Origin: a virus
IMG/VR virus record: IMGVR_UViG_3300045836_000153
Span: 1 to 44,655 of that record
DNA: 44,655 bases
Reading direction: 5' to 3' (one strand)
Part shown: piece after piece, positions 1 through 44,655 of the stretch
How positions within the stretch are numbered: the first letter of the stretch is position 1
Layout of the letters: each line of letters begins with the position of its first letter
The notes under the pieces: model-generated
Seen by the model: only the letters and a program-made list of their open reading frames with translations
Database searches by the model: none
Told to the model about the DNA's origin: nothing
Translations under genes and position numbers: made by a program

Positions 1-8
1 CCGCCCAG
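1..8. repeat. 8-bp terminal direct repeat (circular junction)
   Basis: The first eight bases (CCGCCCAG) are identical to the last eight (44648-44655). Merging the two copies gives a 44,647-bp circle in which the leftward frame at 1-1052 continues without a stop into the frame ending at 44272. Without the merge the frame would hit a stop about 16 codons past the junction. The repeat is therefore best read as the overlap of a circular or circularly permuted molecule cut at an arbitrary point. Confidence 0.7.
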
Positions 9-1052
9 GCGCGCCGCGAGGGCGTCCCCGGTGACCGCCGCCGCGCCGCTCGACGTGGCCGCGGGGGCGCCGCTCGAGGCCGTCGCAACCGTGAGCGAGG
101 GGACGCCCGCTCGCGCCGAGACGTGGCGGCCCGTCGCGTTGATCGTCACCGAGCCGCCCGTCTGCACGGTGGCCGCGCCCACCTGCACGGTCGCCGTCGC
201 ACCGCTCGACGAGAGGATCTGATCGGTCTCGACCGTGGGCGTCCCGGCGCGCGCCGTGGCGTCCGAGCCGCTCGACGCGGTCGCGACGCGGTTGGTGGAC
301 GTCCCCGGGCTTGCGGTCGCGGTGGCCGATGATCCGGACAGGATCGCGTCGGCCCGAATCGCTGGCGTCCCCGGGGCGGCCGTGGCATGCGTCCCGGCGG
401 TTGCCGTGGTGGCGCCTGCCGAGGGCGTGACCGTGGCCGGCGTGGCCACCGCGAGCGCGCCCGCCGCGGTCACGACGGCCGATCCGGTGACCGTCGCCGT
501 CCCCGCGCTCGCCGCCGCCCTCTCGCCGCTCGAGGCCGTGGCCACGGTGACGAGGGGGGAGCCTGGGCGAACCGTGGCGATTTCACCGATCGCGACGACC
601 TCGACGATGCACGTCGAGGCGCCCGGGCGGGCCGCCGCGTGCGCCCCCGAGGCGCTCGCCGTCGCGCCCGCGGTGACGCTCGAGGCGCCAGCTCGCGCGG
701 CGCTCGTCTGCCCCGTCGCTTGCGTCTTGACCGTCTCGGCGCCCGTCCCCGCGTGCGCGCTCGGATGCGAGCCCGTCCCCGTCGCCTTCGCCCCGGCGGT
801 GACGGTGGCCGTGCCCGTTTGCGCCGTTGGATGCGTTCCGGTCGACGCCGTCTTGACCGTGACGAGCGGGACGCCCGTTTGCTTGGTGGCGTGCTCGCCC
901 GTGGCGGCGGTTGCCACCGCCGCCAAGCTCGCGCCGGCTCGCTTGTTCGCCGTCTGCCCCGTCGCGTTGACCGTGACCGAGACGGACCCGAGGCCTAAGA
1001 CGATGTTCCCCGGTCGCGAATCGCTCGTCCCGAGTTTGCCGGTGAAGGCCAT
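1..1052 (-). CDS. repeat-built Ala/Thr/Gly-rich tail or virion surface protein, N-terminal part
   Basis: This is the first 350 codons of a protein that crosses the circle junction and ends at 44272, about 475 residues in all. It starts at ATG 1052, 3 bp after the stop of the upstream fibre gene. After a short head (MAFTGKLGTS) it consists of degenerate units of roughly 20 residues, with recurring patterns such as VTVxATG, ATxSSG and xRAGxP. Val/Thr strand-like segments alternate with small turn residues, and cysteine is almost absent. Such repeats fit a beta-rich fibre or a surface decoration of the particle. It lies between a Gly-rich fibre gene and a small beta-sandwich-like protein, which supports a virion role. 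No enzymatic motif is visible, and I do not recognise a named family. Confidence 0.7.
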   Translation of the reverse strand, partial: MAFTGKLGTSDSRPGNIVLGLGSVSVTVNATGQTANKRAGASLAAVATAATGEHATKQTGVPLVTVKTASTGTHPTAQTGTATVTAGAKATGTGSHPSAHAGTGAETVKTQATGQTSAARAGASSVTAGATASASGAHAAARPGASTCIVEVVAIGEIATVRPGSPLVTVATASSGERAAASAGTATVTGSAVVTAAGALAVATPATVTPSAGATTATAGTHATAAPGTPAIRADAILSGSSATATASPGTSTNRVATASSGSDATARAGTPTVETDQILSSSGATATVQVGAATVQTGGSVTINATGRHVSARAGVPSLTVATASSGAPAATSSGAAAVTGDALAARLG

Positions 1053-1055
1053 GGC

Positions 1056-2207
1056 TTACGCCGCAAGCTGGATCGCGGTCCCCGAGCTACCAGCCACCGC
1101 GCCGCCGTTGCCGCCGGTCCCGGCCGCACCGCCAGTCACCGCGCACGATCCCGTCCATTGCGACTTGTCGCCGTAGACGAGGATCACCACGCCACCACCA
1201 CCACCGCCGCCGGGCCCGTTCGTGCCCGTCGCGTTCCCGCCCGGGCCTCCGAGCGATTGGATATTACCCGAGCCCGTTATCGTGTTAGCGGCGACCATTA
1301 CGACCCCTCCCGGCCCGCCACCGCCGCCAACGTTCGTTGCGCCGCTTCCGTCACTGGCGCCACCGCCACCGCCGCCGCCACCTTGCAGAGAAGTATAGGT
1401 GCGCGTCGCTACCGACCCGGAACCGGAAGTGACCGCAAGGATCGCCTCGGGGATTTGGGCCGGCCGATTTGTACTCAACGCCGCAACCGTGCCGCCCGCG
1501 CCGCCCGTGTGACCAGATGAATTGCCGCCCGCGCCGCCCGCGCCGCCAAATCCATTGGTGGTGGCGCTCGCTCCCGCGTTGCCATTGGCGTTCGAGACCG
1601 TCGATCCACCCGATCCTGTGTTCTGTCCGATCGAGTGTGCAAGGCCCTGGACGCCACCGTTTTGCGTAGCGTTCGCGGGCCCGGATCCGCCCGCGCCCCC
1701 AGAATTGTCGAGCGCCCCAGTCCCGCTTAGAGTAAGCGTCCCATTTACGAATACGCGATAACCGGCGGCCGTAACGGTCACCCCGTTAGAGACCGTGCAG
1801 GACGTGTAATACACGTCTCGGTTAAGGGTGTAGCTCGTTGACGAGTTTTTCGTGGAACCCGCGGGCGTCGCGCTCCCGTCGAAGGTGGCCGCGCCGTCGT
1901 TACCGTCGCCGAAGTAACCGCGCTGGGAGCCTGCCGCCTGCACGCTTTGGAGCGCCCCCGCGGTGAGAAGGATCGTGACGGTCGCCCCGGTCGAATGTGA
2001 GGCTTGCGTCGTCCCCTCGGCCCCGGGCGTGACCGTGCACGTAGTCCCCGAGCGGGAAGTGACGATAAAAATCTCAGAGTCGATCAGGATCCGGAATGGC
2101 CCGACCGACGGGAAGCCCGTCGCGCTCGTGACCACGAGCGACGTTGCGCCCGACGAGATCCCACCGTTCAGAGTCGTTTGGACGTTGTTGGCGAATTGCT
2201 CGGCCAC
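1056..2207 (-). CDS. Gly-rich tail fibre / adhesin-like protein
   Basis: A 383-residue protein starting at GTG 2207, with 15 bp between it and the upstream stop. Residues 1-95 resemble a virion-attachment domain (MAEQFANNVQTTLNGGISSG, then a short beta-rich segment with ILIDSEIFIVTS). Residues 150 onward carry many Gly-rich loops, including runs of seven to eight glycines, ending in a GGGVVILVYGDK-like segment. This architecture (small hydrophobic strands separated by polyglycine loops) is known from phage fibres and adhesins, where the Gly-rich stretches form a compact receptor-binding tip. Its place among fibre-like genes fits a host-recognition role, but the receptor cannot be read from the sequence. 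Confidence 0.75.
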   Translation of the reverse strand: MAEQFANNVQTTLNGGISSGATSLVVTSATGFPSVGPFRILIDSEIFIVTSRSGTTCTVTPGAEGTTQASHSTGATVTILLTAGALQSVQAAGSQRGYFGDGNDGAATFDGSATPAGSTKNSSTSYTLNRDVYYTSCTVSNGVTVTAAGYRVFVNGTLTLSGTGALDNSGGAGGSGPANATQNGGVQGLAHSIGQNTGSGGSTVSNANGNAGASATTNGFGGAGGAGGNSSGHTGGAGGTVAALSTNRPAQIPEAILAVTSGSGSVATRTYTSLQGGGGGGGGASDGSGATNVGGGGGPGGVVMVAANTITGSGNIQSLGGPGGNATGTNGPGGGGGGGVVILVYGDKSQWTGSCAVTGGAAGTGGNGGAVAGSSGTAIQLAA

Positions 2208-2222
2208 GGGCCGCCCCCCGGC

Positions 2223-2645
2223 CTAGTTTTGAACGCCGAATTGCGTCGACATATGCACGGTGAACGTGCCGGCCGTGCTCGTGAACGAGCCGCCGAAGTC
2301 GATGACCCAATACAGATTATCCGCCGACGCCGCGCCGCCGCGGGCCTTGTAGAGCACCGCGAAGGCGGCCGTAATCGTGGCGGTCGTCCATGAGACGTCC
2401 GCCATGTTGATCAACTCGAGATCCGAGTTGCCCGATGCCGCCGTGAGCGTGAGCGTGGCCGCGTTGCCGCCCGCCGTGTAACCCGTCCCGGTAACCTCGT
2501 TCGTCACGTCCGAGCGCTTGGCGTGGCTCGCCTTCGAGGGGGTATAGCTTGACGTCGTGAGCATCAGTTTGACGGTATCGGTCGAGGGGACCACGTTCCC
2601 CTTCATTAGATCGTCCCAAAACGAGTCATAGAAAAAGCTGGCCAC
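2223..2645 (-). CDS. phage virion protein (decoration or fibre-associated)
   Basis: A 140-residue protein starting at GTG 2645 after an AAAGGA ribosome-binding site. It begins MASFFYDSFWDDLMKGNV and continues with regular beta-strand-like sequence (TDTVKLMLTTSSYTP, TGYTAGGNAATLTL, LYWVIDFGG). This matches a widespread family of uncharacterised tailed-phage structural proteins, usually found near fibre or tail-tip genes. There is no signal peptide, membrane segment or cysteine pair. It sits between a small unknown gene upstream and the Gly-rich fibre downstream, on one transcript. The family is recognised with fair confidence; its exact place in the particle is not known. Confidence 0.75.
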   Translation of the reverse strand: MASFFYDSFWDDLMKGNVVPSTDTVKLMLTTSSYTPSKASHAKRSDVTNEVTGTGYTAGGNAATLTLTAASGNSDLELINMADVSWTTATITAAFAVLYKARGGAASADNLYWVIDFGGSFTSTAGTFTVHMSTQFGVQN

Positions 2646-2648
2646 GGG

Positions 2649-3113
2649 TCACGGTCCTTTCGCGGTATCGGGCAATCCGGGGGCGCGGTTGCGCATGTCG
2701 ACGATCTCGCCGTGGCACTCGACGAACGCGTCTTGGCGATCGGCGGCGGCGGGCCTCGGCTCGGGGGGGCGCTCGGGGGGCTGCTCGACCTCGGGGCCGG
2801 CGGCCGCGCCGGTGAACGTGGCCACGAAGAGCGGTCGAATGATCTTCCCGACGAGGTCGATTTGTTCCTGGGCCGTGAGCGGCTCGCGCCCGCCGAGGGT
2901 CGCGTCGACCGCGTCGAGGGCCTCAAACGAGATCGCGATCTCGCCGCCGCACCCGAAGTCATGGCCCGCGGCGTCGACCAGCTCATATTTCGCCCGGACC
3001 GCTCGCGCCCCGTGGTCGAGCGCCACGCCAACGAGCTTCGCACCGAGCTGGACCACGTGCGCCACGTCGCCGAGCGTCGCCGTGCCCCCGGGACGCGCAA
3101 AGAAATCAGCCAT
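2649..3113 (-). CDS. uncharacterised protein at the head of the fibre operon
   Basis: A 154-residue protein from ATG 3113 that I do not recognise. Residues 1-105 look folded and mixed alpha/beta (GDVAHVVQLGAKLVGVALD, RAVRAKYELVDAAG, and a helix with TAQEQIDLVGKIIRPLF). Residues 115-135 are Pro/Glu/Arg-rich and likely disordered. The gene ends 3 bp before the next start. It is the first gene after a 125-bp gap that holds a large inverted repeat and one of the dispersed 18-bp operator-like sites, whose last base touches the start codon. It is probably the first cistron of the fibre/decoration transcript. Confidence 0.6.
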   Translation of the reverse strand: MADFFARPGGTATLGDVAHVVQLGAKLVGVALDHGARAVRAKYELVDAAGHDFGCGGEIAISFEALDAVDATLGGREPLTAQEQIDLVGKIIRPLFVATFTGAAAGPEVEQPPERPPEPRPAAADRQDAFVECHGEIVDMRNRAPGLPDTAKGP

Positions 3114-3131
3114 TGACTCGCGTGCGCGTCA
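3114..3131 (+). promoter_or_regulatory. operator-like site (dispersed 18-bp motif)
   Basis: TGACTCGCGTGCGCGTCA matches 14 of 18 positions of the consensus TTACTyGyGTGCrAGTAA built from eight other sites in this genome. It directly abuts the start codon of the gene at 2649-3113. It has the same orientation as the other sites in leftward-transcribed regions. This is the weakest member of the set. Confidence 0.5.
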
Positions 3132-3157
3132 CATGGGAGGCTGGCCTTCCTCCCGGG

Positions 3158-3225
3158 CCCCCCGGCGGGGGTCCAACCTTTTCCAAAGCCGGTCCCCCTG
3201 CTGCGAAAGGGTCCCCGCCGGGGGG
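3158..3225. terminator. large GC-rich inverted repeat, possible terminator
   Basis: A 13-bp perfect inverted repeat (3158-3170 and 3213-3225, CCCCCCGGCGGGG and its complement) with a 42-base loop lies in the 125-bp gap after the glycosyltransferase gene. It could end the leftward early transcript or insulate the fibre operon. There is no clear U-run, so a Rho-independent terminator is not proven. Confidence 0.4.
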
Positions 3226-3238
3226 GGTTCCGTGACTG

Positions 3239-4849
3239 CTACTTCGCCGTCGCCGGTACCCGCGTCACGCCGAAGGTCTCAACGATGCCGCGAAAGGCAT
3301 GCTCGCCGTAGTGCGTGACGGGCGAGCCGTGGCCGAGGTACAGCCACACGCGACCGCCCATCGCGCGCCAGCGCGCGCAAAAAGAGTAGTCCTCGCCAAA
3401 GAGGTTTCTGTCTCGCAAAATCAGCTGAAAGAGCGCGACCGTCGGGTGCTTGGTGGGGTCGGGGGGGATCACGTCATCGAATTCGAGATCGGCCCGATAG
3501 TGCGCCGTCATCTGCTCGAGGCAGCGGCGCGAGAGCAGCGCGCACCCGAGTGGAACGCCCGCGACCTCGGTGCATCCGCGCTCGTCCACATGGCGCCCCT
3601 CGGGGCCCTCGAGCAAGCGTAGTTTCCAGCTGTACGCGCGCGCCTCGGGGGGCCTGCCGTCGTCGCGCATGACGGCCTCGAAGTTGATCCCCGACCGTTT
3701 GGGGTACGGGCACGCGATGAAGTCGCGGTCGGCGGCGAGCATGCCGAAGACCGCGGCGGGCTCACACGAGACGTCCGAATCGAGGAACAGCAGGTGCGTC
3801 GCGTCGGTTTCGAGGAACGCGCGAACGAAGCGCGAGCGCACTTTGACGAGGTCCCCGGCCCATCGCCACGTGCCGAGTAGCTCGAAGCCTAGATCGACGT
3901 CGACCGCCTCGGCGAGCATGAGCCGCGAGATCGTCGAGGCGTGCGCGGGGTGGATGCCGCCGAGCGTCGGGGTGCACACGATGATCCGCACGGCCGATTC
4001 GCGCCCCTTGGCGAGCGCCCGCGCCGCGTGAGCGATCCGGCGCATCTCGCGGCGGCCGTCGTCGCGGATGAAGCGGGCGCGCGCCCTCTCGTCGACCCCT
4101 TCGACCCATTGCGCCGCGAGCGCGGGCGTCGAATCGTAGAATCGGCCAAGGTGCGGAACCTGGCTCGGCGTGTCCAGCCACCACTCGACGGCCGCGAGGT
4201 CGGCGGGTTTGTCGAGCACGTCCCATGTCACGACCGGCCGCCGGTGCGGGTGGTGATCGTTGCCGTAGGTCGACGCGATCGACGTGTCATGGTCGATCAC
4301 CGTCGGGATCGGGTGCCAGATCCGCCGGCCCGTCGTGATGCACCAAAGCCCGATGAGGGTGTCTTCGCTCACGGCTTGGACCGCGCCCGACTTGAGCCGC
4401 GTTTCGCGCCACTCGAGGAAGTCGCGCAAGAGGGCAACGGGGATGACGTAGCCGACCCCGATCAAGCCGTCGGCCGTCGTGCACCAGTGATGCCCCTCGG
4501 CGAAGAGCGCTCGCGCCGCGGGGGCGGCGACCTCGAGCCCGATCACTTCGTCGGGGACCGCTTCGACCATGGCGCGAAGAGCGGACCAGAAGTCGGGGGC
4601 GGGGATGACGTCGTCTTGCAGCTGGACGAAGTGCGACGCCCCTTGCCGCGTGCCCCATTTCCACATCGCTTCGGACCACACGTGATTAGGCGCCCGTTCC
4701 GTGAACGCGCGGGCCTCAAAGACGTGCTCGGGAAGAGCGACGTCGTCGTGCACGCCGAGCGCATCGCGAAGACGCTGGAAGGTTTCGACGCGCTCGGGCC
4801 GCCAGGGCGTGTGCGGGATCGCCAGGGCGAAGCTCACGGGGCCGCTCAC
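3239..4849 (-). CDS. two-domain glycosyltransferase
   Basis: A 536-residue protein starting at GTG 4849, which overlaps the upstream methyltransferase stop by 4 nt (GTGA). It appears to hold two GT-A-like halves. The first begins SFALAIPHTPWRPERVETF and has a metal-binding-type LQDDV motif at about residues 77-81, plus a SEDTLIGLWC acid cluster near 161-170. The second begins VRIIVCTPTLGG at about 287 and has FLDSDVS at 355-361, with an acidic FGED segment near the C-terminus. GT-A enzymes transfer a sugar from a nucleotide donor, using the DxD-type acids to hold a metal. No signal peptide or membrane segment is seen, so it should act in the cytoplasm. A likely job is modifying virion protein, phage DNA or host surface glycans, but the acceptor is unknown. 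Confidence 0.8.
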   Translation of the reverse strand: MSGPVSFALAIPHTPWRPERVETFQRLRDALGVHDDVALPEHVFEARAFTERAPNHVWSEAMWKWGTRQGASHFVQLQDDVIPAPDFWSALRAMVEAVPDEVIGLEVAAPAARALFAEGHHWCTTADGLIGVGYVIPVALLRDFLEWRETRLKSGAVQAVSEDTLIGLWCITTGRRIWHPIPTVIDHDTSIASTYGNDHHPHRRPVVTWDVLDKPADLAAVEWWLDTPSQVPHLGRFYDSTPALAAQWVEGVDERARARFIRDDGRREMRRIAHAARALAKGRESAVRIIVCTPTLGGIHPAHASTISRLMLAEAVDVDLGFELLGTWRWAGDLVKVRSRFVRAFLETDATHLLFLDSDVSCEPAAVFGMLAADRDFIACPYPKRSGINFEAVMRDDGRPPEARAYSWKLRLLEGPEGRHVDERGCTEVAGVPLGCALLSRRCLEQMTAHYRADLEFDDVIPPDPTKHPTVALFQLILRDRNLFGEDYSFCARWRAMGGRVWLYLGHGSPVTHYGEHAFRGIVETFGVTRVPATAK

Positions 4850-5445
4850 GTCCGCACCCGCCACGTCGTTCCATCGACCTCGAAGGCCTCGCCGAAGGCC
4901 TCTTTGACCGCGCGCACGACGCCGGGGAAGTCGCCCTCGTGGTAGTCGTCCCCGGCAAGCATCCCCCCTTGCTTCATGTGGGGCCGCCAAAGCGCGATGT
5001 CCTGGGCGACCGCCTCGTAATTGTGGTCCCCGTCGATCATCACGAGATCGCACGAGCTGATGATCTGCGCCGCCTCGGCCGAGCGGCACCGTAGGACGTT
5101 GATCCGCTCTAGCTCGTGCGGCGCGTAACTGCGCATGCAGTGAACGAAGGCCGAGAAAGGGCCGCCGAGGTCGCGGCCAAACTGGGCGAATTCACCGCCC
5201 CACGTCGGCCGCTGCAAGCGCGGGGGGTATTGCGCCGGGAAGTGCCACCAATCATCCCACCATGGATCGACCGCCCAGAGCTTGATCTTTTTGCCCGAGT
5301 CGATCACCCGCCGCGTGAGGTACGCGATCGACTTGCCGAAGGCCACGCCGATCTCGACAAACACGGCGCCGTCCTGCGCCCGCTCTACCGCCTCGTCGTA
5401 TGTCGCGCGGAACGCGAACCACCCCGGGATCTGGTCGTAACTCAT
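4846..5445 (-). CDS. class I SAM-dependent methyltransferase
   Basis: A 199-residue protein from ATG 5445, overlapping both neighbours by 4 nt. Residues 30-39 (VEIGVAFGKS) are the glycine-rich SAM-binding motif I. Residues 134-143 (LVMIDGDHNY) are the acidic motif after strand 4 typical of the Methyltransf_24 group of small-molecule and sugar O-methyltransferases. A Trp-rich stretch at about 62-68 (WWDDWWH) may line the acceptor site. The direct coupling to a glycosyltransferase suggests the two act together, for example by adding a sugar and methylating it. A DNA methyltransferase is unlikely, because no DPPY-type or PC-type motif is present. Confidence 0.8.
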   Translation of the reverse strand: MSYDQIPGWFAFRATYDEAVERAQDGAVFVEIGVAFGKSIAYLTRRVIDSGKKIKLWAVDPWWDDWWHFPAQYPPRLQRPTWGGEFAQFGRDLGGPFSAFVHCMRSYAPHELERINVLRCRSAEAAQIISSCDLVMIDGDHNYEAVAQDIALWRPHMKQGGMLAGDDYHEGDFPGVVRAVKEAFGEAFEVDGTTWRVRT

Positions 5446-6443
5446 GCCTCGTTGCCCCTTTCGTCCTTTGCCGTTCGCTGCTCGATGTCCTCGAAGCCCT
5501 CGAGCGCGCGTAAGCCGCTCTGCCGCTTGGCCTCGATCTCGTCGTCGCTGAGTGTCGGGGTGAGGGCCGGGGCGGTCTTCGCGGGACCGGGCCCTGCCCT
5601 CGTCGCCGCGGGCGGCGGCGGATGCCCGCCGTTCAGCTGCGAGAGGACCGATCCCACCGCGGCCCCGACGACCTCGGGGGCGGCGGCCTGGCGCCGCACG
5701 CGCGCGTGCTCGGCGTCCCTGGCGCGTTGGCGGGCGGCGATGGCCTCGGGTGCCTCGGCGGCCTTGCCGGCGTTTCCTGGGCCATCCTGGCGCGGCGACG
5801 GTACCGCGGCGTCTCGCTGGCGCTCGCGGCGCTGATCGTTGCGGATGAAAGCGAGCCGCGAACGGAAGAGCGCCCGGAAGTCGATCGCCAGCTCGCCGCG
5901 CGCAAGGCACTTGTCGACGAACCGCCGCCATTCGATCTCGACCTCGCGGATCCCGAGTTGCTCGGCGGCGGCGCGCGAGTCGGCGTCCAGGGTGAGCGAC
6001 GGATCGATCAGCCTGGGGACAGGTGCCAGGCTCGGGCGGCTCGAGGGGGGAGCGTCACGCGGCGTTACGGGCGTTACGGGCGTTACGGTCGGCGTTACGC
6101 CTCTCGTCTCTCTCTCTCTTTCTCTAAGATCATGATCCGAGAGAAGATCTCTCTCTTGATCTTCGCGCGAGGCGTCACCCGTAACGTCACTTGTGACGCC
6201 TGGTGACGTAACGGGTGACGTAACGGGTGACGGACCGTAACGCCCACGGTGACGCTCGCGGTAGCGGGCTTGCCGCTTGGCGCCGGGGGTCCGAGGTCGG
6301 GGGGCTTGTGGGCCAAGCTCACCCGCGAGCATGGCCGCCGCCCTCGTCGCCAGCTCTGCGATCTCGCCGTGGCCACCCGCGCGCGCCGCGAGAGCGATTG
6401 CCTCGACGATTCCCAAGGCGCCTTCGACAAGGGGGCGGCTCAC
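5442..6443 (-). CDS. replication initiator/organiser-like protein containing the candidate origin
   Basis: A 333-residue protein starting at GTG 6443, overlapping the upstream stop (GTGA). The N-terminal 40 residues are helical. Around 50-65 is a basic AKRQARYRERHRGRYG segment like those of phage replication proteins. Residues of about 68-128 form a low-complexity linker of VTP/VTS repeats encoded by the iteron array at 6061-6242. After that comes IEWRRFVDKCLARG followed by DFRALFRSRLAFI, which resembles the DnaT-like C-terminal segment seen in phage replication proteins that recruit helicase. The tail is long and Pro/Ala-rich. By analogy with lambda O it would bind its own internal iterons. 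The family match is by pattern only. Confidence 0.6.
   Translation of the reverse strand: MSRPLVEGALGIVEAIALAARAGGHGEIAELATRAAAMLAGELGPQAPRPRTPGAKRQARYRERHRGRYGPSPVTSPVTSPGVTSDVTGDASREDQERDLLSDHDLRERERETRGVTPTVTPVTPVTPRDAPPSSRPSLAPVPRLIDPSLTLDADSRAAAEQLGIREVEIEWRRFVDKCLARGELAIDFRALFRSRLAFIRNDQRRERQRDAAVPSPRQDGPGNAGKAAEAPEAIAARQRARDAEHARVRRQAAAPEVVGAAVGSVLSQLNGGHPPPPAATRAGPGPAKTAPALTPTLSDDEIEAKRQSGLRALEGFEDIEQRTAKDERGNEA
6061..6242. repeat. candidate replication origin: 4+4 inverted iterons around a low-GC tract
   Basis: Four copies of GGCGTTACG stand at 6061, 6070, 6079 and 6091 with 9- to 12-bp periods. Four copies of the reverse complement core CGTAACG stand at 6180, 6207, 6219 and 6236. 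Between them (about 6100-6172) is a CT/GA-rich stretch with clearly lower G+C than its surroundings and four GATC sites. The array lies inside a replication-type gene, the layout of lambda ori within gene O (iterons plus an easily melted region). Binding by the encoded protein is inferred, not shown. Confidence 0.55.
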
Positions 6444-6727
6444 AGCTTCGCCTCGGCCTCGGCGGCGATCTGCGCCTCGGCGGCCCGCTTCGCCCGGCGC
6501 GCGGCCTCCCGGGCGCGCTCCTCTTCGCGGCAAAGCCAACGCCAACGGATGCGGCCCCAAAGCTCGTGGGCGGGCTCGTGGCCGAGCAAGTCGGCTTGGA
6601 TCCGCTTCTCGTTGATCACCGCGCCGTCGACCGGAAGCGGCGCGCGGCCGTCGAGGATCTCAAGCGCCTCTCGCACGAGTGCGCGCCGCGCCTCGCGAAG
6701 CTCGGACGGCTCGTTGGACCAGGACAT
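6440..6727 (-). CDS. small conserved-type phage protein, unknown role
   Basis: A 95-residue protein from ATG 6727, overlapping its neighbours at both ends. The first two thirds are mixed (LREARRALVREALEILDGR, then IQADLLGHEPAHELWGRIRW). The C-terminal third is a highly charged helix rich in Arg, Glu and Ala that may form a coiled coil. There is no cysteine or membrane segment. Its position between a RusA-like resolvase and the replication gene suggests a role in DNA metabolism, but nothing in the sequence fixes it. Confidence 0.65.
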   Translation of the reverse strand: MSWSNEPSELREARRALVREALEILDGRAPLPVDGAVINEKRIQADLLGHEPAHELWGRIRWRWLCREEERAREAARRAKRAAEAQIAAEAEAKL

Positions 6728-7119
6728 CACGCGGCCTCTTCGATCGTGATCCGGACCGCGTACGTCGCCGGGGTGCCGCGCACGGGCCGGGCGCCCGTCG
6801 CCTGCAAGTATGCCCACCGCAAGCGGTGGTCCCGGTCGTCGAGCCCGATCGCGTCGGCGACGCCGTCGCGGACGGCTTTGCAGGCGCCCGCAAGATTGTC
6901 GTCGTCCAGCCAGCGCGGGGCGATCCGGGTGAGGGTGATCGCCAGGCGCGACCCTCGAGCGACGACCTCACGCAGCCGCGGGCGGACCCCCCAAAGCGCG
7001 GCGCGTGTGACGAAGCGCTCTTCTGCCGTGCGCTTGCCTCGGTGGATTGGATGGAGCGCCGAGAGCTTCGCATTCAACGATTGAATGCGCAGGGGAAGCA
7101 CGATTGATATCGGCGTCAT
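6727..7119 (-). CDS. RusA-like Holliday-junction resolvase
   Basis: A 130-residue protein from ATG 7119, in the usual size range for RusA family enzymes (about 120-140). The family's acidic centre is present: LDDDN at residues 71-75, followed by KAVRDGVADAIGLDD at about 81-95, supplying the conserved Asp residues that hold Mg2+ and a lysine. RusA-type enzymes cut four-way DNA junctions and in phages resolve recombination or replication intermediates before packaging. It is cotranscribed with the replication gene, with 4-nt overlaps on both sides. This is a confident family assignment. Confidence 0.88.
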   Translation of the reverse strand: MTPISIVLPLRIQSLNAKLSALHPIHRGKRTAEERFVTRAALWGVRPRLREVVARGSRLAITLTRIAPRWLDDDNLAGACKAVRDGVADAIGLDDRDHRLRWAYLQATGARPVRGTPATYAVRITIEEAA

Positions 7120-7410
7120 CGCGTGGCCTTTCCGACGTCGAAGAGCGTCAATTGAACGTCGCCGTTCAGGTTCGCGCCGACCGAACGAGGGCACCAATGC
7201 GCGAGCCGCGCCCGCGCGATCCGCACGTGCTCTTCCTCGCCCACCGGCGCGCAGGCACCCGATCATCTCGGAGCCCGCGCCAGCGAAGGGCACGAGCACG
7301 ACCCCCGGCGCGGGCGGCATGACGAGCCGCGCGAGCCACGTCGTAAGGGACAGGGGCTTGAGCGTGGGGTGGTGATTCCGCGCGCCGGGGAGGTCGATCG
7401 CGGGCATCAT
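7116..7410 (-). pseudogene. truncated, frameshifted DNA adenine/cytosine methyltransferase remnant
   Basis: From ATG 7410 (ATGA overlap upstream) the frame reads HHPTLKPLSLTTWLARLV, then VPFAGAGSEM. This is the hallmark C-terminal part of a beta-class amino-methyltransferase, which has the HP-hydroxyl-KP segment followed by motif I. After GCLRAG (about 7215-7232) the expected continuation VGEEEHVRIARARLAHW is found only in another frame, which ends at 7116 with an ATGA overlap onto the resolvase start. The catalytic DPPY motif and target-recognition region are absent upstream. Either a small deletion or a sequencing slip broke an already short gene. Catalysis is not expected; SAM binding alone cannot be excluded. 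Confidence 0.65.
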
Positions 7411-7631
7411 CGGCGGGCCCTCGTCGGCGGCGCGAAGAGCGATTGCTGCTCGGGCGGCAAGGCCTGGGCGACAACGGCGCGAACCGTCGCCATCATGTCG
7501 CGCTCGCGCGCGGCCTCGCTTTCGCTCATCGCCCCCGAGGCGACGCGGCGGGCAAAGACGTGCTGACGGAACGCCAGCTCTCGATCGATGCACGCGAGCA
7601 GATCAGCGCGCGAGTAGCGAAGGCCGTTCAC
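7407..7631 (-). CDS. small conserved phage protein, unknown role
   Basis: A 74-residue all-helical protein from ATG 7631, overlapping both neighbours by 4 nt. It has the pattern of a common small phage family: YSRADLLACIDRELAFRQHVFARRV, then a Gly/Met turn and a second helix with AARERDMMATVRAVV. A short LPPEQQSLF tail follows, which may be a peptide binding another protein. The function of this family is not known to me. An operator-like site begins 19 bp upstream of its start, within the preceding gene. Confidence 0.7.
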   Translation of the reverse strand: MNGLRYSRADLLACIDRELAFRQHVFARRVASGAMSESEAARERDMMATVRAVVAQALPPEQQSLFAPPTRARR

Positions 7632-7987
7632 GGCTTACCCCCGCACAAGTTACTCGTGTGCAAGTAATCGACCGCGCGCGTCGCCACCCCGAGCGCGCGC
7701 GAAACGGTCGCCTCGTCATCGGGGTGCGTCGGCGCGTCCGGGCCCGGCGGGCATCGTTCCTGTAGCTTTTGGACCCACCACGAGACGACGTCCCCGAGCT
7801 GGCCGGCGATGCGCTTGGCCTCGTCGAGCGAAAGCACGACGGTCTCGACCCGAGCGCCGCGAATGACAAGAGCGACCTTCGGGACGCCCCCGGCGGCCGA
7901 GCGCATCGCCCGCGCCTCGAGCGTGCACGGGACGGGGGCGCCCCGGCGTCGGGGCACTGGGGCGGCCCCGTGACCTCGGTCCGTCAC
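7628..7987 (-). CDS. uncharacterised early protein
   Basis: A 119-residue protein from GTG 7987 (GTGA overlap with the upstream stop). Residues 1-35 are basic and Pro-rich. The core at about 36-85 (VPKVALVIRGARVETVVLSLDEAKRIAGQLGDVVSWW) reads as two beta strands and a helix. The tail is acidic to neutral and ends in the segment encoded by the operator-like site at 7650-7667. No family is recognised. An internal ATG before MRSAAGG would remove the basic N-terminus and is an alternative start. Confidence 0.6.
   Translation of the reverse strand: MTDRGHGAAPVPRRRGAPVPCTLEARAMRSAAGGVPKVALVIRGARVETVVLSLDEAKRIAGQLGDVVSWWVQKLQERCPPGPDAPTHPDDEATVSRALGVATRAVDYLHTSNLCGGKP
7650..7667 (+). promoter_or_regulatory. 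operator-like site (dispersed 18-bp motif)
   Basis: TTACTCGTGTGCAAGTAA fits the consensus TTACTyGyGTGCrAGTAA at every position. It lies inside the 3' end of one gene and 19 bp upstream of the start of the next (7631), both leftward. The outer TTACT/AGTAA arms are symmetric and the GTGTGC core gives it direction. Confidence 0.7.
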
Positions 7988-8289
7988 TGGCGGCCCCCGA
8001 TCGGGGTGACCGGCGATTCGGATGGCGAGCCCTCGCCCGCCCCGTTCATGTCGAGCACCGCGAGCGTCGGGACGGCGGCGCGGATAGCCTCGGACCGGGC
8101 CAGCGGGAACGAGTAGCGCCACTCGCCGACGGGCCCCCAGGCGGGCTCGCCGTACGCATCAAGGCGCTTCGCGAAGACGCCGTAACGCACGGCGCCGCAC
8201 GTCGAGCATTCCTCCCACGTACGGATCCGGTCGTCGGTCTCGGACCGGCCTTGCTCGACCCACGTATGGGCGTCGTCGAGGGCGCTCAC
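7984..8289 (-). CDS. small protein with a CxxC pair, unknown role
   Basis: A 101-residue protein that I start at GTG 8289, because upstream codons run through the attP arm repeats. Residues of about 8-45 (HTWVEQGRSETDDRIRTWEE, then CSTCGAVRYGVF) hold one CxxC pair that might bind metal as a dimer. The middle is aromatic-rich (EWRYSFPLARSEAI), and the C-terminus is Gly/Ser/Pro-rich and probably loose. It overlaps the next gene by 4 nt (GTGA). No family is recognised. It is the first gene on the far side of attP, so integration would separate it from the integrase promoter. Confidence 0.6.
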   Translation of the reverse strand: MSALDDAHTWVEQGRSETDDRIRTWEECSTCGAVRYGVFAKRLDAYGEPAWGPVGEWRYSFPLARSEAIRAAVPTLAVLDMNGAGEGSPSESPVTPIGGRQ

Positions 8290-8302
8290 GGGCGCCCCGC
8301 GA

Positions 8303-8354
8303 GGGTGGTAACCGAGGCCGGCGCGCGTCCGAGGGGTGGTAAGGTGGGTGGTAC
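8303..8354 (+). repeat. left attP arm: three GGGTGGTAA-type repeats
   Basis: Copies begin at 8303 (GGGTGGTAA), 8334 (GGGTGGTAA) and 8346 (GGGTGGTAC). The last two are 12 bp apart, the same spacing as the pair on the other side of the core at 8521 and 8533. Direct repeats flanking a tyrosine-integrase core are typically arm-binding sites for the integrase N-terminal domain. The protein itself has not been tested. Confidence 0.6.
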
Positions 8355-8380
8355 GCGCCTGCCGGCGTTGCCAATCTTCG

Positions 8381-8427
8381 AGCGGGAGAAGGGATTTGAA
8401 CCCTCGACGTCCACCTTGGCAAGGTGG
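8381..8427 (-). other. attP: attP core: 3' half of a tRNA-Gly(GCC) gene
   Basis: Read on the minus strand, 8427-8381 gives an anticodon stem-loop (CCACC, loop TTGCCAA, GGTGG), a T-arm (GAGGG, TTCAAAT, CCCTT) and a 3' acceptor strand CTCCCGC plus discriminator T. The 5' half of the tRNA is missing: no GCGGGAG acceptor strand or D-arm is found upstream. This is the expected form of a phage attachment site that restores a host tRNA-Gly gene on integration. It lies 68 bp from the integrase stop codon. Confidence 0.8.
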
Positions 8428-8494
8428 GCAGAGATACCTAAACGCTCGGAAGAATTGTCGCCGCCACACGGCGGTTTATAGCCCTTTTTGGCTC

Positions 8495-9859
8495 TCATTG
8501 GTCCGAGGTTGCTGCTCGAGGGGTGGTAACTGGGGTGGTATCCGCGGCGGCCTTTCGGGCGGCGAGGAAGGGGACGAGCGAGACGATCTTCCCGACGGCC
8601 TCGCGCTGCTCGTCCAGCTGGGCACTCGAGTAGCGATGCGTGCTCTCGCGCGACTCGTGGCCGATGATCGACTCCCGAACGACGATGTCAACCTGAGCGT
8701 GCCGCGCGAGGTCGACGAAGGTCCGGCGCATCGCCCGCGGGGTTACCGCGAAGGGGAGGCCGATGCGCTTCGAAACGTCCGCGAAGAGGTCGTCTAGCGC
8801 CGAGGGCGAACGCGGGCCGCCATCGCGTCCGGGGAAGAGCAGATCGCTCGACGCCATCGCTTCACGCCACCATAGGGGAGGCTTGCCGTTCGCGTTGAGC
8901 GGCGGCGACGCGATCATCGCGCGGTGCGCGCGAAGCACGTCCATGACGTGGGGTGGCAGCGCAACGCGCTCGTGAGTGGTGCCCGTCTTGGTGGACCCCA
9001 TGATCTCGTCGCCGACGGTATGCGAGCGGCGGAACTTGACTACGGACGCGTCCCAATCGACATCACACTCGGGGCCTGTCGCGCGGATGGGACGAAGCGT
9101 GCTCGGTCGCTTCCCCGTGGCGCACCCCAGAAGGATCATTGCGTAGTGCTGGGGATAGACCTTCGCGACCTCTTCGAGAAAGGCCCCGAGCTGGGAAGCC
9201 GTGAGAGTGTTGGGGGCCTCGTCCGTGTACGTCGCGCCGGTCGGGAAGACCTCGAGCGCGGCGCTTGGGTCGCGATCAAGCTCAAGCTCGGCGACCATGG
9301 CGCGGCAAATCGTCTTGAAAAGACGGATCCATGTGTTCGCGGTCTCGGGGTCCAGCTTGATCCGCCGCTTGTCGACCTTGCCGCCGCGAAGCGTGCGCGT
9401 CGCCTCGTACCCATCGGTGATCATCTTCGAGAGCTTCAAACGCCATTGGGCGACGTCCCAAACACGGATCTTGTCGCACGGCGTGAGCCCGAAGACGGGG
9501 AAGAGGTGGACGCGCAAAATGCTCTCGTACTTCGCCCGCCCCTTCGCGCTTCGAATCGTCCCGTCAGCGCACTTACGCTCGAAGAGCGACACGGCGTAAT
9601 CGTTCCAACGCTGCCGCCTGGGCGTCTTGCCCGTCATCTCGTCGCGCTGCTCTCGGGCGAGCGAGTCGAGCGCCGCTTGAGCGGCCTGGATCGGCCCGTC
9701 GGGGATCACGCGCAAGAGATCTTTGCGCCGTCCCGTCTTGGGATCCGTGACGCGGGTGCGAACGAGCCACCCGCCCGCTTGTAGCCGAAAGATCCCCGGG
9801 CGGTTCGTCTTCGCGAGCCACCGCCCCCAACGCCTCATCCATTCGATCGCTACTGCCAT
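8495..9859 (-). CDS. int: tyrosine-family phage integrase
   Basis: A 454-residue site-specific recombinase from ATG 9859. The N-terminal 60 residues resemble an arm-binding/AP2-like domain (GGWLVRTRVTDPKTGRRKD). Residues of about 85-190 form the core-binding domain. The catalytic domain has the first Arg in ATGKRPSTLR (about 250), a Lys in GSTKTGTTHER, then TPRAMRRTF with the second Arg at about 379 (the usual His of HxxR is replaced by Arg), GH at 400-401, and the nucleophile Tyr in HRYSSAQ at about 410. It integrates and excises the phage at the adjacent attP in a host tRNA-Gly gene. The last codons overlap the right arm repeats. Excisionase lies upstream. Confidence 0.93.
   Translation of the reverse strand: MAVAIEWMRRWGRWLAKTNRPGIFRLQAGGWLVRTRVTDPKTGRRKDLLRVIPDGPIQAAQAALDSLAREQRDEMTGKTPRRQRWNDYAVSLFERKCADGTIRSAKGRAKYESILRVHLFPVFGLTPCDKIRVWDVAQWRLKLSKMITDGYEATRTLRGGKVDKRRIKLDPETANTWIRLFKTICRAMVAELELDRDPSAALEVFPTGATYTDEAPNTLTASQLGAFLEEVAKVYPQHYAMILLGCATGKRPSTLRPIRATGPECDVDWDASVVKFRRSHTVGDEIMGSTKTGTTHERVALPPHVMDVLRAHRAMIASPPLNANGKPPLWWREAMASSDLLFPGRDGGPRSPSALDDLFADVSKRIGLPFAVTPRAMRRTFVDLARHAQVDIVVRESIIGHESRESTHRYSSAQLDEQREAVGKIVSLVPFLAARKAAADTTPVTTPRAATSDQ
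8521..8541 (+). repeat. right attP arm: two GGGTGGTAA-type repeats
   Basis: GGGTGGTAA at 8521-8529 and GGGTGGTAT at 8533-8541 repeat the 12-bp spacing of the left arm pair. They lie inside the 3' end of the integrase gene and encode its repeated TTP residues. They are probable integrase or excisionase binding sites. Confidence 0.6.
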
Positions 9860-10049
9860 CGTCCAACGTCCTTCCGAGCAAAAACGCGTCGAGGTCTTCC
9901 CGACGCCACATCATGTCCCCGCGCCCACCGCCCCGACGTCCGGCGGGCGCGACCTTGCCCCGGCGCATCGCCGAGTAGAGACCGAACACCGTGCGGAACC
10001 CGCAATAGTCCGCCGCTTCAGCGGACGTCAGGAAGGGGCGCGCGATCAT
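9573..10049 (-). CDS. xis: excisionase / HTH-17-like DNA-binding protein
   Basis: The protein starts at ATG 10049. Residues 1-60 form a helix-turn-helix of the excisionase/MerR type (PFLTSAEAADYCGFRTVFGLYSAMRRGKVAP, then MMWRREDLDAFL). This type usually bends attP DNA and steers the integrase to excision. The frame then stays open for about 95 more codons to 9573, overlapping the integrase start by 287 nt in another frame. That Arg/Ala/Gly-rich tail looks like out-of-frame integrase sequence, so the functional domain is probably only the first 65-75 residues. It follows the upstream gene by 3 bp. Confidence 0.7.
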   Translation of the reverse strand: MIARPFLTSAEAADYCGFRTVFGLYSAMRRGKVAPAGRRGGGRGDMMWRREDLDAFLLGRTLDDGSSDRMDEALGAVAREDEPPGDLSATSGRVARSHPRHGSQDGTAQRSLARDPRRADPGRSSGARLARPRAARRDDGQDAQAAALERLRRVALRA

Positions 10050-10052
10050 CGT

Positions 10053-11015
10053 TCACGCCCCCGCGGGCGCGCTGTCAGGGACAGCCGCAAGCTTCGCCTT
10101 GGGCTTGCGCCCACGCTTCTTTCCCACGGCCACGGGCGGGATCGCGGCGCTGCTCTTGCCGCCCTCGATCGGGAATAGACTCGGCTGGCGCTCGGCCGCC
10201 GTGAGCGTGCGCGTCCCCACGATCTCTTTCGTGTCGAGGCGGCGCGTCCGCGCGATGCCCTCCTTGAAATCCAGCTCTTCGACACATTCGACCTTGCGGG
10301 CCTCGGTGCGCGTTCTCAGCTGCTGCACGAGCACGCCGATCGCCGCCTCTTTGGCCTTGATTTCGCCGCCGATCTGGCCCGACGCCTGGACCTTTTGCAA
10401 TCGCAGGGCGCCCGCCTCTTCGTGAAGCTCGGCGATCGACTGTCCCCGGGCGATTAGCTCTTCGTCCGTGAGGCGGCACGGAAGCTCGATCTCGACGCGC
10501 CGCCCCTCGGCCTTCGAGGGCGCCTTTTTCTTGTCTTCGCTCATGGTCTCGTTCCCTTTCTCGTCGGTCCCGCGCGTGAGCGTGCGCACGCGGCGGATGG
10601 CGGCGCGCTCGATCTGGCGCGCCCTCTCTCGGGTCACGTTCAGCAGGGCCCCGACCTCTCGCAACGAGGTCCCGCCGCGGTCCGCCACGTCGAGCACGCA
10701 CGACGCGGTAGGATCCATCTTGTCGGGCTCGACGCCAGGAAATCGGCGCTTGATCGACCCGTTGCGGGGGTTGACTTCCAGCGCCAGGTGATAGCGGCAC
10801 GCCAGGAACGGACAGGGCCGGACCACGCTGGCGCAATCGCCGCGCGTCCGAGGCCGCTCGACGTCGACCGGGGGCGCTTCGAGGGCAAAAAGCGTTAGCT
10901 GCCGCCTGCTTAGGCGCTGCATGTTCTCGGTCCGCGGCGGCACGCGCTCGGCAGGTGGCCGGGGCGGCCGTGTCGAGGGTGGGACCCTGGTACCTATGTC
11001 CGTGCTGACTTCCAT
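10053..11015 (-). CDS. sigma-region-4-like DNA-binding domain fused to a coiled-coil phage protein
   Basis: A 320-residue protein from ATG 11015, with GAGGG upstream. Residues of about 60-150 hold CPFLACRYHLALEV, then SCVLDVADRGGTSLREVGALLNVTRERARQIE, a clear sigma-70 region-4-type helix-turn-helix. From residue 158 a second unit begins (MSEDKKKAPSKAEG...), predicted as a long helix/coiled coil followed by beta segments and a Lys/Arg/Pro tail. That unit resembles a separate phage protein family. Its Met at 10544 has its own strong AAAGGGA Shine-Dalgarno site about 10 nt upstream, so the C-terminal unit may also be made alone. The first unit could be a transcription activator. An operator-like site lies 34 bp upstream. 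Confidence 0.65.
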   Translation of the reverse strand: MEVSTDIGTRVPPSTRPPRPPAERVPPRTENMQRLSRRQLTLFALEAPPVDVERPRTRGDCASVVRPCPFLACRYHLALEVNPRNGSIKRRFPGVEPDKMDPTASCVLDVADRGGTSLREVGALLNVTRERARQIERAAIRRVRTLTRGTDEKGNETMSEDKKKAPSKAEGRRVEIELPCRLTDEELIARGQSIAELHEEAGALRLQKVQASGQIGGEIKAKEAAIGVLVQQLRTRTEARKVECVEELDFKEGIARTRRLDTKEIVGTRTLTAAERQPSLFPIEGGKSSAAIPPVAVGKKRGRKPKAKLAAVPDSAPAGA

Positions 11016-11048
11016 GCGGCTTGCCCTCGCGCGGTTGCCTCCAGACTG

Positions 11049-11066
11049 TTACTCGTGTATCAGTCC
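11049..11066 (+). promoter_or_regulatory. operator-like site upstream of the early gene at 11015
   Basis: TTACTCGTGTATCAGTCC fits the left half of the 18-bp consensus well and the right half poorly. It overlaps the stop codon of the Cro-like gene and lies 34 bp upstream of the next leftward start. It would let the phage repressor or the Cro-like protein control the sigma-like gene and the integrase downstream. Confidence 0.55.
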
Positions 11067-11368
11067 CCTTGACCCTGGGGGGCCGATGCCGCATGGCCCG
11101 ACGTTCTCAGCGACCCCACCCCTTGCAGCCGAAGGCGCTTCGCCAGCTCTTCCCGTGTGCGCCACGAGTCAGCGGGGACGCCGGTCAGCCGCTCGAGGGC
11201 GGCGGCGAAGTCGTCGCCGGGGCGTCGAAAGCCGGATTTCCACGACGAGATCACGTGCTCGGTCGTGCCGAGGGTCCGGGCGATCTCGCGTTGCGAGAGC
11301 GAGGGGCCGCGCAAATAGGCTCGGAAAAGCCGGCATCCGGGGATGTTCCGCCAGCGATACGTCATCAC
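11060..11368 (-). CDS. Cro-like helix-turn-helix regulator
   Basis: A 102-residue protein starting at GTG 11368 or the adjacent ATG 11365. No convincing ribosome-binding site fits either, and the transcript may be leaderless. Residues of about 22-60 form an XRE/Cro-type helix-turn-helix (SLSQREIARTLGTTEHVISSWKSG), with Trp and Lys in the recognition helix. A helical dimer-like region with LERLTGVPADSW follows. It is divergent from the repressor-like gene at 11401. An operator-like site lies 7 bp upstream of its start and another overlaps its stop. It is probably the lytic-side regulator of the switch, feeding into the leftward early genes. Confidence 0.75.
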   Translation of the reverse strand: MMTYRWRNIPGCRLFRAYLRGPSLSQREIARTLGTTEHVISSWKSGFRRPGDDFAAALERLTGVPADSWRTREELAKRLRLQGVGSLRTSGHAASAPQGQGD

Positions 11369-11375
11369 CTGTCAA

Positions 11376-11393
11376 TTACTCGCACACCAGTAA
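11376..11393 (-). promoter_or_regulatory. central operator of the divergent immunity switch
   Basis: TTACTCGCACACCAGTAA lies in the 32-bp gap between the divergent starts at 11368 and 11401, so one bound dimer would cover both promoters. On the minus strand it reads TTACTGGTGTGCGAGTAA, close to the genome-wide consensus. It is flanked on the minus strand by TTGAC on both sides, one of which could serve as a -35 element. Confidence 0.7.
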
Positions 11394-11400
11394 CGGGTCA

Positions 11401-11889
11401 ATGGGGTCCATCAAGATGAACGCAACCGCAGCAAGATCCGTGTCTTCGGTGGCACCGAAGAGGCGCCCTCGGCGCGTACGTGACAGGGGGTCGCGCGCCG
11501 CGCGCCCCGAGGTCGCCGAGCGCGTGAGGGCGCGCCTCATCGCCATCGCCGCCGAGTATCCGAGCGAGCGCGCCGCTGCCGACGCGATGGGCATCCCGCA
11601 ACAGACCTGGAATCACGCGGCGGCGGGCCGGTGCGCCATCGGGACAGACCTCGCCGAAACGCTGCTCGACCACGACGCCCCCGCGTTCCGCCGGGCGATC
11701 CGGCTGTACGCCAAAACGGGGCGGTGGTCTGAGGTCGTATGGGACGGCGTTGTACGCGTCATCGCCGAGCGAGAGGGCGACGCCGGGCGCACCCTGGCCG
11801 ATTGGGTAGACCTACTAGACGCATTCCAAGCGCGACTGTCCGACCTTGACGGTGGTGCGCACCCGAAAGTGATCGCACGCAAGAGGTAA
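11401..11889 (+). CDS. repressor-like HTH protein (candidate immunity repressor)
   Basis: A 162-residue protein from ATG 11401 (or ATG 11416). Residues 15-35 are a basic tail (RRPRRVRDR). Residues 40-80 form a helix-turn-helix (AERVRARLIAIAAEYPS, then AAADAMGIPQQTWNHAAAG). The rest is helical with two Trp residues and may mediate dimerisation. The ATG is 7 bp from the operator-like site, which suggests a leaderless message from the maintenance promoter, as known for lambda cI. No peptidase motif for RecA-assisted cleavage is visible. Its divergence from the Cro-like gene and its direction, opposite to the lytic genes, make it the best repressor candidate. Confidence 0.65.
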   Translation: MGSIKMNATAARSVSSVAPKRRPRRVRDRGSRAARPEVAERVRARLIAIAAEYPSERAAADAMGIPQQTWNHAAAGRCAIGTDLAETLLDHDAPAFRRAIRLYAKTGRWSEVVWDGVVRVIAEREGDAGRTLADWVDLLDAFQARLSDLDGGAHPKVIARKR

Positions 11890-11931
11890 AGGCTTGTGGC
11901 ACGGTTCGCCACGCCCTAGCGTCCGCGGCCG

Positions 11932-12216
11932 ATGAGGGGCGCTGGCGTGGCGGGCGTGGCTCGGATGCGTGAAACGACGGCGGCGGGCGACGCGGGGGAC
12001 GCGCTCGACGCGGCCCTGGCGTTGAACGTCGGGGGGCGGCGGTGGTCCGATTTGACGATCGGGGCCGCACGAAAGCTCACCGACAAGCCAGGCGCGTACC
12101 TGCCGGAATCGCTCGGCGGGTGGGCGGCGATGCTCGACGCGATCGAGGCGCGGATCCGCGCGCTCCCGCCCGATCTGGGCCGCCACGCGCGAGCCGGCCA
12201 CCACGCGCACGGCTGA
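11932..12216 (+). CDS. small uncharacterised protein
   Basis: A 94-residue protein from ATG 11932, or ATG 11965 if the first ten residues are excluded. It has one clear helical region (TAAGDAGDALDAALALNV), then GRRWSDLTIGAARKLTDKPGAYLPESL and a second helix with DAIEARIRAL, and ends in a His-rich tail. No family is recognised. Support for the gene comes from the strong terminator-like hairpin beginning on the base after its stop codon. It probably shares a transcript with the repressor-like gene, so it may be expressed in the lysogen. Confidence 0.5.
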   Translation: MRGAGVAGVARMRETTAAGDAGDALDAALALNVGGRRWSDLTIGAARKLTDKPGAYLPESLGGWAAMLDAIEARIRALPPDLGRHARAGHHAHG

Positions 12217-12249
12217 AAATCCCTGGCGCCGCGCGGGCGCCGCGGATTT
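12217..12249 (+). terminator. Rho-independent-type terminator
   Basis: A symmetric hairpin consists of AAATCC, a CT bulge, GGCGCC, loop GCGCG, GGCGCC, a GC bulge and GGATTT, followed by TTCTCTT. It starts immediately after the TGA at 12214-12216. It separates the repressor transcript from the recombination operon that starts at 12322. Confidence 0.7.
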
Positions 12250-12256
12250 CTCTTGA

Positions 12257-12274
12257 TTACTTGCACGCAAGTAA
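12257..12274 (-). promoter_or_regulatory. operator-like site of the recombination operon (1)
   Basis: TTACTTGCACGCAAGTAA is the most symmetric of the sites. It lies just after the terminator and 48 bp before the exonuclease start. Its core is oriented for the minus strand, opposite to the sites in leftward operons, matching the rightward direction of this operon. Confidence 0.7.
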
Positions 12275-12293
12275 CCTAGAGACGGCTGCATGC

Positions 12294-12311
12294 CGACTTG
12301 CACGCGAGTAG
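12294..12311 (-). promoter_or_regulatory. operator-like site of the recombination operon (2)
   Basis: CGACTTGCACGCGAGTAG is a second, weaker copy, 37 bp after the first and in the same orientation. It ends 10 bp before the exonuclease start and overlaps the AGGGG ribosome-binding region. Two tandem sites suggest cooperative repression of the recombination genes. Confidence 0.6.
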
Positions 12312-12321
12312 GGGCGTCGCC

Positions 12322-13251
12322 GTGCCGCTGAGCCCCGAGCAGATCGCCGCGCGGCGCACGGGCCTCACGGCAACGGATATGGTCATCCTCTCGGGCGTCG
12401 CGCCGTTCTTCGAACGCACCGCCCACGACGTTTTCGCCGAAAAGATCGGGCTCGACGTGCCCCCGCTCAAGGGCGAGCGCTTCGAGCTGGGCCACGAGCT
12501 AGAACCGATCGTCATCCGCCGCACCGCTGCGAAGCGCGGCCTTACCCCGGTCCCGGGCGACACGATGCGCCACCCGCGGACGCCAATCTTTCTCGCGACG
12601 CCCGACGCGTTCCACGTCCCCGACGGGGCCCGGCGCGCCGAGGCGGTGATCGAGGCGAAGGCCGTTGGCCTCGGCGGCGCCTCGAGCTGGGGGCCCGACG
12701 AGAGCGAAGAGATCCCGGATCACGTGCTCGTGCAAGTCGCGTGGCAAATGCTCGTCTGCATGGTGCCCGTCGCCTTCGTCGGCGCGCTCATCGGAACCGA
12801 GATCCGGACCTACCGGATCGAGCTTGGCACCGAGGTTGCCGAGATGCTCGAAGCGCTCAAGGCGCTTGCCGAGCAGTTTTGGACCGATCATGTGGTCGCC
12901 CGCAAGCCCCCGACGATCGACGGGTCCGAGGGCTCGGCCCGCATGGTCAAGGCCCTCTTTCCGGCGGTGCGCGGTCCGGTGCTTCGGGCGGGTCCCGAGG
13001 CAGAGGAGGCCGCGCGCCTCTACTTCGCCGCTCAAAAGGACATGGCCCAGGCCGGGCGAGAGCTGGACCGGGCCAAGCAAATCTTGATGGCGTCGTGCGG
13101 CGACTGCGAGGGCATCGACGGCGACGGATGGCGCCTTCGCTTGAAGGAACGCCCCGAGAAGGTCGTCACGCCCCGGCCCTACACCCTTCCGCCGTATCGT
13201 CACTTCGACATGCGCACCGCGGGCGGCGGCAAGCGCGAAGCGGCCGCGTGA
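12322..13251 (+). CDS. YqaJ / lambda-exonuclease family recombination nuclease
   Basis: A 309-residue protein. GTG 12322 is preferred because AGGGG lies 7 bp upstream and the family sequence begins there; a TTG 24 bp upstream is the alternative. The YqaJ motifs are in order: RRTGLTATDM at 11-20, FELGHELEP at 54-62 with the conserved Glu, LATPDAF with Asp 95, and IEAK with Glu 111 and Lys 113, the PD-(D/E)xK centre. The C-terminal half is helical and ends in an Arg/Pro-rich segment. Such enzymes chew one strand of linear duplex DNA to leave 3' single strands for an annealing partner, which is probably the protein at 13717. It overlaps the next gene by 4 nt. Confidence 0.88.
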   Translation: MPLSPEQIAARRTGLTATDMVILSGVAPFFERTAHDVFAEKIGLDVPPLKGERFELGHELEPIVIRRTAAKRGLTPVPGDTMRHPRTPIFLATPDAFHVPDGARRAEAVIEAKAVGLGGASSWGPDESEEIPDHVLVQVAWQMLVCMVPVAFVGALIGTEIRTYRIELGTEVAEMLEALKALAEQFWTDHVVARKPPTIDGSEGSARMVKALFPAVRGPVLRAGPEAEEAARLYFAAQKDMAQAGRELDRAKQILMASCGDCEGIDGDGWRLRLKERPEKVVTPRPYTLPPYRHFDMRTAGGGKREAAA

Positions 13252-13706
13252 AAACCTACGCCGCGGGGACCTCAGTCCCGGTCGAGCGCAGCAAAGCCGA
13301 GCTAGATTCGCTTCTCGGCAAGCACGGCGCGAGCGGGCGCGGGGTGATGAGCGACGACGAGCGGGGCCGCGCGATCGTTTACTTCGTCCTGAGCGGCGAG
13401 CGGTATCAGCTGCAAGTGCCGCTACCGAAGCTCGGCGACTTCCCGCGCAAGGGCGAGGCGCCGCGCGGGTGGAATGACTGGACCGACGCTCGCCAAGCCG
13501 AGTGGCGATATCGCTCGTGGGAGCAAGCGTGCCGCGAGCGCTGGCGCGCCGTGCTCCTGCTCGTCAAGAGCAAGCTCGAGATCGTCCGCCTCGGCATGTC
13601 GTCCGTGCGGCACGAATTCATGGCCGATCTCGTTCTCGCGAACGGGCAAACGGTCGCCGAGATGATCGCGAGCGAGGCCCCGCGGCTCTTGCCCGCCCAC
13701 CAGTGA
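13248..13706 (+). CDS. uncharacterised protein of the recombination operon
   Basis: A 152-residue protein from GTG 13248 (GTGA overlap). It opens with a short beta region around VPVERSKAELDSLLGKHG, has IVYFVLSGERYQLQVPLPKL at about 40-65, and a Trp-rich helix (WNDWTDARQAEWRYRSWEQACRERW cut by turns) at about 75-105. It ends with a helix containing FMADLVLANGQTVAEMIA. Proteins of this pattern are common in phage recombination clusters between a nuclease and an annealing protein, but I know no tested function. No catalytic signature is seen. Confidence 0.7.
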   Translation: MKTYAAGTSVPVERSKAELDSLLGKHGASGRGVMSDDERGRAIVYFVLSGERYQLQVPLPKLGDFPRKGEAPRGWNDWTDARQAEWRYRSWEQACRERWRAVLLLVKSKLEIVRLGMSSVRHEFMADLVLANGQTVAEMIASEAPRLLPAHQ

Positions 13707-13716
13707 GGGAACGACG

Positions 13717-14742
13717 ATGACGCAAGGGCAAGAGATCACGCCGCACAACCCCGAGACGGGGGAGCTGGCCGAGACGGCGACCGTCACGCAGGGATTCGGC
13801 ACGAGCGCGATCGAGCGCCGCAACGAGATCGGCACGAGCGCGCTTGTCGCCCAGGCCCGCGCCCAAATCGAGGCGCAATACGTCATGGCGATGCAGCGCC
13901 CGCGCTCATGGGATACGGTGCGAACGAAGCTCATGGCCGCGTGCGCGCGTCCCGGGTTCGCGGATGCGGCGCTCTACCGCAAGCCCCAGCGCCAGAAGAA
14001 CCCGAAGACGGGGCGATGGGAAGACGGGGCGATCGAGGGTCTGTCGGTCCGCTTCGCCGAGGAATGCTTGCGCGTGGCGGGAAACATGAAGGCCTCGGCC
14101 TTCCCCGTGTACGACGACGACCACCGCCGCACGATCCTCGTCATGGCGATCGATCTCGAGTCGAACGCGATCAATGACAAGCCGGTCACGATCTCGAAGG
14201 TCACCGAGCGCAGCGAGGTCAAAGACGGCCGCCGCGTGCTCTCGCAACGGGAGAACAGCGCGGGCAAAACCGTTTACCTCTTGCAGGCGACCGACGACGA
14301 GACCGCCCAGAAAGAGAGCGCCCTCGTCCAAAAGGCCAAACGAAATCTGATCCTCTCGCTCGTGCCCGGGGACATCCGCGAGGATTGCGAGCGTAAGTGC
14401 CGCGCCACGCGGGCGGCGCGCGATAAGGCCGACCCCGACGCCGCGCGAAAAGCCGTCTTCGACGCGTTCGCCGAGCTACGGATCTACCCGTCGGACCTCT
14501 CGGGGTACATGGGCCACGACGTGGCCCAGGCGAGCCCGGCCGAGATCGATCAGCTGCGCGGGATCTATGTGGCGATCCGCGAGGGCGAGGCGACGTGGGC
14601 CGAGCTACTCGCCGAGAAAGAGAAGCCCGAGGCCGAACAGACGAAGACGTCGCGGGCGGGTGCGCTCGCCGACGAGATCCGGGCGAAGAACGAAGCGAAG
14701 GCGAGGGCCGACGCCGAGGCGAAAGCGGCGAAGGCCCCATGA
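13717..14742 (+). CDS. candidate single-strand DNA annealing protein
   Basis: A 341-residue protein from ATG 13717. Residues 1-45 are loose. The core at about 45-260 starts with ALVAQARAQIEAQYVMA, then MAACARPGFADAALY, and the IEGLSVRFAEECLRVAGNM segment typical of phage proteins found beside YqaJ nucleases. The C-terminal 60 residues are a charged Ala/Lys/Glu helix. The size, charge and pairing with an exonuclease suggest a RecT/Red-beta-like role in strand annealing. I infer this from context; the core is not a textbook RecT sequence. The gene ends 7 bp from the convergent endolysin stop. Confidence 0.6.
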   Translation: MTQGQEITPHNPETGELAETATVTQGFGTSAIERRNEIGTSALVAQARAQIEAQYVMAMQRPRSWDTVRTKLMAACARPGFADAALYRKPQRQKNPKTGRWEDGAIEGLSVRFAEECLRVAGNMKASAFPVYDDDHRRTILVMAIDLESNAINDKPVTISKVTERSEVKDGRRVLSQRENSAGKTVYLLQATDDETAQKESALVQKAKRNLILSLVPGDIREDCERKCRATRAARDKADPDAARKAVFDAFAELRIYPSDLSGYMGHDVAQASPAEIDQLRGIYVAIREGEATWAELLAEKEKPEAEQTKTSRAGALADEIRAKNEAKARADAEAKAAKAP

Positions 14743-14749
14743 CGCCAGC

Positions 14750-15493
14750 TCACCCCGCGACGAGCATCGTAGGAAACCCCCCGAGGTAGTCCGAGCCCGC
14801 AACGTCGAAGTCAACGAGCAGCGCGGCGACTGACGCGGGCGCGCCGGGGAAGACATCGCCGACGCGGCACTCCCCCCGGGGCCAATTGTAGAGCTGGATC
14901 AGCTGCCACCCGCGGCGCGCGGGCGTCGCGACCATGCTTTGGGATTTCCAGTAAGCGACAAACGGCAGCGCGTAGTAGCTTTGGGCCGTGCCGGGGACGC
15001 CCTCGCCGAGGTAGACGCCCGCCTCGAAGCCGCTCGCGCGCACGGCGTTGCACCAGGCGACCGCATAAACCTGGACCGCCTGCACGTCGGCCGTCGGCGC
15101 GAGCCCTTCGAGGTCGCACCAAAGGGTCATCGGCGGGATCCCAGCGGCGCGCGCATCGTTCACGGCTCGGCGGCCGTCCGCGTCGCCGAGCGTCACGAGC
15201 GGTTGCCACCCGGGGGCGTGGGCGTGCTGTACGGCGACGACGCCGAGGCCCGCGGCGTGCGCATCGCCGATCTCGGCGCTCGTGAGGTCCCCGAGGTAGC
15301 GCGCGACCCAACGCACGCCGAGCGCCGCGAGCGCGGCGTATTGCTCGCGCGTGGGGCGCGTCGCCGTGTCGACGCCGAGCGATGCGAAGGGGCAGGCGAC
15401 GACCTTGCGCCCGCTCATGATGGCCGCGCGCGCGATCGCCGAGGGGATCGCCGGATCGGTCGGAAGCTCATCGCCCCACCGCGGACGCGGCAT
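14750..15493 (-). CDS. endolysin-like glycoside hydrolase (DUF1906 / Rv2525c type)
   Basis: A 247-residue protein from ATG 15493, overlapping the upstream lipoprotein gene by 26 nt; ATG 15418 is an alternative start. The family pattern is clear: FASLGVDTATRPTREQYAAL, then GVRWVARYLGDLTSAEIGDAHAAGLGV, a central PMTLWCDLEG with Asp and Glu at the mouth of the barrel, and a closing VDFDVAG. Proteins of this TIM-barrel group resemble GH25 lysozymes and are thought to cut cell-wall glycans. As the last gene of the late operon, in a lysis cassette, it is the best endolysin candidate. No signal peptide is seen, so it needs a holin. Confidence 0.75.
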   Translation of the reverse strand: MPRPRWGDELPTDPAIPSAIARAAIMSGRKVVACPFASLGVDTATRPTREQYAALAALGVRWVARYLGDLTSAEIGDAHAAGLGVVAVQHAHAPGWQPLVTLGDADGRRAVNDARAAGIPPMTLWCDLEGLAPTADVQAVQVYAVAWCNAVRASGFEAGVYLGEGVPGTAQSYYALPFVAYWKSQSMVATPARRGWQLIQLYNWPRGECRVGDVFPGAPASVAALLVDFDVAGSDYLGGFPTMLVAG

Positions 15494-15734
15494 CGCCGCC
15501 AGCGTCGCACGGCACCCCGCACGAGGGGACACTTCCACCATCAAACAGACACGATAGCCAGGCCGGCGCGTCGGGGCGTGCGTGCTCGTCGGCGATCACC
15601 TGGATCCCGTCGGAAGACGGCGCGAGGCACCCGGCGGCTACCAAGCTCGTGTATACGGATTGGGGCGTCGGCGCCTGGGGCCCGGGGGGGCACCCGACGA
15701 GGACCACCGCGACGAGCGCCCGCGCGATGGTCAC
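15468..15734 (-). CDS. small lipoprotein of the lysis cassette (possible outer spanin)
   Basis: An 88-residue protein from GTG 15734, overlapping the upstream stop. The N-terminus MTIARALVAVVLVGC has a short positive start, a hydrophobic stretch and an LVGC lipobox with Cys at residue 15, so it should be lipid-modified. A Pro-rich stretch (PPGPQAPTPQ) follows directly, as in many Rz1-type outer spanins. The remainder has four more cysteines. The position next to the endolysin supports a role in outer-membrane disruption, but spanin assignment by sequence alone is weak. Confidence 0.6.
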   Translation of the reverse strand: MTIARALVAVVLVGCPPGPQAPTPQSVYTSLVAAGCLAPSSDGIQVIADEHARPDAPAWLSCLFDGGSVPSCGVPCDAGGDAASAVGR

Positions 15735-16741
15735 GAGGCCGGGGGCCAGAGTGGCGTCAGGGCGCGCTGGGCCGCCGCCAAGGCCTGGGGGTTCGTCAAG
15801 AGCGGGTGAAGCCCGGCGAAGGCCGTTTTTAGGGCGCCCTGGGCCTGGGACAGCGTGGGCGGCGCCGAGGGGGCGGGCGTCGGCGCGGGGGGCGCGGGGG
15901 CCGGGGGCGCGGGCGTCGGCGCAGGGATCGGGACGGCGCCCCCGAGGGCGTTCCAGTCCCCGAGCAGATCCGCCCAGGCAAAGCCGTTGGGGGCCTTGCT
16001 CTGCCCCTTCGCGATCTGGTCCGGCGTCAGCATGACGTAGGCCTCACCGCCCGCGCCGCTTGACCCGTACTTGCGCAGGGCCGCCCACGTCAAAAGGCCC
16101 TTGAGCCCCCAGGTGATGATCTCGACGCCGCTCGGCGTGTACGCCGCGCCCGGGACGCAATGCCCGTTATCGCCGTCTGGCGCGCCGGCCACATCCCACG
16201 TGAACCCGTCGGCGCTCGGGAAGGGCGAGATCCACGCGTCGGGAAGCTCGAACCCGAAATAGAGGTTTTCGAAGAGCCAAAGTGCCGCCATGCACTCGGC
16301 TTGATTCGACGGGTCGACGGCGAGCCACGCCGTGAGCTTCGTTCCGTTCGCGAAGCCGTGCGCGGTCCAGAAATTGAGCGCGTCTTGTAGGTTACAACCG
16401 TTGTCCGTCGCGGGATTGCCCGGGACGTAGTGACCGATGGCCGAGTAATCGTGGATGATCTGGGCGCTCGTCGCGTGGAAGGGGTCGCCCGCGTTCGCCG
16501 TCTCGACGCCCACCACGTGGTAGCCGCCCGCGATGACGCAATCCCCGAGGGCGTCGTTTCCCATGACGTCGGCGAGGATCGTCGCCGCCTTGCTCGTGTA
16601 GTCGATGCTCGAGGGGGGCGCGGGGAACGTGCCGCGCACGTAGCGCGCAAAGCGAAGGTGCGGCCCGAGCGCGACGGGGCGCCTTCGTCCGAGCTTGACC
16701 TTCCGTCCAAGGTGCGGAGCGAAGACTTCTTTGATGGGCAT
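15731..16741 (-). CDS. cysteine-peptidase-like protein of the lysis region
   Basis: A 336-residue protein from ATG 16741. Residues 1-50 are basic with Pro. At about 60-75 is MGNDALGDCVIAGGYH, with a Cys in a GDC turn like the nucleophile loop of papain-fold enzymes. A second segment (NGHCVPGAAYTPSG, at about 195-208) could supply the His. The domain ends near residue 265. A Pro/Ala linker with PAPTPAPPAP repeats follows, and then a helical tail. The linker and tail resemble a wall-binding or virion-anchor module. It may be a peptidoglycan or protein-cleaving lysis enzyme. Catalytic residues are inferred from pattern only. Confidence 0.5.
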   Translation of the reverse strand: MPIKEVFAPHLGRKVKLGRRRPVALGPHLRFARYVRGTFPAPPSSIDYTSKAATILADVMGNDALGDCVIAGGYHVVGVETANAGDPFHATSAQIIHDYSAIGHYVPGNPATDNGCNLQDALNFWTAHGFANGTKLTAWLAVDPSNQAECMAALWLFENLYFGFELPDAWISPFPSADGFTWDVAGAPDGDNGHCVPGAAYTPSGVEIITWGLKGLLTWAALRKYGSSGAGGEAYVMLTPDQIAKGQSKAPNGFAWADLLGDWNALGGAVPIPAPTPAPPAPAPPAPTPAPSAPPTLSQAQGALKTAFAGLHPLLTNPQALAAAQRALTPLWPPAS

Positions 16742-16744
16742 GGG

Positions 16745-17224
16745 CTAGTGCCTCCATCGCGCGACGGTGGCGGCCTGCCGCGCGAGCAATTGGAAGTGGC
16801 TCGACAGGCGCGCGCGGCGCTCGGCGGGCGGCTGCGCGGCGCCTTGCCAGGCCGCGACGGCCGCGAAGAGCTTGGCGACGGCGTCTTGTAAGGCGGCGAC
16901 GAGCGATCCCCAATCCGGGGATGGCTGCTTCGCTTGGATCGCCACCTGCACAGCGTCTTGCAGGGCGCTCGAGGCGTCTTGCACCGTCAGCACAAGCGCG
17001 TTGAAGTCGGCGCTCGCTTGCGCTCCCGACGCGCCGAGCAAGGGCAGGATCTCGGCGAAGATCGCCTCGGCGGTTTGCACGAGGCCCCCCACGTACGTCA
17101 CCAGCTCGCTCACGGCGGCGGCGGGGTTTTGCTCGAAGGTCTGCCACCACTGAGAGATCGTCCCGCACCCGACGAACGGGAGCGCACCGAGCGCCGCGAG
17201 CACGAAACGGCGCCGAGACGTCAT
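16745..17224 (-). CDS. Tat-type lipoprotein of the lysis cassette
   Basis: A 159-residue protein from ATG 17224 (ATGA overlap with the holin-like gene). The N-terminus MTSRRRFVLAALGALPFVGC has a twin-arginine-like SRRRFV, a hydrophobic core and an FVGC lipobox with Cys 20, so it is probably a lipoprotein, perhaps exported folded. The rest is all-helical and Ala-rich (about 45-130), with two or three long amphipathic helices. It could be a spanin-like or envelope-spanning part of the lysis machinery. I do not recognise a family. Confidence 0.6.
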   Translation of the reverse strand: MTSRRRFVLAALGALPFVGCGTISQWWQTFEQNPAAAVSELVTYVGGLVQTAEAIFAEILPLLGASGAQASADFNALVLTVQDASSALQDAVQVAIQAKQPSPDWGSLVAALQDAVAKLFAAVAAWQGAAQPPAERRARLSSHFQLLARQAATVARWRH

Positions 17225-17466
17225 GAGCGATCCCTTTCGGGCGGCGGCGGCCGGATCGAGAGACGCGCGGCGTCGCGCTGGCCCTGGGCGACCTGGCTTG
17301 CCGCGCCGGTGAGCCCGAGCGCCACGAGGAGCCCTGTCACGACCGTTGCGAGGTCGCCAAAAAAGTCGTGAGCGTCGATGCGCCCCAGGCCCACGAGCAC
17401 GATCCCGCCCACCACGACGGCGAGCACGATCGAGAGCTTGAGGGCCGTAACGGGGTCGACGCGCAC
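17221..17466 (-). CDS. holin-like small membrane protein
   Basis: An 81-residue protein that I start at GTG 17466, the only start codon in this frame after the upstream stop. It has two predicted membrane segments: TALKLSIVLAVVVGGIVLVG (about 6-25) and FGDLATVVTGLLVALGLTGA (about 35-54). A charged, Pro/Arg-rich C-terminal tail follows. Size, two-span topology and place before two lipoproteins and an endolysin-like gene suggest a class II/III-type holin. The ribosome-binding site is weak, so expression may depend on the upstream gene. Confidence 0.6.
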   Translation of the reverse strand: MRVDPVTALKLSIVLAVVVGGIVLVGLGRIDAHDFFGDLATVVTGLLVALGLTGAASQVAQGQRDAARLSIRPPPPERDRS

Positions 17467-17512
17467 GCCCCGAGGGTCGGGCCGGAAAGAGCCGCCGCCA
17501 AGAAAGCGGCCG

Positions 17513-17911
17513 TCAACGGGGACGCGATGGCAAGCGCGGGCGCATCGGGGGCGGCGGCGGCGCGGGGCGCTCGTCGGGTTGGACGGCGGCCATGCTCCCG
17601 ATCGAGACCTTCCGGTCGACCGCGATCCGTAGCTCTTGCAAGACGTCGTCCTGCGCATCCATGCGGACCCGGAAAACGTCGCGCGAGACCGTCGTTTCCT
17701 TTAGCTCGGCGATGTCCGAGACGCGCCCCGCGGTCTTTTGCTGGGCCAGCTCGATCGCGTGGATCGCATCCTTCGCGGCGTCCGCCTTCGTTTCGAGCTT
17801 CTCAAGGCGCTTTTCGGCGTTCCCGAGCCGCGTGCGGAAGACGCCGTAAGTGACCCCCAAGCTCACCGCCGCCGAGACCGCGGCCGAGACGATGGGCAAG
17901 GGAACGTCCAT
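17513..17911 (-). CDS. membrane-anchored coiled-coil protein (XhlA or inner-spanin-like)
   Basis: A 132-residue protein from ATG 17911. Residues 4-25 (PLPIVSAAVSAAVSLGVTYGVF) form one N-terminal membrane span. A coiled coil follows at about 28-65 (NAEKRLEKLETKADAAKDAI, then further heptads). The end is Pro/Arg-rich. This is the layout of inner-membrane lysis partners such as Rz-type inner spanins or XhlA-like proteins. It begins the lysis cassette, 4 bp after the tail gene upstream. Which of the two lipoproteins downstream it might pair with cannot be told. Confidence 0.55.
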   Translation of the reverse strand: MDVPLPIVSAAVSAAVSLGVTYGVFRTRLGNAEKRLEKLETKADAAKDAIHAIELAQQKTAGRVSDIAELKETTVSRDVFRVRMDAQDDVLQELRIAVDRKVSIGSMAAVQPDERPAPPPPPMRPRLPSRPR

Positions 17912-17914
17912 CGG

Positions 17915-18424
17915 CTACCCCGCGATCACCGGATACCAAACGCCGCGCGTGAGAACCCAATCCCACGAGCCCGAATCGAGGCGGTCGCCCGGCCCCACGA
18001 TGCTTCGCCCCCGGCCGTCGAGCATCACCGGGTGTCGGCCATCGCCGAGCAGCACGGCGACCCCCACGCGGGCGCCCGGGCTGGCCGTCTCGGGAAAGCG
18101 TAGATTCACCGGGCCCGCCGAGAGGTCGAGCGAGACGAGGTCCCCCGGCTCGGCGTCGTAACTGGCCGGGCCGTCGATCTCAACGAGGCGGCGCGCACCG
18201 TTGCCCGCGCGCTGGGCCGGCGCGTACTGTCCCCGCCTCGGGGGCGGCGGCGGCGATAGGCCCTCGCCCGCGAAGTGCAGGATCGTCGCGTTGTTGATCG
18301 GGTCGTCGGTCCCTGTGACCCCGCCCGTCATGGCGAGCGTGGGGCGCTTCGTCATCGCGGTTCCGTTCACCGTGACAAGCGCGTCGAAGAACTGCTCTAG
18401 GGCGGTGGGGACGTTATTGGACAT
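17915..18424 (-). CDS. tail-associated protein, unknown
   Basis: A 169-residue protein from ATG 18424, just after the fibre gene. Residues 1-50 contain ALEQFFDALVTVNGTAMTKR and a GGVTGTDDPINN turn-rich segment. Residues 60-75 are a Pro-rich linker (PPPPPRRG). Residues 80-169 look like a small beta domain (RRLVEIDGPASYDAEPGDLV, then GSWDWVLTRGVWYPV). The Trp-rich end could bind glycan. Being between a fibre gene and the lysis genes suggests a tail-fibre accessory. No named family is recognised. Confidence 0.6.
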   Translation of the reverse strand: MSNNVPTALEQFFDALVTVNGTAMTKRPTLAMTGGVTGTDDPINNATILHFAGEGLSPPPPPRRGQYAPAQRAGNGARRLVEIDGPASYDAEPGDLVSLDLSAGPVNLRFPETASPGARVGVAVLLGDGRHPVMLDGRGRSIVGPGDRLDSGSWDWVLTRGVWYPVIAG

Positions 18425-18431
18425 GATGGCC

Positions 18432-19556
18432 TCAGCTCGGGAAGCGCAGATCGGTGATCCCGGAATAGGCGGCGGTCACACCCACGTAGGTATTACCGGC
18501 GACCGAGTCGGTCCCGTGCTCGTCAATGAGCGAGATCACGTACACGTAGCTAGCATTATCGATTACGTTGTTCTGGTCGCACGTATACGTAAACGACTGC
18601 GTCAGGTGCGAATTGTCCCACGCGGACCCGCTCGCGGGCGTCGGCGGGCCCTGGCTGCTCGTCACGGAAAGGTCCTCCCCGAGGAAGTACGAAGAGCCGG
18701 GGGCCAGGTGGAACCGTTGGACAGTGATCGCCGGAAGGTTTGCGGGGACAGCCGAATGCGTGCCCGTCACCGCAAAGGTGACTGTTACGCTATCAAGCGT
18801 CGCGCCGTCGTGCGGATTCTCGAGCGGGAAGATCGCGAAGACGCTTTGGGCCTTCCCTTCAAGGAAGTTGCCCGGGACCGCCCAGCTCGTTCCGTCGATG
18901 GCGTTCGGATTCGTGAGACGGATCGGAAAAGAGTAGGTCTTCGCGCGCGCTGGCGAGAGCTTGCCGAAGTCGGTCGAGCCCCCGGCGAATTCGATCCCGC
19001 CATCGACCGACGACGAAACGCCGCCCGCCGCGCTCGCCGTCACCCCGGCCGAGACATCGGCGGTAACCGCCCCGGACGTGTGCGCCTTGACGGCCCCGGC
19101 CACCCCGATCGTTAGAGCGCCAGCAACCGTGAGGGCCAGGCCGGTCGCAACGTCGATCGAGAGACCACTGGACGTCTCGATCGAGATCGAGCCGAGGTCC
19201 GCGATCGTCTCGGTTCCGGCCGTCCGGGTGACGGGCCCGCCGATCGTGGACCCCGTGTCGTAAAGCACGTGTCCCGCGATCTCGAGGCTTGACCCTGCGT
19301 CGAAGATGACGCCCGATCCGCTCTCGAATTCGATCCCCGTGGCGTTGGCGAAGATCAGCTCGCCCGGGGTCGAGATAGTGATCGCCCCGGTGATCGTGTC
19401 GGTCGCGTCCTTCGTGAGCTTGTGGGCCTGCAAGCTCGTCGTTCGGTCCGCGAGGGCTTGCGGCGCGGCGTCGAAGTTGGACGCGTTGGGCGCGTCCGAG
19501 TCGTCGATCAGTGGAATGGTGGCCCAAAACGTGTCCGAGCCGGCGTAGTCGTGCAT
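18432..19556 (-). CDS. tail fibre-like protein with beta-repeat shaft
   Basis: A 374-residue protein from ATG 19556. The N-terminal 50 residues (DTFWATIPLIDDSDAPNASNF, then ALADRTTSLQAHK) resemble the virion-attachment ends of phage fibres. Residues of about 55-190 are short repeats such as GELIFANATG, SGVIFDAGSS, SGLSIDVATG and GALTIGVAGAV, as expected for a beta-helical or beta-prism shaft. The C-terminal half is a beta-rich globular region ending TAAYSGITDLRF. It lies directly after the baseplate genes, the usual place for a fibre. Its receptor is unknown. Confidence 0.75.
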   Translation of the reverse strand: MHDYAGSDTFWATIPLIDDSDAPNASNFDAAPQALADRTTSLQAHKLTKDATDTITGAITISTPGELIFANATGIEFESGSGVIFDAGSSLEIAGHVLYDTGSTIGGPVTRTAGTETIADLGSISIETSSGLSIDVATGLALTVAGALTIGVAGAVKAHTSGAVTADVSAGVTASAAGGVSSSVDGGIEFAGGSTDFGKLSPARAKTYSFPIRLTNPNAIDGTSWAVPGNFLEGKAQSVFAIFPLENPHDGATLDSVTVTFAVTGTHSAVPANLPAITVQRFHLAPGSSYFLGEDLSVTSSQGPPTPASGSAWDNSHLTQSFTYTCDQNNVIDNASYVYVISLIDEHGTDSVAGNTYVGVTAAYSGITDLRFPS

Positions 19557-19562
19557 GGGGCG

Positions 19563-20498
19563 TCACCCTTTGCGAGGAATCCAAAAGCGGCACGAATTGG
19601 GGCGGGCGGTCGTCGCGCCGCCGGACCCGTTGTCCTTGATCCACATGCCCCAAGTGCCGTCCGGGTTGCCGGGCGCGCTCGGGTTGCCGGGGTCAAAAAG
19701 CGTCGAGTCGTAGGACCACACGATCCCGCGGCAGTAGGTATAGGCCCCCTTGAATTGGGCCACGAGGCGCAGGATCGCGTCGACCGAGCGGCGCGGGACC
19801 GCATGGCCGATGCCGACGCCGCTACTCGTTCCCCAGATCGGCACGAGAGCGGCGAGCGTCGTCCCGGTGACCGCGTACGTGGCCGGCGTGACGATGACCC
19901 AAAAGTCGGACCACCACCCGCGGATCGTCGCGACCGTGTGCGTCCCCGCTTCGTCCGTATAGGGCGCCGCTGTGTCCCATTCCCACGTCATTTGCTGAAC
20001 CTCGGTGGTCCCGTCGGGGAAGACCGATGTCACGAGCGCAACGGGCGTGGTCGGCGAGGTCGTAAAGATGCGCTCGAAGATCCGCACCGTCGGATTGTTC
20101 GCGAGAAACACTTGGATCTGCTGCGCCAGGACCAGGGTATTACCGATCTGGCTTCCCACCTTGGGGACGAGCGGCGGCGCGTTGACCAGGCCGTTTGTTC
20201 GCCAATTGCGAAGGCGCGCCGCGAAGACCTCGTCCGCTTCGACCTCGCCTTGGATGAGGCCTCGCGATTGACCGAGCAGCGCTAGGGCCGTCGGGGTCGC
20301 GTTGGGCGAGCCGGGGCCCCACGCGTTGACCCCCTGTAAGGTCTGCTCGATCAAGATGTCGATCGGCAGGATGAGCGACCAGAGAAAGCGGAAGCCGACG
20401 ACGGCGCCCGGGCGTTCCTGCTGCCATGCGGGGATGACCTTGCGCAGGGTGTTACGCCACCCGCGAAAGAGCTTGGCGAATTGCCCCGGCGCGCCCAT
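19563..20498 (-). CDS. baseplate wedge / tail protein
   Basis: A 311-residue protein from ATG 20498, sharing one base with the stop of the baseplate J-like gene (TGATG). The N-terminal third is helical (GQFAKLFRGWRNTLRKVIPAW, then FLWSLILPIDILIEQTLQG). The C-terminal two thirds are beta-rich and Trp-rich (MTWEWDTAAPYTD, IRGWWSDFWVIVTP). In contractile tails the gene after baseplate J usually encodes a tail protein I/wedge component linking baseplate to fibres. Sequence similarity to a named family is not obvious, so position carries most of the assignment. Confidence 0.65.
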   Translation of the reverse strand: MGAPGQFAKLFRGWRNTLRKVIPAWQQERPGAVVGFRFLWSLILPIDILIEQTLQGVNAWGPGSPNATPTALALLGQSRGLIQGEVEADEVFAARLRNWRTNGLVNAPPLVPKVGSQIGNTLVLAQQIQVFLANNPTVRIFERIFTTSPTTPVALVTSVFPDGTTEVQQMTWEWDTAAPYTDEAGTHTVATIRGWWSDFWVIVTPATYAVTGTTLAALVPIWGTSSGVGIGHAVPRRSVDAILRLVAQFKGAYTYCRGIVWSYDSTLFDPGNPSAPGNPDGTWGMWIKDNGSGGATTARPNSCRFWIPRKG

Positions 20499-21658
20499 CA
20501 CACGATCCGGACGGTGACGGTCGTGGCGTTGGCGGCTACCTGGCCCGCCGTGAGAAGGTGATCGGCCGCGCCCTGCACGTCGAAGACGCCAGGCCAGGCC
20601 GCATAGCAAGCCCCCTCGATCGCGCTGGCAAAGAGCGCCGTCGTGAGGCCCGCCGTCTTGCCCCCGATGGGATAGGCCGCAAAAAAGTCGTCCAGGGACG
20701 TCTCGATCGCATCGGACACGGCGCCCGCGTCGAGCCCAGGCGTCGCGGTGACGTACACCGTGAGGGCGTCGGCGACGGACACGGGCGACGCCGGGGTGAC
20801 CGTGACTTGGACGCACGGCGGACGCGCGATCGCGAGGATGTTGTTTAGGACCGCGGTCTCGTCCCCGGGATCCACGCTTCCCGAGGGCGAGGCGACGTAC
20901 ACCGTTAGCGCCCCCGTGTGCGAGCTTTCCGACGACTGATAGCGGTTGATATTGACAGGTGTCCCGTCGATCCGCGTCGCCGTTTGGATGGCGTACCCCA
21001 CGGCTTGCGCCGGGCCATAGGCCGAATTTGCGGGGATCGCGTTCCAGCAAAGGGCTTGCAGCGAGGCGTCCGATTGCTCGTCGAGCCCGAGCACAGCGAT
21101 CGCGTTCGCGGCGGTGACCCCGAGCATCGTGGTAACGATGACGGTCACGTCGCCGGGCGCGGAATTGCTCGCGGTCCCCGGGGCCGTCGCTTGGATGCCG
21201 ACCGTCGTCGTCGTCGCCGGTCCGGGCCCGAGCGAGATCGGATCGACGTTGGTATAGGTCGCCTTGGTGGTCGGGTTTTGAAAGGTGACCTCGCCGGGGT
21301 CGAATGCGAACGAGCCGCCGCCGTTGTTTGTCAAGGTGATCTCGCCCGTGGCGAACGTCGCCGAGACGCGCGTGACCCCGTAAACGTAGTATGCGACCCA
21401 CGTGAGCCACCCGCGCGCCGCCGTCGGCAGAAACCCGGCCGAGATCGCGGGGATGATCGTGACGTTGATCGCGGCGGCGAAAAGAGCGGCAACCGTGGTG
21501 ATGATGCTGATCGCGGTCCCTTCCTGGGGCCAGCGGTCCGCACGAATGCCCATCTTGACCAGGCCGTTGACGATGACCGCGACTACCACCTGTTGAGTCG
21601 TCGGCGCGAGCAGCGCGCCGATCGTCATGGGCGGATTCGGGAAGGGGGGGCCAGGCAT
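20498..21658 (-). CDS. baseplate J-like protein
   Basis: A 386-residue protein from ATG 21658, the right size for baseplate J/gp47 proteins (about 350-400). The middle (about 185-330) has the family's ordered features: LGLDEQSDASLQALCWNAI, then GYAIQTATRIDG, VNINRYQSSESSHTGALTVYVA and AVLNNILAIARPPCVQVTV. These form the wedge domain that joins the baseplate inner ring to the fibre network. The N-terminus contains long hydrophobic helices. It is flanked by a gp25-like gene upstream and the wedge protein downstream, the standard contractile-tail order. Confidence 0.8.
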   Translation of the reverse strand: MPGPPFPNPPMTIGALLAPTTQQVVVAVIVNGLVKMGIRADRWPQEGTAISIITTVAALFAAAINVTIIPAISAGFLPTAARGWLTWVAYYVYGVTRVSATFATGEITLTNNGGGSFAFDPGEVTFQNPTTKATYTNVDPISLGPGPATTTTVGIQATAPGTASNSAPGDVTVIVTTMLGVTAANAIAVLGLDEQSDASLQALCWNAIPANSAYGPAQAVGYAIQTATRIDGTPVNINRYQSSESSHTGALTVYVASPSGSVDPGDETAVLNNILAIARPPCVQVTVTPASPVSVADALTVYVTATPGLDAGAVSDAIETSLDDFFAAYPIGGKTAGLTTALFASAIEGACYAAWPGVFDVQGAADHLLTAGQVAANATTVTVRIV

Positions 21659-21664
21659 TGGGGA

Positions 21665-22051
21665 TCACCGCCTCGTGAGGCCGCCGGGCCCGAGCTGATA
21701 CGGGAAGAGCGCGATCTGCCCCCCGACGATGACTTCGACGTCGAGGAAGAACGAGCCGTCATCCTGTTGCGAGAGCGTGGTCTTCGACCCCGAGAGACGG
21801 TCCACGTTCGCAAGCTGGGCGTCGATCGTGGCGGGCAAGGCCGCGAGCTGGGCCGTCGTCCCGTTTAGGAAGTCGGCGACGCCCGCCCCTTTGTTGGGGT
21901 CGGCGAGGTTTGTCCCCAAGTGCTCTTGCAAAATGTGCAAAACGTCTTGCTCGAGGCTTTCGAGATCCGATTCGGTTTCGGCCGCGTTGGGGTCCATGTC
22001 GTCGCCCCAGCGAAGTTCCTGATAGGTGCGCGAGGCCGTGAGACCGCTCAT
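21665..22051 (-). CDS. gp25/GPW-like baseplate protein
   Basis: A 128-residue protein from ATG 22051 (ATGA overlap). The core SDLESLEQDVLHILQEHLGT matches the helical start of gp25/GPW-type proteins, where a run of helices leads to the sheath-nucleating fold. It continues with VADFLNGTTAQLAALPATI and a strand pair around FFLDVEVIVGG. gp25 homologues sit at the base of the sheath and connect it to the wedge. Length and position between hub and baseplate J fit well. Confidence 0.7.
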   Translation of the reverse strand: MSGLTASRTYQELRWGDDMDPNAAETESDLESLEQDVLHILQEHLGTNLADPNKGAGVADFLNGTTAQLAALPATIDAQLANVDRLSGSKTTLSQQDDGSFFLDVEVIVGGQIALFPYQLGPGGLTRR

Positions 22052-23232
22052 CCGCTCGTCACCTTGCTAGAGCCCGGCGGGCTCGTTGGGGGCGTGTACG
22101 TGCCGCCGAGCGTGCCGATCGCGGTCGCGATCTTCCCCAGCTCGACGAGCACCAGATCCGCGAACGCGAGCGGATGGCCACCGCCCGCCAGCTGGACGGC
22201 CGCCGACGAGGGGCCCAGGTGAAGCGCGGTCGACGCGTCGATCGTGCTCTCGAGGGGCACGCGCGCGGGCTCGTACGCGTCCGCCACGGGTTGCGACGGG
22301 TCCCCGCCGACGAAGGCGACCCGCACGAGGGAGCCTGGCAATAGCTTCGCGCTCGCGCCGCCGTGCCCCGTCCACGGCGCGATCGGCAGGATATCGGGAA
22401 GGCCCGCGCTCGGCCGCAAGGCTTGCAGCTGCAACCGCCCGTCCGAATTCTGCGCAACGACACGATACAAGTAGGTAGCCAGGAACTTCCGGCCCGAAAA
22501 CTCTTCGACAAGGGATCGAAGGTCCCCCAGCAATTGGGCCGCGGGGGCGGCGCCGCACCAGGCGAGCGCACGCCCGCCCGCGCTGTCAAAGCGCTGCTCG
22601 ACGTCGCGCACAACGATCGGGCCGCCGCCCGGCAAGCGCGCGTCGCGGATCGTGGTCCCCGGCACGAGCGGCGCCCCCGTCGCGATCTCGGCGGTCTCGG
22701 TCGACGGTTGCCAATCGAGCAAGACGAGGTCATCGGGCGGCGCGAGCGACGGGCGCGGCCCAACCTGAGTGACCCCCGAGAAGTCGACCCACCAGGACGG
22801 CTCGTCCTGAAAGACGCGCGACGCCGGGCCCATCGACCGGACGAAATCGGCGGCGAAGGTCTGGGGCGCCGAGACGGCGACCGCCTCGCCCACGGCCAGC
22901 GCGGTCGCGGCGTACACGCGCACCGAGGGCACGCCCCCGTCCGAGTGGAAATGCTGGCGCGTCACCGGGCGGTCCCAACCGCCGCCGCCCCCGAGCACGC
23001 GCAACGTCACGCGCTCGGCGAACGAGCCCGAGCCGCGCGGGTCGATCGTCCCGGCGAGCGTCACCGGCGGCGACGAGGCGATCGCGATCGTGACCTCCCC
23101 CGAGGTCGGCGCGGGCGTCGCCGTCGTCGGATCTAGCTCGAGATCGGCGAGCCAGACGCCCACGTAGGGCATGAGGAGGCGCATCGACACGGCGCGCACC
23201 GGGCCCGGGGTGAGGGTGATCTCGCTCGTCAC
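22048..23232 (-). CDS. baseplate hub / spike protein
   Basis: A 394-residue protein from GTG 23232 (GTGA overlap). It is beta-rich throughout. Residues of about 15-110 form a hub-like domain (MRLLMPYVGVWLADLELD, then VTIAIASSPPVTLAGTI). A longer middle domain is followed, at about 300-345, by an OB-like spike segment (WTGHGGASAKLLPGSLVRVAFVGG) typical of gpV/gp5-type spikes. The C-terminus is a short helix. This fusion of hub and spike features resembles the Mu gp44/45 region and late-control D plus V. Its position before the gp25-like gene supports the assignment. Confidence 0.65.
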   Translation of the reverse strand: MTSEITLTPGPVRAVSMRLLMPYVGVWLADLELDPTTATPAPTSGEVTIAIASSPPVTLAGTIDPRGSGSFAERVTLRVLGGGGGWDRPVTRQHFHSDGGVPSVRVYAATALAVGEAVAVSAPQTFAADFVRSMGPASRVFQDEPSWWVDFSGVTQVGPRPSLAPPDDLVLLDWQPSTETAEIATGAPLVPGTTIRDARLPGGGPIVVRDVEQRFDSAGGRALAWCGAAPAAQLLGDLRSLVEEFSGRKFLATYLYRVVAQNSDGRLQLQALRPSAGLPDILPIAPWTGHGGASAKLLPGSLVRVAFVGGDPSQPVADAYEPARVPLESTIDASTALHLGPSSAAVQLAGGGHPLAFADLVLVELGKIATAIGTLGGTYTPPTSPPGSSKVTSG

Positions 23233-23777
23233 CCGCGCGCCCCCTGTACCTCTTCTTGGTGCGCCTGCTGCTCTTGCTCGAGGGCGTCGGCCGCCGAGGG
23301 CGCGGGGGCGGCGGCGGCGGGAATCGCGGCCTGGGGGGATTCGGGGACGGGCACGGCCTTGCGGTATTGCAGAAATTCGACGGTCCCCGTCCAAAGCCCC
23401 TTGCCGTTGTTCGTGAACGCCGGGACCTTGCGCGGCACCACCGCCGTCACGCCGAGCGCGTTCAGCTCGGGGTGCACGATCCCGATCGCATAGGTCGCCT
23501 CGCCGCCCGCGGTGAAAAGGGCCTTCGCCAAGTACCTGCGTCGGAACGGTTGGAAGGCCGCCCAATCGGCGGCGGTGTGGAAGCGCACGAGGAAGGACGC
23601 GCTCACCAGCTCGTCACCGATGGGCCGCACGGTGGCGCCCGCGAGCGCCCAACCTTTTTGGACCTGCCAACCGTATTCCTTCGAGGTCGGTTGCAAGATC
23701 CACTGCCCCGGCATGCGGTCACCGCCCAGGATGATCGTGTCGACCGAAGGAAAGCCGTTGATCGCGATCTGCGTCAT
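23229..23777 (-). CDS. tail protein between tape measure and baseplate hub
   Basis: A 182-residue protein from ATG 23777 (ATGA overlap with the tape-measure stop). Residues 1-120 are beta-rich (GFPSVDTIILGGDRMPGQW, then ASFLVRFHTAADWAAFQPF), similar in position to DNA-circulation/LysM-type tail proteins that cap the tube near the hub. The last 40 residues are an Ala/Pro linker and a Gln/Glu helix (DALEQEQQAHQEEVQ). No LysM motif is evident. It likely forms part of the tube-baseplate junction. Confidence 0.6.
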   Translation of the reverse strand: MTQIAINGFPSVDTIILGGDRMPGQWILQPTSKEYGWQVQKGWALAGATVRPIGDELVSASFLVRFHTAADWAAFQPFRRRYLAKALFTAGGEATYAIGIVHPELNALGVTAVVPRKVPAFTNNGKGLWTGTVEFLQYRKAVPVPESPQAAIPAAAAPAPSAADALEQEQQAHQEEVQGARG

Positions 23778-25900
23778 CCTGCCGCCCCCGCGCCCGTCGG
23801 GACGCCTTGCGTGACCATGCCTTCGCGCAAGGCGCGCGTCAGCTCGCGAAGGATGCTCGGCGCCGAGACCGCGCGCGCGATGCCCTGGGCCTCCCCGGCG
23901 CTCGTCCCCGGGGGCACCTGCACGATGATCTGCACGTGCGCCACCATGCCGCCGCCCGCGGCGCCACCGCCGGCCCCGGCCCCGGTCGGGCTCGGGGCGA
24001 GCACGCCGGCCACCTGTACGCCGCTCGCCGCGCCCTCGGCCAGGCCTTGATTGAACCCTGCCGCGGTCTGCCGCCCGTACATGGCGAAGACCTTGGACGG
24101 CGAGTGGATGTCCAGGGCGCTTTTGAACGCATCCTTGATCGTCGTACCCACCCCCGTCACGGCATCCCAGACCTTGCGCGCGCCGTCTTTGATCCCGTTG
24201 ACCAGGCCGTCGATCACCCCGCGGCCGATCCCCGCCCAGTCCAGGGACAAGAGCGCCTTTCCCTTCTCCCAAAGGAACCCGATCGCCTTGCCCACCCCGC
24301 CGATCACCAGGGCGGCGCCAAAGAGCACCGTGGCGACCACGCCGAAGGCGGCGGCCACGCCAAACGCGGCGATCTTCAAGCCGGTGAGGGCCGTTTGGAT
24401 AAGCGGGTTGTCGAGCGTGGCATTGATCGCAACGCCAAACTTCCAAAAGCCCTCAGTGGCCCGAAGGCCCCAAAGAGCGACGGTCTCGATCCCCGTGGCG
24501 AGCTTGGCCACGTCGATCGAGGCAAGCGCATTGCCGATGCGCGCAAAGATGACCTGTAGACTCTTGCCGGTGACGGTCCCTTCGTCGAATTTGGACAATA
24601 GGGCATTGAGGCCGCGCAAAAGCGGCTCGAGGGCGACGCCCTTGGCGAGCCCCTGCAATTTGTCCTGAAACTTCGTTAGTTGGACATCGACCGAAAGCAT
24701 CTTGTCGGCGTTGACCGCGGCAAACTTCGAGTTGATCGCATCCTTGAACGCGCCGACGCCCGTGGCGAGGTCCAGGCCGCCGCGAAAGAGCACGTCCTTC
24801 GCCTTCGCAAGCGACACGTGCAGACGGGCCGCGAGCGCCTCGGCGACCTCAGTAAACCGAAGGCCGGTCCCCTGCATGTCCTGGGGCGAGAGCCAAAAGC
24901 GGCCGAAGTTCTTTCCCCGTTCGATGAGGCCCCGGAAGGTCGAGCCCACCTGATCGCCCGCGGCGGCCGTCGCCGTGCTCACCGCCTCGATCGAGGCGAC
25001 GATCGTGGCACCGTTTGCGCGCGAGAGGCCGCCCGACATGGCGCGGGTCATCTCGACGGCGAGATCGTTGATCTGGGCCTTCGCGAGGGGCACCTTGCGA
25101 GCGAGCCGGTCGACCTGCGTCCCGAGCGCCGCCGCGTTTTCGGCCGACCCGCTCGCGGCCTGGCGCATCAAGCCCATGTTGCGCAGGGCATCCGCGCTCG
25201 CGATGAGCCATCGCCCCATACCGATCGCCCCTTCGATGAAGGAAGACGTCAGCTTCGCAACGCCCGCGACGGCGATGGCGGTCCCCGCGGCGAGAAGGGC
25301 CAGCTTGCCCCCGGCCCCCTCGGCGAGGTCCCGCACGCCGGTCAACCGCGCGTGGAAGTCGGCGAGCGGCCCGCCGCCCGCCCGGAAGGCCTGGCCGAGC
25401 TTGCCTTGCGCCTCGGTGAGCTTCCGATCTTCCTCGGCGTAGCGTTTCGTCTGCTCGGTGAGCCTCTTTTGGGCCTCGGCGGCCTTCGCTTGGACGTCCG
25501 CAAGGCGCTTTTGCGCGTCGGCCGCGCGAGTCTGCGCCTCAGCAAGGCGCCGCTGCTCTTCGGCGCGCTTGGCCGCGTCGGCCTTGCGCTGGGCCGCGTC
25601 GGCGGCCTTCGCCTGGGCCGTGAGCTGTTCAAGGCTCGACCCCTGCTTGATGATGGCGAGCGTCAGCTGAGAGAACGCCCCGCGCTCGGCGTCCAGCTGG
25701 GCCTTGAGCTGGGCTTTTGCCGCGACGACCTCATCGGACGAACCGCGTAGCGCGCGGTGGGCCGCCGCAAGGCCCTTGATCGTCGTTTGCGACGCCTCGG
25801 CCTTCGAGCGCAATTGCTCGAGGCCCGCCGCCGCCTCGCGCGACGCGGGCCCTACGTCGCTCTTGAATTCGACCGACCATGTCGCGGTCTTATCCGCCAC
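23774..25900 (-). CDS. tail tape measure protein
   Basis: A 708-residue protein from GTG 25900. Residues of about 20-180 are a long coiled coil with Ala/Lys/Gln/Glu heptads. Around 200-215 and 500-560 are hydrophobic helices (ALLAAGTAIAVAGVAKL; KIAAFGVAAAFGVVATVLFG). The C-terminal part has IHSPSKVFAMYGRQTAAGFNQGL, a segment common to many tape measures. The protein sets tail length and probably passes into the host envelope at infection. Using the usual 0.15 nm per residue, it predicts a tail of roughly 105 nm. It follows the frameshift chaperone pair, as expected. Confidence 0.9.
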   Translation of the reverse strand: MADKTATWSVEFKSDVGPASREAAAGLEQLRSKAEASQTTIKGLAAAHRALRGSSDEVVAAKAQLKAQLDAERGAFSQLTLAIIKQGSSLEQLTAQAKAADAAQRKADAAKRAEEQRRLAEAQTRAADAQKRLADVQAKAAEAQKRLTEQTKRYAEEDRKLTEAQGKLGQAFRAGGGPLADFHARLTGVRDLAEGAGGKLALLAAGTAIAVAGVAKLTSSFIEGAIGMGRWLIASADALRNMGLMRQAASGSAENAAALGTQVDRLARKVPLAKAQINDLAVEMTRAMSGGLSRANGATIVASIEAVSTATAAAGDQVGSTFRGLIERGKNFGRFWLSPQDMQGTGLRFTEVAEALAARLHVSLAKAKDVLFRGGLDLATGVGAFKDAINSKFAAVNADKMLSVDVQLTKFQDKLQGLAKGVALEPLLRGLNALLSKFDEGTVTGKSLQVIFARIGNALASIDVAKLATGIETVALWGLRATEGFWKFGVAINATLDNPLIQTALTGLKIAAFGVAAAFGVVATVLFGAALVIGGVGKAIGFLWEKGKALLSLDWAGIGRGVIDGLVNGIKDGARKVWDAVTGVGTTIKDAFKSALDIHSPSKVFAMYGRQTAAGFNQGLAEGAASGVQVAGVLAPSPTGAGAGGGAAGGGMVAHVQIIVQVPPGTSAGEAQGIARAVSAPSILRELTRALREGMVTQGVPTGAGAAG

Positions 25901-25903
25901 GGC

Positions 25904-26071
25904 TTACCCCCTCGATTCGAGCAGCGAGAGGACGACCACCGCGAGAAGGTGCGCACCGACGCGCGCGGTCTCGCTCGGAACCTCGTCGGCGGGCCGGAAG
26001 AGAGCGGCGATCGCGTCGGCGGCCTGCCATTCGTCCGCCAGGGCCCCCTTGACCCGCTCTAGTATTTTCCC
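25904..26071 (-). CDS. tail assembly chaperone T-like extension, made by -1 frameshift
   Basis: An open frame of 53 codons plus stop (from ATA 26065 to TAA 25904) has no ATG, GTG or TTG start anywhere upstream in frame. It is entered from the preceding gene by a -1 slip at 26065-26071. The extension reads ILERVKGALADEWQAADAIA and continues to HLLAVVVLSLLES, mostly helical. The fusion (154 + 53 residues) would be the counterpart of lambda gpGT or the P2 E/E' product, which coats the tape measure during tail assembly. The gene ends 3 bp before the tape-measure start. Confidence 0.75.
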   Translation of the reverse strand, partial: GKILERVKGALADEWQAADAIAALFRPADEVPSETARVGAHLLAVVVLSLLESRG

Positions 26072-26526
26072 CGCAAGACGCCCTCGGAAAAGCCGAATAG
26101 GGCGGTCACCGCGGCCGTGGCGCGCAAGAGCAATTGCGGCCGACGGTTCACGATCGCCGTGAACACGTCCTTTGCGGGATAGACTACCGAGGGCTCAACG
26201 TACCGGAACGCGTCTTCTGGCGCCGCGCCCGGCTTGCTCTGCCAAAGCTTGTGCGCGACGGGGTCGCCGAGCTTCACGACGATCGGCCCCTCGCCGTTCG
26301 TGTTGTCCTCGTTGACCAGCTCCCACGCTTGGCCGCGCGGGCCCAGCTCACGTGAGAAGCGGTCGTCCAGCTCGAGGCAAAGGGCCTGGTGCGCCAGCGC
26401 GGCGAGCCGCGCGGCCTCGTCGCGCTCTTCTCTCGCCTTCGTGAGGCGCGCGATCTTTTGCTCGATCGTCTCTTCGGCGGGCGTCGGGGGGACGACGGCG
26501 AGCGGGTTCGGTGCGGGGTGGGGCAT
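26059..26526 (-). CDS. tail assembly chaperone G-like protein
   Basis: A 155-residue protein from ATG 26526, ending at TAG 26059. Residues of about 15-55 are a charged helix (EETIEQKIARLTKAREERDEAARLAALA). The rest is mixed, ending FGFSEGVLRGKY. It sits between the tail tube and tape-measure genes, the conserved place of this chaperone. Its last codons contain the slippery heptamer that produces a longer -1 frameshift product. Only a minority of ribosomes is expected to shift, giving a G to GT ratio set by the site. Confidence 0.8.
   Translation of the reverse strand: MPHPAPNPLAVVPPTPAEETIEQKIARLTKAREERDEAARLAALAHQALCLELDDRFSRELGPRGQAWELVNEDNTNGEGPIVVKLGDPVAHKLWQSKPGAAPEDAFRYVEPSVVYPAKDVFTAIVNRRPQLLLRATAAVTALFGFSEGVLRGKY
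26065..26071 (-). promoter_or_regulatory. programmed -1 frameshift slippery site
   Basis: The minus strand reads, in the zero frame, CGG GGA AAA TAC TAG, so the heptamer is G GGA AAA, a canonical X XXY YYZ slippery sequence two codons before the stop. A -1 slip continues as ATA CTA GAG CGG into the start-less open frame that ends at 25904. Confidence 0.85.
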
Positions 26527-26535
26527 GGGTCACCT

Positions 26536-27048
26536 TCAAAGGGTCGGGATCGCCGGGCTGTACATGGACAGACCGTTGACCCGAAGTTGCTGACACCACA
26601 CGGTGAATTCGGTTTCGAGCGCCGCCGTACCCTTCGCGGACGTTTGCTTCTCGCCGATGATGCGGCACGGGCTCGCGTCCACGTGGACCGGGAGCGCGCC
26701 GATCTGCAAAGGCTCGCTCGCGGTCGCCTGGAAAACGAACGTCGTAAGGCCGTAGCTGCCGATCTGGCCACGGTTGCCCGGGGGAACGCCGGGCGCGGTC
26801 ATCGCGAGATAGAGCTTCAATTGCTCGGCGTATTCGCGCAGCATCTTGAAGGTGAACGAGTCGACCGCGTACTGCCCCGAGGTCGCCCCGATGGGCACGC
26901 CGTCTTGCGTCTGCGAATAGACGGTCTCGACGTCCATCTTTTGGGACCAGTCCACCTCAAGGATCCCACGGAAGGGCTGGCCGTCGATCCGAGTGATCGA
27001 CGAATTCCAATTGTATTGCACGCCACCGATTCGGATGATGTCAGACAT
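26536..27048 (-). CDS. tail tube protein
   Basis: A 170-residue protein from ATG 27048. It has the beta-barrel-like pattern of contractile tail tubes: DIIRIGGVQYNWNSSITRIDG, then GILEVDWSQKMDVETVY, a loop with GATSGQYAVDSFTF, and closing strands around VHVDASPCRIIGEKQ. Length is typical (about 140-180). It is directly downstream of the sheath gene, separated by 33 bp that hold an operator-like site. It is followed by the chaperone pair. This is a confident assignment by order and pattern. Confidence 0.82.
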   Translation of the reverse strand: MSDIIRIGGVQYNWNSSITRIDGQPFRGILEVDWSQKMDVETVYSQTQDGVPIGATSGQYAVDSFTFKMLREYAEQLKLYLAMTAPGVPPGNRGQIGSYGLTTFVFQATASEPLQIGALPVHVDASPCRIIGEKQTSAKGTAALETEFTVWCQQLRVNGLSMYSPAIPTL

Positions 27049-27057
27049 GGGAATCCC

Positions 27058-27075
27058 CTACTTGCGTGCGAGTAA
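27058..27075 (+). promoter_or_regulatory. operator-like site between sheath and tube genes
   Basis: CTACTTGCGTGCGAGTAA fits the 18-bp consensus at 17 of 18 positions. It lies in one of the few real gaps of the tail operon, 9 bp upstream of the tube start and in leftward orientation. A repressor bound here could block read-through transcription rather than initiation. Confidence 0.7.
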
Positions 27076-27081
27076 TTCGGC

Positions 27082-28563
27082 TCAAGCCGCGACGGCGATC
27101 GACCGCGAGAAGCCGGCCAGAACGCGAAAGCCCTTGACGTAGGCCAGCGACACGATCGCGATCGCGCCGGTGAGGATCGCGCCGCTATTGGCGCCGATGT
27201 CATCGTCACGCGAGAGCGCGAAGCTCACGTCCTGCACTTGGCCCGCGAGCGCCGGACGGATCGTCTCGTTGACCAGGCCTTCGATGGCGAGCGCGTCGCT
27301 CTCGAGGATAAAGACCTTGCCCGTCTTCGGGTCCTTCGGTTTCTTCCCGACGCCGCGCGAGAGCTGGCCCGTCAAGATGGCGTAGGCCAGCTCGCACGCT
27401 CGATTCATCGTGCGCACGTGCGGGACGAGCACGTAATCGCTGCCGACGGTCGAGAAGATCCGGCCGTTGGTGATGAAAGCCCCCGTCTTGCCCGGGACGC
27501 TGCGAAGCGTGGTCAAAAGCAGCTGATCGAGATTGGGGTAATTCTGCTCGTTGTGAAAGCTCGGCTGTCCCGAGAGGTCCACGATCGAGACGCCCCCGAG
27601 CGGGCCCAGGTTGACGTATGCGGGCTCGACCCCGAGGGGGATGGCCATGCACCGCGCCGCTTCGATGAGCGACGTTGGGCGGGCCGCGGTGACGCCCGTG
27701 AGCGTGCTCGTGACGTCGCCGCCGTCGGTCCCGACCGACGCCCGGATCGTCGGCGTCGACCCCGAGACGAGCGTTTGCATCGCGGTCGCGAAGGCGCTCT
27801 CGCTCTCGCTCGCGGCCTTGAGCCTGGTGTTGAGAAACGCCATCTTGAACTTGCCGACGCTCTCGAGGCTTGAAAGCCACGTGTCGACCATGGCGACGGT
27901 CCCCGTCCCGATGTCCTGCTCGATGAGCAGCGCTTCCCAGTCCAGGGTCGAGACGCGCAAGGCCTCGAGCGACGCCGCAAGGTCCGCGTCGACCGTGGCC
28001 GGGGGCGTGGTCTCGAAGGTGAGAAAGCCCCCCGCGCCGACCGTTCCGGCCGAGAGAACGACGCTCACCCCGGGCGACCCGCCGCCGGGGAAGTCGGGGG
28101 CCGTGAGGGTGATCGGCGCGGACCCGACGGGCATGAGCATTGGCGCGGACGGCCCGCCGCCGAGGTCGATCGTCCAGCGCAGGCCGGACGCGCCAACGGT
28201 CCCCGAGTCGAGAAAGGTAACGGTCACGCTGTAGCGGTCTGCGGGGGGCGTCGTGCCTGCGGTGGGCGTCGTCGTCCCGACCATGCCCGACGTGTCGATC
28301 GCGCTGTAGGCCGCGGGTTGACTCGCGTTGGGGCGCACGAGCACGACGGGGTTTTGGCTGATCGCGAGCGCATAGGACCCGTCCTCGACGAGCGGCGAGG
28401 GCCCGAAGTCATCGGACGCGAGGTCATCGCGCGTGTAGCTCGTCGGCGTATTCTCGGGGCCGTCCAAGGCCGGCGCAATGATCGCCAAGACGCCTACGGG
28501 CGAGGGCGCCACCGAGCCGGTTTGAAAGTCGATCTTTTCGATCGCGACGTTGGGGACGCTCAT
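27082..28563 (-). CDS. contractile tail sheath protein
   Basis: A 493-residue protein that I start at ATG 28563 (MSVPNVAIEK). The N-terminal domain has PVGVLAIIAPALDGPENTP. An inserted beta domain lies at about 110-220. The C-terminal part carries sheath-type features: GAFITNGRIFSTVGSDYVLV, then MNRACELAYAILTGQLSR and a closing beta pair ending VKGFRVLAGFSRSIAVA. Sheath subunits surround the tube and contract to drive it into the host. Gene order (neck, sheath, tube, chaperones, tape measure) is fully consistent. Confidence 0.85.
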   Translation of the reverse strand: MSVPNVAIEKIDFQTGSVAPSPVGVLAIIAPALDGPENTPTSYTRDDLASDDFGPSPLVEDGSYALAISQNPVVLVRPNASQPAAYSAIDTSGMVGTTTPTAGTTPPADRYSVTVTFLDSGTVGASGLRWTIDLGGGPSAPMLMPVGSAPITLTAPDFPGGGSPGVSVVLSAGTVGAGGFLTFETTPPATVDADLAASLEALRVSTLDWEALLIEQDIGTGTVAMVDTWLSSLESVGKFKMAFLNTRLKAASESESAFATAMQTLVSGSTPTIRASVGTDGGDVTSTLTGVTAARPTSLIEAARCMAIPLGVEPAYVNLGPLGGVSIVDLSGQPSFHNEQNYPNLDQLLLTTLRSVPGKTGAFITNGRIFSTVGSDYVLVPHVRTMNRACELAYAILTGQLSRGVGKKPKDPKTGKVFILESDALAIEGLVNETIRPALAGQVQDVSFALSRDDDIGANSGAILTGAIAIVSLAYVKGFRVLAGFSRSIAVAA

Positions 28564-28573
28564 TGTGTGGGCC

Positions 28574-29158
28574 TCACGTGGCGGGGTTGCGCTGCACAAC
28601 GGGACTCGGGAAGGCGAGCCCGCTTGGGGTTTCGAATTGCGGGACGAGAAGCACGATCCCGAAGGTCAGCTCTCGACCGAATGGCTTTTCGACGGGCGGC
28701 AAGGTCCAGTAGGGATCGCCGAAATCCTCGACGTTGCCGTAACCGATCGGGATCTGCGTCTCGGGGTCGACGGCGTTATGGATCGCGTCGATCGTGCGCT
28801 CGCAAAGATCCTCGGTCGCCTCGATCTGCGCCTCCTCGTCCTGGGGGTCGTCGTCGCTCACGGCCCAGACCGAGAAGGTCACCGGCTCATGCCACCAAGC
28901 CACGGCGCGAAGGCGCGGATCGTGGTCGACGTAGTTTTGTGGGGCGTCGCGGTCGAAGCGCCCCGCGCGAAGCGACTTCACGCCGAGGCCCGCCGACGGG
29001 TCGAAGATCCCGGGGACGAGCACCACGCGGTTTCCCGCGTCGGGGTCCTGCTCGGTGCGCTGGCGCCACCCGAGACGGACGGACGCGGTCACGCCGTACG
29101 CCTCGAAGCGCCAGCGGATGGCGCGGGCGAGCGCGCGAAGCGGGGAGCGGCCCGGCAT
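28574..29158 (-). CDS. tail terminator / neck protein
   Basis: A 194-residue protein from ATG 29158. Residues 1-45 include a basic helix (LRALARAIRWRFEAYGV). The middle has PVTFSVWAVSDDDPQDEEAQIEATEDLCERTIDAIH, a strand and acidic helix typical of tail-completion proteins of the Mu gp37 or lambda gpU position. The end has LTFGIVLLVPQFE. It lies between the minor neck gene and the sheath. Function is assigned mainly from order. Confidence 0.65.
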   Translation of the reverse strand: MPGRSPLRALARAIRWRFEAYGVTASVRLGWRQRTEQDPDAGNRVVLVPGIFDPSAGLGVKSLRAGRFDRDAPQNYVDHDPRLRAVAWWHEPVTFSVWAVSDDDPQDEEAQIEATEDLCERTIDAIHNAVDPETQIPIGYGNVEDFGDPYWTLPPVEKPFGRELTFGIVLLVPQFETPSGLAFPSPVVQRNPAT

Positions 29159-29162
29159 GGGG

Positions 29163-29540
29163 TCACCCCACCGCCCGGTCGAAGGCCTGGGCGGTCGCTC
29201 GCTCGAGGGCGCGCGCGACGGCGGGCGGGATCGTCCCGGGGTCCGGGAGGATCTGGCGCCGCGGGACGCCGGCCCCGAAGTGATGGAAGACCTCGACGCC
29301 CGAGAGGGTCACCCGGACGACGGACCCCACGGCCGCCGTCGAGATGGCGTCCGCCGCGTGCACGAGGGGCGCGCCGCCGCCGCGCTTCTTCGGTGCCCAA
29401 GCGGTCCCCGCGGGGCTCGTCCCGGCGCGCACCGTGCTCTTGATCGCCTCGTCGATGAGGGGCGCGGCGAGCCGCGCGGCATCGGCGGGTGCCCCCGCGA
29501 TCCGCGTCATCGCCTCGATCATCTCGTCGATCTCGGCCAT
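29163..29540 (-). CDS. neck / virion morphogenesis protein (HK97 gp10 position)
   Basis: A 125-residue protein from ATG 29540, sharing one base with the upstream stop. A helical start (IDEMIEAMTRIAGAPADAARLAAPLI) is followed by a Gly/Lys-rich loop (WAPKKRGGGAPLV) and strands (VGSVVRVTLSGVEVFHHFG). It ends with a Pro-rich turn and a helix (VARALERATAQAFD). The H-H-F-G pattern after the strands is characteristic of Mu gpG/HK97 gp10-type proteins, which join head and tail. The order of genes agrees. Confidence 0.7.
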   Translation of the reverse strand: MAEIDEMIEAMTRIAGAPADAARLAAPLIDEAIKSTVRAGTSPAGTAWAPKKRGGGAPLVHAADAISTAAVGSVVRVTLSGVEVFHHFGAGVPRRQILPDPGTIPPAVARALERATAQAFDRAVG

Positions 29541-30034
29541 CAGTAGGACCCCCGACCGGCCGCGTCTTCGCGTGAGCCTTGCTCGGCCTGCTGATCGGTG
29601 AACACGTAGGGAGACGTCTCGGTGTAGGCGAGGGGCCCGCCCGCGGTGACGCCCGAGGCGCTCGCATCCGCGAGCAGCGGCAGATCGAAGAGCCCCTTTT
29701 CCGCGTCGGCCGCCTCGCGGACCTCGTCGAGCGCGCGCGTCGCCGCGTCCCGCATCGGTTGGATCTCGGCGGTCGACGGGTTGTAACCGCGGCGCTCGAA
29801 GACGTCGAGCGTCAGCAGGGCGACGAGCCACATCACGACGATCGTGGGCGGCTCGTCGAAGTCGAAGGGGACGACGTAACGCTTTTTCAGGCGGGCGTCG
29901 ATCCAAGCTTGATGCAGCGCCGAGCGCGCCGCGATAAAGCCCGGGTTGTCCGCCTCGAAACGCTGCACGTCCGCTCGCGGAATGGTCGCAAGCGTTGTGA
30001 AGGTCGGAAGGTCGACATAGAGAGAGCCGGCCAC
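29540..30034 (-). CDS. Mu gp36-like head-completion protein (DUF1320 type)
   Basis: A 164-residue protein from GTG 30034. Residues 1-115 are helical and follow the DUF1320 pattern: a short head (YVDLPTFTTLATIPRADVQRF), then an IDARLKKRYVVPFD segment in which Arg/Lys precede a turn, and a helix with IVVMWLVALLTLDVFERRGYN. The C-terminal 45 residues are loose, with Ser/Gly/Glu. Proteins of this kind form part of the head-tail connector. It directly follows the major capsid gene, the same place as in Mu. Confidence 0.75.
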   Translation of the reverse strand: MAGSLYVDLPTFTTLATIPRADVQRFEADNPGFIAARSALHQAWIDARLKKRYVVPFDFDEPPTIVVMWLVALLTLDVFERRGYNPSTAEIQPMRDAATRALDEVREAADAEKGLFDLPLLADASASGVTAGGPLAYTETSPYVFTDQQAEQGSREDAAGRGSY

Positions 30035-30044
30035 GGGCGGCCCC

Positions 30045-31115
30045 TTAGGTGGGGTTGACCTTGAAGATCACATACGGGTGGCCATAGCCCACTGCATTAC
30101 GGCCCTGATTATGCCATTCCAGCTCGCGCGCCCGGTCCAAGACGGCGTCGACGCCGGTCCCGCCGCCCTGGCCCGTGTAGTACGTGATCCGGAATGGCTC
30201 GCGGTCGACGTAGACGAACCCGCCGAGCTGGGTGGTGCTGATCTGCTCGCAGATCAGGAAACACGTCTTGTTTGGGTCCGAGCCGTCGGCGTAGGTCGCA
30301 CCCGCCAGCTCTTGCGCTTCGATGGGCTCGGCCATGGCCCAATCGTTGATGATCGCCTCGACGTCGCCCGAGCCGCCGCCGCCGGTCGTCGGCTGCGCCA
30401 GGTAGCGCGCGTGGGTCAACTGCTGCGCGCGCGCCGTCATCGCGGGCGGCACGAGCAAGCCGCGGATCTTCAGGAACCGCGGATCGACGCCGTTGGGCAT
30501 CTTGATCGAGGCGATGTAGGCCCGCAGCGATTGCAAGCCGGCCAACGCCGCGTTGACGTCCGAGACCGTGAGATCCACCCCGCCGGGGTAGGCGCCGCTC
30601 GACGAGCCCGTAAAAAGGTTGGCGTATGTCCCGGCCCCCGGCCGAAACTGATTCACCGGGTGCGAGGTCGAGAAAAAAGGCTTGCCGTCGTACGCCAGCG
30701 AGGTCGCCGCGGTCCCGTTCAGGAGAAGCGGGGTGATCCTCTTCTGGGGCCAGTAGGCGCTTTGCGCGCCCATCTGCGCGGACCACTCGGCGGCGAAGTC
30801 GAAGCCGTTACCGTCGTTGTCCTCGAGCTGGTCGCGAACGAGCTTGAGGCCCTCGCCCGCGTTCCGCACGTCGTATTCCTGGAACGTCGCGGCCATGTCC
30901 TCGAAGTTGATATTCCCCCCGAGGCCCTGATCGCGGATCTGCGCGGTCGAGAGAAGCCACGCGATGATCTCGCGCTTTTTCCCCGTCGTGCGGACGCGCG
31001 TCACCGAGCGCCACCAAAGGACGTCGCTCGCGGACATGCGGATGAATTCGTTTTCGGTGATGCGCTGCATTTCCGATTCAAAGTCGAAGAGAAACGACGG
31101 GACTAGAGCCGGCAT
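30045..31115 (-). CDS. major capsid protein (Mu gpT-like)
   Basis: A 356-residue protein from ATG 31115. It follows the Mu major head subunit pattern: MQRITENEFIRMSASDVLWWRSV near the N-terminus, EYDVRNAGEGLKLVRDQLEDN in the early helix, AYDGKPFFSTSHPVN in the middle, then IRGLLVPPAMTARAQQL and a C-terminal GRNAVGYGHPYVIFKV. The HK97-like fold is expected. It lies directly after a cement-type protein and the Mu I-like protease. Unlike many gpT proteins, the N-terminal extension is short, so scaffolding is probably supplied by the protease gene's C-terminal product. Confidence 0.88.
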   Translation of the reverse strand: MPALVPSFLFDFESEMQRITENEFIRMSASDVLWWRSVTRVRTTGKKREIIAWLLSTAQIRDQGLGGNINFEDMAATFQEYDVRNAGEGLKLVRDQLEDNDGNGFDFAAEWSAQMGAQSAYWPQKRITPLLLNGTAATSLAYDGKPFFSTSHPVNQFRPGAGTYANLFTGSSSGAYPGGVDLTVSDVNAALAGLQSLRAYIASIKMPNGVDPRFLKIRGLLVPPAMTARAQQLTHARYLAQPTTGGGGSGDVEAIINDWAMAEPIEAQELAGATYADGSDPNKTCFLICEQISTTQLGGFVYVDREPFRITYYTGQGGGTGVDAVLDRARELEWHNQGRNAVGYGHPYVIFKVNPT

Positions 31116-31116
31116 G

Positions 31117-31536
31117 TCACACCCCCTCGACTTCGAAACCGACGCCCAGGACCGAATCGACCGCGAGGATGACCCCGGCCTTGCTCTTGCCCGAGCTGGA
31201 CGCGCCCACCGTGTGATCGTCGACCACGTAGCAGGCCGAAAAGAGGTTCGCGGCGGTGATGCTGCCGTCGTTGTCCCGCCAAAGGACCGTCTTTTCCTTG
31301 AGAAAGTCGACGTTGACGAGCGCGTTTGTGTTTGTGCTCGCGGTATTGTCGATCGTCTCGGCGAATTGCCCGAGGAAGAGCTTGCCCGTCGCCGCCGCGC
31401 CCGGGATCACGTTGGCGTTTGTCGGGTCGCCCAGGCACGTTCCGCCCTTCCAGGCCTTGACGCCCGGCGCGAGGGGGAGCTGCTTTCGGGTCCAGCGCTC
31501 GAAGCTGGACATAAACTCTTGACTGAGCGCGGCCAT
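31117..31536 (-). CDS. head decoration / cement-like protein
   Basis: A 139-residue protein that I start at ATG 31536, sharing one base with the upstream stop (TGATG). After a helical N-terminus (SQEFMSSFERWTRKQLP) it is beta-rich: GTCLGDPTNANVIPGAA, then ITAANLFSACYVVDDHTV and AGVILAVDSVLGVGFEVE. The end resembles the DUF2190/gp24-type cement proteins that bind the capsid lattice and withstand internal pressure. Its place between protease/scaffold and major capsid is typical for such proteins. Confidence 0.7.
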   Translation of the reverse strand: MAALSQEFMSSFERWTRKQLPLAPGVKAWKGGTCLGDPTNANVIPGAAATGKLFLGQFAETIDNTASTNTNALVNVDFLKEKTVLWRDNDGSITAANLFSACYVVDDHTVGASSSGKSKAGVILAVDSVLGVGFEVEGV

Positions 31537-32294
31537 CACTTGACCCCTTCGACGTGAGCCGGCTTGCGGGGCGGCCCGTCCTTCCCCTGCCTCGCCCGGG
31601 TGGCGAGGATCGTACGTGCCTCGTCCCGCCCCATGAGCGGGAACACGAGATCGTTTGGCCGCTGGGGATCCCAGTGAACCCCCTTCGGGCGCGGGTCCCG
31701 GCCCATGCGCTGGGCGAGGTCCGCATGCTCTTCGGGCGGCAGGCGCGCGGCGCGCACTGAGCCATATTCGCCGCCGTCGGTCTGCGATTGCCCGCGCGTG
31801 GCGGTGACCTTCGACGCGGCCGCGGGGTCCGGGGCCGGCGCGGGGATGAGGGCGAGGATCTCGCGGATCTCGGCCGGGGCCTTGCCGCCCAACGTCTTGC
31901 GCTGGGATTCGGTGAGGTCGGGGCGGCTCGCGAGGATCTGCTCTCGCTCGGTTGCGACGTTGCGCGCTTCGAGGTCGGCGATCCGCCGATCCTGCGTGCC
32001 GATCGTGGCGAGCAAGTCGGCCTCGCGGCGGGTGGCCGCGACGCGCGCCGCCTCTTCGCCCTCTTTCTTGTCGTCCTTCGGGGGGTCGCCCTCGCTGGCG
32101 GTCTTCGCGTCGGCCGCGGGCTTGTCGTCCGCCGGCTTGTCGTCGCCGTCGTCGGCGGCGGCCTGGGCGGCCTTCCAAGCGGCCTTGTAGGCCTTCCGCT
32201 CGAGGTCCGACATCGCCGCGATCGCGGCTTTGGCGGCCTTTTTCTTCTCGTCGTCGTCGCCGAAGAGCGCCGCCGCGATCTCTTTGTAGTCCAT
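31536..32294 (-). CDS. nested scaffold protein from internal start
   Basis: An in-frame ATG at 32294 (MDYKEIAAALFGDDDEKK) has a strong GAGAGGGG ribosome-binding site about 10 nt upstream, within the protease gene. The 252-residue product would be the helical, charged C-terminal part of the larger protein: Asp/Lys/Ala-rich at residues 10-75, then a coiled coil with EEAARVAATRREADLLATIG. Mu and several other phages make a protease and a shorter scaffold this way from nested frames. The start is inferred from the signal, not proven. Confidence 0.6.
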   Translation of the reverse strand: MDYKEIAAALFGDDDEKKKAAKAAIAAMSDLERKAYKAAWKAAQAAADDGDDKPADDKPAADAKTASEGDPPKDDKKEGEEAARVAATRREADLLATIGTQDRRIADLEARNVATEREQILASRPDLTESQRKTLGGKAPAEIREILALIPAPAPDPAAASKVTATRGQSQTDGGEYGSVRAARLPPEEHADLAQRMGRDPRPKGVHWDPQRPNDLVFPLMGRDEARTILATRARQGKDGPPRKPAHVEGVK

Positions 32295-32876
32295 GGTCCG
32301 GACCCCTCTCACGGTGTTTGCTAATGCGGTGACCCGCCAGGTGGCGGGATTGTTCGTCAAAGCGGTATTGAGGTAACTCGTAATCTCGCCCGTCTTCTTT
32401 CGGACGTCGTAAGCGGGAGAGTAGTAGCGCCACTCGGGCGGGTTCTTTTGCAGGCCGGCCTTGACCACGTCGGTCCATTCGCAATCGACCGCCCAAAGCT
32501 CGGGGCCGCCCTCGCCCTGGCGCACGGCGAGGCGATGGAAGCCCACGGCCTTGCGCGATTCGGGCGGCGCGGCGTCTTTGCCCGTCGTGAGCGAAAGGTG
32601 GTCGACGTCGATCGAGTAGCGGTTACCTCGCGCGGCTTGCTCGGCCATGAGCACGCGGGCGCTCTCCTCGGTGAAGCGGTGTAAGCCGTGGTCGGTCGGG
32701 TTGTCCCCGGCGCGCCAGATCCGGAAGGCCGTTGGGGCGCCGCTCGCGTCGCGCTCGACGCCGTCGTTCCCGGTGAGGAGAGCAGCGGCGCGGACGTGCT
32801 CGAGGTCGGCGCCGACGGTCCCCGCGACCACGGCCGAGCGCACGACGGCAGGCAGGATGCGCGCCCCGGCGATCAA
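31536..32876 (-). CDS. Mu I-like prohead protease with fused scaffold
   Basis: A 446-residue protein from TTG 32876, whose TTGA overlaps the portal stop. The first 190 residues follow the Mu gpI protease pattern: TAFRIWRAGDNPTDHGLHRFTEESARVLM, interrupted by loops, then YSIDVDHLSLTTG with the His and following Ser expected of a U35/U9-type serine protease, and EWRYYSPAYDV. The remainder is a scaffold: an acidic-basic helix and coiled coil, then a Pro-rich end. The protease would cleave the scaffold during head maturation. TTG is a weak start, so the full-length form may be made in small amounts. Confidence 0.8.
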   Translation of the reverse strand: MIAGARILPAVVRSAVVAGTVGADLEHVRAAALLTGNDGVERDASGAPTAFRIWRAGDNPTDHGLHRFTEESARVLMAEQAARGNRYSIDVDHLSLTTGKDAAPPESRKAVGFHRLAVRQGEGGPELWAVDCEWTDVVKAGLQKNPPEWRYYSPAYDVRKKTGEITSYLNTALTNNPATWRVTALANTVRGVRTMDYKEIAAALFGDDDEKKKAAKAAIAAMSDLERKAYKAAWKAAQAAADDGDDKPADDKPAADAKTASEGDPPKDDKKEGEEAARVAATRREADLLATIGTQDRRIADLEARNVATEREQILASRPDLTESQRKTLGGKAPAEIREILALIPAPAPDPAAASKVTATRGQSQTDGGEYGSVRAARLPPEEHADLAQRMGRDPRPKGVHWDPQRPNDLVFPLMGRDEARTILATRARQGKDGPPRKPAHVEGVK

Positions 32877-34249
32877 TTGAGCACCCCGCTCGGTCGCTGC
32901 TCGCGGTTCGCAGGCGGCCCCCCCGGCCCGAGCGGTTGCGCGTCGGTCCGCCCGTCGGGGACGCCGTCGCCGTTGGCGTCACCCTCGATCGGGATCCCGT
33001 AGCGCGTCGCAAGCTCGTCTATGTCGAGGCGGCGCCCGTACGGCGCCAGCGCTTCCGCAAGCTGGGTGATCGCCTGGGCGACCGTCGCGAGAGAGCGCGC
33101 CTCGGCCTCGAGATCCTTCGGGCGCGAGATGTCCCAATCGACGCACGCGCCCCGGGGGATGGCGGCGGCGCCCCAATGGCTCGCCACGTACGCGGGGATT
33201 CCTTGCGTATTGATCGTGTAGGCGAGGCCGTCCGCGGTCGCCTTGATGATGTCCGCGCGGATCGTGCGGTGGATGTCCGAATTTTGAAAGCCCGCGCCGC
33301 CGTCGACCGTTACCACCTGGCCCGCGATCCGAACGGCGATCTCGCGGTCGCACGTGTCGATCTCCTGCTGAAAGACCTCGAAACCCGTTCCCTTCGTTTC
33401 GATAATTTTGACGTCCCAACCTGGCGGAAGGTCGAAGACGGTATTTGTGCCCCAACGGATGACGCGCGCGAGGAACCCTTGCTTGAGCGGATCGGTTGCG
33501 CCCGAGGGCGACACGGCGGCGCGCGCCGGGTTTGCGAGCTTGCTTGAGTAGTTCGATCGATGGAGGAACGCGTGCTCTTTGTTGATGTACGAGCGGCCGA
33601 GCGATGGCCACATCGCGGACATCCACGGGCGCACGCGACCGCCCGGCGTGTGCAGGATCCACCGCCCATCGCCCGGGGTGATGGGCAATAGCCCAGCGAT
33701 CGACGTGTAATACCAGCGATTTTCGACCCACCGATACCGCAAGAATTCGGGCTCGAGGCGGATCATGATCGGGAAGTCGCGCCCCGGGACGGGGACAAGC
33801 TCAGCGACGGCGACGCCCAGCTGACAGCCGTCGGCGGCGAGCAGCGCCAGCTCGCTCGGCGGGAACATGTCATCGAAGACCGAGCGCGAGCCGTTGCGCG
33901 CCTTGAGCGCGGCGATCGATGCCTCGTGGCCGCCGTAGAACTTCTTAGGCAGCGAGACCAGGCCGCTCGTGAGCGTCCCGAGCAAGCCCGAGATCGTCCC
34001 GTCGCGCCGCATGGAGGCGGACAGCTGGGCGGCGCGCGAGAGGTCCCCGGCGTCGGCGTCTTGCTGCGCCCTCTCGAGGTCCGCGAGGTACCACCGCGTA
34101 ACGGTCGTGGGCTGTAGCGCCAGGTTTCCGCCGACGGCCTCGCGGATCTGCTCGACGAGCGGATCGCGAAGATCGAGGCCGTACCCTCGCCCCGGCGGTT
34201 GATACGCCGAGACGCCGAGAAGGGCCGACACAAGATCCCGCCACGCCAC
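32873..34249 (-). CDS. portal protein (Mu gp29 / DUF935 type)
   Basis: A 458-residue protein from GTG 34249. It has the DUF935 order of features: LVEQIREAVGGNLALQP near the start, MRRDGTISGLLGTLTSGL at about 80-97, RWILHTPGGRVRPWM near 200, then WDVKIIETKGTGFEVFQQ and AYTINTQGIPAYV. The portal forms the twelve-subunit ring through which DNA enters and leaves. The C-terminus has an unusual DANGDGVPDG segment that resembles a calcium-binding DxDxDG loop. An operator-like site lies 47 bp upstream, inside the terminase gene's 3' end. Confidence 0.85.
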   Translation of the reverse strand: MAWRDLVSALLGVSAYQPPGRGYGLDLRDPLVEQIREAVGGNLALQPTTVTRWYLADLERAQQDADAGDLSRAAQLSASMRRDGTISGLLGTLTSGLVSLPKKFYGGHEASIAALKARNGSRSVFDDMFPPSELALLAADGCQLGVAVAELVPVPGRDFPIMIRLEPEFLRYRWVENRWYYTSIAGLLPITPGDGRWILHTPGGRVRPWMSAMWPSLGRSYINKEHAFLHRSNYSSKLANPARAAVSPSGATDPLKQGFLARVIRWGTNTVFDLPPGWDVKIIETKGTGFEVFQQEIDTCDREIAVRIAGQVVTVDGGAGFQNSDIHRTIRADIIKATADGLAYTINTQGIPAYVASHWGAAAIPRGACVDWDISRPKDLEAEARSLATVAQAITQLAEALAPYGRRLDIDELATRYGIPIEGDANGDGVPDGRTDAQPLGPGGPPANREQRPSGVLN

Positions 34250-34288
34250 GGCCCCAACGTCGCGGGCTATCCCCAGCTCGCAAACAAA

Positions 34289-35941
34289 TTAGCTGTTACT
34301 CTCGTGCGCGTAAGGGTCAATTGTTACGTACGGATCGAAGACGGCCTCGGCCGGACGGCCGTACGCGTCTCCCGCCGGCACGTGGCGCTCGGACGCGAAG
34401 GCCGGCGCGCCACCGTCGCGCGCCCACACGGTGAGACACGCCGCGTCCGCGCGATCCGGCGATCGTCCGAGCGTCTCGCGAAGCTCGGTCTTCGGGGTGA
34501 GCTTCGTTCGCCCGCTCACGTGCTGATACCACTGCAAGGCGTGCAATTCCCGAGCAAGCTTCGCGTCTTGCGGAAACGAGCCGCCGTCGCGGACCCAATC
34601 GGCGAAGGCCGCGACAAGCTCATCGCGGATCCGATCGTAGGTATTCGGCTGGCGCACGGCGCGCTCACTCGACCGGACCCCTAACAGCGCGAACGCGCCT
34701 TCGTGGGCCTGGCGGTGGGCCACAAACGTTCCCCAGACTTTCGCCCCGATGTCCCCTTCCCGGTCGACCACCACGATCGGGCCCTCACCGCTACCGCGTC
34801 CGTGCTCGGCGATGAGCCCGAGCGCCTCGACAAGATGGGCCTCGGGGGTGAGCCCCCGGCGGGCGTGCAGGGCCAGGATCTTTTTCCCGCGGCGCGCGGC
34901 GAAGGCGCTCTCGTCGCCGTCCCCACCCGAGCCCGCGGGATCGACGGCGACGACGAGCCGGCCCTCACCCGTCGCGTCGTGCCACCGCGCCTCAGCGGCG
35001 GCGATCGCGTCGACCGTGAAGATCGCGCCTTGCTCGTTCAGGACGAATTCGCCGAGGACATGGATCCGGTAGAGCGGCGAGTCTTCGCCCCATTCGCGGC
35101 GCTGCTCTTCGACCCATTCGCGCGACGCCAGGCCGGGGAAGACCTCGCGGCCCTCGAGCACGTTTGGTGTCTGGTCCGAGCGCGCGTCGATCAGCCGGTA
35201 GAGCTTCGACCGCTCGGGGTCGTGGAAGGCGTCGAAGAAAAACCCGCCGGCCCGCGTCGGGTTAGAGATGATCGCCTCGCGCCCACCGCCCGCCGCCAGG
35301 TTGCCGCGGATCGCCGTGTGGATCTCGTCGGGGATCGCGCTCGCCTCGTCGAGTAGATACATGATGCGCGCCCCCGAGGTCCCCGCCATCGCCTCGGGGT
35401 CGCGCGCCGTGAACCCCTGGATCTCCCGAAGGTCGGGGGCCTTGATCCCCGAGCGCGCGATCTCGCCGACGCGCCCCGTCAACTTGACCGAATGGGCGCA
35501 CGGCGAAGGGGGCCGCTCGCGCCGCTCGCGCGCGGCCTGGCGGCACTCGAGGCACGTCCCCGAGCCGTGGAAGAGGCGGCGGATCTCGCGGTAAAGAACC
35601 GAGTCGATCTGATGCGCCGTCGTCGCCGTGGCGATGACCCGCGCGTCCTCAAAAGAGGCGTACCACCAAAGCGCGGCGACCCCGAGCGCGAAGTCTTTCC
35701 CGATCTTCCGGCCGCCCCGGACGGCGACGCGTGGGCAGTCGCGGATCGCTTCGAGGATCTCGACTTGCTTGGACCAGAGACGCACGCCGAGCACGGTCGT
35801 CGCGAACCCAACGGGGTCGCCTTGCCAGCGCTCGGACGGCCACCGCTCGCCGTCGAGGCGCTCGACGATTTGACGGGCAGCTTGCCCGAATTCGAAGAGA
35901 ACGGATGCGCCCCGGGGACGCCGGGCATGCTTTCCGGCCAC
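34289..35941 (-). CDS. terL: terminase large subunit
   Basis: A 550-residue DNA-packaging motor from GTG 35941, the first start codon after an in-frame stop. The ATPase domain has Walker A GGRKIGK at 76-82 and Walker B IMYLLDE at 193-199. The nuclease domain has VAVDPAGSGGDGDE with Asp 334, VVVDREGD with Asp 393, and a closing DRADA at 496-500, the three acidic positions of the RNase H-like fold. Between the two motifs of the ATPase is a Cys cluster (C130, C133, C148, H150) that could be a small zinc ribbon. The protein pumps DNA into the head through the portal encoded next. Confidence 0.92.
   Translation of the reverse strand: MAGKHARRPRGASVLFEFGQAARQIVERLDGERWPSERWQGDPVGFATTVLGVRLWSKQVEILEAIRDCPRVAVRGGRKIGKDFALGVAALWWYASFEDARVIATATTAHQIDSVLYREIRRLFHGSGTCLECRQAARERRERPPSPCAHSVKLTGRVGEIARSGIKAPDLREIQGFTARDPEAMAGTSGARIMYLLDEASAIPDEIHTAIRGNLAAGGGREAIISNPTRAGGFFFDAFHDPERSKLYRLIDARSDQTPNVLEGREVFPGLASREWVEEQRREWGEDSPLYRIHVLGEFVLNEQGAIFTVDAIAAAEARWHDATGEGRLVVAVDPAGSGGDGDESAFAARRGKKILALHARRGLTPEAHLVEALGLIAEHGRGSGEGPIVVVDREGDIGAKVWGTFVAHRQAHEGAFALLGVRSSERAVRQPNTYDRIRDELVAAFADWVRDGGSFPQDAKLARELHALQWYQHVSGRTKLTPKTELRETLGRSPDRADAACLTVWARDGGAPAFASERHVPAGDAYGRPAEAVFDPYVTIDPYAHESNS
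34296..34313 (+). promoter_or_regulatory. operator-like site upstream of the portal gene
   Basis: TTACTCTCGTGCGCGTAA matches 16 of 18 consensus positions. It lies in the last codons of the terminase gene, 47 bp before the portal start, and has leftward orientation. It again marks a boundary inside the late operon. Confidence 0.55.
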
Positions 35942-35980
35942 CCCGCGAGGGTGGCGGCGCTCACCGAGCGATCAAAGTAA

Positions 35981-36011
35981 TCACCCGGTGAGCAACCTTC
36001 TCACCGGGTGA
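35981..36011. terminator. 12-bp inverted repeat before the terminase gene
   Basis: TCACCCGGTGAG (35981-35992), loop CAACCTT, and CTCACCGGGTGA (36000-36011) form a perfect hairpin. It overlaps the stop codon of the upstream gene and lies 40 bp before the terminase start. On the minus strand it is followed by TTACTTTG, a weak T-rich tail. It may be an attenuator, a protein-binding site, or part of the packaging start site. Confidence 0.45.
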
Positions 36012-36384
36012 GGACATAGCCGAGCGCCTCAAGCTCTTCGAGCAAGCCGCCGATTTCGTCCATCGGGTCGTCGGCCAGCTCGCGCGCGACGTAGCCGCGG
36101 ACCACCGCTTCTAGCTTGGCCAAGCGCTCTTCCGTGTCGGCGCTCTTCGAGGCGATGCGCTCGGCCAGGGCGACCATGGCCGCAATGTGCTGCACGAGCG
36201 AGCGCGCTTCGCCCTGTGTGTGGACCTCGGCGCGCTCGAGGCGCTCGAGGGTCTTTCGCAACGCGTCGAGCGGCGGCGGCCTCGTGATCAGCTCGCAAAG
36301 GTCGTCGCCCTCGTCGGCCGAAAGGTGGCCCTTGTGGACAGCTTCGAGCACGGCGCGCATAAGCCACGAGCGCGAGAGCTTCAC
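36001..36384 (-). CDS. coiled-coil protein upstream of terminase, possible small terminase subunit
   Basis: A 127-residue protein from GTG 36384 (GTGA overlap). It is helical throughout: SRSWLMRAVLEAVHKGHL near the start, then heptad-like stretches LRKTLERLERAEVHTQGE and LAERIASKSADTEERLAKLE. The C-terminus is an acidic helix (MDEIGGLLEELEALGYV). Small terminase subunits are often short helical proteins encoded directly before the large subunit, so this is a candidate, but no DNA-binding motif is clear. Confidence 0.5.
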   Translation of the reverse strand: MKLSRSWLMRAVLEAVHKGHLSADEGDDLCELITRPPPLDALRKTLERLERAEVHTQGEARSLVQHIAAMVALAERIASKSADTEERLAKLEAVVRGYVARELADDPMDEIGGLLEELEALGYVLTR

Positions 36385-36536
36385 GACGTCCGCCGTCCCA
36401 TCGCTTCGAGCATGTGACGGTCCATCTCTTCGCATTCCCCGCGGGAAAGTAGTCGGTTACCGACGATGGTCCCCCCGAGAAATTGCGTCCCCTTCGGCCG
36501 CTCGGGGTCGGCGAACGAGAGCAGCCATAGGCTCAC
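36381..36536 (-). CDS. very small conserved-type protein
   Basis: A 51-residue protein from GTG 36536 (GTGA overlaps at both ends). It reads as a compact beta-helix unit: a hydrophobic start (SLWLLSFADPE), a beta turn (KGTQFLGGTIVG), then a helix (SRGECEEMDRHMLEAMG). The sequence has coding character, unlike its out-of-frame neighbours. The function is unknown. It forms part of a tightly overlapped set of short genes before terminase. Confidence 0.6.
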   Translation of the reverse strand: MSLWLLSFADPERPKGTQFLGGTIVGNRLLSRGECEEMDRHMLEAMGRRTS

Positions 36537-36868
36537 GCTTGCCCGCCCTTCTGTCGCGTGCCGCGCAGTCGCGCGATCTCGTCGTCGTCGTGACCGAAGC
36601 GACGACAGACGAGGCGATAAGCGACGTCCGTTATGTCTTCGCCGGGCGTTCCTTCGCCAAAAAGTAAGAGGCACGTCGCGACGTCCTTTGCGGTGACCTT
36701 CGCGATCTCGGCCCATTCGGGCTCGCGCTCGGGATCGATCCGGCCCGCGTTGTGCAGCATGAGCGAGGTAAGGCACCCGATCGTCTCGGCGATGCGCTGG
36801 CGGTCCGTCTCGGTCAATGGGCGGGCGAATTGCGCCGGGCGCTTGTCGTCGTCTTGCTCTTCGCTCAT
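36533..36868 (-). CDS. small acidic protein, unknown
   Basis: A 111-residue protein from ATG 36868 (ATGA overlap). It starts acidic (MSEEQDDDKRPAQF) and continues with helices (TETDRQRIAETIGCLTSLML, then EWAEIAKVTAKDVATCLLLFG and TDVAYRLVCRRFGHDDDEIA). There is no membrane segment or known motif. It lies in the small-gene run before terminase and may belong to the packaging module or be an early-late regulator; nothing decides between these. Confidence 0.6.
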   Translation of the reverse strand: MSEEQDDDKRPAQFARPLTETDRQRIAETIGCLTSLMLHNAGRIDPEREPEWAEIAKVTAKDVATCLLLFGEGTPGEDITDVAYRLVCRRFGHDDDEIARLRGTRQKGGQA

Positions 36869-37449
36869 GTTCCGTAACCTTCGAAGGCTTTCGCGACGTC
36901 GCGCGCCGCCGCGGGGTGATTCACAAGCGCGCCTTGCATGATCCCGATCGCGCGACGAAAGGGGGCCGAGCGAACGATCTGCGCCTCGGTGACCTCGAGC
37001 GCCCCCGTCAGTCGGGCGAGCAGCCGGCTGGACGAGGTGATCGCGTTGGCGACCTTCGTGAGGGCGGCGACCTCGCCGGGGTCGAGCGTTTCGAGGCGCG
37101 CACGAAGGATCCCGAGGGTGGCGATCGCGTTCGCGATCGGGTCGTTCGAATCGGCCGGGACGGGGGCTCGGGGCCGCGGGGGCATGGTCTCCCCTTTTGC
37201 GACCGTCGGCGTAGGGCGCTCGATTGGGACGCCGGCCCCACCCGCCGCCGCCCAGGCCTCGACGGGGATCCCGTAGACTTCGCGGACGCGCTCTCGGACG
37301 CGCGGTTGAGGCATCGCGCCGTGAGCGAGCCACCGCCTCACGGTGCCATCGGCGAGGGTCAAGCGGCGCTCGACGGGGCCCGGCCCCAGCTCGGCGACGA
37401 GGGCCGCGATCCGCCGGTGCGCCTCGCTCGGCAGGGCGTCCGGGTTCAC
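36865..37449 (-). CDS. HTH protein, candidate small terminase subunit or regulator
   Basis: A 194-residue protein from ATG 37449. Residues of about 15-60 suggest a helix-turn-helix: IAALVAELGPGPVERRLTLADGTVRRWLAHG, with the turn around TLADGT and an Arg-rich second helix, followed by VREVYGIPVEAW. A Pro-rich linker (GVPIERPTPTVAKGE) leads to a helical C-terminal domain (IATLGILRARLETLD, then TSSSRLLARLTGALEV). DNA-binding plus a helical multimerising domain is the layout of small terminase subunits. A transcription regulator is equally possible. Confidence 0.5.
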   Translation of the reverse strand: MNPDALPSEAHRRIAALVAELGPGPVERRLTLADGTVRRWLAHGAMPQPRVRERVREVYGIPVEAWAAAGGAGVPIERPTPTVAKGETMPPRPRAPVPADSNDPIANAIATLGILRARLETLDPGEVAALTKVANAITSSSRLLARLTGALEVTEAQIVRSAPFRRAIGIMQGALVNHPAAARDVAKAFEGYGT

Positions 37450-38135
37450 GGCGCGGCCTCGGCGGGGATGAGCGGCATCGCCTCGCGGATCAGTCGCTCG
37501 AGGTCGGCGACCGCCTCAGCGCCCTCGGCCTCGGCCCTCTCGCGCAAGATCGAAAGGCCAGACTCGAAGCTCTCGAGGATCTCGGCGCGGGTGGCGGCGC
37601 GACCTTGCGCGTACCATGCGAGGCGCTCGGGCTCGCCCAGGTCGAAGAGCACGCCCTCGCCCCCCACCCCGGGCCGCCACGTCCGCGCCGCGCGCGTCGT
37701 CCAAAGCAGGCACACCCCGGGATTTCGCTCGATCGCGAAGCCCGGCGCGTTGATCTCTTTGAGAGCCCGACGCATCTTCGGGCGAGTGAGGAAGGGACAC
37801 GCCAGGGCCGCGAATTCGGCGCAATCGAGGTGGCACGGTGGCTCGGCCGTGACGCGGTTGACCGCGCACATCGGCCCGATCACAAACGTTAGGTGGACGC
37901 CGAGGCGGTCCCCGCAAACCCAACACACGCGCGTCCTGATCGCGGTCTCGAAAGCGCGCTGGGCCGCCGCCGTGAAGTAGGGTTCCCCCTCGCCCCGCGG
38001 GCGCGACTTCCCATCGGGCCCGACCCACGCGACGAACCACGGGATCGGGTATCCGCGGTGATCGAGCGGAAGAGCGCGCATGCGGCGCGGCAGCGGCGGC
38101 AGGCCTTCGCGAAGCGTGGTCACTTTGCCTTCCAT
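37446..38135 (-). CDS. conserved phage protein with Cys pairs
   Basis: A 229-residue protein that I start at ATG 38135, overlapping the upstream gene by 16 nt. It has a pattern seen in many phages of high-GC bacteria: RRMRALPLDHRGYPIPWFVAW near the N-terminus, then RVCWVCGDRLG with a CxxC, a second PCHLDCAEFAALACPFL region with CxxxC, and a long helical C-terminus (ESFESGLSILRERAEAEG). The two Cys pairs probably bind one zinc. I know the family only as uncharacterised. It is one of a run of Cys-rich small genes. Confidence 0.7.
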   Translation of the reverse strand: MEGKVTTLREGLPPLPRRMRALPLDHRGYPIPWFVAWVGPDGKSRPRGEGEPYFTAAAQRAFETAIRTRVCWVCGDRLGVHLTFVIGPMCAVNRVTAEPPCHLDCAEFAALACPFLTRPKMRRALKEINAPGFAIERNPGVCLLWTTRAARTWRPGVGGEGVLFDLGEPERLAWYAQGRAATRAEILESFESGLSILRERAEAEGAEAVADLERLIREAMPLIPAEAAP

Positions 38136-38530
38136 CCTCTCGCGGCCATCCACGCCTCCATTTCGGCCTTCGCCCGGTCCTCGTCGAAGTAGTAACGGGG
38201 CCAGCAATCGGCCTCGTCGACATGGCACGCCGCACACGCGGGCCCGTGCGCCGGAAAGACCTTCGCCACGAAGCGACCGCGATCGCAGTAGGAGGGCCGT
38301 GGCTCAAGCACGATCGTCCCGTGGTCGCACGCCAGCTCTTGATCGGCCGGGCGCGGGGGCCAATTGGGGCGACGCGTCCACCGATGGGCAACGCGGGCAT
38401 GATCGCCCCAGGCGCCGCGCCAGAGACCGCATGTCGTGCAGTAGTCGAGACCGTCGACCGTCTCGGCGTCGGGGTGCAGGCAGGCGCCGCCCTGGGGGTG
38501 GATGCGCTTGGCCTCCGACTTCGAGGTCAT
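38120..38530 (-). CDS. Cys/His-rich small protein, probable zinc binder
   Basis: A 136-residue protein from ATG 38530 (ATGA overlap). It has two motif regions: ACLHPDAETVDGLDYCTTCGLW (C, H and CxxC, at about 16-37) and PACAACHVDEADC (at about 97-109). Between them is DQELACDHGTIVL. This spacing fits one or two zinc sites. The C-terminus is a basic helix (DEDRAKAEMEAWMAARGW). The function is unknown. It may be a phage-encoded adaptor for host RNA polymerase or DNA, but nothing direct supports that. Confidence 0.65.
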   Translation of the reverse strand: MTSKSEAKRIHPQGGACLHPDAETVDGLDYCTTCGLWRGAWGDHARVAHRWTRRPNWPPRPADQELACDHGTIVLEPRPSYCDRGRFVAKVFPAHGPACAACHVDEADCWPRYYFDEDRAKAEMEAWMAARGWKAK

Positions 38531-38961
38531 GCCGTCCCCACGAGGCCGAGCCGCTTTGCGTCGTCGAGGGCCTCGGCCGTGGCCCATTCGATGACGTCAT
38601 CGCACGCGTCCGGCCCGCACCTGTTACAGGTCGCGTCGTGCGCGCTGTTCAGCACGCACACGGGGCAGACGTGATCCGCGGGCGCGCCGTTTGTGAGGAG
38701 GCCCACGATCAGCGCCGGGCCGCCCGCGTTGATCGCCGCTTGGATGATGTACCTATTCGCGACGAGGCACGGATCGAACGAAGCGCGGCTCGGTTCCCCC
38801 GCTTCGTGCGCGGCGGTGGCGCGCGCGTTGGCCTCTTCGATGCTCTTCGATTCGAAAGCGTCGAGGCCCGCCGCTTTGAGCGCGGCGGCGAGCATTTTCG
38901 CGTGACGTTCGCAGAGAGCGCACGCCATCTCGTGTTTGCTGAGCACTTGAACCCGCTTCAT
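38527..38961 (-). CDS. Cys-rich protein, unknown
   Basis: A 144-residue protein from ATG 38961. Features are ACALCERHAKMLAAALKAAG at about 13-32 with a CxxC, a helical middle (SIEEANARATAAHEAGE), and a second Cys group (CPVCVLNSAHDATCNRCGPDAC) at about 99-120, with five Cys. This could make a treble-clef or zinc-ribbon fold. The end is helical. It belongs to the same run of Cys-rich genes; a 16-bp gap separates it from the upstream gene. Confidence 0.65.
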   Translation of the reverse strand: MKRVQVLSKHEMACALCERHAKMLAAALKAAGLDAFESKSIEEANARATAAHEAGEPSRASFDPCLVANRYIIQAAINAGGPALIVGLLTNGAPADHVCPVCVLNSAHDATCNRCGPDACDDVIEWATAEALDDAKRLGLVGTA

Positions 38962-38977
38962 GCCAACCCCTCAGAAG

Positions 38978-39220
38978 TTAGACGGATTTCGACGGATCCG
39001 AAAAATCCGGCGGGCGCCCGGTTTGCGAAACGGCGCCCCTTGGCCTTGACTTCCCCCACACTGTCAGGGCCCCCCGTCGGCGCCAGGGGTGCGCTTCGCC
39101 GCGCGCCTCGTCGGCGCTCTCACGAGCCGCCCCCCCTAGCTGGGCGGCGGTATCACGCGGCCATTCGTCCCGCTGGACCGCGCCAACGAGGCAAAGCAGG
39201 CAAGGCACTTGATCGCTCAT
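38978..39220 (-). CDS. small protein, unknown
   Basis: An 80-residue protein from ATG 39220 (ATGA overlap). The start (MSDQVPCLLCLVGAVQRDEW) has a CxxC. The rest is basic and turn-rich (GEAHPWRRRGALTVWGKSRPRG), with little secondary structure visible. The end overlaps a 7-bp inverted repeat (38983-38989 and 39003-39009). Its coding potential is weaker than that of its neighbours and only the N-terminal third looks constrained. Confidence 0.45.
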   Translation of the reverse strand: MSDQVPCLLCLVGAVQRDEWPRDTAAQLGGAARESADEARGEAHPWRRRGALTVWGKSRPRGAVSQTGRPPDFSDPSKSV

Positions 39221-39492
39221 GCGGGCCACGGCGGCCCCCATCCATCGGGCCCAAGCTTGCCGCCGTTGTGCGTGCACCATTTGTAATGCTGATGCACTGG
39301 GCACCACTCGGGCGCCAAGCGCTTCGCCCGGGCGATGCAATCGCCGCACACGTTGATCCCGCCCTTGCCGTGCGTCGCCCGCATGGTCTCAACGAGCCGC
39401 CGTACAAAGCCTTCATCCGGCCACTCGTGGACCTCGCATCCGCGGCCCTCGTCGCCGGGGCGCACGAACAGCGCTTCGCGAGGGCGGCTCAT
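39217..39492 (-). CDS. small Cys/His-rich zinc-binding-type protein
   Basis: A 91-residue protein from ATG 39492 (ATGA overlap). After a mixed N-terminus (GRGCEVHEWPDEGFVRRLVETM) it carries NVCGDCIARAKRLAPEWCPVH split by turns, then HYKWCTHNGGK, giving C-x2-C, C-x2-H and C-x-H groups suited to a single zinc site. The function is unknown. The clear Cys/His spacing argues for a real gene. Confidence 0.65.
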   Translation of the reverse strand: MSRPREALFVRPGDEGRGCEVHEWPDEGFVRRLVETMRATHGKGGINVCGDCIARAKRLAPEWCPVHQHYKWCTHNGGKLGPDGWGPPWPA

Positions 39493-39719
39493 GCGCGCCC
39501 CGATTGCGCCACGAGGGCCCCTAATCGCACTGCAAGCGCAAGGTGGCCGTCATTTACGATCGTGCGGTGGTACGAGCACAGGTCGCGCTCAACGGCTGCA
39601 AGGCCCAGCGTGCGCACGAGGTAGAGCGTTGCGTACGCGACGATCTCATGGGAAATTCGCTTGTCTTCGAGCTGGACGCCCGTATCGCGGGCGAGGCAGA
39701 GCACGCATGCTGCGCTCAT
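39489..39719 (-). CDS. small protein with CxxC, unknown
   Basis: A 76-residue protein from ATG 39719. It starts MSAACVLCLARDTG with a CxxC, followed by helices: ISHEIVAYATLYLVRTLG, then VERDLCSYHRTIVNDG and LALAVRLGALV. Two helices with a Cys/His group (CSYH) could form a small zinc-stabilised fold. It overlaps both neighbours by 4 nt. No family is recognised. Confidence 0.6.
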   Translation of the reverse strand: MSAACVLCLARDTGVQLEDKRISHEIVAYATLYLVRTLGLAAVERDLCSYHRTIVNDGHLALAVRLGALVAQSGRA

Positions 39720-39880
39720 CGGATGCCGTCCTTTGCCAGTAGGGCCAAGATGTAGTCTCGCACCAGGATCCCCCGGTCCAAGCACCGGACGCGTAGCGCG
39801 CGGTGAATGCGCTCGGGGACGTCCGCCACGATGCGCTTGAGGGGCTCGCCTTGCCCGTCCTTTGGCTTCCGAGCTTTCAT
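39716..39880 (-). CDS. ribbon-helix-helix-like protein
   Basis: A 54-residue protein from ATG 39880. A basic start (MKARKPKDGQGEPLKR) leads into IVADVPERIHRALRVRCLDRG, then ILVRDYILALLAKDG. This strand-helix-helix pattern with VPERIHRALR is typical of Arc/CopG or ParG-type DNA-binding dimers. It could regulate one of the operons. It differs in sequence from the other RHH protein at 43054. Confidence 0.65.
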   Translation of the reverse strand: MKARKPKDGQGEPLKRIVADVPERIHRALRVRCLDRGILVRDYILALLAKDGIR

Positions 39881-40275
39881 CCGCGCCGCCGGCCCTCTTC
39901 GAGGGCTCGACGAGCCCAACGCATGCGACGCCCGGCCTCGAAGGCGCACGCGAACGAGAGGCCGAGCAGCGCGACGCAGCCGAAGAGCGAATAACTGGCC
40001 ACAATCGACGGATGGCCGCCGCACCCGTAGTGGAAGGTCGCGATCGCCTGGAAGGCCGAGCCGATGCCGCCGAGCGCGCATGCGCCCGCGAGCGTCCACT
40101 CTCCCACGCGGACGGGCGCGACCACGCGCCGAGTGAGGAGATCGTAGCGGAAGAGCGTCAGCATGGCCGAGGCGGCGAGGATCATCCCAGGATCGGGGTG
40201 GTCCTGGGCGACGAGCGCGCGGGCGACCGTGTCGAGCGACTCGGGCGTGACGTCATAAGATTGCGGCTTTTTCAT
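39877..40275 (-). CDS. membrane protein with two predicted spans
   Basis: A 132-residue protein from ATG 40275 (ATGA overlap). A cytoplasmic-type start (DVTPESLDTVARALVAQ) and a weakly hydrophobic stretch near 37-47 (GMILAASAMLTLF) are followed by two clear membrane segments, WTLAGACALGGIGSAFQAIA (about 65-84) and SIVASYSLFGCVALLGLSFA (about 95-114). The tail is basic (RRMRWARRALEEGRRR), which predicts it stays in the cytoplasm. It is far from the lysis cassette, so a holin role is less likely than envelope modification or exclusion. Confidence 0.6.
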   Translation of the reverse strand: MKKPQSYDVTPESLDTVARALVAQDHPDPGMILAASAMLTLFRYDLLTRRVVAPVRVGEWTLAGACALGGIGSAFQAIATFHYGCGGHPSIVASYSLFGCVALLGLSFACAFEAGRRMRWARRALEEGRRRG

Positions 40276-40547
40276 GGTGGCGTGGTCCAAATCTCGAGGA
40301 TGGGCGGCGCGTCATCCGCGCGCGGTTCGAGCCGCACGAGCCCGGGCGGGATCTGGGCCCGGACGGCCTCGAGCGTGGATCCGGTGATGAACGCCCCGTC
40401 TGGGGTGATGCGCGTGGGGCGCACGACCCAACGGCGCGCCGCGAAGGGCCCGCCCGGGCCGTAGGGGCGAAAGACGACCCACACGACGACCTCGGCGCCC
40501 CGCTCGGTGGCCCGCTCGACGGCGGACCAGATCAGGCCCTCTCTCAT
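40272..40547 (-). CDS. small conserved-type phage protein
   Basis: A 91-residue protein from ATG 40547. It follows a pattern common among phages of high-GC hosts: VVVWVVFRPYGPGGPFAARRW, then GSTLEAVRAQIPPGLVRLEP and an acidic DDAPPILEIWTT end. It looks like a small alpha/beta domain. Function is not known. It is tightly overlapped with its neighbours and part of the long leftward operon. Confidence 0.65.
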   Translation of the reverse strand: MREGLIWSAVERATERGAEVVVWVVFRPYGPGGPFAARRWVVRPTRITPDGAFITGSTLEAVRAQIPPGLVRLEPRADDAPPILEIWTTPP

Positions 40548-40741
40548 GGTGCTATCCCCCCCTCTTTTTTCGGCACGGTGCACGGGTGCGCCTCGGCGAG
40601 CCGCGAGGCGGTCGCCAGCGTCTTTTCGATCTCGCCTTCGGTGCATGTCCTCGAAGCTACCCACCCGCAGTCGCGGCAGCGCACGAGCACTTGCATGCGC
40701 CCGTCTGGGAAGATCCACGCGCGCGGGCCCGAGAGGTTCAC
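40544..40741 (-). CDS. small zinc-ribbon-like protein
   Basis: A 65-residue protein from GTG 40741. It has the pattern MQVLVRCRDCGWVASRTCTEG at about 16-36, a CxxC knuckle and one more Cys, followed by EIEKTLATASRLAEAHPC with a His and a Cys. That gives four ligands for one zinc. Such mini zinc-ribbons are common in phage accessory regions. No function is known. Confidence 0.6.
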   Translation of the reverse strand: MNLSGPRAWIFPDGRMQVLVRCRDCGWVASRTCTEGEIEKTLATASRLAEAHPCTVPKKEGGIAP

Positions 40742-41073
40742 GACGATCTCACGGCGGCGGGGATGCCCTCGACGAGGGCGAGCGCGTACGAGTGCGCGGC
40801 GAGTGCCTCATCGCGCGTGCACGAGCGCCTCAGCCATCCGTCGCGCGGACCCCCGAAGATCATCGTTTCGAAAAGGATCGGCTGTTCGGTCCATCCGTGG
40901 CCGTAATCGATGCCGAGGAAGATCGTCGAGATGAGCCACCCCGAGACGCGGGATTGCAGGAGGATCCGATCGTCCCCGACCATCGCGCGCCACGCCTCGC
41001 GCTCCGACAGCGGGACCGGGTTACCCTCGCCGTCGAGCGCCCAAAAAAGCGCCCCTCGCGTGCGGCGGCTCAT
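40738..41073 (-). CDS. conserved phage protein of unknown function
   Basis: A 111-residue protein from ATG 41073 (ATGA overlap). Key features are FWALDGEGNPVPLSEREAWRAM, then RVSGWLISTIFLGIDYGHG, PILFETMIFGGPRDGW and the closing TRDEALAAHSYALALV. This ordered set (an FLGID-H/G-G turn, an LFETMIFGG segment, a W-x-EAL-x-H motif) is found in many phages and prophages, always as a small protein. No biochemical role is known to me. Confidence 0.75.
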   Translation of the reverse strand: MSRRTRGALFWALDGEGNPVPLSEREAWRAMVGDDRILLQSRVSGWLISTIFLGIDYGHGWTEQPILFETMIFGGPRDGWLRRSCTRDEALAAHSYALALVEGIPAAVRSS

Positions 41074-41345
41074 CGGCGCCCCCGTCGGCCCTCGGCGGCT
41101 CGGATCACCTGGCGAACGATGCCCCAAAGACGCTCGCCCTTGCCTGTCAACATGAATTCCCACGGGCGCCCCGTCGTCGCGCGCGCCATGACGAGGCCCT
41201 TGTAAACGAGCGATTGAAACGCGCCATCGCCCCAGGGATGCGCGGGGGGTTTGCCCGTGGCGATGGCCTCGAAGAGCCGGGCCTCGGCGGCCGTGAAGTT
41301 GGCCGGATCGCGCCTGGGCTCAACCTTCTTTTTTCTCGCCGCCAT
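41070..41345 (-). CDS. small winged-helix-like protein
   Basis: A 91-residue protein that I start at ATG 41345, overlapping the upstream gene by 26 nt. After a basic tail (MAARKKKVEPRRD) comes NFTAAEARLFEAIATGK, then WGDGAFQSLVYKGLVMARATTG and WEFMLTGKGERLWGIV, a helix-helix-beta arrangement like a small winged-helix domain. It may bind DNA. The role is unknown. Confidence 0.55.
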   Translation of the reverse strand: MAARKKKVEPRRDPANFTAAEARLFEAIATGKPPAHPWGDGAFQSLVYKGLVMARATTGRPWEFMLTGKGERLWGIVRQVIRAAEGRRGRR

Positions 41346-41994
41346 CGCTTCCCCCGCTCGTCGTGCCACCGTCGCCACCACGCAAGAGACCGAGAACGAG
41401 CTTCACCGCCTCGACGTGCGACGCGAGATCCGCCGCGCCGGTGAGGGCGCGCGCGCCGAGCAGCCGCGTTAGGTCCCGCTCGAGGGCGGGAAGGTAGTCC
41501 GAGGGTTCGCTCGACGGCGGCGGCTTTTTGGCCGCCACGCGCCGGGGCGGGTGCGCGCCGTTTAGCGCCGCACCGGCCGAGAGCGTCCGCGCCAGGCGCA
41601 GCGTCGTAAAGTCGCGGGGCTCGAAAAAGACAAGCCGTCGAGTCTTGAGCCGTACGAGCGCATCGCGGATTTTCGGCGCGCTTTCCCCGACGCTCTCGAC
41701 GAGGCTTGCTATCCCACCCTGGGGCCATCCTCCCGCCTCTTTCAGGTGGCGCAGCACGTCCGATTGGATCGAGCTGTCCCTGGGCCTGGGCCCTCGCTCA
41801 CCGCGCTCTTTCCATCGCTTGGCCACGCGGCGGGCCGTGTGCACGTCCGCGGGCTTGATGTCGAGCCCGAGCGCCCGACCATCCGCGATCACCTGTTCGA
41901 TCGGCGCGTCATCGGGCCGCGAGCGCACGAAGGCGGCTTTTGTCATGGTCGGCGCGTCGCCCTTGCCCTGGGCGGCGCCCTTCTGTCGGGCCAC
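41320..41994 (-). CDS. protein with a DNA-binding-type repeat domain common in myxobacteria
   Basis: A 224-residue protein from GTG 41994; ATG 41946 (MTKAAFVRS) is an alternative start. Residues of about 17-65 (MTKAAFVRSRPDDAPIEQVI, then GLDIKPADVHTARRVAKRWK) follow a pattern I associate with short DNA-binding-type domains in many myxobacterial proteins. A second segment at about 72-120 (SSIQSDVLRHLKEAGGWPQG, then IRDALVRLKTRRLVFFE) resembles a winged helix. The C-terminus is helical and then Gly/Ser-rich. It may be a phage transcription or nucleoid factor. The host link is an inference. Confidence 0.6.
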   Translation of the reverse strand: MARQKGAAQGKGDAPTMTKAAFVRSRPDDAPIEQVIADGRALGLDIKPADVHTARRVAKRWKERGERGPRPRDSSIQSDVLRHLKEAGGWPQGGIASLVESVGESAPKIRDALVRLKTRRLVFFEPRDFTTLRLARTLSAGAALNGAHPPRRVAAKKPPPSSEPSDYLPALERDLTRLLGARALTGAADLASHVEAVKLVLGLLRGGDGGTTSGGSDGGEKKEG

Positions 41995-41998
41995 GGCG

Positions 41999-42391
41999 CT
42001 AGCCCTGGCGCTCGCGCTCGGCGCGCTCTTGCGCCCGGATCTTCTGGCGAAGCTTTCCGTATTCCGTCAGCTCGCGCGGCCTCGTCTCGCCGTTCGCGGC
42101 GCGCTGCCGCGCCTCTTTCGCTCGGCGGCGGCACCCGTCGCACATGATGACCCGCTTGTCTTTGCCCACAAAGACCATGCACGAGACTTCGCCCCCGCAA
42201 TAGCCCTGGCTTCTCTTGAAGCGCGCGAGGTCCGTCTGAATTCGCGCACACGCGGCGTACGCCTGGTGAATCCGATCCTCGATCAGTACCGCCCCGGTGA
42301 TGCTCTCGAGCGAGAGGTAACCGAGCTTTTTTCGCGTGGCTTGCGGTAGACGCTCGAAGAGCGCGAGCGCGACGGATGTTTCGGCGGCCAT
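41999..42391 (-). CDS. first protein of the long leftward operon, zinc-binding type
   Basis: A 130-residue protein from ATG 42391, with AAAGGGGA 7 nt upstream. A helical N-terminus (SVALALFERLPQATRKKLGY, then SITGAVLIEDRIHQAYAACARIQ) is followed by GYCGGEVSCMVFVGKDKRVIMCDGCRRRAKE cut by turns, giving two Cys pairs (CxxxxxC and CxxC) that suit one zinc. The tail is strongly basic (KLRQKIRAQERAERERQ). As the leading gene, next to an operator-like site, it may be an early-expressed regulator. No family is recognised. Confidence 0.65.
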   Translation of the reverse strand: MAAETSVALALFERLPQATRKKLGYLSLESITGAVLIEDRIHQAYAACARIQTDLARFKRSQGYCGGEVSCMVFVGKDKRVIMCDGCRRRAKEARQRAANGETRPRELTEYGKLRQKIRAQERAERERQG

Positions 42392-42416
42392 GGTGATCCC
42401 CTTTCGTTGTGACCTG

Positions 42417-42434
42417 TCACTCGTGTGTTAGTCG
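42417..42434 (+). promoter_or_regulatory. promoter/operator region of the long leftward operon
   Basis: TCACTCGTGTGTTAGTCG is a weaker copy of the 18-bp site, 25 bp upstream of the start at 42391. On the minus strand a TTGCCT lies 17 bp before CTAACA, a possible -35/-10 pair whose -10 is covered by the site. A repressor bound here would block the operon that leads to the structural genes. Confidence 0.5.
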
Positions 42435-42489
42435 CACGTGCCCGCTTGAGGCAAGATCGAAGCGACGGGACAGCCAAAATGCCACACGC

Positions 42490-42514
42490 CCCGGGCCGAG
42501 CCGTGAGGCCCGGG
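42490..42514 (-). terminator. hairpin downstream of the lipoprotein gene, probable terminator
   Basis: CCCGGGCC (42490-42497), loop GAGCCGTGA, GGCCCGGG (42507-42514) form an 8-bp stem about 40 bp after the lipoprotein stop. On the minus strand it is followed by a short T-run (CATTTTGG). It probably ends the cargo transcript before the next promoter. Confidence 0.5.
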
Positions 42515-42553
42515 CCGAGGCGTGCGTGTGTCAAACGGATTGGACAGGTAGCG

Positions 42554-43006
42554 CTAGAGGCACTGTCCCGTGCAGGTTCCGACGCCCGGACCCGAGCACG
42601 TCCCCTCGCATCGGCCGGCGCAGAGCACGGCGACCTTGGTGGGGACGCCATCGCAGGTCCCTACACACTGGGCCATACACGAGCCGGCGAATTGCCCGTC
42701 GCATCCGTGGGAACACGTGACCGTGAGGCCGCCGTCGTCGGCGAGCGGATCGGGGGCCGCGTCGGGGCCAGCGTCGGGGGCCGCGTCGGCGAAATTCGCC
42801 TGAGCGTCTACCTGGGTGGTGGGAGCGTCCGGGCCCGCGTCGGCGACGACGGGCATCGGGTCGACGATGGCCGGACCGTCCGAGCCCGAGCAGCCGACGA
42901 GGGCGGCGCACGTGGTGAGAGCGAGCGCCCAGGCGAGGGCGGTCCGCAGCGGTTGCGGCGAGACACGGACGAGGGCGGCGAGGATTCGGCGGGCGAGCTG
43001 GCGCAT
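42554..43006 (-). CDS. Cys-rich lipoprotein (candidate lysogenic-conversion cargo)
   Basis: A 150-residue protein from ATG 43006, with GGAAGGA upstream. The signal peptide has a basic start, a hydrophobic core (LAWALALTTCAALVGC) and an LVGC lipobox with Cys 39. An Asp/Ala/Pro-rich linker of about 55 residues follows. The C-terminus has ten cysteines, mostly as CxxxC repeats (CSHGC, CMAQC, CVGTC, CAGRC, CEGTC, CTGQC). I associate such CxGxC-like arrays with myxobacterial secreted proteins, so the gene may be host-derived. Phage lipoproteins expressed in lysogens often block superinfection, a possible role here. A 21-bp palindrome lies 22 bp upstream of the start. Confidence 0.75.
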   Translation of the reverse strand: MRQLARRILAALVRVSPQPLRTALAWALALTTCAALVGCSGSDGPAIVDPMPVVADAGPDAPTTQVDAQANFADAAPDAGPDAAPDPLADDGGLTVTCSHGCDGQFAGSCMAQCVGTCDGVPTKVAVLCAGRCEGTCSGPGVGTCTGQCL

Positions 43007-43028
43007 GGTGGTGGTCCTTCCGATCTCT

Positions 43029-43049
43029 GGTACGGCAGACTGCCGTACC
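43029..43049. promoter_or_regulatory. 21-bp palindromic operator upstream of the lipoprotein gene
   Basis: GGTACGGCAG, a central A, and CTGCCGTACC form a perfect 10+1+10 palindrome in the gap between the ribbon-helix-helix gene and the lipoprotein gene. An almost identical palindrome is at 43860-43880. The most likely ligand is the ribbon-helix-helix protein encoded in between. Confidence 0.7.
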
Positions 43050-43053
43050 AACT

Positions 43054-43275
43054 TTAGGCCTTGCGCCCGCGCTTCGCTTCGAGCGCCAGAGTCGAGAGCG
43101 GCGCCGTGCGCCCAGGCTTTGGGCCCATCTCGGCCCGGTGCTTCTCGCGGATCATCGTGCGCACAACTTGCGACATGCTCACCCCGGACCGCTCGGCGAG
43201 CTGGGCCAACATGCGCGCCTCGTCATCGTCGATCTTGACGGTGAGCTTGTTCGTCTTCGTCGCCTCGGCGGCCAT
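43054..43275 (-). CDS. ribbon-helix-helix transcription regulator
   Basis: A 73-residue protein that I start at ATG 43275, because GGAAGGA lies 8 nt upstream. It is a clean Arc/CopG-type fold: strand KLTVKIDDDE, helix ARMLAQLAERSG, then SMSQVVRTMIREKHR. The C-terminal 25 residues are basic and loose. Such dimers bind short palindromes; the two 21-bp palindromes flanking this module are the obvious targets, making it an autoregulated switch for the lipoprotein and the zinc-ribbon gene. Confidence 0.8.
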   Translation of the reverse strand: MAAEATKTNKLTVKIDDDEARMLAQLAERSGVSMSQVVRTMIREKHRAEMGPKPGRTAPLSTLALEAKRGRKA

Positions 43276-43340
43276 CGTTCGTCCTTCCCGAGCGCTCGTG
43301 CGCCCGGCGCGACCCGAAGGCCGCACCGGACACCCCAGCG

Positions 43341-43838
43341 CTAGCGCGCCTCGTTCCGCCCCGTGGGGATCTCATCGACCCGCGAGCCGCCGCAACGCCG
43401 CACGCCGTAGCGGGCCTCGGCCCATTCCCTACCGAGGCCCGCGAGCGACCGAGCCCCCGCGATGGCCTCGGCCTCGGTCTCGAAACCGTTTTCCCCGAGG
43501 CAGTCGGCCCGCCAACCCGCCGCGTCGTTTCCGTCGTCGAAGCGTGAGACAACTTCGAACGCGTAGCGGGGACCTTCGACGGCGCTCGCGGGCGGCCCGG
43601 CCAGGACGGCGCGACCGATGGCACCCGCGGCCGCCGCGCTCACGAGGTCCGCGCCGCGCGCCTCGCGCCACGGGAGCGACGTAAGCCGCGTGGTCTTAAC
43701 GAGCGTAGCCCCGCACGTGGCGCACGCGTGCTCGGCGAGCCTGTGCCCGTCGTCGGGCCACCGATAGACGACCTTGCACGTCTTGCACTTGCCGATGCGA
43801 TCCAATCCGTTTCCCGGTCCCGCGTTCGCTTGCTGCAT
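43341..43838 (-). CDS. zinc-ribbon protein of the cargo unit
   Basis: A 165-residue protein from ATG 43838 with GGAGG upstream. Residues 18-42 (CKTC, then CATC) form a CxxC...CxxC zinc ribbon. Residues 60-85 are Ala-rich and may be a helix (ADLVSAAAAGAIGRAVLAG). The end is a mixed domain (YAFEVVSRFDDGND, then FETEAEAIAGARSLAGLG). The function is unknown. It is the first gene of a unit that is bounded upstream by a palindrome and a terminator, so it is likely transcribed on its own. Confidence 0.65.
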   Translation of the reverse strand: MQQANAGPGNGLDRIGKCKTCKVVYRWPDDGHRLAEHACATCGATLVKTTRLTSLPWREARGADLVSAAAAGAIGRAVLAGPPASAVEGPRYAFEVVSRFDDGNDAAGWRADCLGENGFETEAEAIAGARSLAGLGREWAEARYGVRRCGGSRVDEIPTGRNEAR

Positions 43839-43859
43839 GGTGAAGCCTCCATCACTAAT

Positions 43860-43880
43860 GGTACGGCAGAGTGCCGTACC
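43860..43880. promoter_or_regulatory. 21-bp palindromic operator upstream of the zinc-ribbon gene
   Basis: GGTACGGCA, GAG, TGCCGTACC form a 9+3+9 palindrome 21 bp upstream of the start at 43838. It differs from the copy at 43029 by a single central base. Both copies are preceded on the minus strand by GGCCTA, which suggests a shared promoter layout. Confidence 0.7.
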
Positions 43881-43942
43881 ACGCTAGGCCACAAAAGCGC
43901 GCCCGCCGCTCACCCGGGGCAAGCGGGGACGGCGGACGCTGG

Positions 43943-43975
43943 GGCCGCGCGGGGAAGGACGCGAACCGCGCGGCC
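43943..43975 (-). terminator. strong hairpin at the end of the fibre operon
   Basis: GGCCGCGCGG (43943-43952), a 13-base loop, and CCGCGCGGCC (43966-43975) form a 10-bp perfect stem that begins on the base after the stop codon of the last fibre-operon gene. There is no U-run, but its place between two differently regulated units supports a transcription-termination role. Confidence 0.55.
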
Positions 43976-44275
43976 TTACGGCGAGGGTGGCGGAAACGCT
44001 AGGGGTTTGACCAGAAACCGCTCTTCTTTGAGCGTCGTGGTCCCGGTGCCGCTCGTCGTAACCCGCGCGACCCATATCCCATCCTCGGCCGTGGTCGGAA
44101 AGACGCCGTCCGCGTGGTACGTCCCGACGTCGTCGCGCTCGACCGGGGGCAAAATCTCGCCCTGGGTGGGCGGGTGGACGGTCACGACGGGCGGCGAGCC
44201 CGGGTCCGTCAGCACGCCCAAAACCTTGACGAGCGCGGACACGCGAAAGGACTCACCGGGGCGGAACGTTCTCAC
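43976..44275 (-). CDS. small beta-sandwich-like protein, end of fibre operon
   Basis: A 99-residue protein from GTG 44275, overlapping the upstream stop (GTGA). The sequence alternates strand and turn (FRPGESFRVSALVKVLGVLTD, then PVVTVHPPTQGEILP, DVGTYHADGVFPTTAEDGIWVARV cut by a turn, and TLKEERFLVKPL). This is the pattern of an Ig-like or carbohydrate-binding module. Following the repeat-built protein, it could be a fibre tip or chaperone. No named family is recognised. Confidence 0.6.
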   Translation of the reverse strand: MRTFRPGESFRVSALVKVLGVLTDPGSPPVVTVHPPTQGEILPPVERDDVGTYHADGVFPTTAEDGIWVARVTTSGTGTTTLKEERFLVKPLAFPPPSP

Positions 44276-44655
44276 GGCCGTCCCATCGTGAGATCGATCG
44301 TGACGGGCGACGACAAATCGACGTCCACCGTGACGAGCGGGACGATCTCGACCTCGAGCGAGCAAAGCGGCTCGACGGACATCGTCACGACGAAGGGCGC
44401 GGGGGGGACGAAGGCCGAGGCGCCCGGGCGGGCGAGAGCGCGCGCGGCCAGGGTCGCCAAGATCGCGTCGGCCGAGAGGCCCGCCACGCCCGGGCGGACC
44501 AGCGCACGAGCACCCACCCCGGCCACCGTGGCCGAGGCGCTCGCCGCCGCCGCGCCGTCCTGAGCGCCCGCCGTGGCGCCCTGGGCGTTGACCGTCGCGG
44601 ACCCGCCGGTCACGGCTTGGCCGACGCCCGCGCGCGCGTTGGCGACCCCGCCCAG
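44272..44655 (-). CDS. repeat-built tail or virion surface protein, C-terminal part
   Basis: This is the last 124 codons and stop of the protein that begins at 1052; the join uses the 8-bp overlap of the window ends and is in frame. The Ala/Gly-rich repeats continue (ATAGAQDGAAAASASATVAG, then SADAILATLAARALARPG). The end is different: a strand-rich segment with VVTMSVEPLCSLEVEIVPLV and a short closing TIDLTMGRP. The non-repeat end may be the assembly or attachment domain. It overlaps the next gene by 4 nt. Confidence 0.65.
   Translation of the reverse strand: MGGVANARAGVGQAVTGGSATVNAQGATAGAQDGAAAASASATVAGVGARALVRPGVAGLSADAILATLAARALARPGASAFVPPAPFVVTMSVEPLCSLEVEIVPLVTVDVDLSSPVTIDLTMGRP
44648..44655. 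repeat. 8-bp terminal direct repeat (second copy)
   Basis: This copy (CCGCCCAG) is identical to bases 1-8. See the first copy for why it is read as the overlap of a circular molecule. Confidence 0.7.

Follow-up and report, generated by a model that had tools for sequence, protein, structure and literature searches.

The usual view of a moron is that of a single gene equipped with a promoter and a terminator. Dimers of ribbon-helix-helix (RHH) repressors recognise two-fold sites, and these proteins typically act as repressors of the operon that encodes them. Ltp-type lipoprotein morons, which are transcribed in the prophage, keep out other phages (PMC3952083), and the RHH protein MazE6 binds an 18-bp operator that contains a TANNNT -10 motif (PMC9477884).

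Here we analyzed the IMG/VR record IMGVR_UViG_3300045836_000153, the whole of which (44,655 nucleotides) is referred to as the window, and in it a unit of three minus-strand genes encoding a zinc-ribbon (ZR) protein, an RHH regulator and a Cys-rich lipoprotein, located between strong GC-rich hairpins. A literature search of limited scope found no described system of the same composition. Like the window, the temperate phage TP-J34 carries a moron-like surface lipoprotein gene, ltp (PMC3952083). However, no sequence relation between the two lipoproteins was found, and ltp is located in the lysogeny module. To our knowledge, ltp is also without a dedicated RHH regulator. With morons that possess their own promoter and terminator, the unit shares insulation, variable cargo and, in a related phage fragment (L003), antisense placement, whereas it differs from a typical moron in carrying its own regulator, which is constant while the cargo changes. 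Autoregulating RHH repressors, such as CopG, Arc/Mnt, and MazE6 with further RHH antitoxins, resemble it in the RHH fold, in a symmetric site between putative promoter and gene and in a small operon that could be autoregulated. Unlike in these systems, the RHH domain is paired with a zinc ribbon in the window and fused to one in L003, no toxin was recognised, and a second identical site precedes the lipoprotein gene of the window. In NikR, an RHH domain is joined to a metal-binding domain, as in L003, but the presumed metal site here is an N-terminal zinc ribbon, and no homology to the C-terminal domain of NikR was found.

We consider it somewhat better than an even bet (probability of about 0.55) that these three genes represent a moron cassette of the phage, composed of a surface lipoprotein and a dedicated autoregulating RHH regulator whose operators are two palindromes. 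If a moron keeps its dedicated regulator while the surface cargo changes, it would illustrate how phages govern what is displayed on the host.

Organization of the unit and its genome

The window (GC content 69%) represents a myophage-like genome with tail sheath, tape measure and terminase genes, and it also encodes a Mu-type portal and protease, a tyrosine integrase, a RecE-like exonuclease and a sigma-region-4 protein. A relative of the portal was found in a delta-proteobacterial MAG, on one of its contigs. Positions 1-8 and 44648-44655 are identical (CCGCCCAG), and when this overlap is collapsed, one 476-aa minus-strand reading frame with TVNATG-like repeats spans the join; on these grounds the record probably covers a whole genome of about 44,647 bp that is circular or circularly permuted. 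Elsewhere in the window, a glucosyltransferase-like 616-aa protein adjoins a DNA methyltransferase-like protein (3239-5931, minus strand); relatives of both are present in the related record L004, and the two possibly form a DNA modification pair. Moreover, a hairpin with perfect 12-bp arms (35981-36011) lies directly before the terminase gene region.

On the minus strand, two hairpins are followed in turn by GGCCTA, palindrome 1, the ZR gene, the RHH gene, a second GGCCTA, palindrome 2, the lipoprotein gene and a third hairpin (Table 1). All the parts named by the original prediction, namely genes for a zinc-ribbon protein, an RHH regulator and a CxxxC lipoprotein between hairpins, with a palindrome before the first and the last gene, were recovered. 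The 84-nt stretch that contains the downstream hairpin folds at -42.6 kcal/mol (z -3.2), and TTTT tails were observed behind this hairpin and behind the terminator-like one upstream, the latter of which was missed by a consensus terminator scan. Terminator-like hairpins are thus present on both sides of the unit, and no sigma-70 promoter was found before the palindromes by consensus.

Table 1. Features of the three-gene unit and its borders (window positions)
Feature	Position	Strand	Remarks
Second GC hairpin	43943-43975	-	10-bp perfect stem by fold; directly behind the stop of gene 43976-44365
Terminator-like hairpin	43899-43939	-	By fold; tail GCTTTTGTG; between the unit and the upstream phage gene
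GGCCTA before palindrome 1	43885-43890	-	Overlapped by weak -10-like TAGCGT
Palindrome 1, putative operator of the ZR-RHH operon	43859-43881	.	TGGTACGGCA-GAG-TGCCGTACCA; 20 nt before ATG
ZR protein, 165 aa	43341-43838	-	CxxC...CxxC; TTRLTxLP motif
RHH (CopG/Arc type) regulator, 73 aa	43054-43275	-	Pfam RHH_1; own SD (GGAAGGA)
GGCCTA before palindrome 2	43055-43060	-	Overlaps RHH stop codon (GGCC TAA); -10-like TAAAGT
Palindrome 2, putative operator of the lipoprotein gene	43028-43050	.	TGGTACGGCA-GAC-TGCCGTACCA; 22 nt before ATG (21 nt counted from the full 23-bp element)
Cys-rich lipoprotein, 150 aa	42554-43006	-	Signal peptide; lipobox LVGC; Asp/Ala/Pro linker; six CxxxC motifs
Strong terminator-like hairpin	42483-42526	-	By fold; tail GCATTTTGG; downstream of the lipoprotein gene

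Regulator genes and lipoprotein cargo

The RHH protein scored above the curated cut-off of Pfam RHH_1 (E 4.4e-8; 33.2 bits versus 20.5). Its structure model comprises an extended segment and then helices at residues 17-30 and 34-50, which is the strand-helix-helix order of the fold, and the structural matches of this model were mostly RHH proteins (CopG, Arc, ParG and AmrZ among them), with weak E-values. The gene is the middle one of the unit and has no palindrome of its own. For the ZR protein, no significant Pfam, PHROG, NCBIfam or PADLOC family was found, and PADLOC reported no defence family. When the RHH protein and the lipoprotein were used as queries in viral contigs, no relatives were detected. 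ZR matches in L009, L076 and L077 were dismissed as chance matches in unrelated phages, leaving L003 as the only real one. A pattern search of GTDB genome contigs and a search of phage and plasmid records returned no ZR relative; matches in 284 genomes of one phylum were weak (E 0.001 or worse) and were taken as unrelated zinc ribbons.

The lipoprotein has a low-complexity linker and a Cys domain that shares 43-54% identity with large Cys-rich lipoproteins from the presumed host phylum, to which the MAG with the related portal belongs. This suggests that it derives from surface proteins of the host or imitates them, a reading that is weakened by compositional bias. The large proteins (L078, L079, L081 and L083) come from several genomes of the phylum holding a related phage and are lipoprotein-like, with open frames of about 400-560 aa and long runs of CxGxC repeats. 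They resemble the window protein in their lipoprotein-like N-terminus and repeated CxxxC, whereas the phage version is short (150 aa) and has no flanking helical domains. No Pfam or NCBIfam family matched the window lipoprotein, nor does its sequence place it among the Ltp-type exclusion lipoproteins; by analogy with the latter, exclusion of other phages or a surface change is a plausible role.

Twin palindromes and the related fragment L003

The original prediction had described twin 21-bp palindromes before the first and last genes of the unit. Their presence and place were borne out, and their length was revised: both span 23 bp, with perfect 10-bp arms, and differ solely in one base of the 3-base centre. 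The GGCCTA said to lie upstream of each was indeed seen at both sites (5 and 4 nt away, counted to GGTACGG), although part of the match at the lipoprotein gene may be due to chance because it overlaps the RHH stop codon. The starts behind both palindromes carry an SD. With 3 mismatches allowed, the window contains just these two matches (0 expected), and order-1 random sequences of like composition yielded about 2 such hairpins per window, with the same arm occurring twice in 0 of 40. An exact-pattern search for the palindrome in all viral contigs found none.

A total of 60 records with a related portal were found. One of them, L003, is a 10.6 kb fragment whose portal and terminase are 78% and 73% identical to those of the window. 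Among 46 related records, many of them fragments, a ZR relative was present only in the window and L003. The lipoprotein was observed in none of the available sequence stretches of the relatives, many of which are fragments, as would be expected of a moron, an extra gene that related phages lack at the equivalent place. In L003 a single 257-aa protein has the ZR domain at its N-terminus and an RHH-like part further on, where the window has two adjoining genes; identity to the window ZR protein is 48% over the N-terminal domain (~60 residues; E 2e-13). The RHH-like part matched RHH_1 with E 5e-4 when the record was searched alone and with 0.59, below the cut-off, against the whole of Pfam; its low-confidence model has two helices at the right spacing. 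The ZR domain is better conserved than the RHH domain between the two phages. The next gene of L003 (1172-1669, minus strand), whose ATG lies directly behind the regulator stop, encodes a lipoprotein (MRLRSAIALCLLGAAC...) with HELGHxxGxxH and a Pfam matrixin match (E 1e-6), a matrixin-like metalloprotease that is unlike the window cargo. Since L003 has the same regulator-plus-lipoprotein layout with a different lipoprotein, the unit is probably a phage cassette with exchangeable lipoprotein cargo, of which two instances were found, in the window and in L003. In L003 the flanking phage genes on either side, terminase included, are on the opposite strand to the unit, which therefore needs its own promoter.

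L003 also has an element, TGTGGCTACA-CT-TGTGGCCACA, before the start codon at nearly the same distance as palindrome 1. The two were aligned between conserved flanks (GCCTnGCGTG before, TAGTnnTGGAGGnTTC behind) with one gap chosen. Half of the arm bases (10/20) differ, and all of these fall in five pairs that are changed on both sides, four to another Watson-Crick pair and one to G-T, with 0 one-sided changes. All ten arm pairs are thus kept in L003 (9 Watson-Crick, 1 G·T), and the spacer between the arms is 2 bp there and 3 bp in the window. The chance that ten changed columns at random would fill exactly five pairs is 252/184,756 (about 0.0014), and the chance of ten standard pairs given those columns is 0.025; their product is about 3e-5, without a correction for the choice of one gap. 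When the leaders were simply aligned locally, the significance was only moderate (16 of 1000 shuffles were as good), and it is the position and the paired changes that carry the argument. In an alignment-free scan of 72 sequences for hairpins before starts, four other sites at distinct loci were found besides the three discussed here, two of them being the same element in related records. Given that the arm pairs were kept through paired changes, the palindromic element is very probably real and under selection for symmetry, a result compatible with a DNA operator and with an RNA hairpin alike. Its symmetric drift fits a dimer operator evolving together with its regulator. Such paired operator changes between two relatives provide a clean test case for RHH regulator-operator coevolution.

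GCCT occurs at the equivalent place in L003 as well, and GCCTnGCGTG is common to this fragment and the palindrome 1 leader. TAAAGT and TAGCGT lie directly before or overlap the window palindromes, where L003 has TTGCGT. A promoter at the palindromes is only suggested, because the full promoter consensus was not found. A candidate shared promoter, GGTGAGCG-N17/18-CCTW, is present in the window and L003, yet it also occurs elsewhere in other relatives and is not claimed.

Proposed mechanism and competing explanations

As to binding, direction of regulation, role of the zinc ribbon, expression in the lysogen and function of the cargo, we infer the following course. The ZR and RHH proteins, which are one polypeptide in L003, would act together as an autoregulator. 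RHH dimers would bind both arms of the 23-bp palindrome, sited between promoter and ribosome-binding site, so that the RHH protein would repress its own ZR-RHH operon at palindrome 1 and repress or tune the lipoprotein gene at palindrome 2, whose arms match those of palindrome 1; in L003, one operon and one element would do both jobs. The zinc ribbon may respond to metal or to the redox state, or it may make contact with RNA polymerase. The flanking hairpins would insulate the unit from the late operon and thereby make expression from the prophage possible, and the lipoprotein would reach the host envelope, where it would imitate the Cys-rich lipoproteins found in the host phylum and, most probably, change the surface or keep out other phages. 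That the unit is self-contained and independently regulated, as originally proposed, is supported by the terminator-like hairpins, the integrase, the antisense layout in L003 and the symmetric element kept there, while binding of the palindromes by the RHH protein is a well-motivated prediction. It is tentatively possible, though rather doubtful, that we are dealing with a previously undescribed cassette for metal- or redox-responsive host-surface conversion, in which a constant ZR/RHH regulator (split or fused) and a coevolving palindromic operator are combined with exchangeable lipoproteins, the Cys-rich mimic of host lipoproteins in one phage and the matrixin-like protease in the other.

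An operator recognised by one protein is favoured because the window arms are identical while their flanks have diverged and because the RHH gene lies between the palindromes; against it stands the change of spacer from 3 bp to 2 bp, which a rigid operator may not tolerate. In the main competing explanation, the palindromes would act as RNA, with 10-bp hairpins near the mRNA 5' end controlling translation or stability and GGCCU serving as an anti-SD that pairs with the SD (AGG) downstream of the hairpin. The RNAs fold well (z -3.0, -2.6 and -2.0), GGCCU pairs with the SD region in the minimum-energy fold of both window leaders, the one pair of L003 that is imperfect would be a G-U wobble in RNA, and the loops differ in length. 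However, identical arms amid diverged flanks would be needless for hairpins without a trans-acting factor, the closing pair is lost in L003 because of its loop of 2, the best L003 fold lacks the anti-SD pairing, and the unit contains an RHH gene, and we regard control by RNA as rather improbable. Somewhat less probable still are operators for another regulator (ZR by itself, a repressor encoded elsewhere in the phage, or a factor of the host), with the RHH protein acting at other places. The lack of a palindrome at the RHH gene, the first position of the ZR gene and the better conservation of the ZR domain would agree with this, but the phage contains no further copy of the palindrome, and no DNA-binding domain other than RHH, which L003 has in one protein with ZR, was recognised in the unit.

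A type II toxin-antitoxin system, with the RHH protein as antitoxin, ZR as toxin and the lipoprotein as an unrelated neighbour, seems very unlikely. RHH antitoxins do autoregulate via sites at -10 regions (MazE6, PMC9477884), and the best NCBIfam leads were RelB-type antitoxins, all far under the cut-off; yet neither ZR nor the lipoprotein matched a toxin family in Pfam, PADLOC or NCBIfam, ZR and RHH form one protein in L003, and the second palindrome serves the lipoprotein gene. Hardly any weight is given to the view that the three are normal late genes, transcribed together with the tail operon, and that the hairpins have no regulatory role: the unit is on the same strand as nearly all late genes of the window, but terminator-like hairpins lie upstream of it, and in L003 it is antisense and has kept the symmetric element by paired changes.

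In two further relatives, L035 (7130-7153) and L045 (747-770), a palindrome, CACCGGTGTACTCGTGCACCGGTG, was observed at a distance of 20 nt upstream of a short gene (71 aa, helix-turn-helix-like) that lies shortly before terminase and perhaps encodes another autoregulated small regulator.
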